A stretch of 64,000 nt of DNA from an uncultured Bacteroidota bacterium (GTDB lineage: Bacteria > Bacteroidota > Bacteroidia > Flavobacteriales > Flavobacteriaceae), in the NCBI GenBank assembly GCA_902604715.1, contig CACLAD010000001.1:124001-188000 (forward strand), in the 5' to 3' direction. Position 1 is the first letter of the stretch. Each line of letters opens with the position of its first letter. Shown piece by piece: positions 1 through 64,000 of the stretch. Under the pieces are notes generated by a model, which was not told the DNA's origin, did no database searches, and saw only the letters and a list, made by a program, of their open reading frames with translations. The position numbers and the translations under genes are program-made.

Positions 1-163
1 TCATTTGAAGGGTAGACTCTAGTTGCGAAGTGTTCAGATTATTTAAAAAATCGCTCAAAGGAAAATTTTAGTATTAAATTAAATATAGTTTGAAAGAAAA
101 ACCGTTATAAATTTAGTTAGTTATAAACAAAATCAATAAGTAAAAAATCTTAAATTTAAGATA

Positions 164-2269
164 ATGAACAATGATGTCTTAAATAATTCAATTGAGTTTT
201 TAAAAGGTGTTGGACCTAACAGAGCTAGACTCATTAAAGATGAACTTAAGATATCAAAGTTTAAAGATTTATTATTTCAATTTCCCTATAGATATATAGA
301 TAAAACTAAATATCACAAGATTTCAGATATTCAATCATATAATTCTGAAATACAACTAATTGGGACGATAAAGGAACTAAAAGAAGTTGGAATAGGTTCA
401 AAAAAAAGACTTGTCGCTAATTTTTACGATAATACTGGACAAATACAATTAGTGTGGTTTAAAACCAACAAATGGCTTTTAGATTCGATTAAGTTAAACA
501 CAAAATATATACTTTTCGGAAAAATTAATGATTTCAAAGGAATTAAATCAATACCTCATCCTGAGCTTGAGATTTACAATGAGAATAATCTAAAAAAAAG
601 AACAAATTTATTTGGGGTATATCCTTCAACTGAGAACTTAAACAAAAAAGGGGTAACCAATAAGGTCTTTTCAAAATTAATTGAAGAACTTCTAATCTAT
701 ATAAATAAAGATATAAAAGAAAATCTTCCTGAATATATTTTAAAAAAGTACAAGTTAATAGGGCGACGCCAAGCCATTATAGGTATTCATAAGCCAAGAA
801 CATTGTCTGAATTAAAACGATCGGTAAATCGTTTAAAGTTTGAAGAAATTTTTTATCTGCAAATGAGGCTAATCAAAAAGAATATTTTGAGGAAGCAAAA
901 AATCAAAGGCTATGCTTTTGATAAAATCGGAGATAACTTTGATCATTTTTATAAAAATCATTTAAAGTTCAAACTTACAAATGCTCAAAAAAGGGTAATT
1001 AAGGAAATTAGAAATGATCTGGGTAGTGGTGCACAAATGAATAGACTTCTTCAAGGTGATGTTGGTTCTGGTAAAACAATTGTAGCATTTATGGCTACAT
1101 TAATAGCTATTGGAAACGGGTTTCAAGCGTGTATGATGACTCCTACTGAAATTTTGTCATATCAACATTATAATAAATTTAAAGATATATGTAAAGTATT
1201 GAATATCAATATAAAAGTACTAACTGGATCAAGTAAAACTTCATATAAAAAGCAATTAAAAGAAAGCCTTAAACAAGGCGAAATTAACTTCCTTATTGGA
1301 ACCCATGCGCTAATTTATGATAGTGTAGAGTTTAAAAATTTGGGTTTAGCAATAATTGATGAGCAGCACAAATTTGGAGTAGCTCAAAGAAGTAAGCTAT
1401 GGCACAAAAATAAATTCCCCCCTCACATACTAATTATGACTGCGACTCCAATTCCTAGAACACTAGCAATGTCAGTTTATGGAGATCTTGACATGTCTGT
1501 TATTGATGAACTGCCTCCCGGAAGAAAATATATTAAGACTTTTCACCAAACCCAAAGAGATAGACTTAAACTAATAGATTTTTTAAAAAAAGAAATTGAT
1601 AAAGGCAGACAAGCGTATGTCGTATATCCACTTATCAAGGAAAGTGAAAAACTTGATTTTAAAGACCTTTTAGACGGCTATGAAACATTTTCTCGTGATT
1701 TTCCAATGCCAGAATATCAAATCTCAATTGTTCATGGAAAAATGAATAATGAAGATAAAGAATATGAAATGCAAAGATTCATTGAAAATAAAGCTCAAAT
1801 ATTAGTATCTACTACTGTTATCGAAGTTGGCGTTGATATTCCAAATGCAACTGTTATGATTATTGAAAGTGCTGAAAGATTTGGATTATCTCAACTTCAT
1901 CAACTTAGAGGACGGGTTGGAAGAGGAAAACATGAAAGCTATTGTTTTTTAATAACCGGATATAAGAAGACAAAGGAAAGTAAAATCAGGATGGAAACTA
2001 TGGAAAAAACTAATGATGGTTTTATCATCGCTGAAAAGGACTTAGAATTAAGGGGTCCTGGAAACATTATGGGCACTCAACAAAGTGGTGAAATGCCACT
2101 AAAAATTACTAATCTAGTTTCGGATAGTGCACTAATTATTAAAATTAGGAAATTAGTTGAAAAAATCATGTCCAAAGATCCGAAACTTGAAAATGCAAAT
2201 AATTTGCTTATTCTTAAAAATGTAAAAATGATTATTGAAAAAAAAGATATCTGGGAATATATAAGTTGA
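164..2269 (+). CDS. recG: ATP-dependent DNA helicase RecG
   Basis: 701 aa; Walker A GDVGSGKT, DEQHKFGV motif, RGRVGRG motif VI, RecG wedge-domain N-terminus. Confidence 0.95.
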   Translation: MNNDVLNNSIEFLKGVGPNRARLIKDELKISKFKDLLFQFPYRYIDKTKYHKISDIQSYNSEIQLIGTIKELKEVGIGSKKRLVANFYDNTGQIQLVWFKTNKWLLDSIKLNTKYILFGKINDFKGIKSIPHPELEIYNENNLKKRTNLFGVYPSTENLNKKGVTNKVFSKLIEELLIYINKDIKENLPEYILKKYKLIGRRQAIIGIHKPRTLSELKRSVNRLKFEEIFYLQMRLIKKNILRKQKIKGYAFDKIGDNFDHFYKNHLKFKLTNAQKRVIKEIRNDLGSGAQMNRLLQGDVGSGKTIVAFMATLIAIGNGFQACMMTPTEILSYQHYNKFKDICKVLNINIKVLTGSSKTSYKKQLKESLKQGEINFLIGTHALIYDSVEFKNLGLAIIDEQHKFGVAQRSKLWHKNKFPPHILIMTATPIPRTLAMSVYGDLDMSVIDELPPGRKYIKTFHQTQRDRLKLIDFLKKEIDKGRQAYVVYPLIKESEKLDFKDLLDGYETFSRDFPMPEYQISIVHGKMNNEDKEYEMQRFIENKAQILVSTTVIEVGVDIPNATVMIIESAERFGLSQLHQLRGRVGRGKHESYCFLITGYKKTKESKIRMETMEKTNDGFIIAEKDLELRGPGNIMGTQQSGEMPLKITNLVSDSALIIKIRKLVEKIMSKDPKLENANNLLILKNVKMIIEKKDIWEYIS

Positions 2270-2374
2270 GTTTAATTTAATTTACATTATTGTTTAAAAA
2301 AGATTATAATAAAAGTTTTGATTTTATTAGATTGCCAGTATTGTTATATTTGCTACTAATTGATTTAATCTTAG

Positions 2375-4804
2375 ATGAAAATTTCCTACAACTGGCTAAA
2401 AGAATATTTAGATTTTAATGAAGATCACGAATCAATTGGTGAAAAATTAACTTCACTAGGGCTTGAGGTTGAGGGAATAAAAAAATTTCAATCTATACCT
2501 GGCGGATTAGAAGGTGTAGTGATAGGGAAAACAAAATCCATCAAAAAACATCCGAACGCTGACAGATTAAAAATAACTACAGTAGATATCGGTCAGAATG
2601 AATTAATTCAAATTATTTGTGGCGCACCTAATGTTGATAAAAACCAAACAGTAGCAGTTGCTACCGCAGGAACAACACTATATCCCAATAACGAAAAGCT
2701 GAAAATTAAAAAAAGTAAGATTAGAGGAGAAGTAAGCAATGGAATGATTTGCGGTCAGGACGAATTAAATCTTGGAGAATTTGATCAAGGCATAATGATT
2801 TTTGATGATAAGCATGAAGCAGGAACACCACTCTCTAAAATTTATAACATCCATAGTGATTGGATTTATGAGATAGGACTAACTCCTAATCGAGCCGACG
2901 CAATGAGTCATTATGGAACCGCGAGAGATTTAAGAGCTAGACTATTACATGAAGGAAATAACATTGAACTTAAAACAAAATCTGTTAGTAATTTTATAGT
3001 TGACAATAGAACAAAAAAAATTAAAATTAACATTGATGATAATAGTTTAGCTGCGAGATATTGTGGAATTGTAATGGATAATATTACGGTTCAAGAGTCT
3101 CCAAAATGGCTTCAAAATAAAATCATTTCAATAGGACTTGCTCCTATTAATAACATAGTAGATGTTACCAACTATATTCTACATGATATTGGGCAACCAC
3201 TACACGCATTTGACTATGAAAAAGTTGAAGATCAAACAATTAATGTAAAAAAGTATAAAAAAGAAATAAAATTTAAGACCCTAGATGACATTGAAAGAAC
3301 CCTTAGTATTAATGATTTAACCATTTCTGATTCAAAAAAGCCACTGTGTCTAGCTGGGATTTTTGGAGGAATTGATTCAGGAATTTCTAATAAAACCACT
3401 TCAATATTTTTAGAAAGTGCATACTTCAATCCAATTTCGGTAAGAAAAAGTGCTAAACATCATAATTTAAGCACAGATTCATCCTACAGGTTTGAAAGAG
3501 GTGTTGATCCAAATATTTCAAAGTATGCTCTTAAAAGAGCTGTATTAATGATTAAAGAAGTGTGTAAAGATTCAATTGTTTCTAGTGATTTAATTGATTT
3601 ATACCCAAAACCTATCGAAGATGTTCAGATTATTTTAGGTTTTGATAAAATCAAAAAAATTATCGGTCAAAAAATTGATAAAGAAATCATCAAAAATATT
3701 ATCAGTTCTTTAGACATTAAAATCAACAGCATAACTGAATCAAATCTTGGCATATCAATACCTAGCTACAGAAATGATGTAACCAGGGAAGCTGACGTAA
3801 TTGAGGAAATATTAAGGGTGTTTGGCTATAATAATATTGAATCTTCAAAAAAAATCAATCAATCCGCAAAACTGGACGAGGTAAGCTATAAAAATAAAAT
3901 TATTGATACAATATCAAATCACTTAGTTTCTCTGGGTTTTCATGAGATTATTACCAACTCCTTAATTTCAGCTAAAAATAACTCTCTTAATAATGACTCA
4001 GAAAATCACTTAAATGTTGACATACTCAATTTTTCAAGTGTTGATCAAGCACAGTTAAGAAATTCAATGATTTTTTCAGGACTAAATGTTATCAAGCATA
4101 ATATAAATAGAAAAAGAAGTAATCTAAAGTTATTTGAAGTAGGAAAAGAATATCATAAGAAAAATGATAATAAATATTTGGAATTAGAAAAACTTGCAAT
4201 ATTCATCTGTGGAAATAGAAATAATATAAATTGGAATAGTAACGAAAAAAAATCTGATTTTTTCTACCTTAAAGGAGTGGTTAAGTCATTAACGGAAAAA
4301 ATCGGTTTTAAAAACGTAAAATCAAAACCAATAACCAAAAATAATATCCGTGTAGGGGAAACAATTTCTTTCAATAAGTCTGAAATCGCAAATTTTGGTT
4401 TAATAGAAAAAAATCTTTGTCAAAATTTCGATATAGAAATTGATATTCTATATGCTGAATTTGATCTGAAAACAATTTTAAATCAATATTCAAACAAACC
4501 AGTTCAATTTAAAAGTATTTCTAAATTTCCTGAAGTTAATAGAGATTTATCGATTTTGATTGATGATAAATTAAAATTCGAAAAAATACATAAGTCTATA
4601 AAGCAAATAAATCAAAAGCTAATAAAAGAAATCACACTTTTCGATGTTTATGACGGAAAAAACTTACCTAAAAACAAAAAGAGTTATGGAATTTCTTTCA
4701 AGATTCAAAATGACGAAAAAACTCTCTCGGACAATGAGATTGAGGAAATCATGAATAATGTTATTGATAAACTAAAAAAAGAATTTAATATCGAATTAAG
4801 ATAA
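2375..4804 (+). CDS. pheT: phenylalanyl-tRNA synthetase beta subunit
   Basis: 809 aa; tRNA-binding EMAP-like N-domain, B5 and FDX-ACB C-terminal domain. Confidence 0.96.
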   Translation: MKISYNWLKEYLDFNEDHESIGEKLTSLGLEVEGIKKFQSIPGGLEGVVIGKTKSIKKHPNADRLKITTVDIGQNELIQIICGAPNVDKNQTVAVATAGTTLYPNNEKLKIKKSKIRGEVSNGMICGQDELNLGEFDQGIMIFDDKHEAGTPLSKIYNIHSDWIYEIGLTPNRADAMSHYGTARDLRARLLHEGNNIELKTKSVSNFIVDNRTKKIKINIDDNSLAARYCGIVMDNITVQESPKWLQNKIISIGLAPINNIVDVTNYILHDIGQPLHAFDYEKVEDQTINVKKYKKEIKFKTLDDIERTLSINDLTISDSKKPLCLAGIFGGIDSGISNKTTSIFLESAYFNPISVRKSAKHHNLSTDSSYRFERGVDPNISKYALKRAVLMIKEVCKDSIVSSDLIDLYPKPIEDVQIILGFDKIKKIIGQKIDKEIIKNIISSLDIKINSITESNLGISIPSYRNDVTREADVIEEILRVFGYNNIESSKKINQSAKLDEVSYKNKIIDTISNHLVSLGFHEIITNSLISAKNNSLNNDSENHLNVDILNFSSVDQAQLRNSMIFSGLNVIKHNINRKRSNLKLFEVGKEYHKKNDNKYLELEKLAIFICGNRNNINWNSNEKKSDFFYLKGVVKSLTEKIGFKNVKSKPITKNNIRVGETISFNKSEIANFGLIEKNLCQNFDIEIDILYAEFDLKTILNQYSNKPVQFKSISKFPEVNRDLSILIDDKLKFEKIHKSIKQINQKLIKEITLFDVYDGKNLPKNKKSYGISFKIQNDEKTLSDNEIEEIMNNVIDKLKKEFNIELR

Positions 4805-6418
4805 TTCATACATATCAAGCCTTAATTGCTTAATTTTATCATCATTCATATACTCATCAAATTTCATATATCTGTCTATAACTCCTTTTGGTGTTAATTC
4901 TATGATTCTATTTGCGATAGTTTGAGCAAATTGATGATCATGTGTTGAGAGTAAAACCGTCCCCTTGAACTTATTTAAAGAGTTATTAAATGCGGTTATA
5001 CTTTCCAAATCCAAATGATTTGTAGGCTCGTCTAGTATTAAAACATTTCCTCTTTTCATCATCATTTTAGAAAGCATACATCTTACTTTCTCACCACCAG
5101 AAAGAACAGTGCACTTTTTTAAAGCTTCCTCACCTGAAAAAATCATTTTTCCTAGAAAACCTCTAAGGAATACCTCCTCTCTTTCCTCTTCGGTTTTTGC
5201 CCAATTTCTAAGCCAGTCAACTAATGATATGTTCTTACTAAAAAACTCACTATTATCCAAAGGCAAGTATGAATGGTTGGTTGTTATACCCCACTTATAA
5301 TTCCCCAAGTCAGCGCTGACATTATCATTTATGATTTGATAAAAGCTTGTCGTAGCCCTTGAATCCTTGGAGTACAGCAAAACTTTATCACCCTTTACTA
5401 AATTCAAATCAATTTGACTAAATAAAAGTTCACCATCTATAGATTTAGAAAGGTTTTCAACATTTAGTATCTGATCTCCTGCTTCTCTTTCCCTTTCAAA
5501 AATTATTGCCGGATACCTTCTGCTGGAAGGTTTAATATCATGAATATTTAATTTTTCAATCATTTTTTTTCTACTTGTCGCTTGCTTGCTCTTGGCAACA
5601 TTCGCACTAAAACGAGCAATAAACTCTTCTAATTCTTTCTTCTTTTCTTCTGCTTTTTTATTCTGTTGAGCTCTTTGCCTCGCAGCTAGCTGGGATGATT
5701 CATACCAAAAAGTGTAATTCCCAGAATAGTGATTTATTTTACCAAAATCTATATCTGAAATATGTGTGCAAACTGAATCAAGAAAATGCCTGTCATGAGA
5801 AACAACAATTATACAGTTATCAAAATTTGCAAGGTAATCCTCTAGCCATGTGATTGTCTCATAATCTAAATCATTTGTTGGTTCATCCATTACCAAAACG
5901 TCAGGATTTCCAAATAAAGATTTTGCTAGTAAAATACGTACTTTTAGTTTTGGATCAATGTCATTCATTTTTGTCTGATGCAATGATTCTCTAATCCCTA
6001 AGTTTGATAACAATGAAGCTGCATTACTTTCGGCATTCCACCCATCCATTTCTTCAAATTTAACCTGAAGTGAACCGATTTTATCAGCATTTTCATCTGA
6101 GTAATTTTCATACAAAGAATCAATTTCTTTTTTAATCTGATACAAAGAAATATCACCCATAATAACGGTTTCTAACACTGAGTTAGAATCAAAAAGGCTA
6201 CGGTCTTGTTCCAAAACTGACATTCTTTTACCGGATTCAAGATGAACATTACCTGAAGTTGGGTCAATTTTACCACTTAATATCTTTAAAAATGTTGATT
6301 TACCCGCTCCATTGGCTCCAATGATACCATAACAGTTACCATTATTGAACGAAGTATTTACATTGTCAAAAAGGACTCTTTTACCAAACTGAATAGATAA
6401 ATTGGATACTGAAAGCAT
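4796..6418 (-). CDS. ABC-F family ATPase (YbiT/EttA-like)
   Basis: Two ABC domains (GANGAGKST, LSGGEKVR), no transmembrane region; 9-bp convergent overlap with pheT. Confidence 0.93.
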   Translation of the reverse strand: MLSVSNLSIQFGKRVLFDNVNTSFNNGNCYGIIGANGAGKSTFLKILSGKIDPTSGNVHLESGKRMSVLEQDRSLFDSNSVLETVIMGDISLYQIKKEIDSLYENYSDENADKIGSLQVKFEEMDGWNAESNAASLLSNLGIRESLHQTKMNDIDPKLKVRILLAKSLFGNPDVLVMDEPTNDLDYETITWLEDYLANFDNCIIVVSHDRHFLDSVCTHISDIDFGKINHYSGNYTFWYESSQLAARQRAQQNKKAEEKKKELEEFIARFSANVAKSKQATSRKKMIEKLNIHDIKPSSRRYPAIIFEREREAGDQILNVENLSKSIDGELLFSQIDLNLVKGDKVLLYSKDSRATTSFYQIINDNVSADLGNYKWGITTNHSYLPLDNSEFFSKNISLVDWLRNWAKTEEEREEVFLRGFLGKMIFSGEEALKKCTVLSGGEKVRCMLSKMMMKRGNVLILDEPTNHLDLESITAFNNSLNKFKGTVLLSTHDHQFAQTIANRIIELTPKGVIDRYMKFDEYMNDDKIKQLRLDMYELS

Positions 6419-6449
6419 TTCAAATTTTTATTTGCCGCAAAAATAGAAA

Positions 6450-7103
6450 TTAATTCCCTTTTTTATGATCTTTTAAAAACTTATCTAATCCAATATCAGT
6501 TAGGGGATGTTTTAACAAGCCTGTTATGGATGAAAGCGGAGATGTAATAACATCGGCACCAATTTTTGCACAATCAATTATATGCATAGTATGTCTAATT
6601 GAAGCTGCTAGAATTTTAGTTTCAAAATTGTAATTATCATAAATATCCCTTATCTCTGAGATTAAATTTAATCCGTCAGTTGAAATATCATCTAACCTTC
6701 CAAGAAAAGGAGAAACATATGTTGCACCAGCCTTGGCAGCCAATAAAGCCTGACCTGCTGAAAAAACCAAGGTTACATTTGTTTTAATCCCTTTATTTGA
6801 AAAGAATTTAGCTGCTTTCACCCCCTCTTTAATCATAGGAAGTTTTACAACTATTTGACCGTCAAGAGAGGCTAACTCCTCACCTTCAATTACCATATTT
6901 TCAAAATCAGTTGCAATTACTTCAGCAGAAACATCTCCATCAACAATTTCACATATATTTTTATAATGTTTAAGAATATTACTTTTTCCTGTAATGCCTT
7001 CTTTAGCCATCAATGATGGATTGGTGGTAACTCCGTCTAGAATCCCTAAATCTTGTGCTTCTTTTATTTGGTCAAGATTAGCTGTGTCAATAAAGAATTT
7101 CAT
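6450..7103 (-). CDS. transaldolase / fructose-6-phosphate aldolase family
   Basis: 217 aa [31 protein letters not shown], typical of the short TalB/FSA family. Confidence 0.92.
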
Positions 7104-7158
7104 AATATCAGTTTGATATAAATTTACAATAAATAAAAGGCTATTTGCTAGTAAAAAA

Positions 7159-7959
7159 TTAAAAAAGTTTTAATACCAGATATTCAAAAAATCTTTGAGG
7201 CAAAACAAACTTTAATACTATTCCAAATCTTTCTAGAAACGAACCAGAAACATATTTTTTTCTAGGGTTTTTAAGATGGATTATCTTATTTACCAATTTT
7301 GCTATCTTGATGGGATTTGCTCCTTTACTAATATTTTCATTCATTTTCTTAAGGGATGATTCATATTTGTGCTGATAAGCAGACCCTTCTAAAACTGGTG
7401 AGTGAAATCTGCCTTTAGAAATATTGGTCAAATAATCTCCTGGGGCTACACAAACAACTTTAACATTGAAATCTTTTGTTTCCATATTCAGGGTTTCTGA
7501 AATTATATCTAGAGAAGATTTTCCAGCGCTATAAATCGACCTGTATGGAGTACCTATATGTCCAGCTATTGAAGTTATATTAATAATTAATCCGTTATTA
7601 TTTTTTCTCATATGAGGTAAAATCTTTTTAATAAGATTAATTGGGCCATATAAATTTGTTTTGAAATGTTTTTCTATTTCAGAATTAGGTATCTCCTCTA
7701 ACGGGCCAGTTATACCAACTCCAGCATTATTAATTAAAACATCGATTTTACCTTGTTCGTTAATTATTTTTTCTACACAACCATTTATTGATTTTTCAGA
7801 TGTTACATCCAATTCTATGGGAACAAAAGAAACAACATCAAGTTTTCTTATGTCTCTGCTAGATCCATATACAACATAGTTATTTTTTTCATGAATATAT
7901 GATGCTATTGACCTTCCAATTCCAGATGACCCACCGGTTACGAGTATTACTTTTGACAT
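7159..7959 (-). CDS. SDR family oxidoreductase
   Basis: N-terminal [11 protein letters not shown] Rossmann motif, NNAGVG motif, YSAGK active site. Confidence 0.92.
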
Positions 7960-7973
7960 AATGATACAAAAAT

Positions 7974-8067
7974 GGCAAGCTATCTACATCACACTGCTAC
8001 AACCGAATACCTTTGCTGTGTTCCCACCCTGGAGGATTAATCAGGAGCTAGTTGTGTAGGACTTGCC
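7974..8067 (-). ncRNA. ffs: small bacterial signal recognition particle RNA (4.5S-like)
   Basis: Minus-strand read ggcaagtcctacacaactagctcctgattaatcctccagggtgggaacacagcaaaggtattcggttgtagcagtgtgatgtagatagcttgcc; terminal GGCAAG/CTTGCC pairing and SRP domain IV-like CCAGGGTGGGAACACAGCAA. Confidence 0.82.
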
Positions 8068-8149
8068 AATATAAATATACAATTAATTAGAATTAGAGAA
8101 TAATAATTTTTGACTATGTTGAAAAATATAGCTTAAATTTGGAAAAGCT

Positions 8150-9205
8150 ATGAAAAACTCAAATAAGCTATTAATTTTTCTTTTTCTTCTAAATGTATTT
8201 TTGTTAGAATCTTGTGGCGAGAACTCTCAACTGGATACTATTTCCATTTCGAGTAATCTTACAGATAAAAAAATAAAAATAAATGACACCCTTAAAATTA
8301 ATTTGAGTAAAAGCTCCGAAAATTTGACATTTGAAATAAAATCAAATAACCAAATTCAGAAAATTACCCCCATGTACTCAAATGTTGAAAATAACAATCA
8401 ATATTATTTTCTACTTAATGATCTTACACTTGGGAAAAAAGAACTCATTATTAAAATAAGTAACAGTGAGAAGAAAGTAAACTTTACATTACTTAATAAT
8501 GAGGCACCAAAAATATATAACTACGAAATAATAAATGAATTTAGTAGATCTAACGATTCGTATACGCAGGGACTTGAATTTTACAACGATACCCTTTATG
8601 AGAGCTTAGGAAAATATGGTCAATCAAAGCTTGTTAAAGTTGAATTTAATACAGGAAAGAAACTAAGAGAAATAAAGCTTCCTTCAGAATATTTCGCTGA
8701 AGGAATTACCATATTAAATGATAAAATTTTTCAATTAACATGGAAGGAAAAGGTTGGTTTTGTTTATGATATAGATAATTTTAATAAAATTAATTCGTTC
8801 AAATACAGAAATAGCTTAGAGGGTTGGGGTATTTGTAATGATGGGGCTAAATTATACAAAAGTGACGGAACAGAAAAAATATGGAAATTAAACCCAGAAA
8901 ATCAAGAAGAAGAAGGATATATAGAAATTTATACAAACAAAAATAAAGTTGTGGGGTTAAATGAACTAGAGTGGGTTGATGGAAAAATTTATGCAAATAG
9001 ATATTTATTTGATGGTATCGCCATTATAAATCCAAAAAATGGTGCAATTGATGGAGTAATTAATCTATCCACCCTAAAAAGTAGAGTAACTCAACATGAA
9101 AAACTTGATGTTATAAATGGTATTGCCTTTAATAAAAAAAGAAACTCAATATTCGTTACTGGAAAAATGTGGGATAAGCTATTTGAAATAAGAATTAAAG
9201 ATTGA
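8150..9205 (+). CDS. glutaminyl-peptide cyclotransferase (glutamine cyclotransferase), lipoprotein
   Basis: Signal peptide with lipobox-like ..LLESCG; YTQGLEFYNDTLYESLGKYGQSKL and EGWGICNDGAKLYKSDGT match the GQC family. Confidence 0.9.
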   Translation: MKNSNKLLIFLFLLNVFLLESCGENSQLDTISISSNLTDKKIKINDTLKINLSKSSENLTFEIKSNNQIQKITPMYSNVENNNQYYFLLNDLTLGKKELIIKISNSEKKVNFTLLNNEAPKIYNYEIINEFSRSNDSYTQGLEFYNDTLYESLGKYGQSKLVKVEFNTGKKLREIKLPSEYFAEGITILNDKIFQLTWKEKVGFVYDIDNFNKINSFKYRNSLEGWGICNDGAKLYKSDGTEKIWKLNPENQEEEGYIEIYTNKNKVVGLNELEWVDGKIYANRYLFDGIAIINPKNGAIDGVINLSTLKSRVTQHEKLDVINGIAFNKKRNSIFVTGKMWDKLFEIRIKD

Positions 9206-10791
9206 TAATGAATAATATCATTAAGTTTTTGTTAGCTGTAATTGTTTTGTTTTTCTGGAATTCATGTAATGATGATATTGTATTCGAAATTAACGATACT
9301 CCCCTATTATTTTCAAAGGATACTGTATATTTAGACACTGTTTTTACCAATATAGGTTCCAGTACTTATAACCTTAAAGTATATAATAATTCAAATAAAA
9401 ATGTATTAATTCCTGAGATTAAACTATCAAACGGAAATAATTCTTTTTTTAGACTAAATGTTGATGGTATTTATAACCAAAACGAAAATAACGGAAAAAG
9501 ATTTGAAAATATTGAACTTTTGGCTAATGACAGCCTTTATATATTTATAGAAACAACAATTGACATCAATGAAATTAGTACAGTCCAAAATTCCTTCTTA
9601 TATGAAGATAAGATTGAATTTTTAAATTTAAATAGCTCACAAAACGTAAATCTTATTTCTTTGGTTAAAGATGCGGTATTTATATATCCGGCCAGATATG
9701 AAAATGAACAAGAATATATTTATGAAACACTTGAAATTGATTTTGACGGAAATGGAATAAGTGAACAAACAGAAATTAGAGGTAGATTTTTGGATGAAAA
9801 CGAGCTAATATTTACAAATGAAAAACCCTATGTTATATACGGATATGCAGCGGTGGGTAACGGAGATGAATTAATCATAGAAGAAGGATCAAGAATTCAT
9901 TTTCATGATAATTCCGGGTTAATTATTTCAAATGGTGGTAGCATTAAAGCAAACGGCGAATTTAGTCAAAATCAGGGCCTAGAAAATGAAATTATTTTTG
10001 AAGGAGACAGACTAGAGCCATTTTTTGAAAATATCCCAGGACAATGGGGGACAATCTGGTTATTAGACGGCAGTATTGATAATGAATTTAGTTATTGCAC
10101 TATTAAAAATGCCTCAGTTGGGATTTATACTACTGGGGGGGCAAACTATGATGACTTTAAGCTTGATTTGCTTAATGTTCAGATTTATAATAGTAGTAAT
10201 TTTGGAATCCTTTCTTTGTCATCATCAATCAATGCAGAGAACTTGATTATTAATAAATCTGGACAATCTTCATTTGCTGGTACTTATGGTGGAAAATACA
10301 AGTTAAATCATTGTACAATATCAAATTTTTGGAATTCTGGTATCAGACAATTTCCTTCAGTTCTGTTTAATGATTTTTTTATTGATTCAGAAAACAATGA
10401 ATATGTTAATGAATTATTTGATGTAGACATTTCAAATTCAATAATCTATGGAAATCAGAACATTGAATTTCTGGTTGAAAATTTAAGTGATACGTTTCTT
10501 GATTTCAAGCTTGTTAATACGCTTGTGAAGTTTGAAGATGTCAATAATTATTTTGAAAATGATTCTAGATATGATTTTTCAAATGATCAATATTATGAAA
10601 ATCTATATGATAATTTACTTCCAGGATTTATTAATCCAATTGAAAATGATCTTAGAATAAATCAGGATTCACAAGCAATAGGACTTGGCTCATCAGAATT
10701 TGCAATTCAAACTCCCTATGACATATTGAACGTTGATAGAACTTCAAATAGTGATTTAGGTGCTTATCAACATGTAATCATCGATGACTAG
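9202..10791 (+). CDS. beta-helix-like cell-surface lipoprotein of unknown function
   Basis: Signal peptide with lipobox ..FFWNSCN; repeated beta-rich segments; overlaps the preceding GQC gene by 4 bp. Confidence 0.6.
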
Positions 10792-12062
10792 TTTACAAAC
10801 AGAGGTCTGTGACTAATAAAATCTTTAACATCAGCGGCAATTTGTCTTAAAGATTGTTCATCATCATTATTGATTATGGCTTTATCAATAAAATCAACGA
10901 TTTTAATCATATCATCTTCTTTCAAGCCTCTTGAGGTAACCGCTGCTGTCCCAATTCTAATACCAGAGGTAACAAAAGGAGACTTATCGTCAAATGGGAC
11001 CATATTTTTATTTACCGTAATCTCAGCTTTACCCAATACAGACTCAGCATCTTTACCAGTGATATTTTTATTTCTTAGATCAATAAGCATCATATGATTA
11101 TCGGTTCCACCAGAGATAATTTTATAATCTCTTTTTAAAAACTCATCTGCCATAACCTGAGCATTTTTCTTTACTTGAAGTATATAATAAAGAAAATCTT
11201 CTGAAAGTGCCTCAGCAAAAGCCACAGCTTTTGCAGCAACAACATGCTCAAGAGGACCACCCTGATTTCCGGGAAAAATGGCAGAATCTAATAGTGAGGA
11301 CATTTTTTTTAGTGAACCATTTTTTAGTCTAATATTAAAAGGATTATCAAAATCTTCTCCCATTAAAATCAAACCTCCTCTTGGTCCTCTAAGGGTCTTA
11401 TGTGTCGTTGTGGTTACAATGTGACAATGAGGTATTGGATCATTTAAAATTCCTTTGGCGATTAGTCCAGATGGGTGCGAAATGTCAGCGAGTAATAAAG
11501 CATTAACAGAATCTGCAATCTCTCTGAATCTTTTAAAATCAATATCTCTTGAGTAAGCGGAGGCACCAGCAATAATCATCTTAGGCTGTTCTTTTTTTGC
11601 AATTCTCTCAATTTCATCATAATTAAGCATACCAGATTCTTTGTCTACTCCATAAAAAACTGGATTGTACAATCTTCCTGAAAAATTTACACTTGACCCA
11701 TGTGTCAAGTGACCTCCATGTGCAAGATCAAAACCTAAAATGGTATCACCAGGAGTCAGACACGCAAAAAATACTGCAGAATTAGCCTGGCTACCAGAAT
11801 GAGGCTGAACGTTTGCCCAACAAGCACCAAAAAGTTCTTTAGCCCTTGCAATTGCCAAGCTTTCAATTTCATCCACAATGTGACAGCCTCCATAATACCT
11901 TTTACCAGGATATCCTTCAGCGTATTTATTTGTAAGGATCGAGCCAGTTGCAGACATGACCTGATCACTTGTGAAATTTTCAGATGCAATAAGCTCTATA
12001 CCATCAATTTGACGATTCTTTTCAGCATCAATTAAATTAAATATCTCCTTATCTTTTTGCAT
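10788..12062 (-). CDS. glyA: serine hydroxymethyltransferase
   Basis: [42 protein letters not shown]. Confidence 0.97.
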
Positions 12063-12165
12063 ATTTGTATTATGTTTAATTAATTACAAAATTAATCAAT
12101 TGATAAAATAAAATATCAGATTTATTTGTATTAATATATTATTTATTAATATTTAATTAACAGTT

Positions 12166-12621
12166 ATGAAAAGTGCAGTTAGAATAATTAATAAGAAAGC
12201 TAAATTTGAGTTTATTTTACATGATTCATATGTTGCTGGTATAGTATTAAGTGGATCTGAAATAAAATCAATAAGAAACAGTAAGGCTTCCATAAGGGAA
12301 AGTTTTTGCAAATTCACAAATAAAGAACTTTTCATTATAAATATGAGTATTGAAAAATACGATTATTCAAATGATGACAATTATAATCCAAAAAGATCAC
12401 GCAAACTACTACTTAACAAAATTGAGTTAAATAAACTTAAAAAATCTGTTAAACAAAAAGGTTCATCAATAGTTCCTTACAAGTTATTTATTAGTGAAAA
12501 AGGCTATGCAAAATTGGAAATTTTTACTGCTACAGGTAAAAAATTATATGATAAAAGAAGTACATTGAAAGACAAGGATAATAAGAGAAACCTTGACAGA
12601 ATAAATAAAAATAAAAGCTAG
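12166..12621 (+). CDS. smpB: SsrA-binding protein SmpB
   Basis: NKKAKFEFILHDSYVAGIVLSGSEIKSIR... RSTLKDKDNKRNLDR. Confidence 0.95.
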   Translation: MKSAVRIINKKAKFEFILHDSYVAGIVLSGSEIKSIRNSKASIRESFCKFTNKELFIINMSIEKYDYSNDDNYNPKRSRKLLLNKIELNKLKKSVKQKGSSIVPYKLFISEKGYAKLEIFTATGKKLYDKRSTLKDKDNKRNLDRINKNKS

Positions 12622-13256
12622 ATTTTATCTTTTAACATCGGCACAAATTGGAAATCTCCAAAATCTTTGACGTCATAATCTTCATCTGATATTCTTGTAT
12701 AAAGCAACATTTTTTGAACTTCATCCCCAAGAGGTATTACCATTTTTCCATTTAGCTTTAATTGTGAGAGCAAATTTTTTGGCACCTCAGTAGCACCCGC
12801 AGTCACAATAATACCATCATATGGGGATTCATCTAAACAACCCTGATATCCATCACCATAAATCATTTTCTTTGGATAATAGTTGATAGAGGGTAAAAAC
12901 ACAGATGTTTTTCTGTAAAGTTCTCTAATTCTTTCAATAGTATATAACTTCACCCCCATTTCACACAGTACAGCAGCTTGGTATCCGCTTCCGGTTCCAA
13001 CTTCAAGAATTTTGTCACCTTTTTCTATTTGTAATAATTGACTTTGAAAGGCAACTGTGTAAGGTTGCGATATGGTTTGGCCAGATGAAATTGGGAAAGC
13101 CTTGTCCTGATATGCATGATCAATAAAGCTTGAGTCCATAAACATATGCCTTGGTACTTTAGAAATAGCATCCAAAACTGATAAATCTTTAATCCCTTTC
13201 TTAATTAATTCAGCAACAAGCTTGTTCCTTAACCCTTTATGTTTAAACGTATCAAT
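12618..13256 (-). CDS. pcm: protein-L-isoaspartate O-methyltransferase
   Basis: Track ORF 12618-13175 begins at an internal TTG; in-frame extension IDTFKHKGLRNKLVAELIKKGIKDLSVLDAISKVPRHMF matches the expected Pcm N-terminus. Only ATT (13256-13254) or further ATT/ATA codons are available as start. Confidence 0.85.
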   Translation of the reverse strand: MDTFKHKGLRNKLVAELIKKGIKDLSVLDAISKVPRHMFMDSSFIDHAYQDKAFPISSGQTISQPYTVAFQSQLLQIEKGDKILEVGTGSGYQAAVLCEMGVKLYTIERIRELYRKTSVFLPSINYYPKKMIYGDGYQGCLDESPYDGIIVTAGATEVPKNLLSQLKLNGKMVIPLGDEVQKMLLYTRISDEDYDVKDFGDFQFVPMLKDKI

Positions 13257-13324
13257 AACTAAAATTATTTAGATTTAAATTTAAAACATATTGGTATCAA
13301 AATATTAAATTTGTAAAAAAAAAT

Positions 13325-14281
13325 ATGTTAAAAGTAGGTGTTGTTGGATGTGGTCATTTAGGAAAAATTCATATTAAACTATTAAATCAATCAGAGAGTT
13401 TTGATTTACTAGGAGTTTATGATAATGATTTTAACATTTCTAAAAAAGCCGCCCATGAGTCTGGGTGCAAATCATATGAAAGTTTTGAGAAAATGATAGG
13501 AGAGATTGATGTACTTGATATTGTCACACCAACCCCCTCCCACTATGGCTATGCGTTGAAAGCTATTGAAAAAGAAGTTCATATTTTTATCGAAAAGCCA
13601 GTTTGCTCAAACATAGAAGAATCTTTTAATTTAATCGAAAAATCAAAATTAAACAATGTAAAAATACAGGTTGGTCACGTAGAAAGATTTAACGCTGCAT
13701 TTACAGCAGTTGAAAATCATATAAGTCAACCCATGTTCATCGAATCCCATAGATTAGCTCAGTTCAATCCAAGAGGAACTGATGTTTCTGTTGTTCTTGA
13801 TCTTATGATTCATGATATTGATATTATTTTAAATTCAATTAATTCATCAATAAAACATATTTCATCTAGCGGAGTTTCGGTTATAAGTGAAACACCTGAT
13901 ATTGCCAATGCAAGAATAGAGTTTGAAAATGGATGTGTCGCCAACCTTACTGCTAGTAGAGTTTCTTTAAAGAATATGAGAAAAACAAGGTTTTTTCAAT
14001 CTGGTAAATACATCTCTGTTGATTTTTTAAATCGTGAGTCACAAATAGTAGAAATAGACGAAAAAAATTCTGAAATACCGATTATGACTCTGGAAACTTC
14101 AAAAGGAAATAAAAAGAAAGTATATTATAGTAAACCCGATATTTCTGAGAATAATGCCATACTTGACGAATTGAATAGCTTTGCATTTTCAATAAAAAAT
14201 GATGTAAAACCCAAGGTTGATATATATGATGGTCACAATGCTTTAGATGTTGCTATTAGAATAATTAAAAACTTTAAATAA
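13325..14281 (+). CDS. Gfo/Idh/MocA family oxidoreductase
   Basis: GVVGCGHLGKIH Rossmann motif, EKPVCSN motif. Confidence 0.9.
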   Translation: MLKVGVVGCGHLGKIHIKLLNQSESFDLLGVYDNDFNISKKAAHESGCKSYESFEKMIGEIDVLDIVTPTPSHYGYALKAIEKEVHIFIEKPVCSNIEESFNLIEKSKLNNVKIQVGHVERFNAAFTAVENHISQPMFIESHRLAQFNPRGTDVSVVLDLMIHDIDIILNSINSSIKHISSSGVSVISETPDIANARIEFENGCVANLTASRVSLKNMRKTRFFQSGKYISVDFLNRESQIVEIDEKNSEIPIMTLETSKGNKKKVYYSKPDISENNAILDELNSFAFSIKNDVKPKVDIYDGHNALDVAIRIIKNFK

Positions 14282-14282
14282 A

Positions 14283-15170
14283 ATGAAAATTATTTCTGTA
14301 ATTGGTTGTGGAACGATGGGTAATGGAATTGCCCAAACATTTGCATTATTTGATTTCAATGTTAAATTGTATGATATAAGCTTAAATAATTTAGATAATG
14401 CCAAAAAAACTATCCTAAAGAACTTAGAGAGAATGGTGAATAAAGAATTTATCAACCATTCTGATTTGCAAAAAACATGCAATAATATTACATACACCAA
14501 TGATGTTAATTCAGTTTTAAATTCTGATTTAGTTATTGAGGCTGTTACTGAAAATCTTGAAATTAAAGAATCTATTTTTAAAGAATTGGATGCTAAATGT
14601 CCTGAAAAAACAATAATAGCATCTAATACATCTTCAATATCTATTACAAAACTAGCGAATGTAACCAAGAGAAAAGACAAGGTGATTGGGATGCATTTTA
14701 TGAATCCTGTTCCAATTATGAAGTTAGTTGAGGTTATAAACTCAAAGCACACAAGTTTAGAAACAACCAACACTATTTTAGATCTTTCAAAAAAGCTTAA
14801 TAAAATACCATTAAGTGTAAATGACTATCCCGGCTTCATTTCAAACAGAATACTAATGCCTATGATTAACGAGGCTATTGAAGCATTAGATCAAGGTGTT
14901 GCTAATGTTAAAAATATTGACGGAATAATGAAATTAGGCATGGGACACCCAATGGGTCCTCTACAACTTGCCGATCTGATAGGTTTAGATGTATGTAAAT
15001 CAATTTTAGAAGTGATGCAAAATGGACTAAAAAAAGAAAAGTATAGACCAAATAAATTACTCGTTGATCTTGTAAACAAAGGAAAACTAGGTGTCAAGTC
15101 TGGTGAAGGATTTTATGATTATAAAAACTCAAAAAAAGCTGAATTTATTTCAAAAAGATTTTCCAAATGA
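14283..15170 (+). CDS. 3-hydroxybutyryl-CoA / 3-hydroxyacyl-CoA dehydrogenase
   Basis: VIGCGTMGNGIAQ, ASNTSSISIT, GMHFMNPVPIMKLVE. Confidence 0.93.
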   Translation: MKIISVIGCGTMGNGIAQTFALFDFNVKLYDISLNNLDNAKKTILKNLERMVNKEFINHSDLQKTCNNITYTNDVNSVLNSDLVIEAVTENLEIKESIFKELDAKCPEKTIIASNTSSISITKLANVTKRKDKVIGMHFMNPVPIMKLVEVINSKHTSLETTNTILDLSKKLNKIPLSVNDYPGFISNRILMPMINEAIEALDQGVANVKNIDGIMKLGMGHPMGPLQLADLIGLDVCKSILEVMQNGLKKEKYRPNKLLVDLVNKGKLGVKSGEGFYDYKNSKKAEFISKRFSK

Positions 15171-15820
15171 TTTATGAAAATATAAATAAAATTCGATCAG
15201 ATATTCCTGATTATGTTGAGTTAATTGCAATCTCAAAAACAAAACCAAATGAAGATATAATGAAGGCTTATGAGAACGGACATAGATCATTTGGTGAAAA
15301 TAAGATTCAAGAAATGTCCAGAAAATTCGAAGAATTGCCAAAGGATATTATTTGGCATATGGTTGGCCATGTGCAGAGCAATAAAATAAAATATATGGCA
15401 CCATACGTGAATTTAATTCACGGGGTAGACTCATTCAAGGCAATTAAAATAATAAACAAAGAAGGTCAAAAAAATAATCGAATTTTAGACTGCTTGTTAC
15501 AATTGAAAGTTTCTAAAGAAGAATCAAAATTTGGTTTAGAAGCGGATACATTAAAAAAAATTATTTTTTCAGATGAATATTGTGAGATGGAAAACATCAA
15601 AATTAGTGGTTTAATGGCAATGGCTACAAATACCACGAATAAAGATAAAGTTCGAAATGAATTCATATATGCTAAAAATATTTTTGATGAAATTAGTGCT
15701 ACAGATAAAAATTTTGAAATATTATCCATGGGTATGAGTAATGACTATCACCTGGCAATAGAGTGCGGTAGTAATATGATAAGGATAGGAAGTTTAATTT
15801 TTGGTGACAGAAACTACTGA
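15167..15820 (+). CDS. YggS/PROSC family pyridoxal-phosphate homeostasis protein
   Basis: LIAISKTKPNEDI, FGENKIQE, WHMVGHVQSNK, SMGMSNDYHLAIECGSNMIRIGSLIFG. Confidence 0.94.
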   Translation: MIYENINKIRSDIPDYVELIAISKTKPNEDIMKAYENGHRSFGENKIQEMSRKFEELPKDIIWHMVGHVQSNKIKYMAPYVNLIHGVDSFKAIKIINKEGQKNNRILDCLLQLKVSKEESKFGLEADTLKKIIFSDEYCEMENIKISGLMAMATNTTNKDKVRNEFIYAKNIFDEISATDKNFEILSMGMSNDYHLAIECGSNMIRIGSLIFGDRNY

Positions 15821-16358
15821 TATTATTTATTCGATTGTAGACATAGAGACAACCGGAGGCAAATTCAATCAAGAAAAAATAACTGAAATTGCAATATTCA
15901 AGATTAAAAATGATGGAAATATTTCTGTATATCATCAATTAATTAATCCTAAGAAAAAAATACAATTATTCGTTGAGAAACTAACGGGCTTAAATAATGA
16001 TATGCTAAAAAATAAGCCAGTCTTTGAAGAAATTGCCGGAGATATTCACGATTTTACAAAAAATAGTGTTTTTGTTGCCCATAATGTAAACTTTGATTTC
16101 AGAGTCCTTAGAAATGAATTTTCACAAATTGGTAAGAAATTTGACAGAGATTTAATATGTACAATTGAACTTTCTAAGAAGGTTTTTCCTGAAATGAAAT
16201 CTTATAGCTTAGGGAAATTGGTATCAAATCTAGGAATAAAAATTAAAAACAGACATCGAGCTGACGGAGATGCAAAAGCTACACTTGATTTATTTATTTT
16301 ATTAAAGTCAAAGATCAGTCAAAAAGAATTAGATAAGTATATCAAAAAAATAGAATGA
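15801..16358 (+). CDS. 3'-5' exonuclease, DnaQ/PolC epsilon-like
   Basis: YSIVDIETTGG (ExoI), HNVNFDFR, HRADGDAKAT (ExoIII). Confidence 0.88.
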   Translation: MVTETTDIIYSIVDIETTGGKFNQEKITEIAIFKIKNDGNISVYHQLINPKKKIQLFVEKLTGLNNDMLKNKPVFEEIAGDIHDFTKNSVFVAHNVNFDFRVLRNEFSQIGKKFDRDLICTIELSKKVFPEMKSYSLGKLVSNLGIKIKNRHRADGDAKATLDLFILLKSKISQKELDKYIKKIE

Positions 16359-17275
16359 GTAAATTTTTAATTACAATCGTTGGTCCAACTGCAATAGGGA
16401 AAACATCCCTTGCAATAAAATTGGCAAAAAAATATAAGACAGAAGTTATTTCTGCAGACTCTAGACAGTTTTACAGAGAGTTAAATATCGGAACTGCAAA
16501 GCCCTCAAAAGATGAGCTATCGTCTGTTAAACATCATTTAATTAATAATATTTCAGTAACCGATAAATACGATATTTCACACTTTGAGGCTGATGCCAGA
16601 AAAATTATAGATAACCTTTTTAAAACAAAGGATTATATAATTTTAGTAGGGGGGTCAGGATTATATATTGATACTATCTTATATGGAATTGACAAAATAC
16701 CTAATGTAGAGGACTCTGTGAGAAAAAAATTAAACAAGGAGTTTGAAAATAACGGCTTAAAAAACCTGTTAGCTCAACTTAAAAAAATTGATCCAGTTAC
16801 ATATAAAAATATAGATTTAAGTAACCATAGAAGAGTAATTAGAGCCCTAGAGGTAAGTATTTCCTCAGAAAAACCCTACTCCTCTTTTCTAACAAACTCC
16901 GCAAAAAAATCAAATTATAATGAAATAATAATTGGATTAAATTGTGACAGGGATAAATTACACTCACTAATAAATAAAAGAGTGGAAAAAATGATTCAAT
17001 TTGGTCTAATAGAAGAAGTTAAAACACTCAAAAAATTTAAAGATTTAAATGCATTAAACACGATTGGTTACAAAGAAATATTTGATTATTTGAATAATCA
17101 AACAAGTTTGAAGGAGTCAATAGAAAAAATAAAAACAAATTCAAGGAGATATGCAAAAAGACAATTGACCTATTTTAATTTGAATAAAAGGATAAACTGG
17201 TTTCAAAATCAATATGAAATTAAAAATATTATCAAATTAATAGAGTCAAAAAAAATTACCCAACAATTAACCTGA
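16355..17275 (+). CDS. miaA: tRNA dimethylallyltransferase
   Basis: VGPTAIGKTSLAI, SADSRQFYRELNIGTAKPS, NTIGYKEIFDY. Confidence 0.95.
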   Translation: MSKFLITIVGPTAIGKTSLAIKLAKKYKTEVISADSRQFYRELNIGTAKPSKDELSSVKHHLINNISVTDKYDISHFEADARKIIDNLFKTKDYIILVGGSGLYIDTILYGIDKIPNVEDSVRKKLNKEFENNGLKNLLAQLKKIDPVTYKNIDLSNHRRVIRALEVSISSEKPYSSFLTNSAKKSNYNEIIIGLNCDRDKLHSLINKRVEKMIQFGLIEEVKTLKKFKDLNALNTIGYKEIFDYLNNQTSLKESIEKIKTNSRRYAKRQLTYFNLNKRINWFQNQYEIKNIIKLIESKKITQQLT

Positions 17276-17954
17276 AGCCCTCTCCATGTATATTATTAAT
17301 ACTGACTTTAGGATCTTTTTGAAGCTGTTTTCTAAGCTTGGCTATGTATACGTCCATACTCCTTGATGTAAAATAATTATCATCATGCCAAATTCTTGTT
17401 AATGCTAATTCTCTTGGCATCAAATCATTAATATGAATTAATAATAACTTTAATAACATATTTTCTTTAGGTGATAATTTTACCGGTAATTCATTTTTAA
17501 ATTTTAAGTGTCTCAGCTTTGAGTTAAAATGAAACGAACTAAAATTAAATTCAGTCTCCTCTGTGTCAATAACAGACGAAAGTTTATTTCTCTTTAAAAT
17601 TGCTTTAATTTTGAATAATAAAACATCACTATCAAAAGGTTTTTTTAAGTAATCATCAGCTCCTACCTTGTATCCCTTGAGAACATCCTCTTTCATCGAC
17701 TTTGCGGTTAAGAAAATAATTGGCATATCTGTAGAAATAGCTTTTATCTCGGTAGCTAATGTAAAACCATCCTTATATGGCATCATTACGTCTAATATAC
17801 ATAGATTGAATTCAAATTTTTTAAACTTTTCAAAACCTTCCATTCCATTTTTAGCCAAAATAACATCGTATTCGTTCATTTTCAAAAAATCTCTCAAAAT
17901 TATCCCAAAATTTGGATCATCTTCAACCAGTAAAATTCTCTTTTTGTTACTCAT
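17256..17954 (-). CDS. OmpR-family response regulator (RprY-like)
   Basis: Receiver domain ILLVEDDPNFG.. CILDVMMP plus winged-helix C-terminus; adjacent histidine kinase. Confidence 0.9.
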   Translation of the reverse strand: MSNKKRILLVEDDPNFGIILRDFLKMNEYDVILAKNGMEGFEKFKKFEFNLCILDVMMPYKDGFTLATEIKAISTDMPIIFLTAKSMKEDVLKGYKVGADDYLKKPFDSDVLLFKIKAILKRNKLSSVIDTEETEFNFSSFHFNSKLRHLKFKNELPVKLSPKENMLLKLLLIHINDLMPRELALTRIWHDDNYFTSRSMDVYIAKLRKQLQKDPKVSINNIHGEGFRLIVG

Positions 17955-17956
17955 AA

Positions 17957-19567
17957 TTAATTATTTGTTATTGTGTTTAATTGAATAGTGAAGGTAGTCC
18001 CTTGATTTATAACACTGTCAACTGAAATATTCCCATTGTGAAAATTTATAATTTTCTTAACATAAGCCAGCCCTAAACCATGTCCTTTTACGTCATGTAG
18101 ATCACCAGTTTGCTTTCTGTAAAATTTATCAAATATTTTGGACTGAACAGCCTTACTCATTCCAATACCATTATCAATAATTTCAACTAAAATCTTATTA
18201 TTAATATTTTTGGTTTTTACAGTGATCTCAGGGGGAAGTTCATTATATTTTATGGCGTTATCTAAAATATTAACAAAAACATTTATTAAATGTGTTTCAT
18301 TTCCGATTACTGTTGAATTCAGTGCATCCTTTTCAGTGATTATCTTTCCATTTTTATTTTCAATTATTAAACTTAAATGAGAAATGGCAAGGTCAATTAT
18401 TTCATTAATATCCTGCTTAGATTTTTCAATATTTAGTTCATTTCTTTCCAAATGACTTATCATTAATACATTTTCGACCTGATCATGCATTCTATTATTT
18501 TCATCGTTAATCATTTGAAGATATTTTTTAACTAGTTGTTTATTGACTATTGTTTTTGGGTTTTTTATGGCTGATAATGCAAGATTAATTGTAGCTATAG
18601 GAGTTTTAAATTCATGAGTCATATTATTAATGAAATCTGTTTTTATTTGTGAGATTTGCCTTTGTCTCAATAAAAGTAGAATTGTTGTAATATAAGCGAT
18701 AATTATAATTGAAGTAAAAATCACTGATGTAACAATAACTGATATTAATGACGACAAGAGAAAGGGGGTTCTATCTGGAAAGTTTACCTTCAATGAATAG
18801 TTACTTAAATCATTTTCATCCTTAAAAATAAATGATGAATAATTTGGAGCATCAATTTCATAACCTTCAGAGGCAATTTTGGTTAAATTATCTTCATTAA
18901 AAATTGCATATTCAAAATCTAACTCAATATCCATTTTACTGAAATTCCCTTCTAAAACTTCCTCAAATTTATTTAAATCTCCTATTCTGTACTCAATTGG
19001 ATTTCTTTTTGAAAGATCATTGTAAGCAGTTTCAAATAACACCTCCTTACTTTTTGAAATTTTACCAACCTTTAATAAAAATTCTTCAGGACTTAAATTA
19101 TCTTCTACTCTCTGATTAGAAAAGACTTTTTCTTCCCGCTGATTTGATACTCTTTTTATAGCAAGGATGTTTTCAGATATTTTTGCTTGATCTGATATAA
19201 TATCTGCAATATTATCATAGTAACTCTTAGTTTTTGGGATAATTATGCTTTCCTCAATAACACCATTTTTGTATACTATTGTTTCTCTTTTTTCTGGATT
19301 TTGATCAATAATAATTAGATTTTGAATACTTAGAGTATCAGCTTGTGATTCATTAACAATTAGATCCCTAAACTTTTTAACATATTTTCTAAATTCATTT
19401 CTTTCAATAATGGAAGTTGTTTCTTCTAAGACATAATTTACATTTATAGAAAATTGTTTATCATTTTCTTCATAATTTTTATATATAAAAAATGATTGAA
19501 TTAAAATTATTCCAATTAATGACACACTCATTAATACTATCAGTAATATGAATATCCTTTTACTCAT
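17957..19567 (-). CDS. membrane sensor histidine kinase (RprX-like)
   Basis: Two TM segments, H-box NMTHEFKTPIATI, N-box, GHGLGLAYVKKI. Confidence 0.92.
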   Translation of the reverse strand: MSKRIFILLIVLMSVSLIGIILIQSFFIYKNYEENDKQFSINVNYVLEETTSIIERNEFRKYVKKFRDLIVNESQADTLSIQNLIIIDQNPEKRETIVYKNGVIEESIIIPKTKSYYDNIADIISDQAKISENILAIKRVSNQREEKVFSNQRVEDNLSPEEFLLKVGKISKSKEVLFETAYNDLSKRNPIEYRIGDLNKFEEVLEGNFSKMDIELDFEYAIFNEDNLTKIASEGYEIDAPNYSSFIFKDENDLSNYSLKVNFPDRTPFLLSSLISVIVTSVIFTSIIIIAYITTILLLLRQRQISQIKTDFINNMTHEFKTPIATINLALSAIKNPKTIVNKQLVKKYLQMINDENNRMHDQVENVLMISHLERNELNIEKSKQDINEIIDLAISHLSLIIENKNGKIITEKDALNSTVIGNETHLINVFVNILDNAIKYNELPPEITVKTKNINNKILVEIIDNGIGMSKAVQSKIFDKFYRKQTGDLHDVKGHGLGLAYVKKIINFHNGNISVDSVINQGTTFTIQLNTITNN

Positions 19568-19632
19568 ACCTCAAATTTATTATTTAATCAAAAACAAATT
19601 TTGTTATTTAATAAAACATTAACAATAATGAA

Positions 19633-20208
19633 TTATAATAATGAAGAATGTATCTTATTAATTTCACTTAATAATTTTTCCTTAGAATTGTTTTCAATAC
19701 AAAAGTCTGACATAGAGCACTTTACATCTTGACTTAGTTGAGAAGCTAAAATCTTTTCAACCCTTTTTTTAGAATAATTTTCTCTATTACTTATTCTCCT
19801 ATGAATTATATCTACTGGAGTTTTAACACAAATAATTTTGTCAAAAATATTCTCTGAATTATTTTCAAATATCAAAGCAGCCTCATATATTACATATTTT
19901 GAATTTTGATTTTTTAACCATAAATCAAAAGCTTTTTGTACTCTTGGATGTATTAGAGAATTTACAGAATCAAGAAGACTTTTATTATTAAATATCTGCT
20001 CTGAAATGAATTCTTTATTTAATTCATCATTTAAATATGCATATTCTCCCAATAAATTAATTATTAGGGATTTTAAGTTAGAATCACTAACCATTAAATC
20101 CTTAGCACAATCATCTGCGATAAAGACAGGAATTCCTAAATCTTTGAAAAAACTAGCAGCTGTTGTTTTTCCACTTCCTATAACACCTGTTAATGCAATT
20201 TTTTTCAT
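19633..20208 (-). CDS. coaE: dephospho-CoA kinase
   Basis: ALTGVIGSGKTTAASFFKDLGIPVFIADDCAKDLM. Confidence 0.94.
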   Translation of the reverse strand: MKKIALTGVIGSGKTTAASFFKDLGIPVFIADDCAKDLMVSDSNLKSLIINLLGEYAYLNDELNKEFISEQIFNNKSLLDSVNSLIHPRVQKAFDLWLKNQNSKYVIYEAALIFENNSENIFDKIICVKTPVDIIHRRISNRENYSKKRVEKILASQLSQDVKCSMSDFCIENNSKEKLLSEINKIHSSLL

Positions 20209-21128
20209 TCTAATATAATTACTTGAATTTGATTTGAACTCAGCCTAGCATTCTTTATGAAATTAGGTTTTTTGGTTAAGAGTGGAATTAATGTACTCTG
20301 ATTTTCATCTAATTTACATTCAATTCTAAAATCAATTGGTGTTGTTTTTTTATAATCATCAATACTAATAAAATATTTAACCGAAAGCTCTTTTGGATAG
20401 TAGTTGTATTTAATATTTTCATTACTTAAAATATTAACAGGAACTGTGACCATTTCCTCAGTATACTGATCAACCTCTAATTTATATTCTATCATACTTA
20501 AATCAATTGAAAGATCATCAAAAGCTGGTTTTAAAAGTCTTAAATTTATTTGAATGTCTGAGCTAACATTATTTAATTTCACAAATTCAGTGTCAACATA
20601 ATCAATTTTTCTAACAATATCCTTTGGTCCTAATATTGTAACTGAGTCATTTGTGATTAATGGGGTTTTAAAGGAATCAAATCCAGACTCATAATTTATT
20701 GATATGTTTGTCTTTATAAATTTCTTTTCAGAGATATACTGATCAAAATATAAAATTATAGAATCTTCAAAAATTGTTAATAGCTCTATCGACGAGTCAA
20801 AATTAAGCTTTGTGTCAGTGAAATTTTGGTTCTGTTGCCACAAAAATGAATTATTATACTCTTTTAATTTTTTAGTAGAAATTTTGAGTTTAGGTGTTTT
20901 GAAATAATATTTAGCCAAGCTAAATCCAAAACCTCTAACTTTTAATTCTACCGAATCATGAGATTTTTTGTATATAACTTTACCCTCAGGAACATCTGTG
21001 ACAATTAACTCAAATACAATATTTTTATCATATGTAGATGTTAATTTACTAACTAATGATGTGGATATAGCTAATACCAGAAATATTAAGAATACATTAA
21101 ACTTACCTTGACTTGAATAAACTTTCAT
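20205..21128 (-). CDS. YbbR-like domain protein (CdaR family)
   Basis: N-terminal TM helix plus repeated YbbR-like beta domains; sits next to coaE. Confidence 0.7.
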   Translation of the reverse strand: MKVYSSQGKFNVFLIFLVLAISTSLVSKLTSTYDKNIVFELIVTDVPEGKVIYKKSHDSVELKVRGFGFSLAKYYFKTPKLKISTKKLKEYNNSFLWQQNQNFTDTKLNFDSSIELLTIFEDSIILYFDQYISEKKFIKTNISINYESGFDSFKTPLITNDSVTILGPKDIVRKIDYVDTEFVKLNNVSSDIQINLRLLKPAFDDLSIDLSMIEYKLEVDQYTEEMVTVPVNILSNENIKYNYYPKELSVKYFISIDDYKKTTPIDFRIECKLDENQSTLIPLLTKKPNFIKNARLSSNQIQVIILE

Positions 21129-21137
21129 TAATTATAA

Positions 21138-22142
21138 TTAAAAAAACATTTTGGGAAATATAGTCTCAATTTTTTTATTTGGGAAGATATTAATCAATAT
21201 AAATGACTTAAAAAAACCATAACCATAACCCACAAATTGAATTAAGGTTGTTATAATCGATAATAAACCCACTAATGGGTTGTTTTTTAATGAAGACTGA
21301 AAAAAAATCAATAAAAAGTAAAGTAGATATATTATCAAAATCAAGTTGCTAATTTTAAATAAAAATAAAATTATTGAAGCCAAAAATACACATGAAAAAA
21401 GAAGAGGAAGCCAATAAATGATTTTTTTTGTTTTGGGGTAACGATTATTCAAAATTGATCGAGCAACACCAAACTTATAAATCTGATTAAAAAAACTTAT
21501 AACTGAAATTCTTCTTTTATGAAAAACTTTTAAATCTTTGTAAAGTTTTGTATGAAATCCTAGTTGATTTAATCTTATTGATAAATCTGGATCTTCACCA
21601 GGATGAATCTTACCAAAACCACCACTCCTTAAATATGCTTGCTGTGAAATACCCATATTAAAACTTCTTGGTTGAAAACCTTTTGATTTATTACCTCCTC
21701 TAAGGTGACCGGTCGTAATAAATGAAGTCATTGAATAACTAACCGCTTTTTGAAAATTATTGAAAGAACTATGTGAATCGTCTACTCCACCAAAACATTC
21801 AGAAAAATTTTTCGATAAATTATTTATCAAAATTGTACAATAATTTACAGGAAGAATAACATCTGAATCTAATATAATATAATATTTTCCTTTGGCTACA
21901 TTCATACCAAAATTTCTGCTATCACCGGGTCCTGAGTTTTCTTTGTAGTGGTATGAAATATTTAGATTTTTGTAATTATTTATAATTTTATCACATTTAT
22001 TTGTTGATCCATCTTCGATAATTACTATTTCAAAATCTTTAGATTCTTTTAAATTAGAAAAACTATGGAGAAGTTCATCAATCTCATAAGGTCTATTAAA
22101 AACAGGAATTATAAATGATATATCCTTTAAAAGCATAATCAA
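21138..22142 (-). CDS. family 2 glycosyltransferase
   Basis: FIIPVFNRPYEIDELL, LDSDVILP; C-terminal TM helices. Confidence 0.9.
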   Translation of the reverse strand: MIMLLKDISFIIPVFNRPYEIDELLHSFSNLKESKDFEIVIIEDGSTNKCDKIINNYKNLNISYHYKENSGPGDSRNFGMNVAKGKYYIILDSDVILPVNYCTILINNLSKNFSECFGGVDDSHSSFNNFQKAVSYSMTSFITTGHLRGGNKSKGFQPRSFNMGISQQAYLRSGGFGKIHPGEDPDLSIRLNQLGFHTKLYKDLKVFHKRRISVISFFNQIYKFGVARSILNNRYPKTKKIIYWLPLLFSCVFLASIILFLFKISNLILIIYLLYFLLIFFQSSLKNNPLVGLLSIITTLIQFVGYGYGFFKSFILINIFPNKKIETIFPKMFF

Positions 22143-22167
22143 AATTACGTAATTATATACAAAAAAA

Positions 22168-22188
22168 GGGTTTAGAAAATCTAAACCC
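22168..22188 (-). terminator. Rho-independent terminator downstream of the T9SS-sorted protein gene
   Basis: GGGTTTAGA-aaa-TCTAAACCC perfect 9-bp stem followed on the minus strand by a 7-T run (aaaaaaa at 22161-22167). Confidence 0.85.
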
Positions 22189-22214
22189 TCTTCTTAATTT
22201 TATAATTGAAATAT

Positions 22215-24065
22215 TTATTTGACAATTAGTTTTGCAACGCTTGTCTTTCCTGCGATTGTTACTCTTGTTGTATAAAAACCACTAACAAGATTAGAAACAT
22301 CTAAATCATCGTTAAATATTATTGTTGAAATAACTTTTCTACCATTGATATCAAAAACTTCAATAAATTTATCTCCAGACATAGGCGAAAGAATTGTTAC
22401 ATTATTTGCATCAACTGGATTAGGATAAATCCTAAGGCTCAAAGGATCGACATCAGAAATACCAAGTGACTCAACTATGTTAACCGTGTACTCCTCTGTT
22501 TCACCCCATGAAGTTGCTTCACAAGGATTTTCAGGAAGTGCGGACTGCCAAGAAGATGCAAATCGAATATAATGTGTTCCTAAATTAGCATCGGATGGAA
22601 TGGTAAATTGAGTAGTTCCAGTATGTGTTCCAGATCCTAGTCCTTCAGCAATTATATAATTATCTAATACTATCTCATCTGCAGTGTATGAGTAATCATC
22701 ATTAAAATCAATCCATACTCTTACATATTGATCTCCATAACCAGTTTCCATAGTTACATCATAGGTTTCTCCTTGTGCTAAATCAGTAGTTAAATTTGTA
22801 AAGTTCCCAAACCCACCGGTTGAACAACCAGAGCTTGAATTATCAATATCACCAAAAACTATACTGTTAAAGCCATCCCCAACCGAACAATTTAAAGCGG
22901 GCTCACAGGTAAGCCCCATTGTTGTCCATTCGTCAGGTCCATCATTTCCACCATCTGCCCAATCAGAATAAAACCCTTCACTACAAATAGTTCTGTTCGT
23001 AAAATAGTAGGTTGTTGACATTTCAAGACCTGTAAGTTCATTAGGGAATTCATAAAATTCAAAAACATTAGCTGTTCCATCACCCGGCTCGAACATTTCA
23101 GTGCTGTATTCAATTTGATAGCCAATCACACCCTCTATATTGACACCATTAAAAATGGCACCATTTTGAGTCATTTCCCAATAATTAAAAACTGGTTGTG
23201 GACATACGTTTGAGAATGTGTACGAAACCCAAGCACTGGTAATGTCTCCACAAACAGCTCTTACCCATACTGTGTGCTCAGTTGTATCACTATCAAGATT
23301 ATCAATATTAACTGAAGAAGTTGAGATTGATTCGCCAGCTCCATCTGGTTCAGTATCAGAATAAACATACTCAAATGCTTCAGAACTTCCACCATTCCAT
23401 GATATTTCTGCCGATGTTGCACTAAAGCTTTCTAGTGAAAATCCAGTTGGATTTGGACAATCTTGAGTAATTCCCTCCAAAACAATATTTGGATAGTTCT
23501 GTGTTATATTTCCTGTTGGCGGATTTGTTGGATCAGGATTTGTCACATCACTGTAATAATACATTGAAACAATTTGGCCAGACTGCGAGCAGTAAAAATC
23601 GTCGCCTGCAGAATCATAACCGGCTTGATTTTCTTCAACAGCAATAACTAAATTTGAAGACCCATCATATTCAAAAGGAACATCAAAAATTATCGTAACC
23701 ATACCTTCTTCAGAAATCGTTGTAGGGGCTTCAGCAGTAGCTGAGTAGACCTGAGTTAATTCTGAAACGGGAATCCAGTCTGTCGTACTTTCAAAAATTT
23801 CTTTATCGGTTAAACCCACATAAACAACCCATTGACCACTTGTGGACAAAGTTGTACTAGCAGTTGCTGTATATGAAACTCCGGTAATAGACCCAGACGC
23901 ATTTATTTGATTGGAGCCATATATGGACTGGGAATAACTATAGCCATAGTATGGCTCAATTGGCACATTTGCATTTACTATAGTTCCCTCGCCTACAACA
24001 ACCTGAGAGTTTATGGACAAAGAAAAAAGGAATAAAAATGTGTAAAATATGTAATTTTTTTTCAT
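22215..24065 (-). CDS. secreted fibronectin type III/GEVED-domain protein with T9SS type A C-terminal sorting domain
   Basis: Signal peptide; FnIII-like segments; C-terminus LRIYPNPVDANNVTI...FDINGRKV...LVSGFYTTRVTIAGKTSVAKLIVK. Confidence 0.9.
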   Translation of the reverse strand: MKKNYIFYTFLFLFSLSINSQVVVGEGTIVNANVPIEPYYGYSYSQSIYGSNQINASGSITGVSYTATASTTLSTSGQWVVYVGLTDKEIFESTTDWIPVSELTQVYSATAEAPTTISEEGMVTIIFDVPFEYDGSSNLVIAVEENQAGYDSAGDDFYCSQSGQIVSMYYYSDVTNPDPTNPPTGNITQNYPNIVLEGITQDCPNPTGFSLESFSATSAEISWNGGSSEAFEYVYSDTEPDGAGESISTSSVNIDNLDSDTTEHTVWVRAVCGDITSAWVSYTFSNVCPQPVFNYWEMTQNGAIFNGVNIEGVIGYQIEYSTEMFEPGDGTANVFEFYEFPNELTGLEMSTTYYFTNRTICSEGFYSDWADGGNDGPDEWTTMGLTCEPALNCSVGDGFNSIVFGDIDNSSSGCSTGGFGNFTNLTTDLAQGETYDVTMETGYGDQYVRVWIDFNDDYSYTADEIVLDNYIIAEGLGSGTHTGTTQFTIPSDANLGTHYIRFASSWQSALPENPCEATSWGETEEYTVNIVESLGISDVDPLSLRIYPNPVDANNVTILSPMSGDKFIEVFDINGRKVISTIIFNDDLDVSNLVSGFYTTRVTIAGKTSVAKLIVK

Positions 24066-24173
24066 ATTTAATTTATAAATAATTAATAATTATCAATTTA
24101 TTAAAAACTATTGACTTGAAGCAAGAAAAATTTAAAGATATTGATGATTTAATAATAAATTATTAACAATTTA

Positions 24174-24989
24174 TCAGTTATTATCGATAATATTCATTAT
24201 TTCATCGCTGACGCCCATATTACTAAATCCACCGTCATTGTAAAGATTTTGAAGAGTAACTCTTTTTGTTAAATCACTAAATAGTGTTATGGTATAGTTG
24301 GCACAATCCATCGCTGTCGCATTGCCAAGAGGAGACATCTTATGAGCATATTTTATAAAACCATCAAAGCCTTTTACCCCTTTTCCAGCCGTAGTTGGAG
24401 TTGGTGATTGGGAAATTGTATTTACTCTGACCTTTTTATCTTTTCCAAAGAAGTATCCAAAACTTCTGGCTACGCTTTCAAGGAAAGCTTTATTATCAGC
24501 CATATCGTTATAATCTGGGAAAACTCTCTGAGCAGCCATGTAGGAAAGAGCAACAATACTACCCCACTCATTCATTGCATCATTTTTATATAGAGTTTGC
24601 ATAACCTTATGAAAGGACATCGCAGAAACATCGAGGCCTTTGTGGGTCCAATCATAATTTTGATCAGTATATAATTTTCCTTTCCTAACATTAACCGACA
24701 TTCCTATGGAATGAAGAACAAAATCTAATTTTCCACCAAGAACTTCAATTGACTTGGTTATTAAATTTTCTAAATCTTCCAGTGATGTGGCATCAGCAGG
24801 AATCACGGTTGAATTTGTTTTCTCAGCTAGTTCGTTAATTTGACCCATCCTCATGGCAACTGGGGCATTTGTTAAAACAAATGTCCCTCCTTCCTCAAAA
24901 ACACGTTCTGCAGTAATCCATGCGATTGAATTAGAGTCTAAAGCACCAAAAATAATTCCTCTCTTTCCTTTTAGTAAATTATTAGACAT
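24174..24989 (-). CDS. fabI: enoyl-[acyl-carrier-protein] reductase (NADH)
   Basis: KGKRGIIFGALDSNSIAWITAERVFEEG; LSYMAAQRVFPDYN. Confidence 0.96.
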   Translation of the reverse strand: MSNNLLKGKRGIIFGALDSNSIAWITAERVFEEGGTFVLTNAPVAMRMGQINELAEKTNSTVIPADATSLEDLENLITKSIEVLGGKLDFVLHSIGMSVNVRKGKLYTDQNYDWTHKGLDVSAMSFHKVMQTLYKNDAMNEWGSIVALSYMAAQRVFPDYNDMADNKAFLESVARSFGYFFGKDKKVRVNTISQSPTPTTAGKGVKGFDGFIKYAHKMSPLGNATAMDCANYTITLFSDLTKRVTLQNLYNDGGFSNMGVSDEIMNIIDNN

Positions 24990-25021
24990 AATTAATTTTT
25001 TTGTTAAACAAATATAGTGTT

Positions 25022-26674
25022 TTAATTAAGCAACTGCTTTGCATGAGTATATGCAGATTCAGATGCATTGTTCCCTTCTAACATTTTAGCGATTTCAACT
25101 ATTCTCTCATTATCATTTAGCCTTGAAATCTTAGTTTTTGTATAGCCATCAGTATCATTTTTGTAAATCATAAAATGTGACTCACCCATAGCAGCTATTT
25201 GAGGCAAATGAGTTATCGAAAATGTTTGTATTTTGGTACCAAGTTCCTTCATTATAAGCCCCATTTTTTTGGAAATTTCCCCAGAAACTCCGGTATCAAT
25301 TTCATCAAAAATAATGGATGGCAACTGTTTATACTTAGCCATAATTGATTTTATTGATAGCATTATTCTTGACATCTCTCCCCCAGAAGCTGAATCTTGA
25401 ATTTTTTTAAATTCATATCCTTTATTTGCAAGAAACTCAAAATCAATTAGTTCCATTCCATTCGAATAAAAGTTTGTAGTTTTTGACAGATTTATTTTGA
25501 ATTTACTATTAACCATTCCTAATTCACTTAATACATTTTCAATTTGACTGGTTAAATCAAAGATTACAGATTTTCTTTTTTCATGGATATTAATTGCACT
25601 ACTTTTCAATTTAATTTTTAAATTTTCACATTCCTTTTGGAGATGTTCAATTTCACCATCAATATTCTCAGTTGTATTAACTTTTTCGGCTAGTTTATTT
25701 CTAAATATCGACAACTCATTAACTGAGTTTAAAGAATGTTTTCTAAGCAGGTTATTAATTTTATCAATCTTATTAATAATGGTATTAAGTTTATCTGGAT
25801 TTTGTTCTAAGGAATTTAAAGAATCATCAATTTCATTTGAAATGTCCTCTAAATCAATTTTTATTGATAATATTCTATTAGAAACGGAATTGAATTTTTG
25901 TGAATTATTTGAAATTTTGTCGATTGAATTTTTCAATCTAGATAAGGATGAAATTAATCCAATGTCATCATCAGAAATTATTTGTGAACTTTGATTTAAC
26001 TCTTTCGAAAATTCCTCAAAATTTGATAATGAGTTTTGCAAGTTTTCCAATTCATTCAAGTCCTCCTCTAGTATATTAGCATTATCAATTTCTTCTAAAA
26101 TATATCTATTGTAATCCATTGACTGAATCAAACTTTGCTTTCTCTCAATTAACTCCTCTAAAACTTTAGACTTAAGTTTGTAATCCTCATATAATCTTTT
26201 GTAAAAACGAATGTTTTCTTCATTATTTGAGATTAAATCAAGTAGTTCAAATTGAAATTCGCTATTTAAAACTTCAATATTTTGATGTTGTGAATGTATA
26301 TCAATAATTTTAGATCCTATGATAGATAATTGATTCAGATTGACTGGGCTATCATTAATAAATGCTCTGGATTTCCCAGAAACTAAAATTTCACGTCTAA
26401 GTATAGTTTCTGTCTCGTAATCCAATTCATTTTCGTCAAATACGGATTTCAGATTAAATGAGCCTATATCAAAAATACCTTCGATGATACATTTCTTAGA
26501 CTTGTCTCTATTGACCGAAAGGTCAGCTCTTTTTCCTAGAATTAAAGAAATTCCACCGACTAATATCGATTTACCTGCTCCAGTCTCACCTGTAATTACC
26601 GTGAAACCATTATTGAAAGAAACCGAAAGGTCATCAATCAGTAAATAATTTTTTATGGATAAATTTTTAAGCAA
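25022..26674 (-). CDS. recN: DNA repair protein RecN
   Basis: GETGAGKSILVGGISLILGKRADLS; SGGEMSRIMLSIK; IIFDEIDTGVSGE. Confidence 0.96.
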   Translation of the reverse strand: MLKNLSIKNYLLIDDLSVSFNNGFTVITGETGAGKSILVGGISLILGKRADLSVNRDKSKKCIIEGIFDIGSFNLKSVFDENELDYETETILRREILVSGKSRAFINDSPVNLNQLSIIGSKIIDIHSQHQNIEVLNSEFQFELLDLISNNEENIRFYKRLYEDYKLKSKVLEELIERKQSLIQSMDYNRYILEEIDNANILEEDLNELENLQNSLSNFEEFSKELNQSSQIISDDDIGLISSLSRLKNSIDKISNNSQKFNSVSNRILSIKIDLEDISNEIDDSLNSLEQNPDKLNTIINKIDKINNLLRKHSLNSVNELSIFRNKLAEKVNTTENIDGEIEHLQKECENLKIKLKSSAINIHEKRKSVIFDLTSQIENVLSELGMVNSKFKINLSKTTNFYSNGMELIDFEFLANKGYEFKKIQDSASGGEMSRIMLSIKSIMAKYKQLPSIIFDEIDTGVSGEISKKMGLIMKELGTKIQTFSITHLPQIAAMGESHFMIYKNDTDGYTKTKISRLNDNERIVEIAKMLEGNNASESAYTHAKQLLN

Positions 26675-26713
26675 TTTTTTATCTAATTATCTTAAAAATA
26701 AAATTGTTTTTGA

Positions 26714-27601
26714 TTAAAAACTAATATTTCTCCATTTATCAGAATGATTAGGGGCAATTTTTGTGAGAGTTGAAATTAGGTTAGTAACAGGAACATTAGG
26801 TCCCCCACTAAATATATCTAATATTTCATCGGATTTTGTATCAAAAAACACCCTCAATATATATGAATTTGGTCTTCGCCGGTTCATTTGATCAAGCATC
26901 ATTATAGATTTTGCAATTGATTCTTTTGCAGCCCTTGGCTCATTTACCATTAAATCCAATCCTTTTATATGATAATCATACATTACATTTCTGTACTCCT
27001 TGAAGGTGGTTGATAACACATTATCTATTAGGTAATATCTGGATTGTAATCCATCACCTGCCCCCCAACCTCTGTATCCTTGTTGTTGAGAAAAATCAAG
27101 GATTTTTTGAGCTTGTTCAAAAAAAACTGTTCCAGAGTTTAGCTGAAATGAATCAGCATCAATCCCAATAATCATATAAATATGAAATGCAATCACAGAA
27201 ATTAAATTATTTTCAAATTGATTTTCATTAAAAGTCAAATTCTGAAATTCTTGGTACCTAAATGAAAAATTTCTATCATTAAAATTATAGGTTGGAGAAC
27301 TGTATGTGGAATTAAATATTGGTCTTGAAGATTGAATTTGAATAGTTCCCTGGAAAACATCGTTCTCATATGAACTAATATTAATAAACATTGTACAGTT
27401 AATTTTTTCATTTTGCCGTACTGGCCTTTTCGTCCAACTTGTATTATTTACAAATTCTATTAGCTGAGATTGCAGAGTTTTAAAAACCTGTAAATTTTCA
27501 TTACCCGTTTGACGTGCTTCTACAACTACCTCACAACTCAATTCTTGTGAAAAAATAAAATTGGTGAGCAAAAAAAATAATATTAAAAATTTACCCTTCA
27601 A
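26714..27601 (-). CDS. DUF4835 family secreted protein
   Basis: Signal peptide then LSCEVVVEARQTGNENLQVFKTLQSQLIEFVNNTSWT; gene neighbourhood coaBC-rpoZ-bamD. Confidence 0.85.
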   Translation of the reverse strand: MKGKFLILFFLLTNFIFSQELSCEVVVEARQTGNENLQVFKTLQSQLIEFVNNTSWTKRPVRQNEKINCTMFINISSYENDVFQGTIQIQSSRPIFNSTYSSPTYNFNDRNFSFRYQEFQNLTFNENQFENNLISVIAFHIYMIIGIDADSFQLNSGTVFFEQAQKILDFSQQQGYRGWGAGDGLQSRYYLIDNVLSTTFKEYRNVMYDYHIKGLDLMVNEPRAAKESIAKSIMMLDQMNRRRPNSYILRVFFDTKSDEILDIFSGGPNVPVTNLISTLTKIAPNHSDKWRNISF

Positions 27602-28800
27602 ACCAATTCGATTATATGTTTAAAAATATCATTAGCAACATCAGTTTTTTCTTTGAGTTTGTATGGGGTTTTTATCCCTGATTTACAAATCACCGTAACC
27701 TTGTTTGTATCATATCCGAAACCAGCTCCATAGTCATTTAATGAATTTAGCACAATCAAATCTAAATTTTTCTTTTTCAGTTTATTTTTTGCATTTGAAA
27801 GCTCGTCTTCATTTTCAAGGGCAAAACCAACTAAAAATTGATTTTTCTTTGTTTTTCCTAACTCCATTAGAATATCAGTAGTCTTTTCTAACTTGATATT
27901 AATCTCTTTATTGTCTTTTTTGATCTTTTTTTTGGAAAATTCTTTTGGTTTGTAGTCACAAACAGCTGCTGCCATAATTACAATATCTGATTCATGATAA
28001 TCATCCATAATTGCTTTTTGCATTTGTGCACCTGTTTTAATTTTTACCAAATTTATTTTATTTGAACTTGTTAATTGATCAGTTGGACCACTGATTAGTT
28101 TTACTTCAGCACCTAAACTTAATGCAGTCTCTGCTAATGCAAAACCCATTTTACCAGATGAATGATTTGAAATAAATCTTACTGGATCTAACTCTTCAAT
28201 TGTGGGTCCTGCAGATATCAGAACTTTCTTACCAATTAAAGAAAGACTTTTGGAATAAAAATTTTCAATAAAATCTACAATTTCCAACGGTTCTGGTAAT
28301 CTGCCCTCACCTGAGAGCCCACTAGCCAATTCACCATAAGCAGGTGGTATAAGTATATTTCCATATGAAATTAGCTTATTTATTGATTGTTTTGTGGATT
28401 GGTGTTTATACATATCCAAATCCATGGCGGGGGCAAAAAATACCTGTGACTTACATGACAAGTATACTCCCAACAAAAGATTATCACAGTTACCATTTGC
28501 CATTTTAAATAACGTATTTGCAGTGGCTGGACATATTAGCATGAAATCTGCCCACAATCCTAGCTCAACATGATTATTCCAAACCCCATCTTCATCATCT
28601 GATTTAAATGAAGAATATACTGGATTTTTTGAAACCGTTGAAAGTGAAAGTGGTGTAACAAAATCTTTAGCGGATTCCGTCATAACTACTTTTACTTCAG
28701 CTCCACTTTTGATAAGACATCTAACTAGATTTGGGGTTTTGTAAGCAGCAATTCCACCTGAGATTCCTACAAGTACATTTTTACCGCTTAGAATAGACAT
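27598..28800 (-). CDS. coaBC: bifunctional phosphopantothenoylcysteine decarboxylase/phosphopantothenate-cysteine ligase
   Basis: GISGGIAAYKTPNLVR; FAPAMDLDMY; SAGPTIEELDPVRFISNHSSGKMG. Confidence 0.96.
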   Translation of the reverse strand: MSILSGKNVLVGISGGIAAYKTPNLVRCLIKSGAEVKVVMTESAKDFVTPLSLSTVSKNPVYSSFKSDDEDGVWNNHVELGLWADFMLICPATANTLFKMANGNCDNLLLGVYLSCKSQVFFAPAMDLDMYKHQSTKQSINKLISYGNILIPPAYGELASGLSGEGRLPEPLEIVDFIENFYSKSLSLIGKKVLISAGPTIEELDPVRFISNHSSGKMGFALAETALSLGAEVKLISGPTDQLTSSNKINLVKIKTGAQMQKAIMDDYHESDIVIMAAAVCDYKPKEFSKKKIKKDNKEINIKLEKTTDILMELGKTKKNQFLVGFALENEDELSNAKNKLKKKNLDLIVLNSLNDYGAGFGYDTNKVTVICKSGIKTPYKLKEKTDVANDIFKHIIELV

Positions 28801-28802
28801 TG

Positions 28803-29132
28803 TTATTCTTCTATTTCTTCATTACTATCTCTGTGATAAACTTTATCCTCGAGCCACTCCTGGATAGCAATAGCGTGAGGTTTTGGAAGTCTTTCATAAA
28901 ATTTTGAAACTTCGATTTGTTCTTTATTTTCAAAAATTTCTTCAAGACTGTCGTTATAAGTAGCAAATTCTTCTAATTTTTCGATTAGCTCCTTCTTAAC
29001 ATCACCCTTTATTTGCTCTGCTCTTTTTGAGATTATAGAAATAGCTTCATATATATTTTCGGTTTGATTTTCAATAGAATTTCTGTTATAAGTCTTAGTT
29101 GTTTGAGCAGCATTTGTGTTTTTGATATCCAT
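28803..29132 (-). CDS. rpoZ: DNA-directed RNA polymerase omega subunit (Rpb6-like)
   Basis: NIYEAISIISKRAEQI; small ORF between coaBC and bamD as in Bacteroidota. Confidence 0.85.
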   Translation of the reverse strand: MDIKNTNAAQTTKTYNRNSIENQTENIYEAISIISKRAEQIKGDVKKELIEKLEEFATYNDSLEEIFENKEQIEVSKFYERLPKPHAIAIQEWLEDKVYHRDSNEEIEE

Positions 29133-29143
29133 TTTGTTAAAAG

Positions 29144-29947
29144 TTAAATATTATTAATTTCTGATAATTCGGAAAGTTTAGACTCCATTTCATCCATAAG
29201 TTCAGAATCATTGTAACTATTTTTAAATGAGTTAAAATAACTAACCGCATTTTCAATTCTTTCCTTTTGCCTCCAGACTACACTGTTAATTGCTAATTTA
29301 TATGCAGAATCAAATCTATAGTACATAGCTTTTTCTCTTAAATCAGAACCAGGAAAATCAATTAAAAAATTTTCAAAAGATTTTATTGCAGCTTGGTAAT
29401 CTGTAAGTGTATTGTATTGCAATGCAATATTAAACTCCTTTAATTCAAGCCTGTAATCTAATTCAAATATTAACTCATTGGCATCATCATTAAATTCAGA
29501 TTCGGGAAAAGAATTAATAAACTGCTGTAATTTGTCAATTGCTATTTTGGTGTCTTCAGAATCTTTTGAAAAGATTGGCGCCATTAAATAATAGCTTTTG
29601 GCCCCTAGAAAAGCCATTTCCTCAACCTTTTCACTATCTGGATATGAATTAACAAACCTTTCCATTTGATAAGAAGAGCTATTGTAATCCTTGGTCTTAT
29701 AAAAGCACATTGCCTGCATGTAAGTCAACTTTTGAGCTTGAGGCTTGCCTCTATACTGTGGAAGTATTTGGGCAAATAATCTTGATGCTTTAGAATATTT
29801 TTCTGAATCGTATAGTTCAGTACCAAGGTTAAATTTAACGGAAACTTCGTCAGAATTTAAAGCTTTCTGGTATTCGCTGCAACTACTAATTAAAATTAAG
29901 ATTGATATTGAATATAAAAGTTTCTTCATGTGTAATTTGGTGGTCAA
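29144..29947 (-). CDS. bamD: outer membrane assembly lipoprotein BamD
   Basis: Lipobox SSCSEYQKALNS; TPR-rich; true start probably at MKKLLYS. Confidence 0.9.
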   Translation of the reverse strand: MTTKLHMKKLLYSISILILISSCSEYQKALNSDEVSVKFNLGTELYDSEKYSKASRLFAQILPQYRGKPQAQKLTYMQAMCFYKTKDYNSSSYQMERFVNSYPDSEKVEEMAFLGAKSYYLMAPIFSKDSEDTKIAIDKLQQFINSFPESEFNDDANELIFELDYRLELKEFNIALQYNTLTDYQAAIKSFENFLIDFPGSDLREKAMYYRFDSAYKLAINSVVWRQKERIENAVSYFNSFKNSYNDSELMDEMESKLSELSEINNI

Positions 29948-29980
29948 AATTATGAATTTATTATGGATAATAAAACATAC

Positions 29981-30502
29981 TTAACCAATCTTATTTAAAC
30001 CGGTTAAATATTTTTCTAATTCTTTTCCAAAAATATCTATGAAATTTGGATTAATATCTATTATAATATCATTTAAATTTTGATTATGATTTGATAATCC
30101 AATCTTAAAATTTGCTTTAGAACAAGCTGTCGCATAATTAAGCTGAATATTATCTTTTTTATAATAGCTAATTAAAGCATCGAATTCCATTTCAATGAAT
30201 TCCTGAAGATCTAAATTATTTATCAAACCATTCCAACCAAAATCTTTGGATTCAAAATAAGAATCCCAATGATTTAATTTTGTGTCATTTTCGGAAAGAA
30301 AGGCTATAAATTTGATTTTATTTTCGTTAATGCCATAATTCTTGAATATGTCTCTAAGCTTATCATAATCTTTAAATTCACCAATATTTAAAATTATACC
30401 TACAGTTAGGATTTTGTTGCTGTTAACTGATGATGATCTATTCTCAATTGCTTTATTTATAAACTTTTTATTAGATCTGTCTTTAAAGAATTTTACAAAC
30501 AT
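29981..30502 (-). CDS. conserved Bacteroidota hypothetical protein (DUF6913-like)
   Basis: 173 aa, FGWNGLINN and D/E-FDALISYY segments; family name from memory. Confidence 0.55.
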   Translation of the reverse strand: MFVKFFKDRSNKKFINKAIENRSSSVNSNKILTVGIILNIGEFKDYDKLRDIFKNYGINENKIKFIAFLSENDTKLNHWDSYFESKDFGWNGLINNLDLQEFIEMEFDALISYYKKDNIQLNYATACSKANFKIGLSNHNQNLNDIIIDINPNFIDIFGKELEKYLTGLNKIG

Positions 30503-30504
30503 AG

Positions 30505-31305
30505 TTGGGTGTAGTTAAAACAAAAATAACTAATTTAACTTTGTTTTTCAATATGAGATCTTTATTCGTTAACCTTTTATTATTACTAATCTTTTTTGGT
30601 TGTTTAGAAAATACTAATCTAAAGACGGATATTGATAATATTGAAATTAATCAGGATATCTTGAGTGATTCTTCTATTGTTAAATTTTATCTACCATTTA
30701 AAAAAAATCTTGAAGAATCATTAATGAATAAGCCAATTTCATATTCTTTTGAAACTTACAAAAAAAATGATGGTGAATTAAATAGCACCTTAAGCAATAT
30801 GTTTGCTGATGCAACATTTGAAATGTCAAATGACCGATTCAAAGAAATTTCAGGAAAGAATATTGATATTGTTTTGCTAAATAATGGAGGTATACGTTCT
30901 ATGATTTCTAAAGGAGATATAAGTGAAAAAACCGCTTTTGAACTAATGCCTTTTGAAAACAGTATAGTAGTGCTAGAATTGAGCGGAAAGTCAATAAACA
31001 AAATGATTGATTATTTAAGGGTGGTCAAATTACAACACCCAATTAGAGGCTTGCAAATCAAATTAAACAATGATTATAGCTTAAATGACGCAAAAATTAA
31101 CGGACAGAAAATTATTATAAATAAAAAGTATTATGTAGCAACAACTGACTATCTTCTAGACGGTGGAGATAAAATGTATTTTTTAGCGGAAACAACAAAA
31201 ACAATCGATATTAATTACAAGATGAGAGATGTTTTAATCGATTATTTCAAAAAAAATGATACAATAAGATTGAAAGCGGATAATAGATTTATTAGAATAA
31301 AATGA
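30505..31305 (+). CDS. 5'-nucleotidase C-terminal domain lipoprotein
   Basis: NIDIVLLNNGGIRSMISKGDISEKTAFELMPFENSIVVLELSGKSI; lipobox FFGCLEN; start probably at 30553. Confidence 0.88.
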   Translation: MGVVKTKITNLTLFFNMRSLFVNLLLLLIFFGCLENTNLKTDIDNIEINQDILSDSSIVKFYLPFKKNLEESLMNKPISYSFETYKKNDGELNSTLSNMFADATFEMSNDRFKEISGKNIDIVLLNNGGIRSMISKGDISEKTAFELMPFENSIVVLELSGKSINKMIDYLRVVKLQHPIRGLQIKLNNDYSLNDAKINGQKIIINKKYYVATTDYLLDGGDKMYFLAETTKTIDINYKMRDVLIDYFKKNDTIRLKADNRFIRIK

Positions 31306-32207
31306 ATAGAAAAACCTTCATAAAAAACTCAATATACGGGTCTGCTGCTGTTGGACTAGCTCTAAATAATTTTAGTTGTAGTTCTCATAAAAATATAACT
31401 ATTCTTCATACTAATGATGTTCATAGCCATGTTGAACCTTTTTCAAAAGATCACTCAGAGTTTCCAAATAAAGGGGGGTTTGAAAGAAGAGCTACATTGA
31501 TTTCAGAAATCAGAAGGCAAAATCCTGATACTTTACTTTTCGATGCTGGAGACATATTTCAAGGAACACCATACTTTAACTTCTATGGCGGTGAAATTGA
31601 ATTTAAACTAATGAGCATGCTTGGATATGATGCTATAACCATAGGAAATCATGATTTTGATAATGGTATGGATGGTTTAGACAAGCAGTTACCTAATGCA
31701 AAATTTGACATAATTTCATCAAACTATGACTTTAAAAACACGATTTTAGAATCAAAAGTCAGTGATTATAAAATTTACAATAAATTAGGTATCAAAATTG
31801 GAGTTTTTGGATTAGGTATTGAACTTGAAGGGCTTGTTTCCAAAGACTTATACAAAGAGACAAAATATTTAGATCCTATAGATATAGCTAATGATACTGC
31901 CAAGAAATTAAAAGAGACTGAAAATTGTGATATAGTCATTTGTCTTTCCCATCTTGGTTATAAATATGAAAAGTTCCCAAATAAAATATCTGATTTGAAT
32001 CTAGCCAAATCAACAAAAAATATTGACCTAATAATTGGTGGACATACTCATACCTTTATGAATAAACCAGTAGTCGTAAAAAATAATGTAGGGAACGATG
32101 TATTGATTAATCAAGTTGGTTGTTTTGGACTATATCTTGGAAGAATTGACTTTTCATTTGACAGCGATAACAACAAGATTTTTAATTCAAATCTTTTGAT
32201 GATTTAA
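31302..32207 (+). CDS. 5'-nucleotidase N-terminal metallophosphatase domain protein
   Basis: ITILHTNDVHSHVEPF, FDAGDIFQGTPYFN, GNHDFDNG, IGGHTHTF. Confidence 0.93.
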   Translation: MNRKTFIKNSIYGSAAVGLALNNFSCSSHKNITILHTNDVHSHVEPFSKDHSEFPNKGGFERRATLISEIRRQNPDTLLFDAGDIFQGTPYFNFYGGEIEFKLMSMLGYDAITIGNHDFDNGMDGLDKQLPNAKFDIISSNYDFKNTILESKVSDYKIYNKLGIKIGVFGLGIELEGLVSKDLYKETKYLDPIDIANDTAKKLKETENCDIVICLSHLGYKYEKFPNKISDLNLAKSTKNIDLIIGGHTHTFMNKPVVVKNNVGNDVLINQVGCFGLYLGRIDFSFDSDNNKIFNSNLLMI

Positions 32208-32215
32208 ATTATTTT

Positions 32216-34222
32216 CTAAAACAACAAATTCTGTCCAGAAATCAAGTTACTTAATTCAGTTTCAGAAATTATTTTAATATTTAATTTTTCTGCTTTTTCT
32301 TTTTTACTTGGACCCATATTAGAACCAGCTACAAGATATGTGGTTTTTGAGGAAATAGATGATGATATTTTACCGCCATTAGACTCTATTAATTTCTTTA
32401 ATTCATCTCTTGAAAAGTTTGCGAAAACCCCAGATATTACAAAAGATTTTCTAACTAAAATAGATGAAACGTTTTTGTTTGAATCATCAATTTCAAATTG
32501 AATATTATGACTTTTAAGTGAATTAATAATTTCTACATTTTCAGAGTTTTGTGAAAATTCAATTATACTATTAGCGATTTTTTCCCCTATCTCATCCACT
32601 GAGATAAGCTCATCGAAATCAGAATTCAAAATATTATCTATGTTTTCAAAATGCTTTGCAAGCTTTTTTGCTACTGTTTCGCCAACATATCTGATACCTA
32701 AGCCATATAACACTCTTTCAAATGGAATATTCTTAGAATCTAGTATTCCAGTTATAAGGTTATTAGCGCTTTTTTCAGCCATTCTTTCTAACCCTACAAT
32801 CTGATCAAATTTTAACTCGTATAAATCAGAATAATTCTTGATTAAATTAGCATTAACTAACAATGCAACCGTTTCTTGTCCCAAACCTTCAATATCTAAA
32901 GCTTTTCTTGAAATATAATGTTGAATTCTTCCAATAATCTGTGGCTTACATCCATTATAATTTAAACAATAGTGATTTGCCTCACCTTCAAATCTATGTA
33001 GTTTAGAACCGCATTCAGGACAATATTCAGGAAACTCAAATTTTTCAGAATCTAAACTTCTCTTTGAAATATCAACATTTGTAATTTTTGGTATTATATC
33101 ACCACCCTTTTCAACATAAACGTAATCTCCAATTCTAATATCCATTGTTTCAATAAAATCAGCATTGTGTAAAGAAGCTCTTTTAACAATTGTTCCAGCT
33201 AAATTCACAGGCTCTAAATTGGCTACAGGTGTAATTGAGCCAGTCCTACCCACCTGAAATGATATACTATTCAATCTTGTTCCAGTATTTTCTGGCTTAA
33301 ACTTGTAGGCCATTGCCCATCTTGGGAATTTTGAAGTGAATCCAAGAGCTTCCCTTTGATAAAAATCATTTACTTTTAAAACAACACCATCAATCTCAAA
33401 CGGAAGGTTTAATCTGTTTTTTTCCCAATACTCAATGAATTCAAATATTTCATCCAATGAGCTACTACATTTATAATTGTCATAAATATTAAAACCAAAT
33501 GATTTTGCATTCTCTAAAAACTGAATATGATTATTAAATAATTTTGGATCTTCAACAGAGTATAAAAGACATTCTAGCGGTCTTTCCGACACCTCTTTAC
33601 TGTCCTGAAGCTTTAAACTACCCGATGCAGTATTTCTAGGGTTTTTAAAAGGCTCCTCACCATTTTCCAACCTTTTCTTATTTAGCTGATTGAAACCATC
33701 TAAAGGCATTACAATCTCACCCCTAGCTTCAAATTCTCCCGTAATATTCTCTCTTAATTTTAATGGTACAGTTGGAATTGTTTTAACATTACTTGTAACA
33801 TCATCACCTTTTACTCCATCACCTCTAGTTACTGCTCTAAGAAGTTCTCCATCCTTATATGTTAAGTTAATCGATACACCATCAAACTTAAGCTCACAAG
33901 TGTATTCAACAGGTGAATCAATGATTTTTTTTATTCTTTTCTCCCACTCCTTTAAATCCTCTAGTGAATACGAGTTGTCAAGAGAATACATTGGGGTACC
34001 ATGAACTGAAGTATTAAATGATTTAGTAATATCACCTCCAACACGTTGAGTTGGGGAATTAATATCAAAATGTTCAGGATTTTCTTTTTCTAGCTTCTCT
34101 AATTCTTTTAACATCATATCAAAATCATAGTCTGATATTAAAGGATCGTCAAGGACATAATATCTATAGTTATGATCATGAAGTTTTTTTCTAAGACTAA
34201 AAATTTTCTCTGATATATTCAT
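32216..34222 (-). CDS. ligA: NAD+-dependent DNA ligase
   Basis: KFDGVSINLTY (KxDG), zinc finger CPECGSKL..C, HhH and BRCT domains. Confidence 0.97.
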   Translation of the reverse strand: MNISEKIFSLRKKLHDHNYRYYVLDDPLISDYDFDMMLKELEKLEKENPEHFDINSPTQRVGGDITKSFNTSVHGTPMYSLDNSYSLEDLKEWEKRIKKIIDSPVEYTCELKFDGVSINLTYKDGELLRAVTRGDGVKGDDVTSNVKTIPTVPLKLRENITGEFEARGEIVMPLDGFNQLNKKRLENGEEPFKNPRNTASGSLKLQDSKEVSERPLECLLYSVEDPKLFNNHIQFLENAKSFGFNIYDNYKCSSSLDEIFEFIEYWEKNRLNLPFEIDGVVLKVNDFYQREALGFTSKFPRWAMAYKFKPENTGTRLNSISFQVGRTGSITPVANLEPVNLAGTIVKRASLHNADFIETMDIRIGDYVYVEKGGDIIPKITNVDISKRSLDSEKFEFPEYCPECGSKLHRFEGEANHYCLNYNGCKPQIIGRIQHYISRKALDIEGLGQETVALLVNANLIKNYSDLYELKFDQIVGLERMAEKSANNLITGILDSKNIPFERVLYGLGIRYVGETVAKKLAKHFENIDNILNSDFDELISVDEIGEKIANSIIEFSQNSENVEIINSLKSHNIQFEIDDSNKNVSSILVRKSFVISGVFANFSRDELKKLIESNGGKISSSISSKTTYLVAGSNMGPSKKEKAEKLNIKIISETELSNLISGQNLLF

Positions 34223-34272
34223 TACATTTATCTAATTACAATACAGTAAAAAAACTACTCTAAGATACTAAA

Positions 34273-35862
34273 TTGAAGCTCATGAATTGGTCTAAAATAA
34301 TTGTTTTTTTTATATTTTTTTCCCATATAAATACACTTTTTTCTCAAAAAAATAATATAATTCCAACACCTAACGAGCAAACCATAAATAATGGCTTTAT
34401 GGAAATAGAAAATAGTCCTGAAATAATTACCGAATCTAGTTTTAATTCAGCAGCTAGACTTTTTAAGAACGCCATTAAAAAACTAGATTTAACCTCAAAA
34501 AAAACAACAAAAAATAGAATAAATTTTTCCCTTAATGAAAAATTAAATGAAGAAGAGTACATTCTAAAGATTAACACAGATCAGATAAATATAGAAGCCT
34601 CAACAGAAACTGGAGCTATCTTCGGTTTTCAATCTCTTTATCAATTAATGAATCTAAATTTGAAAAACGGAGTTGTAAAACTCCAAAATCAAGTAATCAA
34701 AGACTCCCCCAGGTTTAAATATAGAGGCATGCACTTAGATGTTGGGAGACATATGTATCCTGTAGCTTTTATTAAGAAATATGTAGATGGTTTGGCTATG
34801 TTAAAATTCAATAATTTTCACTGGCATTTAACTGAAGATCAAGGGTGGAGAATTGAAATAGTAAAATATCCTGAACTAAATAATATCGGTTCCTATCGTG
34901 ATTCGACATTAATAGGTCATTATACTGATAAACCATGGCAGTTTGATAATACAAGATACGGAGGTTATTACACTAAAAAAGAAATTAAAGAAGTTGTTAG
35001 ATATGCTCAGGAAAGAGGAATAAATGTGATTCCAGAGATTGAAATGCCTGGTCATTCACAAGCTGCAGTCTCATCCTATCCAGAATTTGGTTGTACAGGC
35101 GAACAAGTTGGAGTTGCTCCACTTTGGGGAGTCTTTAAAGAAATATACTGCAGTAAAAATGAAACTTTTGATTTTTTAGAAGAAATAATTGACGAGGTAG
35201 TTGAACTTTTCCCCGGAAAATATATACATATTGGTGGTGATGAAGCCCCTAAAACAAATTGGAAAGCGTGTGGAAATTGTCAAAATGTAATTAATCGTGA
35301 AGAGCTAAAAGATGAACATGAATTGCAGAGTTATTTTATCACTAGAATGGAGAAATACATCAACTCTAAAGGCAAACAAATAATTGGTTGGGATGAAATT
35401 TTAGAAGGTGGTTTAGCGCCTAATGCAACGGTTATGTCATGGCGAGGTGTTTCTGGAGGTGTAGAAGCTGCAAAAATGAATCATGAAGTCATTATGACAC
35501 CTAATGCAACATGCTATTTTGACCATTATCAAACTAAAGACACTGCAAAGGAACCATTAGCTATTGGAGGATACACCCCTATTGAAGAGATATATAATTA
35601 TGAACCTATTCCAAATGAATTAGATGAGTCTCTTCATAAATATATTATAGGTGCTCAAGGAAATGTTTGGACAGAATATATGAAGACAAGCGAGCATGTT
35701 GAGTACATGGTTTTTCCTAGAATATTTGCATTATCTGAAGTAGTTTGGGCTAAAGATAAACCATCATTTAATCACTTTGAAAACAAGGTCATAGACATGT
35801 ATCCAATCTTAGACAAAATGGATATTAATTATTCGAAACATCTTGAAAGATTAGAAGAATGA
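34273..35862 (+). CDS. beta-N-acetylhexosaminidase (GH20)
   Basis: FHWHLTEDQGWRIEI; YIHIGGDEAPKTNWK; signal peptide. Confidence 0.94.
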   Translation: MKLMNWSKIIVFFIFFSHINTLFSQKNNIIPTPNEQTINNGFMEIENSPEIITESSFNSAARLFKNAIKKLDLTSKKTTKNRINFSLNEKLNEEEYILKINTDQINIEASTETGAIFGFQSLYQLMNLNLKNGVVKLQNQVIKDSPRFKYRGMHLDVGRHMYPVAFIKKYVDGLAMLKFNNFHWHLTEDQGWRIEIVKYPELNNIGSYRDSTLIGHYTDKPWQFDNTRYGGYYTKKEIKEVVRYAQERGINVIPEIEMPGHSQAAVSSYPEFGCTGEQVGVAPLWGVFKEIYCSKNETFDFLEEIIDEVVELFPGKYIHIGGDEAPKTNWKACGNCQNVINREELKDEHELQSYFITRMEKYINSKGKQIIGWDEILEGGLAPNATVMSWRGVSGGVEAAKMNHEVIMTPNATCYFDHYQTKDTAKEPLAIGGYTPIEEIYNYEPIPNELDESLHKYIIGAQGNVWTEYMKTSEHVEYMVFPRIFALSEVVWAKDKPSFNHFENKVIDMYPILDKMDINYSKHLERLEE

Positions 35863-36464
35863 TAATTGAGGTTTGTGCAGAATCATATGAATATGCAGTA
35901 AAAGCTGAGAAAGCCGGAGCAGATCGAATAGAGTTATGTAAAGATTTACAATTAGACGGTCTCACACCTGACTATGAATCCGCTAAAAGAACAATTGACA
36001 CATTAGAAATTCCTGTATTTATCTTAATTAGACCCAGAGGAGGTGATTTTATTTATTCTCATGAGGAATTTGAATTAATGAAGCGAGACATACTCAGATT
36101 CAGAAAAATGGGCTGTAAAGGAATTGTTTCAGGTGTTTTAAATATTGATAATTCGATAGATATTAAAAAAACAAAAGAGTTAGTTGAATTATCTAGACCT
36201 CTTGAGTTTACATTTCATAGAGCATTTGATAAGGTTAATAATCCGCTATATGAAATTGAAAATCTTATTGGATTAGGAATTGATAGAGTTTTAACATCAG
36301 GTCAAAAAGAGAAAGCAATAGATGGTTTAGTTTTACTTAAACAATTAAATAGTATTTCAAATAATAGAATTAAAATAATGCCAGGAAGTGGAATTAATAA
36401 ATCTAATATTGAAAATTTTGTAAATTTTGAAGAAATTCATGGATCATTCAAAAATGGATTTTAG
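35859..36464 (+). CDS. cutC: CutC family protein
   Basis: EVCAESYEYAVKAEKAGADRIELCKDLQLDGLTPD; LIRPRGGDF. Confidence 0.9.
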   Translation: MIIEVCAESYEYAVKAEKAGADRIELCKDLQLDGLTPDYESAKRTIDTLEIPVFILIRPRGGDFIYSHEEFELMKRDILRFRKMGCKGIVSGVLNIDNSIDIKKTKELVELSRPLEFTFHRAFDKVNNPLYEIENLIGLGIDRVLTSGQKEKAIDGLVLLKQLNSISNNRIKIMPGSGINKSNIENFVNFEEIHGSFKNGF

Positions 36465-36478
36465 ATTTTAGTTATTAA

Positions 36479-37321
36479 CTAAATTTTTGACTTTAAAGCA
36501 AAAATAAATCTCGACAAACCTCTATAATCATCAAATTTTTGAAACTTAAAGTCGTTTTCAAATAAATATTGATTCAAATTATCATAATATTTGTTATTGA
36601 TTTCAAAAAATAACAAGCCCTTATTTTTTAAACTAAATTTTGAAAAATTAATAATTTCTGTATAATATTTTAAAGGTTCATTATCCTCCACAAATAAAGC
36701 TAACTCTGGTTCAAAATCTAAGACATTTTTTTTCATCAAAGTCTTTTCAAGCTCTGTTACATATGGGGGATTTGAAATAATAACATCATATTTTTTATTC
36801 GAATTGTATTCAAAAATATCTTCATTAATAAATTCAATACTAACACTGTTCAGTTTAGCATTTTCTTTAGCAACTTCAATTGCATCATTACTTATATCCA
36901 AAGCACTAACTTTGGAATTTGGTAGATTTTTAGCAATACTTATTGCAATGCAACCACTCCCCGTCCCTATATCCAGAATTTCTTTTCCGTCTAAATTTTC
37001 TTTAAGGATTAATCTCACTAATTCTTCAGTCTCAGGCCTTGGAATCAATACTGAACTATTAACCTTAAATTCCAAGTCCATAAAACTTGTCTTTCCTAAA
37101 ACATATTGAATTGGCTCATGGGTTTTTAACCTTTCCAATGCACTTATAAAAAGGAGATGATTTGATTCATTCAGATCAATCTCGTTAGCTAAAAGAATTT
37201 TTGATCTTGGAATTTTTAAGTAATCCTCTGCCAATAAATTAAATATAGAATTCAACTCATCCATTTCATAAATAGAGGAAAGCTCTGAAATCATTTTTAA
37301 TTTAAAATCTTTTAATTTCAT
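36479..37321 (-). CDS. prmC: peptide chain release factor N5-glutamine methyltransferase
   Basis: VLIPRPETEELV, DIGTGSGCIAIS, ISNPPYV. Confidence 0.95.
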   Translation of the reverse strand: MKLKDFKLKMISELSSIYEMDELNSIFNLLAEDYLKIPRSKILLANEIDLNESNHLLFISALERLKTHEPIQYVLGKTSFMDLEFKVNSSVLIPRPETEELVRLILKENLDGKEILDIGTGSGCIAISIAKNLPNSKVSALDISNDAIEVAKENAKLNSVSIEFINEDIFEYNSNKKYDVIISNPPYVTELEKTLMKKNVLDFEPELALFVEDNEPLKYYTEIINFSKFSLKNKGLLFFEINNKYYDNLNQYLFENDFKFQKFDDYRGLSRFIFALKSKI

Positions 37322-37815
37322 TGTAGCTTCTTAGTCATATGTACATCACAATTATGATGACTAGTATTACCCATTGGTCCTTCTATATTTTCAAAACCAA
37401 AGATCTTATATAAATGGTGTGATGTTTTAAGAGCTGAAGTTGACTCTAAATAACACACATTATACTTAACCTCTTCTGCAAAATCTAAACATAATTTTAA
37501 AAGATACTTTCCTAATCCTTTTCCCCTAAGTGATTTATGGAAATAAAACTTTTGTAGTTCGCATATATTTTCATTTGTACCACTAAGCTGTTTTATTCCA
37601 CATCCTCCAAAAATACTCCCCTCATTTTCAACAACATAATATATAGATCTTGATTCTCGGTATGCCTCATACATACTTAAGGTGTCTTTATCGGCATATG
37701 CTGTTCCTACTAATGGTAATCCCAATTCATAAAACACCCCCTTAATAACGGCGCATACTTGCTCATTATCTTTCTTCTTGATAACCCTAATATTATATCC
37801 ATTATATTGAAGCAT
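37318..37815 (-). CDS. GNAT family N-acetyltransferase
   Basis: GGCGIKQLSG..., KSLRGKGLGKYLL acetyl-CoA motif. Confidence 0.88.
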   Translation of the reverse strand: MLQYNGYNIRVIKKKDNEQVCAVIKGVFYELGLPLVGTAYADKDTLSMYEAYRESRSIYYVVENEGSIFGGCGIKQLSGTNENICELQKFYFHKSLRGKGLGKYLLKLCLDFAEEVKYNVCYLESTSALKTSHHLYKIFGFENIEGPMGNTSHHNCDVHMTKKLQ

Positions 37816-37834
37816 TTTATACTATTTTTGTATT

Positions 37835-38857
37835 GTGAATATACACGAAAAATATATTAGTAGATGCATTGAACTTGGCAAATTAGGAATAGGAAATACT
37901 TATCCAAATCCAAGCGTTGGTTCTTGTCTTGTAGTTGATGATAAAATAATTGGAGAGGGTTATACTTCAATAGCTGGCGGAAACCATGCAGAGGTTAATG
38001 CAATCAATTCAGTTGAAAATAAATCACTAATTAAAAATTCAACAATGTATGTAACATTAGAACCATGTTGTCACCATGGCAAGACACCTCCATGTGTAGA
38101 TAAAATTGTTGCTAATGGTATTAAAAAAGTGGTAATTGGAATTAAAGATCCTAACCCACTGGTTTGCGGAAAAGGAATTGAAAAACTAAAGGAAAATGGA
38201 ATTGAAGTAATTTCTGGTGTTTTAAAAAATGAGTGTATTGAACATCACAAAAGATTCCTAAGCTACATTATAAATAAAAGACCATATATAATTCTTAAGT
38301 GGGCAGAAACTGCTGATGGATTTATTGCACCAAAAGAAAAAAATATTAATGAGCCGTATTGGATATCAAATACAAAATCTAGACAGTTAGTTCACAAATG
38401 GCGAAGTGAAGAACAAGCTATTTTAGTTGGATCTAAAACTATTCGTGAGGATAATCCAAGATTAACAACTAGAGATTGGAAAGGAAAAAATTGCGACATA
38501 TATGTATTGTCAAAAAATGGTGTTAAAAAGGATTATAAAATTTTCAACCAAGACTCAAAAGTGACCGTGCTAAATGGTGATAAAATAGATTTTGAAAAAG
38601 ATATTGTTAAACAAATGTGTGACAAATTCTATGACGATAAGATTTTATCAATTATAGTTGAAGGAGGGACAAAAACTTTATTGAATTTTATAGATTCTGG
38701 TGTATGGGATGAGATGAGAGTTTTTAAAACAAAAGAGAAATTAGGCAATGGAATAAAAGGTCCTAAAATAAAAGACAAGACATCTAAGAAATTTAATATT
38801 GGAGACAATAAACTTGAGTACTATTTAAATATAGGAGTAACTTTTTCTAACATATAA
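37835..38857 (+). CDS. ribD: bifunctional riboflavin deaminase/reductase RibD
   Basis: HAEVNAINS, TLEPCCHHGKTPPC, C-terminal reductase EGGTKTLLNF. Confidence 0.95.
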   Translation: MNIHEKYISRCIELGKLGIGNTYPNPSVGSCLVVDDKIIGEGYTSIAGGNHAEVNAINSVENKSLIKNSTMYVTLEPCCHHGKTPPCVDKIVANGIKKVVIGIKDPNPLVCGKGIEKLKENGIEVISGVLKNECIEHHKRFLSYIINKRPYIILKWAETADGFIAPKEKNINEPYWISNTKSRQLVHKWRSEEQAILVGSKTIREDNPRLTTRDWKGKNCDIYVLSKNGVKKDYKIFNQDSKVTVLNGDKIDFEKDIVKQMCDKFYDDKILSIIVEGGTKTLLNFIDSGVWDEMRVFKTKEKLGNGIKGPKIKDKTSKKFNIGDNKLEYYLNIGVTFSNI

Positions 38858-39225
38858 TCTGGACACCTAACAGGTTTCTTAGTTTTTTTATTTAAAAATG
38901 CCAAAACAGTAATTCCTGTTACAATAACTTCGTCTTTATTTTTTATTGTGTAATTAAAAATTAATCTAGATGTGGGCAGCTCAGAAAGTTCTACATTAAC
39001 CACTAGATCATCGTCAAAGTATGCAGGCCTTAAATAACTTACATTAAGTTTTGAAACCGGAAGTATAATCCCAGACTTTTCCATTTCACTATATGAAAAA
39101 CCTAAGTTTGAAATCCAAGCAATTCGAGCCTCTTCAAAATAATTAATATAACTTCCATGATGAACCAAACCCATTTGATCGGTTTCACAATAACGTACTT
39201 TAATTTTAATAGAAAAATTTTTCAT
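38821..39225 (-). CDS. acyl-CoA thioesterase, 4HBT/YbgC family
   Basis: VRYCETDQMGLVHHGSYINYFEEARI. Confidence 0.92.
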   Translation of the reverse strand: MKNFSIKIKVRYCETDQMGLVHHGSYINYFEEARIAWISNLGFSYSEMEKSGIILPVSKLNVSYLRPAYFDDDLVVNVELSELPTSRLIFNYTIKNKDEVIVTGITVLAFLNKKTKKPVRCPDYMLEKVTPIFK

Positions 39226-39421
39226 AATTCACAAAAAAGTTGATTAAAGACTAATAATTTTTTAATGAATAAAACCTCGAAAAAAAAAAATTAAAAAACA
39301 ACCCCTTTTAATTTTTTTTTTAAAAAATTTGTTTACATATTTGTTACTCACGTTTTGGATTTAATATTATTCAATGTTAAACCGGAATAGGACTAATTTC
39401 GAAAATTTAATTTTTATATAA

Positions 39422-40849
39422 ATGAATGTAAATGCTAATTCTGTGTGGTCTGACTGTCTTAAGTTCATCAAAGACAACATCCAACCCCAGGCTTACAAAA
39501 CATGGTTTGAACCAATCAAAGCAGTAAAGTTAGCAGACAAGGTTATTAGTATTGAGGTCCCAAGTAAATTCTTTTATGAGTGGCTTGAGGAACATTATGT
39601 AAAAATTTTAAAAGTTGCTCTTCAAAAAACTTTAGGTGATGACGCCAAGCTTGTTTATGTGATAAAAATGGAGAATACATTTGGTAATTCTCATGCATTC
39701 ACAGAAAAAATCCCAAGCTCAAATTCGTCGTCAATCCTAACACAAAATGCAACAACGTCTATTAATAGATCTGTACCTGAATTAAAAAATCCTTTTGTAA
39801 TTCCCGGTATTAAAAATGTCAAAGTTGAATCTCAGCTAAATCCGAATTATACATTTGAAAATTTCCTTGAAGGTGATTCAAACAGGTTAGCAAGAAATGC
39901 TGGAATTGCTGTAGCTAATAAGCCAGGTGGTACTTCTTTCAATCCATTTTTAATTTTTGGTGGTGTTGGATTAGGTAAAACACATTTAGCTAATGCAATT
40001 GGAATCGATATCAAGAAAAGCTATCCTGAAAAAACAGTCCTTTACACAACTGCTGAAAAGTTCACACAACAGTATATTGAAGCTGTAAAGAAGAACAATA
40101 GAAATGATTTTATTTATTTTTATCAAATAATAGATGTCCTAATTATTGACGATATTCAGTTTTTCTCAGGTAAGCCTGGAACACAAGATGTCTTCTTCCA
40201 TATATTCAATCATTTACATCAAAATGGTAAACAAGTAATATTAACCAGTGACAAACCGCCGGTAGATATGCAGGACATTGAACTAAGACTTCTTTCAAGA
40301 TTTAAATGGGGATTGTCGGCAGAGCTACAAAAACCTGATTTTGAAACTCGTGTTTCCATACTTAAAAATAAATTATACCGTGATGGAATTGAAATGAATG
40401 AAGAAGTCATTCATTATGTTGCAAAAAATATCAAAAGTAATGTTCGTGAATTAGAAGGAGCAATTATATCTCTTATAGCCCAGGCTTCATTTAATAGAAA
40501 GGAAATTAATCTTTCATTGGCTAAAGAAATCATTGAAAAGTTTGTAAAGAATACCAAACGTGAAGTATCAATTGATTATATCCAAAAAATAGTTTCGGAT
40601 TATTTCCAAATGGATATACCTACACTACAATCCAAAACAAGAAAAAGACATATTGTTCAAGCAAGACAATTAGCAATGTTCTTTGCAAAAAAATATACTA
40701 AAGCATCATTAGCCAGTATTGGATCTCAAATTGGGAAAAGAGACCATGCAACTGTATTACACGCTTGTAAGACAGTTGATAACCTTTCTTCGACTGATAA
40801 ACAATTCAGAAAGTTTGTAGAAGACTTAGGTAAAAAACTCTCCGTATAA
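39422..40849 (+). CDS. dnaA: chromosomal replication initiator protein DnaA
   Basis: NPFLIFGGVGLGKTHLANAIG, LIIDDIQFFSGK, KRDHATVLHACKTV. Confidence 0.97.
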   Translation: MNVNANSVWSDCLKFIKDNIQPQAYKTWFEPIKAVKLADKVISIEVPSKFFYEWLEEHYVKILKVALQKTLGDDAKLVYVIKMENTFGNSHAFTEKIPSSNSSSILTQNATTSINRSVPELKNPFVIPGIKNVKVESQLNPNYTFENFLEGDSNRLARNAGIAVANKPGGTSFNPFLIFGGVGLGKTHLANAIGIDIKKSYPEKTVLYTTAEKFTQQYIEAVKKNNRNDFIYFYQIIDVLIIDDIQFFSGKPGTQDVFFHIFNHLHQNGKQVILTSDKPPVDMQDIELRLLSRFKWGLSAELQKPDFETRVSILKNKLYRDGIEMNEEVIHYVAKNIKSNVRELEGAIISLIAQASFNRKEINLSLAKEIIEKFVKNTKREVSIDYIQKIVSDYFQMDIPTLQSKTRKRHIVQARQLAMFFAKKYTKASLASIGSQIGKRDHATVLHACKTVDNLSSTDKQFRKFVEDLGKKLSV

Positions 40850-40853
40850 TCCC

Positions 40854-41567
40854 ATTAAAATCAAAGGAAATCTTTACATAATCCCTAGCTCAATTAGTGA
40901 AGGAAATCTTTTTCCTGAGAATAATAAAGTCATCATAAAATCAATCAATCATTTTATTGTTGAAAATATCAAAGTTTCATTAAGTTTTATTAAACGTATT
41001 TGTCCAGAAAAAAAAATCAGTTATGAAAATTTTGAATTATTGAATGAAGAAGATCCAATTGCTACGTCTATGCAGATTAAACCATGTATTGTTGGTGAAA
41101 ATATTGGTCTATTAACCGATGTAGGATGTCCAAATATTGCTGATCCGGGAGCTAAACTTATTTTACACGCCCATGAAAATAATATTAATGTGATTCCGCT
41201 AGTTGGCCCCTCCTCTATTTTGTTGGCAATGATGAGCTCTGGATTAAATGGAAATAATTTTAGCTTTAATGGCTATTTACCTATTGATAAAAATGAAAGA
41301 TCCAAAAAAATTAAAAAATTAGAAATACATTCTAAAAAAAATAACCAGTCACAAATCTTTATCGAAACTCCTTACAGAAATCAATCACTGTTTGATGAAT
41401 TAATAAAAATTTTGAACAATAATACATTTCTATGTATTGCTAAAAATATAGGATCTAAAAATCAAAATATAAAAACCATGAGGATTAAAGATTGGAAGTC
41501 TAACAAAGGAGTTATTGAAAAAATACCAACAATATTTATTTTCCAATCAGGATTGATTATTTTTTAA
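40854..41567 (+). CDS. SAM-dependent methyltransferase, RsmI-like (tetrapyrrole methylase fold)
   Basis: Track ORF 41040-41567 starts at an internal TTG; in-frame extension IKIKGNLYIIPSSISEGNLFPENNKVIIKSINHFIVENIKVSLSFIKRICPEKKISYENFELL precedes GLLTDVGCPNIADPG. Candidate starts ATT 40854 or ATC 40860. Confidence 0.82.
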   Translation: MKIKGNLYIIPSSISEGNLFPENNKVIIKSINHFIVENIKVSLSFIKRICPEKKISYENFELLNEEDPIATSMQIKPCIVGENIGLLTDVGCPNIADPGAKLILHAHENNINVIPLVGPSSILLAMMSSGLNGNNFSFNGYLPIDKNERSKKIKKLEIHSKKNNQSQIFIETPYRNQSLFDELIKILNNNTFLCIAKNIGSKNQNIKTMRIKDWKSNKGVIEKIPTIFIFQSGLIIF

Positions 41568-42594
41568 TACCCTTACTATTTAAATAATTGTGAAACTTTC
41601 TTGCGTTTCTTTTGTGTTCTGAAAGCGATCTTGCAAAACTATGATAGCCTGGATTTGTTGGATCAGCAGCAAAGAAGTAATAGTTATGCTTTTCATAATT
41701 TACCACCGCATCAATAGCCTGGATTGAAGGCATGGAAATAATACCTGGAGGTAAACCATAATATTTATATGTATTATATGGGGAGTTTATTTTTAGATGT
41801 TTATTCAATACCCTGCGGATGATCGTATTTTTATATTTATCTAGTTGATATGCGGCAAATTTAACCGTGGGATCAGCTTGTAATTTCCAATTTTCATTTA
41901 GCCTGTTCATGTAAACTCCTGCAATTTTATGAAGATCGATATTTTCTTTGGACTCCTCATATATAATGGATGCAAGAATCATTACCTCTTTTTTGGAAAG
42001 ACCAATTTTATTAGCTTTTTCAACCCTGTTGTTCTTTTGCCAAAATTTGGTGTATTCTTCAAACATTCTTTCATTAAACTTTTCTGCACTGGTATTCCAG
42101 AAAAAATTATAGCTATTTGGAATATACATTGATAAAATATTTTCCTCATCATAACCTTTTTCAATGAAAAAATCTGACTTGAATGAGTTTAAAAATGAAA
42201 TACTGTCAGCTTCAATTTGACTTGAGATTTTTCCGGCCAAATCATTTAAGTTATTAATGTTATTAAAGGTGACATTAACAGTAATATTATTTGACCTCAA
42301 AGAATTTATGATATCATTATTACTCATGCCTTTATTGATTATGTACTTTCCAGGTTTTACATTGTATTTTTTTCTTTTAGCCAATACGTGAAAATCATCA
42401 ACATTTAACAAATAAGAATCCACTTGATTTAAAAATTGATCAATTGTAGTACCAGTTTTAATATATATTTGTACGTAATCATTTTGAAAAGAAGTGTTTG
42501 ACATAAACATTACTTTGTAAACATAAAAAGCAAATGAACCCATAAAAATAAGGCCAATTCCTACTGTTAGTATTAATATTCTTTTTATATACAT
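41557..42594 (-). CDS. mltG: endolytic transglycosylase MltG
   Basis: VMILASIIYEESKENIDLHKIAGVYMNRL...LQADPTVKFA...SPYNTYKYYGLPPGIISMP. Confidence 0.95.
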   Translation of the reverse strand: MYIKRILILTVGIGLIFMGSFAFYVYKVMFMSNTSFQNDYVQIYIKTGTTIDQFLNQVDSYLLNVDDFHVLAKRKKYNVKPGKYIINKGMSNNDIINSLRSNNITVNVTFNNINNLNDLAGKISSQIEADSISFLNSFKSDFFIEKGYDEENILSMYIPNSYNFFWNTSAEKFNERMFEEYTKFWQKNNRVEKANKIGLSKKEVMILASIIYEESKENIDLHKIAGVYMNRLNENWKLQADPTVKFAAYQLDKYKNTIIRRVLNKHLKINSPYNTYKYYGLPPGIISMPSIQAIDAVVNYEKHNYYFFAADPTNPGYHSFARSLSEHKRNARKFHNYLNSKGIKK

Positions 42595-43091
42595 TGTAAT
42601 TGAATTATGGATTCATAATTAATGTTAGTTGAAGACACATATAGATTGCTGTTTTTGGAAATTTCTTTGAAACCAACTGATTTGAAAAAATTTATACTTA
42701 AAGTGTTGTCGTTAGAAATATTACAATATAAATTTTTGATATTCAAATCTTCACTAGCATATTTGATTATTTTTTTTAGAGATAATTTCCCATATCCTTT
42801 CGATCTATTTTGAGTATCTGAAATTAATATTGAAATTCCAGCTTGCGATTTAGTAAAATCTATTTCAAATAAATCAACAAAACCTAATTGTTCATCAGTT
42901 TCAGTTTTACAAATTACGAATCGGATTTGTTTAGTTTGTTCGATGGGAAGTTGAGAGTCATAAATAAATTGAATCAACTCACTATTAGAATAGTGTTGAT
43001 TTTGAAATGAGTATTTCCAAAAAGACTTATTATTTTCAACGGAGTTTAAATAATCAAAATCATCAATTGTTAATTTTCTTAAATAAATCAT
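42585..43091 (-). CDS. GNAT family N-acetyltransferase
   Basis: LRKLTIDDFDYL..., NRSKGYGKLSLKKIIKYA. Confidence 0.88.
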   Translation of the reverse strand: MIYLRKLTIDDFDYLNSVENNKSFWKYSFQNQHYSNSELIQFIYDSQLPIEQTKQIRFVICKTETDEQLGFVDLFEIDFTKSQAGISILISDTQNRSKGYGKLSLKKIIKYASEDLNIKNLYCNISNDNTLSINFFKSVGFKEISKNSNLYVSSTNINYESIIQLQCI

Positions 43092-43888
43092 GATTCAAGT
43101 TTATTGTAACCCCCCTTAAAGACCATATTTACTTCTCCTGAAAGCCAAATATCTGAAAATAAATTTTTTTTCTTATTTAATTCAACACAAAGCAAACCAC
43201 CTTTCATTAATATTTCTATTTTATCGTGACTTACTAAACCAGAATCTTTTAAAAAAACTGCGGAAGCCACAGCACCTGTCCCACAAGATAGAGTTTCATC
43301 TTCCACACCTCTTTCATACGTCCTTAATTTAATTTTTGAATCTGAAATCTGACAAAAATTTATATTTAACCCATTAGTATATTCTGAATATTTTGATTTT
43401 AATTCACTGGCTTCTTTAACTATATCAATTGAATCGATATTTTCATATATTCTAATTAAATGAGGAGAACCAGTGTCGACAAATGTGGTGTTATATTTAT
43501 CATTATAATTAAATATCTCAGATTTCAAAACATCATTCATTTTGACGCTAATCCTACCATTTGTAATTTTTGACTCATGCACACCATCAATCGCATTGAA
43601 AATTGCCTTTTCTTCAATGATATTTAATTTATTTGCTAAATGTGTTATACATCTTGAACCATTTCCACAAAATCCTGATTCTGAACCATCAGCATTAAAG
43701 TATATCATTCTAAAATTAAATATATCATGATTTTCAAATAAAATAAGCCCATCTGCTCCGACACCCTTCTTTCTATCACAAATATTCTGAATTAATTCAT
43801 TATCATCTTTTTGAAATTTTAAATCTCTATTGTCAATAATTACGAAATCATTACCTGTGCCCTCATATTTGAAAAAATCAATTTTCAT
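43088..43888 (-). CDS. dapF: diaminopimelate epimerase
   Basis: KYEGTGNDFVIIDNR, FCGNGSRC, ERGVEDETLSCGTGAVA. Confidence 0.96.
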   Translation of the reverse strand: MKIDFFKYEGTGNDFVIIDNRDLKFQKDDNELIQNICDRKKGVGADGLILFENHDIFNFRMIYFNADGSESGFCGNGSRCITHLANKLNIIEEKAIFNAIDGVHESKITNGRISVKMNDVLKSEIFNYNDKYNTTFVDTGSPHLIRIYENIDSIDIVKEASELKSKYSEYTNGLNINFCQISDSKIKLRTYERGVEDETLSCGTGAVASAVFLKDSGLVSHDKIEILMKGGLLCVELNKKKNLFSDIWLSGEVNMVFKGGYNKLES

Positions 43889-43994
43889 ATGCGCAAATAT
43901 AGGAATAAATGGACCATATTAAATTGTTAAATATGAGTTAAAAAAATTAGCATGAAAATTGATATTGTTTATTTTTAAATATTGATTTTTACTT

Positions 43995-45422
43995 ATGAAA
44001 AAATTTATTGTATCCTTTTTTGGATTGGTCATTTTAATTCTCTCTATAATTCTTATCTCAAATATTATCAATGATAATATACAAGAAGAAATAAGCAAAA
44101 TAAACGAGGCAAAAAGCAAAGATTTAGTTTTAAAAAGCTTTAAAGCACAAACTCAAAACACCAATTATAATTATCTAAATATTCAAAGACCTGACTTTGT
44201 TGAAATTGCTAAAAAATCAATTAATACAGTTGTACATGTAAAAAGCTCGTCATCTAAAAGTGATTATAGTATTGAAGATTTTATTTTTGGCAGATCACAA
44301 AGAAGGCCTCAGGTTGGTTCGGGCTCCGGAGTAATAATTTCGTCTGATGGATATATTATAACTAATCATCATGTAATAGAAACAGCTGAGGATATACAAA
44401 TAACAACTAACAACAACCAGTCTTTTGATGCAACAATTATTGGAAGTGATGAGCAAAATGATATTGCACTTCTTAAAATAGAAACTCAAGATGAATTACC
44501 TTATGCTGTTTTTGGTGATAGTGATACAACACAAATTGGAGAATGGGTTTTAGCGGTTGGCAACCCATTCAATCTAACCTCTACTGTAACAGCTGGAATT
44601 ATTTCTGCAAAATCTAGAAGTCTTGATCCAACTGGAAGAACAACCCAATCATACATACAAACTGATGCTGCGGTCAACCCTGGAAATTCAGGTGGAGCAT
44701 TAATCAATGATCAAGGGGAGTTAATTGGAATAAATACTGCCATTCAAACTCAAACCGGTTCTTATGTAGGTTATTCATTTGCTGTTCCTAGTAATATCGC
44801 AAAAAAAGTAATTGAAGATATTTTAGAATACGGAAATGTACAATATGGATTTCTTGGAGTCACTGGCACTTCATTAAACAGCTTCAGAGCAAAAGAATTA
44901 AAAGTTGAAGATACAGAAGGATTTTTTATAAATGGAATTGATAAAGAATCTGGAGCCAATACAGCAGGAATAAAAATTGGAGATATAATAAAAGATATTG
45001 ATGGTATTAAAATTTCTAAATTCTCAGATTTAAAAGGATATCTAAATACTAAAAGACCCAACGATATTGTAGAAGTAAATCTTAAAAGAGATGATCAATC
45101 CAAAAAAGTAAAAGTTCAATTGAATAGAAATGAAAGAATAAATTTTTATTTAATCGGAATACTCAAAAATATGAGTCCTGATGAGTTATCGGAAAGAAAC
45201 TTAGATGATGGTGTAAAAATTTCAGAGTTTAACTCTGATTACAAATCATATTGGGAAGATTACGGTGTCAAAGAAAATGATGTGATAAGAAAAATAAACG
45301 GAGAAGATATTAATTCTATTTCAGACATTGATAAAATTGTAACATCAAGAAAATATTATGATCCTATAAGTATTGAAATATTAACTCAGGAGAATAAATT
45401 AGAAAGATTTAACTTTAGATAA
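43995..45422 (+). CDS. Do/HtrA-family periplasmic serine protease
   Basis: [39 protein letters not shown] domains. Confidence 0.95.
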
Positions 45423-45430
45423 ATTTTTCA

Positions 45431-46102
45431 ATGCGAATAGATATAATTTCAGCTGTACCCGAGCTTCTGTCTGGGCCTTTCAACTCATCAATTATAAGAA
45501 AGAGCATTGAAAAAAATATTACTGAAATACACATACATAACCTAAGAGAATACTCAAAAAATAAATACAAGTCAATTGATGACTATCAATACGGTGGTGG
45601 AGCAGGTATGGTAATGCTTATTGAGCCAATTGATAAATGTATCTCAAAACTAAAAAGTGAGAGAGATTATGATGAAATCATATATATGACCCCGGACGGA
45701 TCAAAATTAAATCAATCCCTAAGTAATAAATTGTCATGTGTGACCAACATAATAATATTATGTGGACACTATAAGGGTATTGACCAAAGAATTAGAGAAA
45801 ATTTAATTACAATGGAGATTTCAATTGGTGATTATGTTCTTACAGGCGGTGAACTACCTGCCGCAATACTTACTGACAGCATAGTTAGGCTAATACCAGG
45901 AGCTATTGGCGATGAAACATCAGCACTTACAGACTCCTTTCAAGACAATCTCCTTTCTTACCCTGTTTATTCAAGACCTAAGGAGTATAAATCATGGCAA
46001 GTTCCAGAAATCTTATTTTCAGGAGATCAAAAAAAAATTGAAAAATGGCGTATGGAAAAATCTGTTGAAATAACCAAGAAAAAAAGACCTGATTTACTAT
46101 AA
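45431..46102 (+). CDS. trmD: tRNA (guanine-N1)-methyltransferase
   Basis: [35 protein letters not shown]. Confidence 0.97.
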
Positions 46103-46143
46103 ATTAAAGTTTCCCTTAATTATATATAATTTATTTTTTTAAT

Positions 46144-46220
46144 TATATTTGCACGCGTTTCTGTCCAACCTCTTAGTTAAAGTAATTAACGTTGCATAGA
46201 ACTAAAATAAAATAGCACAC
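46144..46220 (+). promoter_or_regulatory. candidate promoter (TATATTTG) and 5' leader of rplS
   Basis: tatatttgc at 46145-46153 matches the Bacteroidota -7 element TAnnTTTG; ~65-nt leader containing GTTAA-agtaa-TTAAC. Confidence 0.5.
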
Positions 46221-46571
46221 ATGAGTTCACTAGTTAAATTTGTAGAAGAAAAATTCGTAGAAAGCAAAGATCTACCCTCCTTTAGTTCCGGTGACACAAT
46301 AACCGTTTATTATGAGATTAGAGAAGGTGATAAAACAAGAACTCAGTTTTTTAAAGGAGTTGTTTTACAGAGAAGAGGTTCAGGTTCGACCGAGACATTT
46401 ACCATAAGAAAAATGTCTGGTTCAATTGGTGTCGAAAGAATATTCCCAATAAATTCCCCATCAATTCAAAAAATTGAGGTAAACAAAAAGGGTAAAGTAA
46501 GACGTGCACGCATTTTCTATTTCAGAAATCTCACAGGTAAAAAAGCAAAAATAAAAGAAAGCAGAGGTTAA
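46221..46571 (+). CDS. rplS: 50S ribosomal protein L19
   Basis: SFSSGDTITVYYEIREGDKTRTQFFKGVVLQRRGSGSTETFTIRKMSGSIGVERIFPINSP. Confidence 0.97.
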   Translation: MSSLVKFVEEKFVESKDLPSFSSGDTITVYYEIREGDKTRTQFFKGVVLQRRGSGSTETFTIRKMSGSIGVERIFPINSPSIQKIEVNKKGKVRRARIFYFRNLTGKKAKIKESRG

Positions 46572-46592
46572 TTTAATACTTTTTCAACAATT

Positions 46593-46633
46593 GTTAATAT
46601 CGTTGGTTTACAACAGGTTAACATCTTTTTTTT
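46593..46633 (+). terminator. candidate intrinsic terminator after rplS
   Basis: GTTAA(46593-97)..GTTG-gttta-CAAC..TTAAC(46618-22) hairpin followed by an 8-T run (46626-46633). Confidence 0.6.
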
Positions 46634-46641
46634 AAAATTTA

Positions 46642-46671
46642 TTGAAATACTCAACTAATATTATAATTTAG
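46642..46671 (+). promoter_or_regulatory. candidate Bacteroidota-type promoter for the rplS-icd intergenic RNA
   Basis: TTG (46642-44) -19 nt- TAATTTAG (46664-71), one mismatch to TAnnTTTG; identical TTG-N19 spacing to the tRNA-Lys promoter at 63371-63400. Confidence 0.5.
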
Positions 46672-47187
46672 TGTCAGGATTTGTTTGTAGTGGATCCCAC
46701 AAGGATAAACTAATCACTTTTAAGTGTAATCAAATTCAAGGACGTTCTTTAACAAATTACTTACATGGCAGCAAGGAAACTTAAAGCCTAAAGCAGAGAG
46801 AAACTAAATTTTAAAATGTGTGCCTGCACAATTTTAAAATAAAAGACTTTCTCTCAGTGTAGCTTAGCTTCACTGAGTCCTGAAGGCCTAGCCTTAAGGA
46901 GAAACCTAAGAACAACTAAAGTAACCCAGTGTGAAATTAGTAACCTGGAGTGAAATAAATGACTCAAAGGGACAATCACTTCGTACGAAATGATTAAAAG
47001 TAAGTAATTAGGAATCAAAATGTGAAAAGTTCTTAGGAGCTGAGTATCAAAACGGTTCCGAAAATAGCGAAGATGTTTGCAAGCTTATTTCCTCGGAAAA
47101 GAGCTATCCCGAAACGGAAGTAAACATACTCGATATTTAGAAAGCCGCACATAAGTAGCAATACTTTAGTGCGGCTTTCATTTTTTG
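46671..47187 (+). ncRNA. candidate ~515-nt structured non-coding RNA of unidentified family
   Basis: No ORF in the track between 46572 and 47261; promoter-like and terminator elements at the ends; long-range complementarities 46755-64/47000-09 (10 bp) and 46905-13/47029-37 (9 bp, pseudoknotted), 46796-803/46848-855 (8 bp) enclosing 46808-17/46831-40 (10 bp), and nested 3' domain 47042-47/47126-31, 47056-60/47115-19, 47064-68/47103-07. Confidence 0.65.
47141..47186 (+). terminator. strong Rho-independent terminator
   Basis: AAAGCCGCAC-ataagtagcaatacttta-GTGCGGCTTT perfect 10-bp GC-rich stem followed by a 6-T run. Confidence 0.92.
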
Positions 47188-47261
47188 ATAACTATTCTTC
47201 ATTTATTCTTTTATTTTATAGTCATTTTTTATATTTGAGACACTAACTATTCAGAAGAAAA

Positions 47262-49475
47262 TTGATGTCGAAAATAATATATACAATGACTGATGAAGCA
47301 CCTGCTTTAGCTACTGTCTCACTGTTACCAATATTACAAGCTTTTTCTAAATCATCAGGTGTCAAATTTGAAAGTAGAGATATTTCCTTATCATCAAGAA
47401 TCCTGGCCACTTTTAATGATTTTTTAGGAAGTAAGATTAAATATGAGAATGATTTAGAATTTTTGGGTAAACTTGTAAAAGACCCTAATGCTAATATTAT
47501 AAAATTACCAAATATTAGTGCATCAATTCCTCAGCTTAAAAAGGCTATAATCGAACTTCAAAGTCAAGGCTATAATATTCCGAATTATCCAGAGAAAGTG
47601 GAAAACGATAATGACTTGATTATCAAATCAATTTACGATAAGATCAAGGGTAGCGCAGTTAATCCAGTGTTGAGAGAGGGTAATTCTGACAGAAGAGTTC
47701 CAATGGCTATAAAAAATTACATAAAGTCCAATCCACACAAACTTGGAAAGTGGTATAAAGATTCGAGAACTCATGTTTCATCTATGAGTCTAGGTGATTT
47801 TAGAAATAACGAAACTTCCTTGACCAGTGATAAGCATGAACTTTTAAACATATATCATTATAACAAAAATGAAAAGAAAAGTATACTCAAAGAAAATATA
47901 ACTGTTCACAAGAAAGCTATTATAGATTGTAGTTATATGAGTATTTCCGCATTGGAAGAATTTATTGATAATCAGATTAGAGAGTGTAAAGAAAAAAATA
48001 TGCTTTTATCATTACATCTAAAGGCATCAATGATGAAAGTAAGTGATCCGATAATTTTTGGTCATGTCTTGAAGGTGTTTTTCAAAAATTTTATAAAAAA
48101 TAACAAAAAAGTTCTCGATGAAATTAATGTGAATTTTAATAGTGGTTTATCTAATATATTTGAAAAGTTAAATCAATTAGACAATGTAAGAAGGGAAAAA
48201 TTAACTAGTGAAATAGAATTAGACATTGAAAATGGACCTGATATAGCTATGGTTAACTCTGAGAAAAATATAACAAATTTTCATATCCCTAGTGATGTTA
48301 TAATAGACGCCTCGATGCCAGCTATGATAAAAAGTTCTGGCAAAATGTGGGATAAAAACGGTGAACTAAAAGATACTAAAGCTATAATTCCCGATAGTAG
48401 CTACTCTTCAATATATCAAGCAACAATAGATTTCTGCAAAGAAAATGGACAATTTGATCCTGCTCTGATGGGAACAGTTCAAAATGTTGGGCTTATGGCC
48501 AAAAAGGCTGAGGAGTATGGTTCTCATGATAAAACATTTGAAATTAAAGAAGATGGTAAAATATGTGTAGAAACTAAAGATGGTAAAATTTTATTTACTC
48601 ACAATGTTATGAAGGGGGATATTTGGAGAATGTGCCTTGTAAGAAATGAAGCAACTAAAGATTGGGTAAAATTAGCAGTCGAAAGAGCAAGATCTACAAA
48701 CTATCCTGCTGTTTTCTGGTTGGATGACAATCGATCTCACGATAAGCAACTTATAAAAGTTGTAAAAGAAGAAATTGAAAAAATTGACACTGCTGGGTTA
48801 AATATCCAAATACTTTCTCCCTACAAAGCAACATTGTACACACTTGATGAAATTAAGAAGGGAAATAATGTAATTTCAGTTTCTGGTAATGTTCTTAGAG
48901 ATTATTTAACTGATCTATTTCCAATTTTAGAATTAGGCACTAGTGCTAAAATGTTATCAATTGTTCCCTTGATGAACGGAGGTAAGCTTTTTGAAACCGG
49001 TGCTGGTGGTTCTGCCCCGAAACATGTACAACAATTAGTTGAAGAAAACCATTTGAGATGGGATTCATTGGGCGAGTTTTTGGCAATTTCTGTTGCATTG
49101 GAAAATATTGGTAAAACAAATGTTAAAAGTAAAATCCTTTCGAAATGCCTTTCAAAAGCAATTGAAAAATTATTGATGAAAGAAAAATCTCCATCTAGAG
49201 ATGTGGGTGAAATTGATAATAGAGGCAGTCATTTTTACCTTGCATTATATTGGGCTGAACATTTATCGAAACAAAATGAAAATATTGAATTAAAAAATGA
49301 GTTTGAAAAGGTTTATAATCTACTTCAAAAAAATGAGAATCAAATAATTAATGAGATTGATTCTACTCAGGGTTGCAAGGTTGATTTAGGAGGATATTAT
49401 AATACTAATGATGAAATAACTAAGAAAATAATGAGGCCATCCGACTTATTTAATGAGATCATTTATAATATATAA
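47262..49475 (+). CDS. icd: monomeric NADP-dependent isocitrate dehydrogenase
   Basis: 737 aa; IIYTMTDEAPALATVSLLPI, RREGNSDRRVP-type motif, ETGAGGSAPKHVQQ. Confidence 0.96.
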   Translation: MMSKIIYTMTDEAPALATVSLLPILQAFSKSSGVKFESRDISLSSRILATFNDFLGSKIKYENDLEFLGKLVKDPNANIIKLPNISASIPQLKKAIIELQSQGYNIPNYPEKVENDNDLIIKSIYDKIKGSAVNPVLREGNSDRRVPMAIKNYIKSNPHKLGKWYKDSRTHVSSMSLGDFRNNETSLTSDKHELLNIYHYNKNEKKSILKENITVHKKAIIDCSYMSISALEEFIDNQIRECKEKNMLLSLHLKASMMKVSDPIIFGHVLKVFFKNFIKNNKKVLDEINVNFNSGLSNIFEKLNQLDNVRREKLTSEIELDIENGPDIAMVNSEKNITNFHIPSDVIIDASMPAMIKSSGKMWDKNGELKDTKAIIPDSSYSSIYQATIDFCKENGQFDPALMGTVQNVGLMAKKAEEYGSHDKTFEIKEDGKICVETKDGKILFTHNVMKGDIWRMCLVRNEATKDWVKLAVERARSTNYPAVFWLDDNRSHDKQLIKVVKEEIEKIDTAGLNIQILSPYKATLYTLDEIKKGNNVISVSGNVLRDYLTDLFPILELGTSAKMLSIVPLMNGGKLFETGAGGSAPKHVQQLVEENHLRWDSLGEFLAISVALENIGKTNVKSKILSKCLSKAIEKLLMKEKSPSRDVGEIDNRGSHFYLALYWAEHLSKQNENIELKNEFEKVYNLLQKNENQIINEIDSTQGCKVDLGGYYNTNDEITKKIMRPSDLFNEIIYNI

Positions 49476-49477
49476 AC

Positions 49478-50290
49478 TTGCAGATTATAAAAACTACAGA
49501 AAAAGATTCAAAGTATTCAAATCTTGAAAAAAAATCAGTTCAAGAAATTTTATTAGAAATAAATCTAGAGGATTCAACTATCGCCGATTCTGTAGAAAGT
49601 TGTATACCTCAAATTAATGATTTAATATCCAAGGCTGTTGATTTAGTTATTTCAAAGGGAAGAATTTTTTATATAGGTTCTGGAACAAGTGGAAGATTAG
49701 GAATTGTTGATGCATCTGAATGTCTACCAACTTTTGGTGTTGGAGATAAAATCATCGGCATAATTGCTGGAGGAGATAAAGCTATTAGAATTTCTCAAGA
49801 ATTCGCTGAAGATTCTACCACAACAGCATGGCTAGATTTAACAAAACATAATGTTAGTAAAAATGATATGGTTATTGGTATTTCTGCTTCGGGATCAACT
49901 CCATATGTAATCGGGGGGTTGGAAATGAGTAAAAAAAACAAAATTACGACTGGTTGCATAACCTGTAACTTGCAAACAAAAATTGCTGAAAATTCAGATT
50001 TTCCAATTGAAGTAATTGTTGGACCTGAATATGTTACAGGAAGCTCAAGAATGAAAGCAGGTACGGCTCAAAAAATGATTCTTAATATGATATCAACAAC
50101 CGTAATGATTAAGTTAGGTAGGATTCATGACAACAAGATGATTGATATGAAATTATCAAACAATAAGCTTTATGAAAGGGCTATTAGAATCCTAAAAACA
50201 ATTCTTGATATAGATACCGAAACCGCAAAAAAACTGATTGATGAATATAAAAATATCAGAACTGCTGTAGAAAAATTCCAAAAAAAATAA
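49478..50290 (+). CDS. murQ: N-acetylmuramic acid 6-phosphate etherase
   Basis: IFYIGSGTSGRLGIVDASECLPTFG; VIGISASGSTPYV; TGSSRMKAGTAQKM. Confidence 0.96.
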   Translation: MQIIKTTEKDSKYSNLEKKSVQEILLEINLEDSTIADSVESCIPQINDLISKAVDLVISKGRIFYIGSGTSGRLGIVDASECLPTFGVGDKIIGIIAGGDKAIRISQEFAEDSTTTAWLDLTKHNVSKNDMVIGISASGSTPYVIGGLEMSKKNKITTGCITCNLQTKIAENSDFPIEVIVGPEYVTGSSRMKAGTAQKMILNMISTTVMIKLGRIHDNKMIDMKLSNNKLYERAIRILKTILDIDTETAKKLIDEYKNIRTAVEKFQKK

Positions 50291-50491
50291 ATGAATAAAA
50301 AAATTGCCAATCATATAAAACTTTTAATTTCATCTCTTATTCCAATATTTATTGGGCCAATATTAATTCATTTTGGAGGATTAAGAGGATCATATATTTT
50401 GACAATTTTAGGGGTAATAGTTTGTATTTCAGCCGTGTTAATGATATTTATGTCATTATTTGGAATAATAACTGAGCTATTTAAAAAATGA
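50291..50491 (+). CDS. small membrane protein (DUF6095-like)
   Basis: 66 aa with two predicted TM helices, between murQ and thrS. Confidence 0.6.
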   Translation: MNKKIANHIKLLISSLIPIFIGPILIHFGGLRGSYILTILGVIVCISAVLMIFMSLFGIITELFKK

Positions 50492-50520
50492 TTCATAATT
50501 TTATCTATTAATTTTCATCA

Positions 50521-52446
50521 ATGATAAATATTATATTAAAGGATGGTTCTGTTAAAAAATACAGCGAAGAAATGTCTGTAATATCTATCGCTAAAGACAT
50601 TAGTGAAGGACTAGCAAGAAATGTAATATCTGCAAAGTTCAATGAAAACGTTATTGAAACAAGCAGCATTATTAAAGAAGATGGAAAATTAGAATTTTAC
50701 ACATGGGATAATGATGATGGGAAAAAAGCCTTTTGGCACTCTTCTTCTCATGTTATGGCCCAATCAATAAAAGAACTCTTTCCAAAAGCTAAGCTAACAA
50801 TAGGGCCTGCGATCAATAATGGCTTTTATTATGATGTCGATTTAGGTGATCAAAAGATATCTGAAAAAGATTTTGAAAAAATTGAAATAAGAATGCTTGA
50901 AATATGCAGAGAAAAACATGATTTTAAATTAAGGCTTGTTTCAAAAAAAGATGCTTTAGAATTTTACAAAGAACGGAATAATGATTATAAAGTTCAATTA
51001 ATAAATAATTTAAATGACGGAGAAATAACTTTCTGCGATCATTCAAATTTCACTGATTTATGTAAAGGTGGACACATACCAAATACATCAATAATTAAAG
51101 CAGTTAAAATTTTAAATATTTCAGGTGCATTTTGGAGAGCTGACCAAAACAATAAGCAACTTACAAGAATTTACGGTATATCTTTTCCAAAACAAAAGCT
51201 TTTAACAGAGTACTTGGATAATATTGAGCGAGCAAAACTCAGAGATCATAGAAAGATTGGAAAAAATCTCAAACTTTTTTCATTTTCCAATAAGGTTGGC
51301 TTGGGATTACCCTTGTGGCTTCCGAAAGGAGTTGAATTAAGAGATAGACTAGAGAGTTTTTTAAAAAAAGCACAAAAAAAAGCTGGGTATGAAATGGTAA
51401 TTACGCCGCATATAGGAAATAAGGAACTTTATGTTACTTCAGGTCATTATGAAAAATATGGAGACGATAGTTTTCAACCAATCAAAACCCCAAAAGAAAA
51501 TGAAGAGTTTTACCTAAAACCTATGAATTGTCCCCATCATTGTGAAATTTATAACTCCCAAAAATTTAGCTACAAAGACTTACCTGTGAGATATGCAGAA
51601 TTTGGCACTGTATACAGATATGAGCAAAGTGGTGAGTTACATGGATTGACCAGAGTAAGGGGTTTTACTCAAGATGATGCACATATATTTTGTACCGAAG
51701 ACCAGCTTGATAGTGAATTTAAAAATGTTATTGACTTAACACTTTATGTATTCAAATCTTTAGAATTAAACGATTTCAGTGCTCAAATCTCTGTAAGAGA
51801 TGCAAAAAATATGAAAAAATATATTGGAGATGTAAAAGCCTGGGAAAAATCTGAAAAAGCTATTATTAAGGCTGTAAAAGATAAAAATCTTGAATACAAA
51901 ATTCAAGAAGGTGAAGCAGCATTTTACGGTCCAAAGCTTGATTTTATGGTAAAAGATGCATTAGGAAGAAAATGGCAGCTTGGTACAATTCAGGTTGACT
52001 ACAATTTACCTGAAAGATTTGATTTGACTTATATTGATAAAAATGATGAGTCCAAAAGACCTGTAATGATTCATCGAGCCCCTTTTGGGAGTCTTGAAAG
52101 ATTCATTGCTATTTTACTTGAAAATACTGCTGGAAATTTACCGCTTTGGTTAACACCAAACCAATTTATTATTCTCCCTATCAGTGAAAAGCATGAAAAA
52201 TACTGTGAAAATGTTTTAAATTTGTTAGAAAATGACGAAATTCGCGGCCTGATTGATAACAGAAGTGAGACTATAGGAAGAAAAATCAGAGATGCTGAAG
52301 TTGAAAAAATTCCTTACATGTTAATAATTGGGGAACAAGAATCAGAACAAAAATTAATCTCTGTAAGGAGTCATGGCGGAAATGATTATGGTAAGATGAA
52401 GGTTGAAGATTTTGTTAAAATCATAAATGAAAAAATAAAAATTTAA
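50521..52446 (+). CDS. thrS: threonyl-tRNA synthetase
   Basis: FWHSSSHVMAQSIKELFP; KPMNCPHHCEIY; RVRGFTQDDAHIFCT. Confidence 0.97.
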   Translation: MINIILKDGSVKKYSEEMSVISIAKDISEGLARNVISAKFNENVIETSSIIKEDGKLEFYTWDNDDGKKAFWHSSSHVMAQSIKELFPKAKLTIGPAINNGFYYDVDLGDQKISEKDFEKIEIRMLEICREKHDFKLRLVSKKDALEFYKERNNDYKVQLINNLNDGEITFCDHSNFTDLCKGGHIPNTSIIKAVKILNISGAFWRADQNNKQLTRIYGISFPKQKLLTEYLDNIERAKLRDHRKIGKNLKLFSFSNKVGLGLPLWLPKGVELRDRLESFLKKAQKKAGYEMVITPHIGNKELYVTSGHYEKYGDDSFQPIKTPKENEEFYLKPMNCPHHCEIYNSQKFSYKDLPVRYAEFGTVYRYEQSGELHGLTRVRGFTQDDAHIFCTEDQLDSEFKNVIDLTLYVFKSLELNDFSAQISVRDAKNMKKYIGDVKAWEKSEKAIIKAVKDKNLEYKIQEGEAAFYGPKLDFMVKDALGRKWQLGTIQVDYNLPERFDLTYIDKNDESKRPVMIHRAPFGSLERFIAILLENTAGNLPLWLTPNQFIILPISEKHEKYCENVLNLLENDEIRGLIDNRSETIGRKIRDAEVEKIPYMLIIGEQESEQKLISVRSHGGNDYGKMKVEDFVKIINEKIKI

Positions 52447-52467
52447 GTTTAATTAAAACAATTAATT

Positions 52468-53052
52468 ATAGCGATAAGAAGAACAGGTAGAGGAAGAAGA
52501 CCATGGAGAGTCCAAAAAACTAATCCACATAAAATTAACGGTGAAATTACTGCATCTGAAGTCAGATTAGTTGGAGATAATGTAGAAATTGGTATTTATC
52601 CAATTCAAAAGGCATTAGAAAAATCAAATGATCTTGAGCTAGACCTTGTTCAAATATCTCCAAATGCTGTGCCGCCTGTTTGTAAGATAATGGATTATAA
52701 GAAATTCCTTTATGAACAGAAAAAAAGAGAAAAACAATTAAAATCTAAAGCAACTAAGGTTGTTGTCAAAGAAATTAGATTTGGACCTCAAACAGATGAA
52801 CATGATTATGCGTTTAAAAAGAAACATGCTGAAAAATTTTTAAAAGATGGTGCAAAACTAAAAGCCTTTGTTTTTTTTAAAGGAAGATCAATTATATATA
52901 AAGACCAGGGCGAGATATTATTATTGAAACTAGCCCAAGAGCTAGAGGAATTTGGAAAGGTAGAACAGCTTCCTAAGCTTGAAAGCAAAAAAAATGATAA
53001 TGCTAATGTCACCAAAAAAAAAGTAAATAATTATGCCAAAAATGAAAACTAA
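52468..53052 (+). CDS. infC: translation initiation factor IF-3
   Basis: Track ORF 52669-53052 is N-truncated; in-frame upstream (ata)[83 protein letters not shown] is classic IF-3; start is ATA 52468 (or ATT 52465). Confidence 0.93.
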
Positions 53053-53230
53053 ATCCAGTGCGAAGAAAAGATTCAAAGTTACTGGTACCGGAAAAATTAA
53101 AAGAAAACATGCTTTTAAAAATCATATTTTAACAAAAAAATCAAAGAAGAGAAAATTAGCATTAACTCATTCAGGTTTGGTCCATGATAGTGATATGAAT
53201 AGTGTTAAACAACAATTAAGATTAAAATAA
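53033..53230 (+). CDS. rpmI: 50S ribosomal protein L35
   Basis: [42 protein letters not shown]. Confidence 0.96.
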
Positions 53231-53233
53231 TAC

Positions 53234-53281
53234 GGGAATTTATCCCATAAATCTAGGTAAAAAAAGAGTAATTATTTTACC
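53234..53281 (+). promoter_or_regulatory. two hairpins in the rpmI-rplT spacer
   Basis: GGGA-atttа-like hairpin GGGA(53234-37)/TCCC(53243-46) and GGTAAAA(53256-62)/TTTTACC(53275-81). Confidence 0.4.
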
Positions 53282-53303
53282 ACCTAATTTAAAATTATAA
53301 ATT

Positions 53304-53648
53304 ATGCCAAGATCAGTAAATTCGGTTGCCAAAAGAGCAAGGAGAAAAAAAGTCTTAAAACAAGCCAAAGGTTACTTTGGAAGAAGAAAAAATGTATGGA
53401 CAATTGCAAAAAATGCAGTTGAAAAAGGCTTACAATATGCCTACAGAGACAGAAGAACCAAAAAAAGAAACTTTAGAGCTTTATGGATAATGAGAATCAA
53501 CGCTGCAGCAAGACATTATGGAATGACTTATTCTCAGCTAATTAATAAATTAAAATCAAACAATATTGAAATAAATAGAAAGGTTTTAGCAGACTTAGCT
53601 GTAAATAATCCTGATGGGTTTAAGGCTATTATTGAAAAAGTAAAATAA
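53304..53648 (+). CDS. rplT: 50S ribosomal protein L20
   Basis: [51 protein letters not shown]. Confidence 0.97.
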
Positions 53649-53653
53649 AATTT

Positions 53654-55168
53654 TTAAAAAGGCAAATCACTCTCATTATTGTAATCATCTTTATTCCCAA
53701 AATCAGACTTGAAGGTATCATCATTTGCAGCAGCATTCATTTTAGAATGAAATTCGTATGGTGAGTCATATTGCTCAATATCCTCAAACTTACCAAGAGT
53801 TGGGATAAATCTAAGCCTAATATTGTCCAACCCACCGTTACGGTGTTTTGACACGATAAATTCAGCTTCACCTTCGGTGGATGATTTTTCATTGTCGTCC
53901 CATGTATCAATTTTATAATACTCAGGTCTGTAGATAAATGATACTATATCAGCATCTTGCTCAATTGCACCAGACTCTCTCAAATCTGATAATAATGGAC
54001 GTTTAGATGTTCTTCCCTCAACCATTCTTGAAAGTTGTGAAAGTGCAATTACAGGGATATTTAATTCTTTTGCTAAAGCCTTAAGATTTCTTGAAATTGT
54101 TGAAATTTCTTGTTCTCTATTTCCAGTTTTTATATTTCCACCGGTAGTCATTAACTGTAAGTAATCAACAATAATCATTTTTACATCCTTTTGTGATACT
54201 AATCTTCTCGCTTTCGCTCTCAAATCAAATATTGAAAGGGAAGCAGTGTCATCAATATATAAGGGTGCTTTTTCTAGGTTCTTAACTCTAACATTAAGCT
54301 GTTCCCATTCGTGCTTTTCAAGTTTACCGGTTCTTAATTTATCAGAATTTAGACCTGTTTCTGATGAAATCAACCTGGTTATTAATTGAATTGAAGACAT
54401 TTCCAAGGAGAAAAAAGCAAGAGGTATTTGATTATCTATAGCAATATTACTAGTCATTGATAAAGCTAAAGCGGTTTTACCCATACCTGGTCTAGCTGCT
54501 ATTATAACCAGATCACTTTCTTGCCATCCAGCTGTTAGTTTATCAATTTTACCAAATCCTGACGGAATTCCACTTAATCCTTTTTTATTTGATATCGCCT
54601 CAATTTTTGTTTTAGCTTGAATAACTAAACTTTGAGCTGTTTCTGATGATTTTTTAATATTTCCTTGAGTAACATCGTATAATTTTGACTCTGCATTATC
54701 TAACAAATCAAAAACATCTTTGGATTCGTCATATGAATCAGTGATGATTTCATTTGAAATTTTAATCAAACTTCTTTGAATAAATTTTTGAAGAATAATT
54801 CTTGCATGAAATTCGATATGTGCTGATGATGAAACTTTTTGAGTCAGGGAAATTAAATAAAAATCACCACCAATTCTTTCATGATTATTATTTTTTTTTA
54901 ATTGGTTTGATACAGTAAGAAGATCAATTGGTTCACTTTTTTGAAATAAGGCAAAAATTGCCTGAAAAATGAATTGATGAGTTTCTTTATAGAATGCCTC
55001 TGGGGTTAACAAATCAATAACTTCATCAACTCCTTTTTTGTCAATCATCATTGCCCCTAAAACTACTTCCTCTAAATCAATAGCCTGGGGTGGTAACTTA
55101 CCTTTTTCTAAATTTATTATTGAATTTTTATCAATATTTAGACCTTGAAATGATGCAGATTGTTTCAT
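53654..55168 (-). CDS. dnaB: replicative DNA helicase DnaB
   Basis: PPQAIDLEEVVLGAMMID; IAARPGMGKTALALSM; DYLQLM; SDLRESGAIEQDAD. Confidence 0.97.
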   Translation of the reverse strand: MKQSASFQGLNIDKNSIINLEKGKLPPQAIDLEEVVLGAMMIDKKGVDEVIDLLTPEAFYKETHQFIFQAIFALFQKSEPIDLLTVSNQLKKNNNHERIGGDFYLISLTQKVSSSAHIEFHARIILQKFIQRSLIKISNEIITDSYDESKDVFDLLDNAESKLYDVTQGNIKKSSETAQSLVIQAKTKIEAISNKKGLSGIPSGFGKIDKLTAGWQESDLVIIAARPGMGKTALALSMTSNIAIDNQIPLAFFSLEMSSIQLITRLISSETGLNSDKLRTGKLEKHEWEQLNVRVKNLEKAPLYIDDTASLSIFDLRAKARRLVSQKDVKMIIVDYLQLMTTGGNIKTGNREQEISTISRNLKALAKELNIPVIALSQLSRMVEGRTSKRPLLSDLRESGAIEQDADIVSFIYRPEYYKIDTWDDNEKSSTEGEAEFIVSKHRNGGLDNIRLRFIPTLGKFEDIEQYDSPYEFHSKMNAAANDDTFKSDFGNKDDYNNESDLPF

Positions 55169-55273
55169 TAAATCTAAAGTAAATAAATAAGATTGATTAT
55201 TAACAATTAATTTTTTTTAATAATCAACACAATGGATGTTAATAAGACCACATAAAATGTTAATAGAGATAAA

Positions 55274-56227
55274 TTATGATGAATAAACACCCATGTTAGA
55301 GTACTTTTCCATTCTTCTACTAACTAAACTTGCTTTAGAAAGTTCTTTGAGCTCATTGTATGAAGATACTATATTAGATTTCACTAATTCAAATGTCTTT
55401 TCTTTGTTTCTGTGAGCACCACCCGCAGGCTCCTTGATTACTTTATCAACTAGATTCATTTTTTTCATGTCCTTAGCGGTTAACTTAAGAGCTGAAGCAG
55501 CTGTTTCCTTATACTCCCAACTTCTCCACAAAATTGATGAACAAGATTCGGGTGAGATAACAGAGTACCATGTATTTTCTAACATTAAAACTTTATCCCC
55601 AACACCAATTCCTAAAGCACCACCAGAAGCGCCTTCACCTATAATGACAGTAATTATAGGGACAGATAGTCTGGTCATTTCTAAAATGTTCCTTGCAATT
55701 GCTTCTCCTTGACCTCTTTCCTCTGCTTCCAATCCAGGGTATGCACCAGGAGTATCAATAAGTGTAACCACAGGAACATTAAACTTCTCAGCCATTTTCA
55801 TAAGTCTGAGAGCTTTTCTATATCCTTCGGGGTTAGCCATACCAAAATTCCTGTATTGTCTTTCCTTTGTATTATGGCCTTTTTGCTGTCCAATAAACAT
55901 AAAGGTTTGATCGTCAATTTTTCCCAAACCACCAACCATAGCTTTATCATCTCTGAAGGTTCTATCGCCATGTAATTCTAAAAAGGATTCACCAAGTATA
56001 TTATTAATATAATCTAATGTGTAGGGCCTATCAGGATGTCTAGAAATTTGAACTTTTTGCCAAGGGGTTAAATTGTTATAAATATCCTTAATAGTTTGGT
56101 CCAATTTGGAACGTATCTTACTGCTGGTTTCGGTAACATCAATTTCAGATTTTTCACCAAGCTCAAGACACTCTTTTAACTGTATATCAAGGGCTTTAAC
56201 TGGTTCTTCAAAATCTAGGTAGTTCAT
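55274..56227 (-). CDS. accA: acetyl-CoA carboxylase carboxyltransferase alpha subunit
   Basis: [54 protein letters not shown]. Confidence 0.97.
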
Positions 56228-56263
56228 CTGATTTATGTATCTAATATAAATATAAAAAAGTTA

Positions 56264-57154
56264 CTACTTATAATCTTTATTATTTCTTTTTTTTATGTAG
56301 ATGTTGAATATTACGGACGATAAAATTAAAAAAAGACCAATGTAAAATGAAAAGCTCATTTTTTCATTATTACCAAAAAAAATTACAGCCATAATTATTC
56401 CATATATGGGCTCTAAGTTATAAGTTAAAACAACTGAATAAGGGGAAATAAATCTAAGCAAATATACTGATGCCATAAAAGCATATGCAGTACAAATACT
56501 TCCGAGCATAAAAATATAAAAATAATTAAGGGAAAATATATCATAAATGATTACAGAGTTTAAATCATTATTAAAAATGAGAAAAATTGTAATAAAAAAC
56601 ATTCCAGTGATAAATTCGTAAAATGAAATTGAAATAGCACTATTTTTTTTAATCATTAAACCATTCAGTACTGAAAAAAGAGATGCAAAAAATGCCGATA
56701 ATAATCCAAGAATTATACCTGATAGGTAGTGAAATTCGGCACTAAATATTAGATAAACCCCGCCAACAACTACAAAACCTAAGATTACTTCATAAAAAAT
56801 CACCTTTCTTTTAAATAGAAAAGGCTCAATAAATGATGTAAAAAAAGCTGCAGTAGAAAACATTGCTAAGGTGACCGAAATATTAGATTTTTCAATAGCC
56901 TCAAAGAATGTAATCCAATGCAAAGCTATTATAAGTCCTAAAAAGGAGTATTGAAGAAAAAGCTTTAAGTCGATTTTAAAGCTTCTTTTGCTAAAAAGCA
57001 TGAAAATTGCTAATAGTATTGAGCCAATCAACATTCTATGCCAAACAATAACCTCTGAAGAATTTACTATTAGTTCTCCAAGTATTGCTGTAAAACCAGC
57101 GATAAATACCAAAAAGTGTAAGTGTATGAAATGCTTTAAATTATTTTTTTGCAT
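56264..57154 (-). CDS. EamA/DMT superfamily transporter
   Basis: ~10 TM helices; NISVTLAMFSTAAFFTSFIEPFLF. Confidence 0.88.
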   Translation of the reverse strand: MQKNNLKHFIHLHFLVFIAGFTAILGELIVNSSEVIVWHRMLIGSILLAIFMLFSKRSFKIDLKLFLQYSFLGLIIALHWITFFEAIEKSNISVTLAMFSTAAFFTSFIEPFLFKRKVIFYEVILGFVVVGGVYLIFSAEFHYLSGIILGLLSAFFASLFSVLNGLMIKKNSAISISFYEFITGMFFITIFLIFNNDLNSVIIYDIFSLNYFYIFMLGSICTAYAFMASVYLLRFISPYSVVLTYNLEPIYGIIMAVIFFGNNEKMSFSFYIGLFLILSSVIFNIYIKKRNNKDYK

Positions 57155-58217
57155 TGTAAACTAGATATATTGCTAAAATTCCAAATAGAATATTAGGAAG
57201 CCACACTGCAATAAAAGGAGGTAAATCAGATTGTTGAGCCAATACACCAAAAATCTTATCAAAAAATACATAAACCATTGCAACACATATTCCAAAAGCT
57301 AAATTGACACCTGTACCTCCTCTTCTTTTTTCTGCAGCGACTGAAAATCCAATTAGAGTCAAAATAAAAATTGAAAAGGGTATACTCCATTTTTTATATT
57401 TTACAACTAAATATCTTTCTATATTAGTTGAACCCCTACTCCTCTCTACTTCTATGAAATTAACTAGCTCATTATAGTTTAGAGATTCAGCCACATAATT
57501 TAAGGGAGTCAAATCATCAACACTAAAAGAAAAAACTGTATCAAAAGTTCTTCGATTTTCTAGGATATCAATAGAATCTGTAATAATTCTTTTACTGTAG
57601 TTGTTTAATCTAAATTTATTAATATCTGGGATAAATCTAATACTTGTTGAACTAATTTTAAAATTCAACTTTTCGCCTCTAAAGTTTTCTAAGGTGAAAT
57701 TAGTTCCAACATTATTATTTTGATTAAACTGAGTTAAAAAAATATATTCATTTTCATTGATCTTTCTAAATATATTTTTATTGTCAACTGCTTTCCTATT
57801 ACCCTTTAAATATTTGTAGGAAAAATCATTATATTTTTTTGTTGATTCAGGAACAACAAACATTCCTGTTAATAATGAAAAAAAAGCTATAACTAGTGAT
57901 CCTAGCATGTAGGGTTGAAGAATTCTTCTCACTGAAACACCTGATGAATATAAAGCAATAATCTCGGAGTTTGAAGATAATTTTGATGTAAACCAGGTTA
58001 TGGCTAGAAATAAAAAAAGAGGTAGTAAACTTGAAGAAAAATAAATACTGAAATTATAATAGTGATCTAGAATTTCGTTAAACGGAACCTGCTTAGCTAA
58101 TAACTTGTCAATATTATCAGCTAAGTTTACAACAATTGCAATTGGAACGAATAATGCTTGAATTAACACATAGGTTAATAAAAATTTTTTTAATATGTAA
58201 CTATCAATTTTATTCAA
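57141..58217 (-). CDS. LptF/LptG family LPS export permease
   Basis: MNKIDSYILKKFLLTYVLI; ALYSSGVSVRRILQPYML; VVPESTKKYN. Confidence 0.93.
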   Translation of the reverse strand: MNKIDSYILKKFLLTYVLIQALFVPIAIVVNLADNIDKLLAKQVPFNEILDHYYNFSIYFSSSLLPLFLFLAITWFTSKLSSNSEIIALYSSGVSVRRILQPYMLGSLVIAFFSLLTGMFVVPESTKKYNDFSYKYLKGNRKAVDNKNIFRKINENEYIFLTQFNQNNNVGTNFTLENFRGEKLNFKISSTSIRFIPDINKFRLNNYSKRIITDSIDILENRRTFDTVFSFSVDDLTPLNYVAESLNYNELVNFIEVERSRGSTNIERYLVVKYKKWSIPFSIFILTLIGFSVAAEKRRGGTGVNLAFGICVAMVYVFFDKIFGVLAQQSDLPPFIAVWLPNILFGILAIYLVYNAKK

Positions 58218-59354
58218 TTATAATCTGTTGTTTAATTTTTTAACCATTTTATCTTTCCAATTTAAAAAATCTCCTTCAATTATTTTTTTTCTTGCTTCAC
58301 TCATTAAAAAACAATAGAAACCTAAATTATGGATTGATGCTATTTGTCTTCCCAGCATTTCGTTTACTGAAAATAAATGTCTTAAATAGGATTTGGAATA
58401 TGTTTTATCAACCCATGTTGTCCCATTTTTATCTAATAATGAAAAATCAAACTCCCATTTTTTATTTTTAATATTTATAATACCCTCAGATGTGAATAAC
58501 ATACCATTTCTTCCATTTCTTGTTGGCATTACACAGTCAAACATATCTATTCCTAAAGCAATATTTTCAAGCAAATTAACTGGTGTTCCAACTCCCATTA
58601 AATATCTAGGTTTATCTTCAGGAAGAATATCACAAACAATTGAGGACATCTCATACATTTCATCATGCGGTTCTCCGACAGAAAGACCCCCAATAGCATT
58701 TCCAAAGCAATTTTTTGATGAAATATAATCAGCAGATATTTTTCTTAAATCCTTATATGTACTTCCTTGAACAATTGGGAAAAACATTTGCTTATAATTA
58801 TATTTTTCAGGGGTGCTTTCAAATCTGCTTATACACCTATCAAGCCACCTATGAGTAAGATTCATGGAGTTTTTTGCATAACTGTAATCACATGGGTATG
58901 GAGGACATTCATCAAAAGCCATCACAATATCAGCTCCAATAGACTTTTGGATATCAATTGCTTCTTCAGGGGAAAAAAAATGTTTACTTCCATCTATATG
59001 ACTTTTAAACTGAACTCCTTCTTCCGTTATCTTCCTGTTTGAAGCCAAAGAATAAACCTGATAACCTCCAGAATCTGTTAAAATATTTTTTTCCCAATTT
59101 ATGAATTTATGGATACCACCTGCTTTTTCAATAATTTCTATTCCAGGCCTCAAATATAGATGATATGTATTTCCTAGAATGATGTCAGTCTTTATCTCCT
59201 CTTCAAGCTCTTTTTGATGCACTCCTTTTACTGTTCCTTGAGTGCCAACGGGCATAAAAATAGGTGTATTAATTTCGCCGTGACTTGTTTTGATTTTACA
59301 AGCCCTTGCTTTTGTTAAATTATCTATATGTTCTAATTTAAAAGACGGATTCAT
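58218..59354 (-). CDS. tgt: queuine tRNA-ribosyltransferase
   Basis: TPIFMPVGTQGTVKG; ILTDSGGYQVYSL; YLMGVGTPVNLLE; FDCVMPTRNGRNG. Confidence 0.97.
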   Translation of the reverse strand: MNPSFKLEHIDNLTKARACKIKTSHGEINTPIFMPVGTQGTVKGVHQKELEEEIKTDIILGNTYHLYLRPGIEIIEKAGGIHKFINWEKNILTDSGGYQVYSLASNRKITEEGVQFKSHIDGSKHFFSPEEAIDIQKSIGADIVMAFDECPPYPCDYSYAKNSMNLTHRWLDRCISRFESTPEKYNYKQMFFPIVQGSTYKDLRKISADYISSKNCFGNAIGGLSVGEPHDEMYEMSSIVCDILPEDKPRYLMGVGTPVNLLENIALGIDMFDCVMPTRNGRNGMLFTSEGIINIKNKKWEFDFSLLDKNGTTWVDKTYSKSYLRHLFSVNEMLGRQIASIHNLGFYCFLMSEARKKIIEGDFLNWKDKMVKKLNNRL

Positions 59355-59493
59355 ATATTGACAAATATAATTAAGATAGTCTCACAAAAGATTCATGTTA
59401 CTAAAAAAGTCTAATTGTTAATAAATGCATATTAAATAATTTTATTAATGAACTACATTAAATTAAATTGCCAACACAAATTAAATTCCTGTT

Positions 59494-60336
59494 GTGGATT
59501 TAAAATCACTAGAGAAAATAGTAACTCAAACCAGAAGAGATATACTCAGAATGGTTCATAAAGTAAACTCAGGTCATCCTGGTGGGTCCCTTGGTTGTGC
59601 AGAGTTTATGGTTACACTGTTTAATTCTGAAATGAAAAGAAATAAAAACTTTTCAATGGATGGGGTTGATGAAGATTTATTTTTTTTAAGTAATGGTCAT
59701 ATTTCTCCGGTATTTTACAGTGTTTTGGCTAGGAGTGGATACTTTGATGTTAATGAACTTAATACATTTAGACTAATCAATTCAAGACTCCAAGGACACC
59801 CAACAACACACGAAGGTCTTCCCGGAGTGAGAATCGCATCTGGTTCATTAGGTCAAGGCCTATCGGTAGCAATAGGTGCTGCATTATCAAAAAAATTAAA
59901 TAATGATAACAACTTAGTTTATTGCCTTATGGGTGATGGTGAGTTGCAAGAGGGACAAAATTGGGAAGCTATAATGTATGCTTCATCCAATAAGGTTGAT
60001 AATATTATAGCAACTATTGATTTAAATGGTCAACAAATTGATGGGTCTACTAAAGAAGTATTAAACTTAGGAAACATAAAAGATAAGTTTACTGCTTTTG
60101 GCTGGGATGTAATCGAATGTGCTTATGGTAATAACATTATTGAAATTAAAAACAAATTAAAATCAGCCAAAATGAATTGCTATAATGGAAAGCCAATATG
60201 CATATTGTTAAAAACAGTTATGGGTAACGGAGTTGATTTTATGATGCATACGCATGAATGGCATGGAAAAGCTCCAAATGATGAACAATTAGAAATAGGT
60301 TTAAGTCAAAATGAGGAAACACTAGGTGACTACTAA
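59494..60336 (+). CDS. transketolase N-terminal (TPP-binding) subunit
   Basis: MVHKVNSGHPGGSLG; GSLGQGLSVAIGAALS; MGDGELQEGQNWEA. Confidence 0.94.
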   Translation: MDLKSLEKIVTQTRRDILRMVHKVNSGHPGGSLGCAEFMVTLFNSEMKRNKNFSMDGVDEDLFFLSNGHISPVFYSVLARSGYFDVNELNTFRLINSRLQGHPTTHEGLPGVRIASGSLGQGLSVAIGAALSKKLNNDNNLVYCLMGDGELQEGQNWEAIMYASSNKVDNIIATIDLNGQQIDGSTKEVLNLGNIKDKFTAFGWDVIECAYGNNIIEIKNKLKSAKMNCYNGKPICILLKTVMGNGVDFMMHTHEWHGKAPNDEQLEIGLSQNEETLGDY

Positions 60337-61291
60337 AATGAAAGAGTATACATACACAGAAAAAAAAGATACAAGAAGTGGTTTCGGAGATGGTCTTACT
60401 GAATTGGGACTAAAAAATAAAGATGTGGTGGCTTTATGTGCAGACCTGACAGGTTCCCTTAAAATGAATGAGTTTAAAAATAATCATCCAAGTAGGTTTT
60501 TTCAAGTAGGAATTGCCGAAGCTAACATGATGGGTATAGCTGCAGGTCTAACAATTGGTGGAAAAATTCCCTTTACAGGAACTTTTGCTAATTTTTCTAC
60601 TGGAAGAGTTTATGATCAAATACGGCAATCAATAGCATATTCTGGAAAAAATGTAAAAATTTGTGCTTCACACGCTGGAATAACTCTAGGTGAAGATGGT
60701 GCAACACATCAAATCCTTGAAGATATTGGTATGATGAAGATGCTACCAGGCATGACTGTTATAAATACATGTGATTACAATCAAACAAAAGCTGCCACAA
60801 TTGCTATCGCTGATCATAAAGGACCTGTTTATTTAAGGTTCGGTAGACCAAAAGTTCCCGTTTTCACCGATCCAACCCAAAAATTTGAAATAGGAAAAGG
60901 AATTAAATTGATTGATGGAACTGATGTAACTATTGTCGCAACTGGTCATCTTGTATGGGAATCCTTAGAAGCTGCTAAAATTTTAAATAAATCGGGAATT
61001 AGTGCTGAAGTGATTAATATTCATACAATTAAACCTTTAGATAAAAAAATAATACTAGAATCTGTTGAAAAAACTAAATGTGTTGTTTCAGCTGAGGAAC
61101 ACAATTTTCTTGGTGGTCTAGGCGAAAGTATTTCCAGGGTTTTATCAAAAAATTTACCTCTGCCTCAAGAATTTATTGCGACAAAAGATACTTTTGGTGA
61201 ATCTGGAACACCAGCACAATTAATGGAAAAATATGGTTTGAACGCTAGTTCAATTGTAGACAAGGCTAAAAAAGTTATTTCCAGGAAATAG
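60326..61291 (+). CDS. transketolase C-terminal subunit
   Basis: DLTGSLKMNEF; GIAEANMMGIAAGL; SHAGITLGEDGATHQ. Confidence 0.94.
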   Translation: MTTKMKEYTYTEKKDTRSGFGDGLTELGLKNKDVVALCADLTGSLKMNEFKNNHPSRFFQVGIAEANMMGIAAGLTIGGKIPFTGTFANFSTGRVYDQIRQSIAYSGKNVKICASHAGITLGEDGATHQILEDIGMMKMLPGMTVINTCDYNQTKAATIAIADHKGPVYLRFGRPKVPVFTDPTQKFEIGKGIKLIDGTDVTIVATGHLVWESLEAAKILNKSGISAEVINIHTIKPLDKKIILESVEKTKCVVSAEEHNFLGGLGESISRVLSKNLPLPQEFIATKDTFGESGTPAQLMEKYGLNASSIVDKAKKVISRK

Positions 61292-61293
61292 TC

Positions 61294-62274
61294 TTAGTCG
61301 TCATCTCTTGACGCTGTATCATCTGGATCTAGGTAGTTGGGAATACCATCTCCATCTGTATCATCATTTGTTGGATCTCCATCCCCAATATCATTTGTTG
61401 GGTCACCATCTCCATCCCGGTCAACTGTTAAATCAGAGTCGGGTTCTAAATCCTCATCAATTGTCAAAGTTCCATCATTATCATCATCAGAATCAATAAA
61501 ATCAGCGAAGGTGTCATCATCAGAGTTATCGTTAGTAAGATCATAATCTCCGTTAATATCCTCTAAATGAGATGGTACATTATCAAAATCATGATCATTT
61601 AATTCAGATTGAAATACTTTGAATTTAAAAATTAAATTAGAGTAAACAGGAACAGATCCAGCAGCAGCTGAATAGTATCCCAACCCTGAGGGCAAAAACA
61701 TTATACCAATTCCAGGATTATTATACGTTACTGTTCCGTCGGAATTGATTACAAAATCCTCGGCAATATTAAACTCAGGTAACACCCTTCCCCAACCGGA
61801 AATTGTTGATGTTAGATCAAAATCCACAGGTGTGGATGAACTATCAAATACGGTGTCGTCCATTAAAGTGCCCTCGTATGAAACCCTAACTTTATCGGAA
61901 AAATTAGGTGAATTTTCTGAACCACCTTGATTAATTTTTAAAATATAATATTCATATTCTACATCAAAATATGTTGTTGTCAAGGTCTCAACAATATCAA
62001 TAAGTAAAGAGTTTTGATCTGGATTTGGTAACTCACCATCCTCAGGTAATTGATTAATATTAATTTCAGTAAAAGAAATTGTGGGGTTGTTTGATAAAAG
62101 AGACGCATCAACATAATGAGACTGTAAATAGCTCACTAATGAATCATTATCTATGACTTGTTGTTCCGTTCTATCAGCTTCAGGAATCTCAATAATACCA
62201 TCGTCATCATCATCGCCGCATGAAAGACCTAAAAGCAAAATTGAGATTATAAGAATATATAGTTTAAATTTCAT
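61294..62274 (-). CDS. FKBP-type peptidyl-prolyl isomerase lipoprotein with C-terminal Asp-rich (thrombospondin type 3-like) Ca-binding repeats
   Basis: Lipobox LGLSCGDDDDD; SDKVRVSYEGTLMDDTVFDSS; GIGIMFLPSGLGYYS; DTDGDGIPNYLDPDD repeats. Confidence 0.85.
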   Translation of the reverse strand: MKFKLYILIISILLLGLSCGDDDDDGIIEIPEADRTEQQVIDNDSLVSYLQSHYVDASLLSNNPTISFTEININQLPEDGELPNPDQNSLLIDIVETLTTTYFDVEYEYYILKINQGGSENSPNFSDKVRVSYEGTLMDDTVFDSSSTPVDFDLTSTISGWGRVLPEFNIAEDFVINSDGTVTYNNPGIGIMFLPSGLGYYSAAAGSVPVYSNLIFKFKVFQSELNDHDFDNVPSHLEDINGDYDLTNDNSDDDTFADFIDSDDDNDGTLTIDEDLEPDSDLTVDRDGDGDPTNDIGDGDPTNDDTDGDGIPNYLDPDDTASRDDD

Positions 62275-62343
62275 AGATTAATTTAACTTTGTCAGCAAAA
62301 ATACAATTATAAAGAATATATTTTATTTATTTAACAATCTTTT

Positions 62344-62841
62344 ATGGACAAGAAAAAAATTTTAGATTTTCAATTAATTAAAAAAAAGATTAGAAGGATT
62401 TCTCTTCAAATACTTGAATCAAATAATGATCAAGATGAAATAATTATTGCTGGTGTTGATGTAAATGGATTTATTATTGCAAAAAAAATATCTCAGGAAA
62501 TAAGCGAAATTTCGAATACCAACATCAAACTATGTAAAATAAAAATTGATAAAAAAAACCCACTAAATGATATCTCAACATCAATAAGTTTTGATGAGTA
62601 CCAAAACAAATATGTAGTTGTAGTTGACGATGTTTTAAATTCTGGAGCTACATTAATGTATTCGGTAAAATATTTTTTAAATACCAAAATTAAAGCTTTA
62701 AAAACAGCTGTTTTGGTTGATAGGAATCATAAAAAATATCCTATCAAAGTAGATTTTAAAGGACTATCACTTTCAACTTCAATTCAAAATAAAGTTAAGG
62801 TAGCCATAGATGAAAAAAAAATTGAAGCGTTCTTAGTTTAG
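62344..62841 (+). CDS. phosphoribosyltransferase family protein (PyrR-like)
   Basis: VVVVDDVLNSGATLMYSV PRPP-binding motif. Confidence 0.88.
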   Translation: MDKKKILDFQLIKKKIRRISLQILESNNDQDEIIIAGVDVNGFIIAKKISQEISEISNTNIKLCKIKIDKKNPLNDISTSISFDEYQNKYVVVVDDVLNSGATLMYSVKYFLNTKIKALKTAVLVDRNHKKYPIKVDFKGLSLSTSIQNKVKVAIDEKKIEAFLV

Positions 62842-63390
62842 ATTTGAAATTATCAAATCACAAATATCATAAATATCCTTTTTATAACAATTAATGGTGA
62901 TACTAGCCTTATTATAAAACACCTCTCGTTCAAAAAGATGTTTTGATACAAATTCAATCATTTTTTTTTCAGATTTTATTGTTGAAATAAGAGGTCTGTT
63001 ATCATTATTTTTAAAGAGTCTTTTAGAAAGCTCGACATTATTATTTTTTAGATATATAGATGAGTTATTGGTTGAGTTAATATACTTTAAATTATCATTA
63101 TAACATGGTGTACCACCTCCTAATGAAAGAACAATATTATTGTTTTCTGATAGACATTTAATTAAATACTTAGTTTCTATCTTTCTGAAATATATGTCAC
63201 CTGAATAATCAAATATTTTTGAAATAGAACAACCCTCGTTTATTTCTATATATTTATCTAAATCGATAAATTTATAGTTCATTTTTTTAGCTAGATAAGA
63301 CCCTATTAAAGATTTTCCCGACCCCATATATCCGATTAAAACTATATTCATTAATTCTTTCTTAAAAGCATTGTAATATAAATTAAACAT
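62833..63390 (-). CDS. aroK: shikimate kinase
   Basis: IVLIGYMGSGKSLIGSYLAKKMNYKFIDLDKYIE; SLGGGTPCYN. Confidence 0.94.
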   Translation of the reverse strand: MFNLYYNAFKKELMNIVLIGYMGSGKSLIGSYLAKKMNYKFIDLDKYIEINEGCSISKIFDYSGDIYFRKIETKYLIKCLSENNNIVLSLGGGTPCYNDNLKYINSTNNSSIYLKNNNVELSKRLFKNNDNRPLISTIKSEKKMIEFVSKHLFEREVFYNKASITINCYKKDIYDICDLIISNLN

Positions 63391-63400
63391 TTTATATTTG
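63371..63400 (+). promoter_or_regulatory. Bacteroidota-type promoter for tRNA-Lys
   Basis: TTG (63371-73) -19 nt- TATATTTG (63393-63400), perfect TAnnTTTG. Confidence 0.65.
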
Positions 63401-63422
63401 CAGCCTCAAAGTAATTAAATTT

Positions 63423-63495
63423 GACCTGGTAGCTCAGTTGGTAGAGCATCTCCCTTTTAAGGAGAGGGTCCTGGGTTCGAGCCCCAGCCAGGTCA
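63423..63495 (+). tRNA. tRNA-Lys (anticodon UUU)
   Basis: gacctgg...ccaggtc acceptor stem, D-arm agctcagttggtagagc, anticodon loop CTTTTAA, T-arm ctgggttcgagccccag; CCA not encoded. Confidence 0.97.
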
Positions 63496-63639
63496 CTTTT
63501 TTTATCCAACTTTTATCGATACTTTATCGCCTCCCTCCACTATATAACAGATTGAACTTTATACTATATAAAAGAACTTTAATCGTTATTATTAATTAAA
63601 TTATGGTAATTATATTTATTTAAAATTTAGATTTTGATT

Positions 63640-64000
63640 ATGAAATCGTCTATTTATTTTATTTTAATTCTTTTCTCAAAATTTGTCTTGTGTCAACCAA
63701 CTAACTTTAAAATTGACTCTACAAATAATAATCTTGACGAAGTTATCATAACTGCGACAAAAACAGAAAGAGTTCTTTCATCACTCCCTTTAAATGTATC
63801 TATCATAAAAAAAAGTGAAATAGAAAAAACAAATGCAACTAGATTATCTGACGTTATTAACGAAGAACTAGGTTTAATAACTGTTTCTGATTTTGGTGGC
63901 GGTGAAGGAATCCAAATGCAAGGGCTTGATTCAGAATATACTTTAATTCTTATTGATAATCAACCTCTGATTGGCAGAACAGCTGGTACTTTAGACTTAA
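63640..64000 (+). CDS. TonB-dependent outer membrane receptor, N-terminal part (truncated by window end)
   Basis: Manual translation MKSSIYFILILFSKFVLCQPTNFKIDSTNNNLDEVIITATKTERVLSSLPLNVSIIKKSEIEKTNATRLSDVINEELGLITVSDFGGGEGIQMQGLDSEYTLILIDNQPLIGRTAG; plug domain. Confidence 0.9.
   Translation, partial: MKSSIYFILILFSKFVLCQPTNFKIDSTNNNLDEVIITATKTERVLSSLPLNVSIIKKSEIEKTNATRLSDVINEELGLITVSDFGGGEGIQMQGLDSEYTLILIDNQPLIGRTAGTLDL

Follow-up and report, generated by a model that had tools for sequence, protein, structure and literature searches.

The rplS–icd locus

A gap of 690 nt without a conserved ORF separates rplS from icd in the window, by which we mean the whole 64,000-nt stretch of DNA that was analysed. 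The ORFs of at least 30 aa inside this gap are just 34–54 aa long. In an alignment of the genus, most gap runs have a length that is not divisible by 3 (1 mod 3 in 84 of 106), and the longest stretches of the region that lack a stop codon switch frame within the genus. These results indicate that the region is non-coding and that no protein is conserved there, which bears out the first-pass annotation, where the interval had been called free of ORFs. When positions 46671–47187 were folded, the minimum free energy was −142.5 kcal/mol, compared with −105 kcal/mol for shuffled sequences (z −6.2), and 0 of 100 shuffles were as good; the fold claimed for the gap is therefore beyond chance. The evidence supports reading the rplS–icd slot as the gene for a large structured non-coding RNA with its own promoter-like element and terminator, and the comparative results below lend support to the same proposal as made in the first-pass annotation. 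The features of the locus are listed below.

46571: end of rplS
46593–46625, + strand: upstream array of three tandem GTTNAYAWC repeats, GTTAATATC at 46593, GTTTACAAC at 46606 and GTTAACATC at 46617 (13/11 spacing)
46642–46671, + strand: promoter-like element TTG-N19-TAATTTAG of the Bacteroidetes −33/−7 type, with TTG at 46642–46644, 19 nt, and TAATTTAG at 46664–46671 (read from sequence)
46675–47187, + strand: RNA gene of approximately 510 nt from its predicted start (MFE z −6.2, covariation, kept in 16/21 genus genomes)
46677–46737, + strand: 5′ domain, P1 (46677–83/46731–37) enclosing two small hairpins; helices 1–3 of alignment A3
46742–46754, + strand: boxA-like element ACGTTCTTTAACA, the sole exact GTTCTTTRACA of the window
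46755–47009, + strand: central domain closed by the long-range helix 46755–64/47000–09, containing hairpins, two of which end in GNRA tetraloops
46809–46840, + strand: hairpin with the invariant apex GUGUGCCUGCACAA, identical in 16/16 genus sequences
47011–47059, + strand: 3′ hairpin GGAATC/GGTTCC (helix 17, 100% of cells paired)
47063–47137, + strand: 3′ domain helix AATAGCGAAGATGTTT/AAACATACTCGATATT with hairpins inside (helices 19–21)
47140–47186, + strand: intrinsic terminator, an apical hairpin (47140–47179, helix 22) with a GNRA loop (GTAGCAATAC; GNRA in 14/14), and a U-tract
47230–47237, + strand: separate promoter-like element TATATTTG of icd, read from sequence, with an equivalent TATATTTG or TATATTCG before icd in other genera; TANNTTTG as such is common by chance
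47262 or 47265: start of icd, listed as TTG 47262; ATG 47265 (MSKIIYT...), with the TTG in frame upstream of it, is likelier

The promoter-like TTG-N19-TAATTTAG named in the first-pass annotation was confirmed by reading; nearly all members of the genus retain its −7-like TA..TTAG element, which is also conserved in other genera of the family. The terminator at 47140–47179 with its U-tract, which had also been proposed, was confirmed by its complementary halves and by its conservation; a simple terminator scanner missed it because the loop is longer than the scanner allows. Its counterpart in other genera is AAAGCCATgTCA...TGATATGGCTTT.

Conservation and covariation in the genus and the family

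BLASTN found the RNA element in 16 of the 21 genus genomes, one copy each (one genome was matched in two pieces), and the copies are mostly full-length with 71–90% identity. All matched loci have rplS upstream, and icd follows downstream wherever the contig continues. Four of the five genomes without the element are incomplete assemblies that also lack an rplS match, and the sole rplS of the fifth is 44% identical and possibly foreign. Much of the central variable part is missing from the divergent members L015 and L017.

Covariation within the genus was evaluated on alignment A3 (14 sequences, RNAalifold structure, 140 pairs). In this alignment, 93.2% of cells were paired, compared with 88.1% after shuffling and 35–42% with slid partners; because the structure was derived from the same alignment, the slid control overstates the difference and the shuffle control is fairer, and the relatedness of the sequences inflates both. 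Changes on both sides were seen at 40 of 140 pairs against 23.3 in shuffles, and the covariation score was 0.196 against 0.106 (0 of 500 shuffles reached it), counts that are not probabilities, since the sequences are related. The best support falls on the hairpins at columns 102–124 and 324–346, on parts of the 3′ domain and on helix 4 (46755–64/47000–09), in which 100% of cells are paired and two pairs have changes on both sides. Little covariation was found in P1 because it is nearly invariant inside the genus; comparable helices were seen by eye in other genera. Among the helices listed in the first-pass annotation, P1, the long-range helix and the nested 3′ domain are supported, and some of the small ones are local guesses. 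At three hairpins, a GNRA loop is kept in 13/14, 13/14 and 14/14 genus sequences while its variable base changes; the first two lie in the central domain and the third is the terminator. This conservation by type may be a sign of tertiary contacts. The apex GUGUGCCUGCACAA is a candidate contact site; its CCUG could pair with a CAGG near the 5′ end.

The rplS-downstream DNA of 80 further genomes was surveyed together with 28 other loci. In 79 surveyed loci, icd is next after rplS; the gap is 400–1500 nt in approximately 69 of them, and in ten, at 110–290 nt, it is too short to hold the RNA. Most of the long gaps have in common the upstream motif, a boxA-like GTTCTTT near +220 and, approximately 300–430 nt further on, a terminator AAAGCCAT...ATGGCTTT. 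For 50 long-gap sequences, the window's genus included and the terminator removed, the mean MFE z was −3.4 (range −7.4 to −0.8). The gap RNA aligned well among 32 genera. Alignment A2 covers the 3′ domain in 34 genera other than that of the window, with a structure written by eye from the same alignment. It has 94.7% of cells paired (88.0% shuffled, 37–44% slid), changes on both sides at 30 of 52 pairs against 14.1 in shuffles, and a covariation score of 0.290 against 0.167 (0 of 500). A UACAUU loop is invariant in 31 of these 34 genera, and the GCCU apex is invariant in the window's genus. Conservation and covariation in relatives, to which the first-pass annotation had looked for a decision, were found and are strong, in the genus and across other genera.

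A covariance model of the 3′ domain from the 34 genera, trained without the window's genus (R1), had matches at E ≤ 0.01 in 230 of the 400 Flavobacteriaceae genomes and in 140 of the 219 genera; these counts are approximate, because stricter filters can lose weak members and some of the weak matches may consist of the terminator alone. Matches of R1 on the minus strand and those of about 20–35 bits are largely the palindromic terminator and were given no weight by themselves. In an order-wide sample dominated by one family, all 18 matching genomes were Flavobacteriaceae, and R1 had no match among the sampled order genomes outside this family. No match to the RNA was found in a phage collection. 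A pattern scan of GTDB genomes returned 15 marine Bacteroidetes records and one Fimbriimonadales match (L045), which we rejected as chance, with no other feature of the RNA around it. R1 did not match the genomes listed for the species-rich genus g147, and in approximately ten genera icd directly follows rplS with no RNA between them, so that the RNA is dispensable in some lineages. In the g147 genome examined (L134), rplS and icd are 290 nt apart without an R1 match, and the genus seems to lack the RNA.

On the window, the sole R1 match (47033–47180, 22.6 bits) is gone once the terminator is removed, which indicates that the sequence-structure homology of this copy is carried by the terminator; the genus member L015 scored 31.1 bits. 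The window's copy and those of other genera share the slot, the array at the same place, the −7-like element, the boxA at a similar distance and the order of helices. From this synteny, array, promoter, boxA position and topology, we believe that common descent of the window's RNA and the family-wide RNA is very likely.

Upstream array, boxA-like element and known RNAs

The array of three GTTNATA repeats also stands upstream of the RNA in other genera with the fixed 13/11 spacing; in the window, an inverted copy lies to its left, partly overlapping it. A search for the pattern GTTNAYA-N6-GTTNAYA-N4-GTTNAYA that allowed at most one mismatch placed it ahead of the RNA in 23 of 25 genomes, with essentially one occurrence per genome; two genomes had 1–2 extra one-mismatch matches elsewhere, and the reversed control pattern gave six matches in five genomes. 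RNA genes that have been relocated from rplS retain the array beside them. Because the array travels with the RNA away from rplS, we consider it part of the RNA gene, and it is probably a binding site for a regulator. This changes the reading of the terminator-like hairpin that the first-pass annotation had placed after rplS (approximately 46592–46633), which coincides with the conserved array; in other genera, a separate rplS terminator precedes the array. In the window's genus, the region may serve both as rplS terminator and as array.

Of 71 regions, 56 have GTTCTTT within their first 300 nt, and none of the 71 has it in the remainder. The boxA-like element of the RNA is similar to GTTC.T..A elements in the rRNA leaders of the family. 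Within its own genome the match is good: the rRNA leader has ATGTTCTTTAAAATATTG at 130 nt upstream of 16S, and AATGTTCTTTAAAATA is the form in variants of the RNA from the genus. In ten other genera the rRNA leaders mostly have GTTCATTRACATATTG or close variants, and the match to the element of the RNA is partial. The layout also resembles an rRNA leader with boxB–boxA–boxC antitermination, in which a 5′ hairpin is followed by a boxA-like sequence and a long-range helix closes the next domain (compare PMC10250234). However, the RNA here is not an rRNA, and its likeness to boxA is one of sequence alone (GTTCTTTA here and GTTCATTRACATATTG in most family leaders). The assignment as boxA is made by resemblance, and a role in Nus-type antitermination is plausible.

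At the gathering score, the covariance models of Rfam 15, including OLE, ROOL, GOLLD and the group II intron, gave no match at the gap, and the two matches in the whole window were an SRP RNA and a tRNA (tRNA-Lys). At E ≤ 10, the gap gave only implausible matches (PISRT1, LhrC, algC and others, E 1.7–8.5). Twenty homologous loci had no Rfam match except the L19-Flavobacteria ribosomal leader (RF03130) upstream of rplS; this leader shares the neighbourhood, but it is a 29-nt element beside the RNA and not within it. The Rfam comparison suggested in the first-pass annotation thus produced no credible family match in the gap. Its statement that tmRNA, RNase P, SRP and group II intron signatures are missing agrees with the covariance models, none of which matched there, and the first three RNAs were located elsewhere. 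A separate tmRNA (RF00023) scored above the cut-off in 14 of the 21 genus genomes and a separate class A RNase P RNA gene (RF00010) in 17 of 21, this genome included in both cases; 6S-Flavo (RF01685) was also not matched in the gap and has a separate gene in 21 of 21. SRP RNA (RF04183) is not in the gap and is located elsewhere in the window: a small SRP RNA of the Bacteroidales type lies at 7969–8075 on the − strand (101 bits). The size and complexity of the element had been compared with those of ribozymes or other large bacterial RNAs; the large non-coding RNA stands, and in the comparison with Rfam nothing pointed to ribozyme activity.

To our knowledge, neither the rplS/icd setting nor such an upstream array occurs with OLE, ROOL or GOLLD. 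The RNA here resembles these three in its size, intricate fold and conserved loops, but they belong to different lineages and it has no Rfam match to any of them. Published work describes OLE, ROOL and GOLLD as bacterial RNAs of large size and intricate fold that have conserved loops and a function that is mostly open (PMC12286853, PMC10898510). The main text of a Flavobacterium psychrophilum transcriptome study (PMC9723704) has no mention of the RNA locus, and no prior description was found in the open-access literature. Because novelty is judged against Rfam 15 and this literature, an earlier description elsewhere is possible.

Proposed role and alternative explanations

By sequence comparison, the RNA gene is conserved, covarying, single-copy and able to exist apart from its neighbours, and we hold with high confidence that it is an independent structured RNA gene. 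The comparison also supports a fold at the RNA level that is under compensatory selection and comprises a 5′ hairpin domain, the boxA-like element, a long-range helix around a multi-hairpin domain, two 3′ stem domains and the terminator. We propose that the gene is transcribed as its own unit under the control of a DNA-binding protein at the array, and that the boxA-like element recruits NusB/S10-type antitermination, by which the long untranslated RNA would escape Rho as rRNA does. The RNA would fold compactly through GNRA-loop contacts and act in trans, most likely as a ribonucleoprotein scaffold; we put the odds of this RNP reading at about even. Taken as a whole with these steps, we think it likely that the RNA represents a family, undescribed so far and widespread in Flavobacteriaceae, of large structured RNAs that are independently transcribed and act in trans. 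To the fuller combination of an undescribed family across most of Flavobacteriaceae, a trans-acting RNP, rRNA-style antitermination and a dedicated regulatory site of its own, we give an even chance.

Bacterial structured RNAs of more than 400 nt are few, and most of those known are ribozymes, translation or replication-scale machines, or puzzling large RNPs. The RNA of this study may be an unrecognised cellular RNA machine. Its novelty is that of an RNA family unrelated to any searched; there are precedents for large ornate bacterial RNAs as a general class. A single-copy RNA that is widespread in a dominant marine family and has a regulatory array of its own is a directly testable case.

An independent unit with an intrinsic terminator and invariant exposed loops, namely the GCCU apex and the UACAUU loop described above, could also be a trans-acting base-pairing regulator of the antisense sRNA type instead of an RNP scaffold. 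We consider this unlikely, because an RNA of 400–520 nt that has GNRA loops and numerous covarying helices is far more elaborate than ordinary sRNAs, and the invariant loop differs between the window's genus and other genera. In most genomes icd follows the RNA on the same strand, and in seven genomes with rplS and icd parted it is found upstream of icd, away from rplS, so that a functional link to icd is possible. This would suit a very long 5′ leader of icd, with the terminator as an attenuator and the RNA sensing a metabolite to control isocitrate dehydrogenase. We regard such a leader as decidedly improbable. The constant upstream, co-directional placement expected of a cis-regulatory leader was not seen in three genomes: in G083 and G167, the RNA is beside rplS with icd 5–6 kb off and the next ORF on the opposite strand, and in G183, the full RNA by rplS is followed by an opposite-strand gene and icd is on another contig. 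As a leader needs a downstream target, these neighbours argue against it, and together with the separate promoter-like element of icd past the terminator they favour an independent gene, not conclusively. Moreover, the terminator hairpin is nearly invariant with no conserved alternative pairing seen, and the ten or so genera mentioned above have icd without the RNA. The icd and icd-II motifs, likewise upstream of icd, are proteobacterial three-stem junctions and riboswitch candidates, and icd-II involves the ribosome binding site (PMC8632094); in contrast, the RNA here has a terminator at its end and can occur away from icd.

Compared with the independent RNA gene that we prefer, a replication origin in the slot, with the array as a cluster of DnaA boxes and the RNA incidental or a primer, appears very improbable. 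The repeats do resemble DnaA boxes (TTATTAACA, TTATCAACA), the array is essentially single-copy, an ORF reading as dnaA lies at 39422–40849, approximately 6 kb from the RNA gene, and the cumulative GC skew of the window is lowest near 44 kb. However, in G247, the one closed genome on which we rejected this reading, coarse sampling puts the switches of the skew near 1.1 and 3.1 Mb and not at the RNA (0.138 Mb), which has no dnaA match closer than approximately 100 kb; moreover, the covariation concerns base pairs of the RNA along hundreds of nucleotides. That the RNA is a strongly diverged tmRNA, RNase P RNA, 6S RNA, SRP RNA or intron is scarcely credible: its size range would fit and nothing else does, whereas the canonical tmRNA, RNase P, 6S-Flavo and SRP RNAs sit elsewhere in the genus and no gathering-level Rfam match was obtained.

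Some further details of placement were noted. G083 and G167 have two large ORFs between the RNA and icd at the same spot, in the same order and on the strand opposite to the RNA (L240 1046–6117 and L241 1094–6185). In G183, a truncated 3′ remnant of the RNA before icd (L216 1921–2110, G183:C91) marks a breakpoint within the RNA gene, from a rearrangement or a duplication. In several closed genomes, the RNA lies approximately 10–17 kb from coordinate 1.
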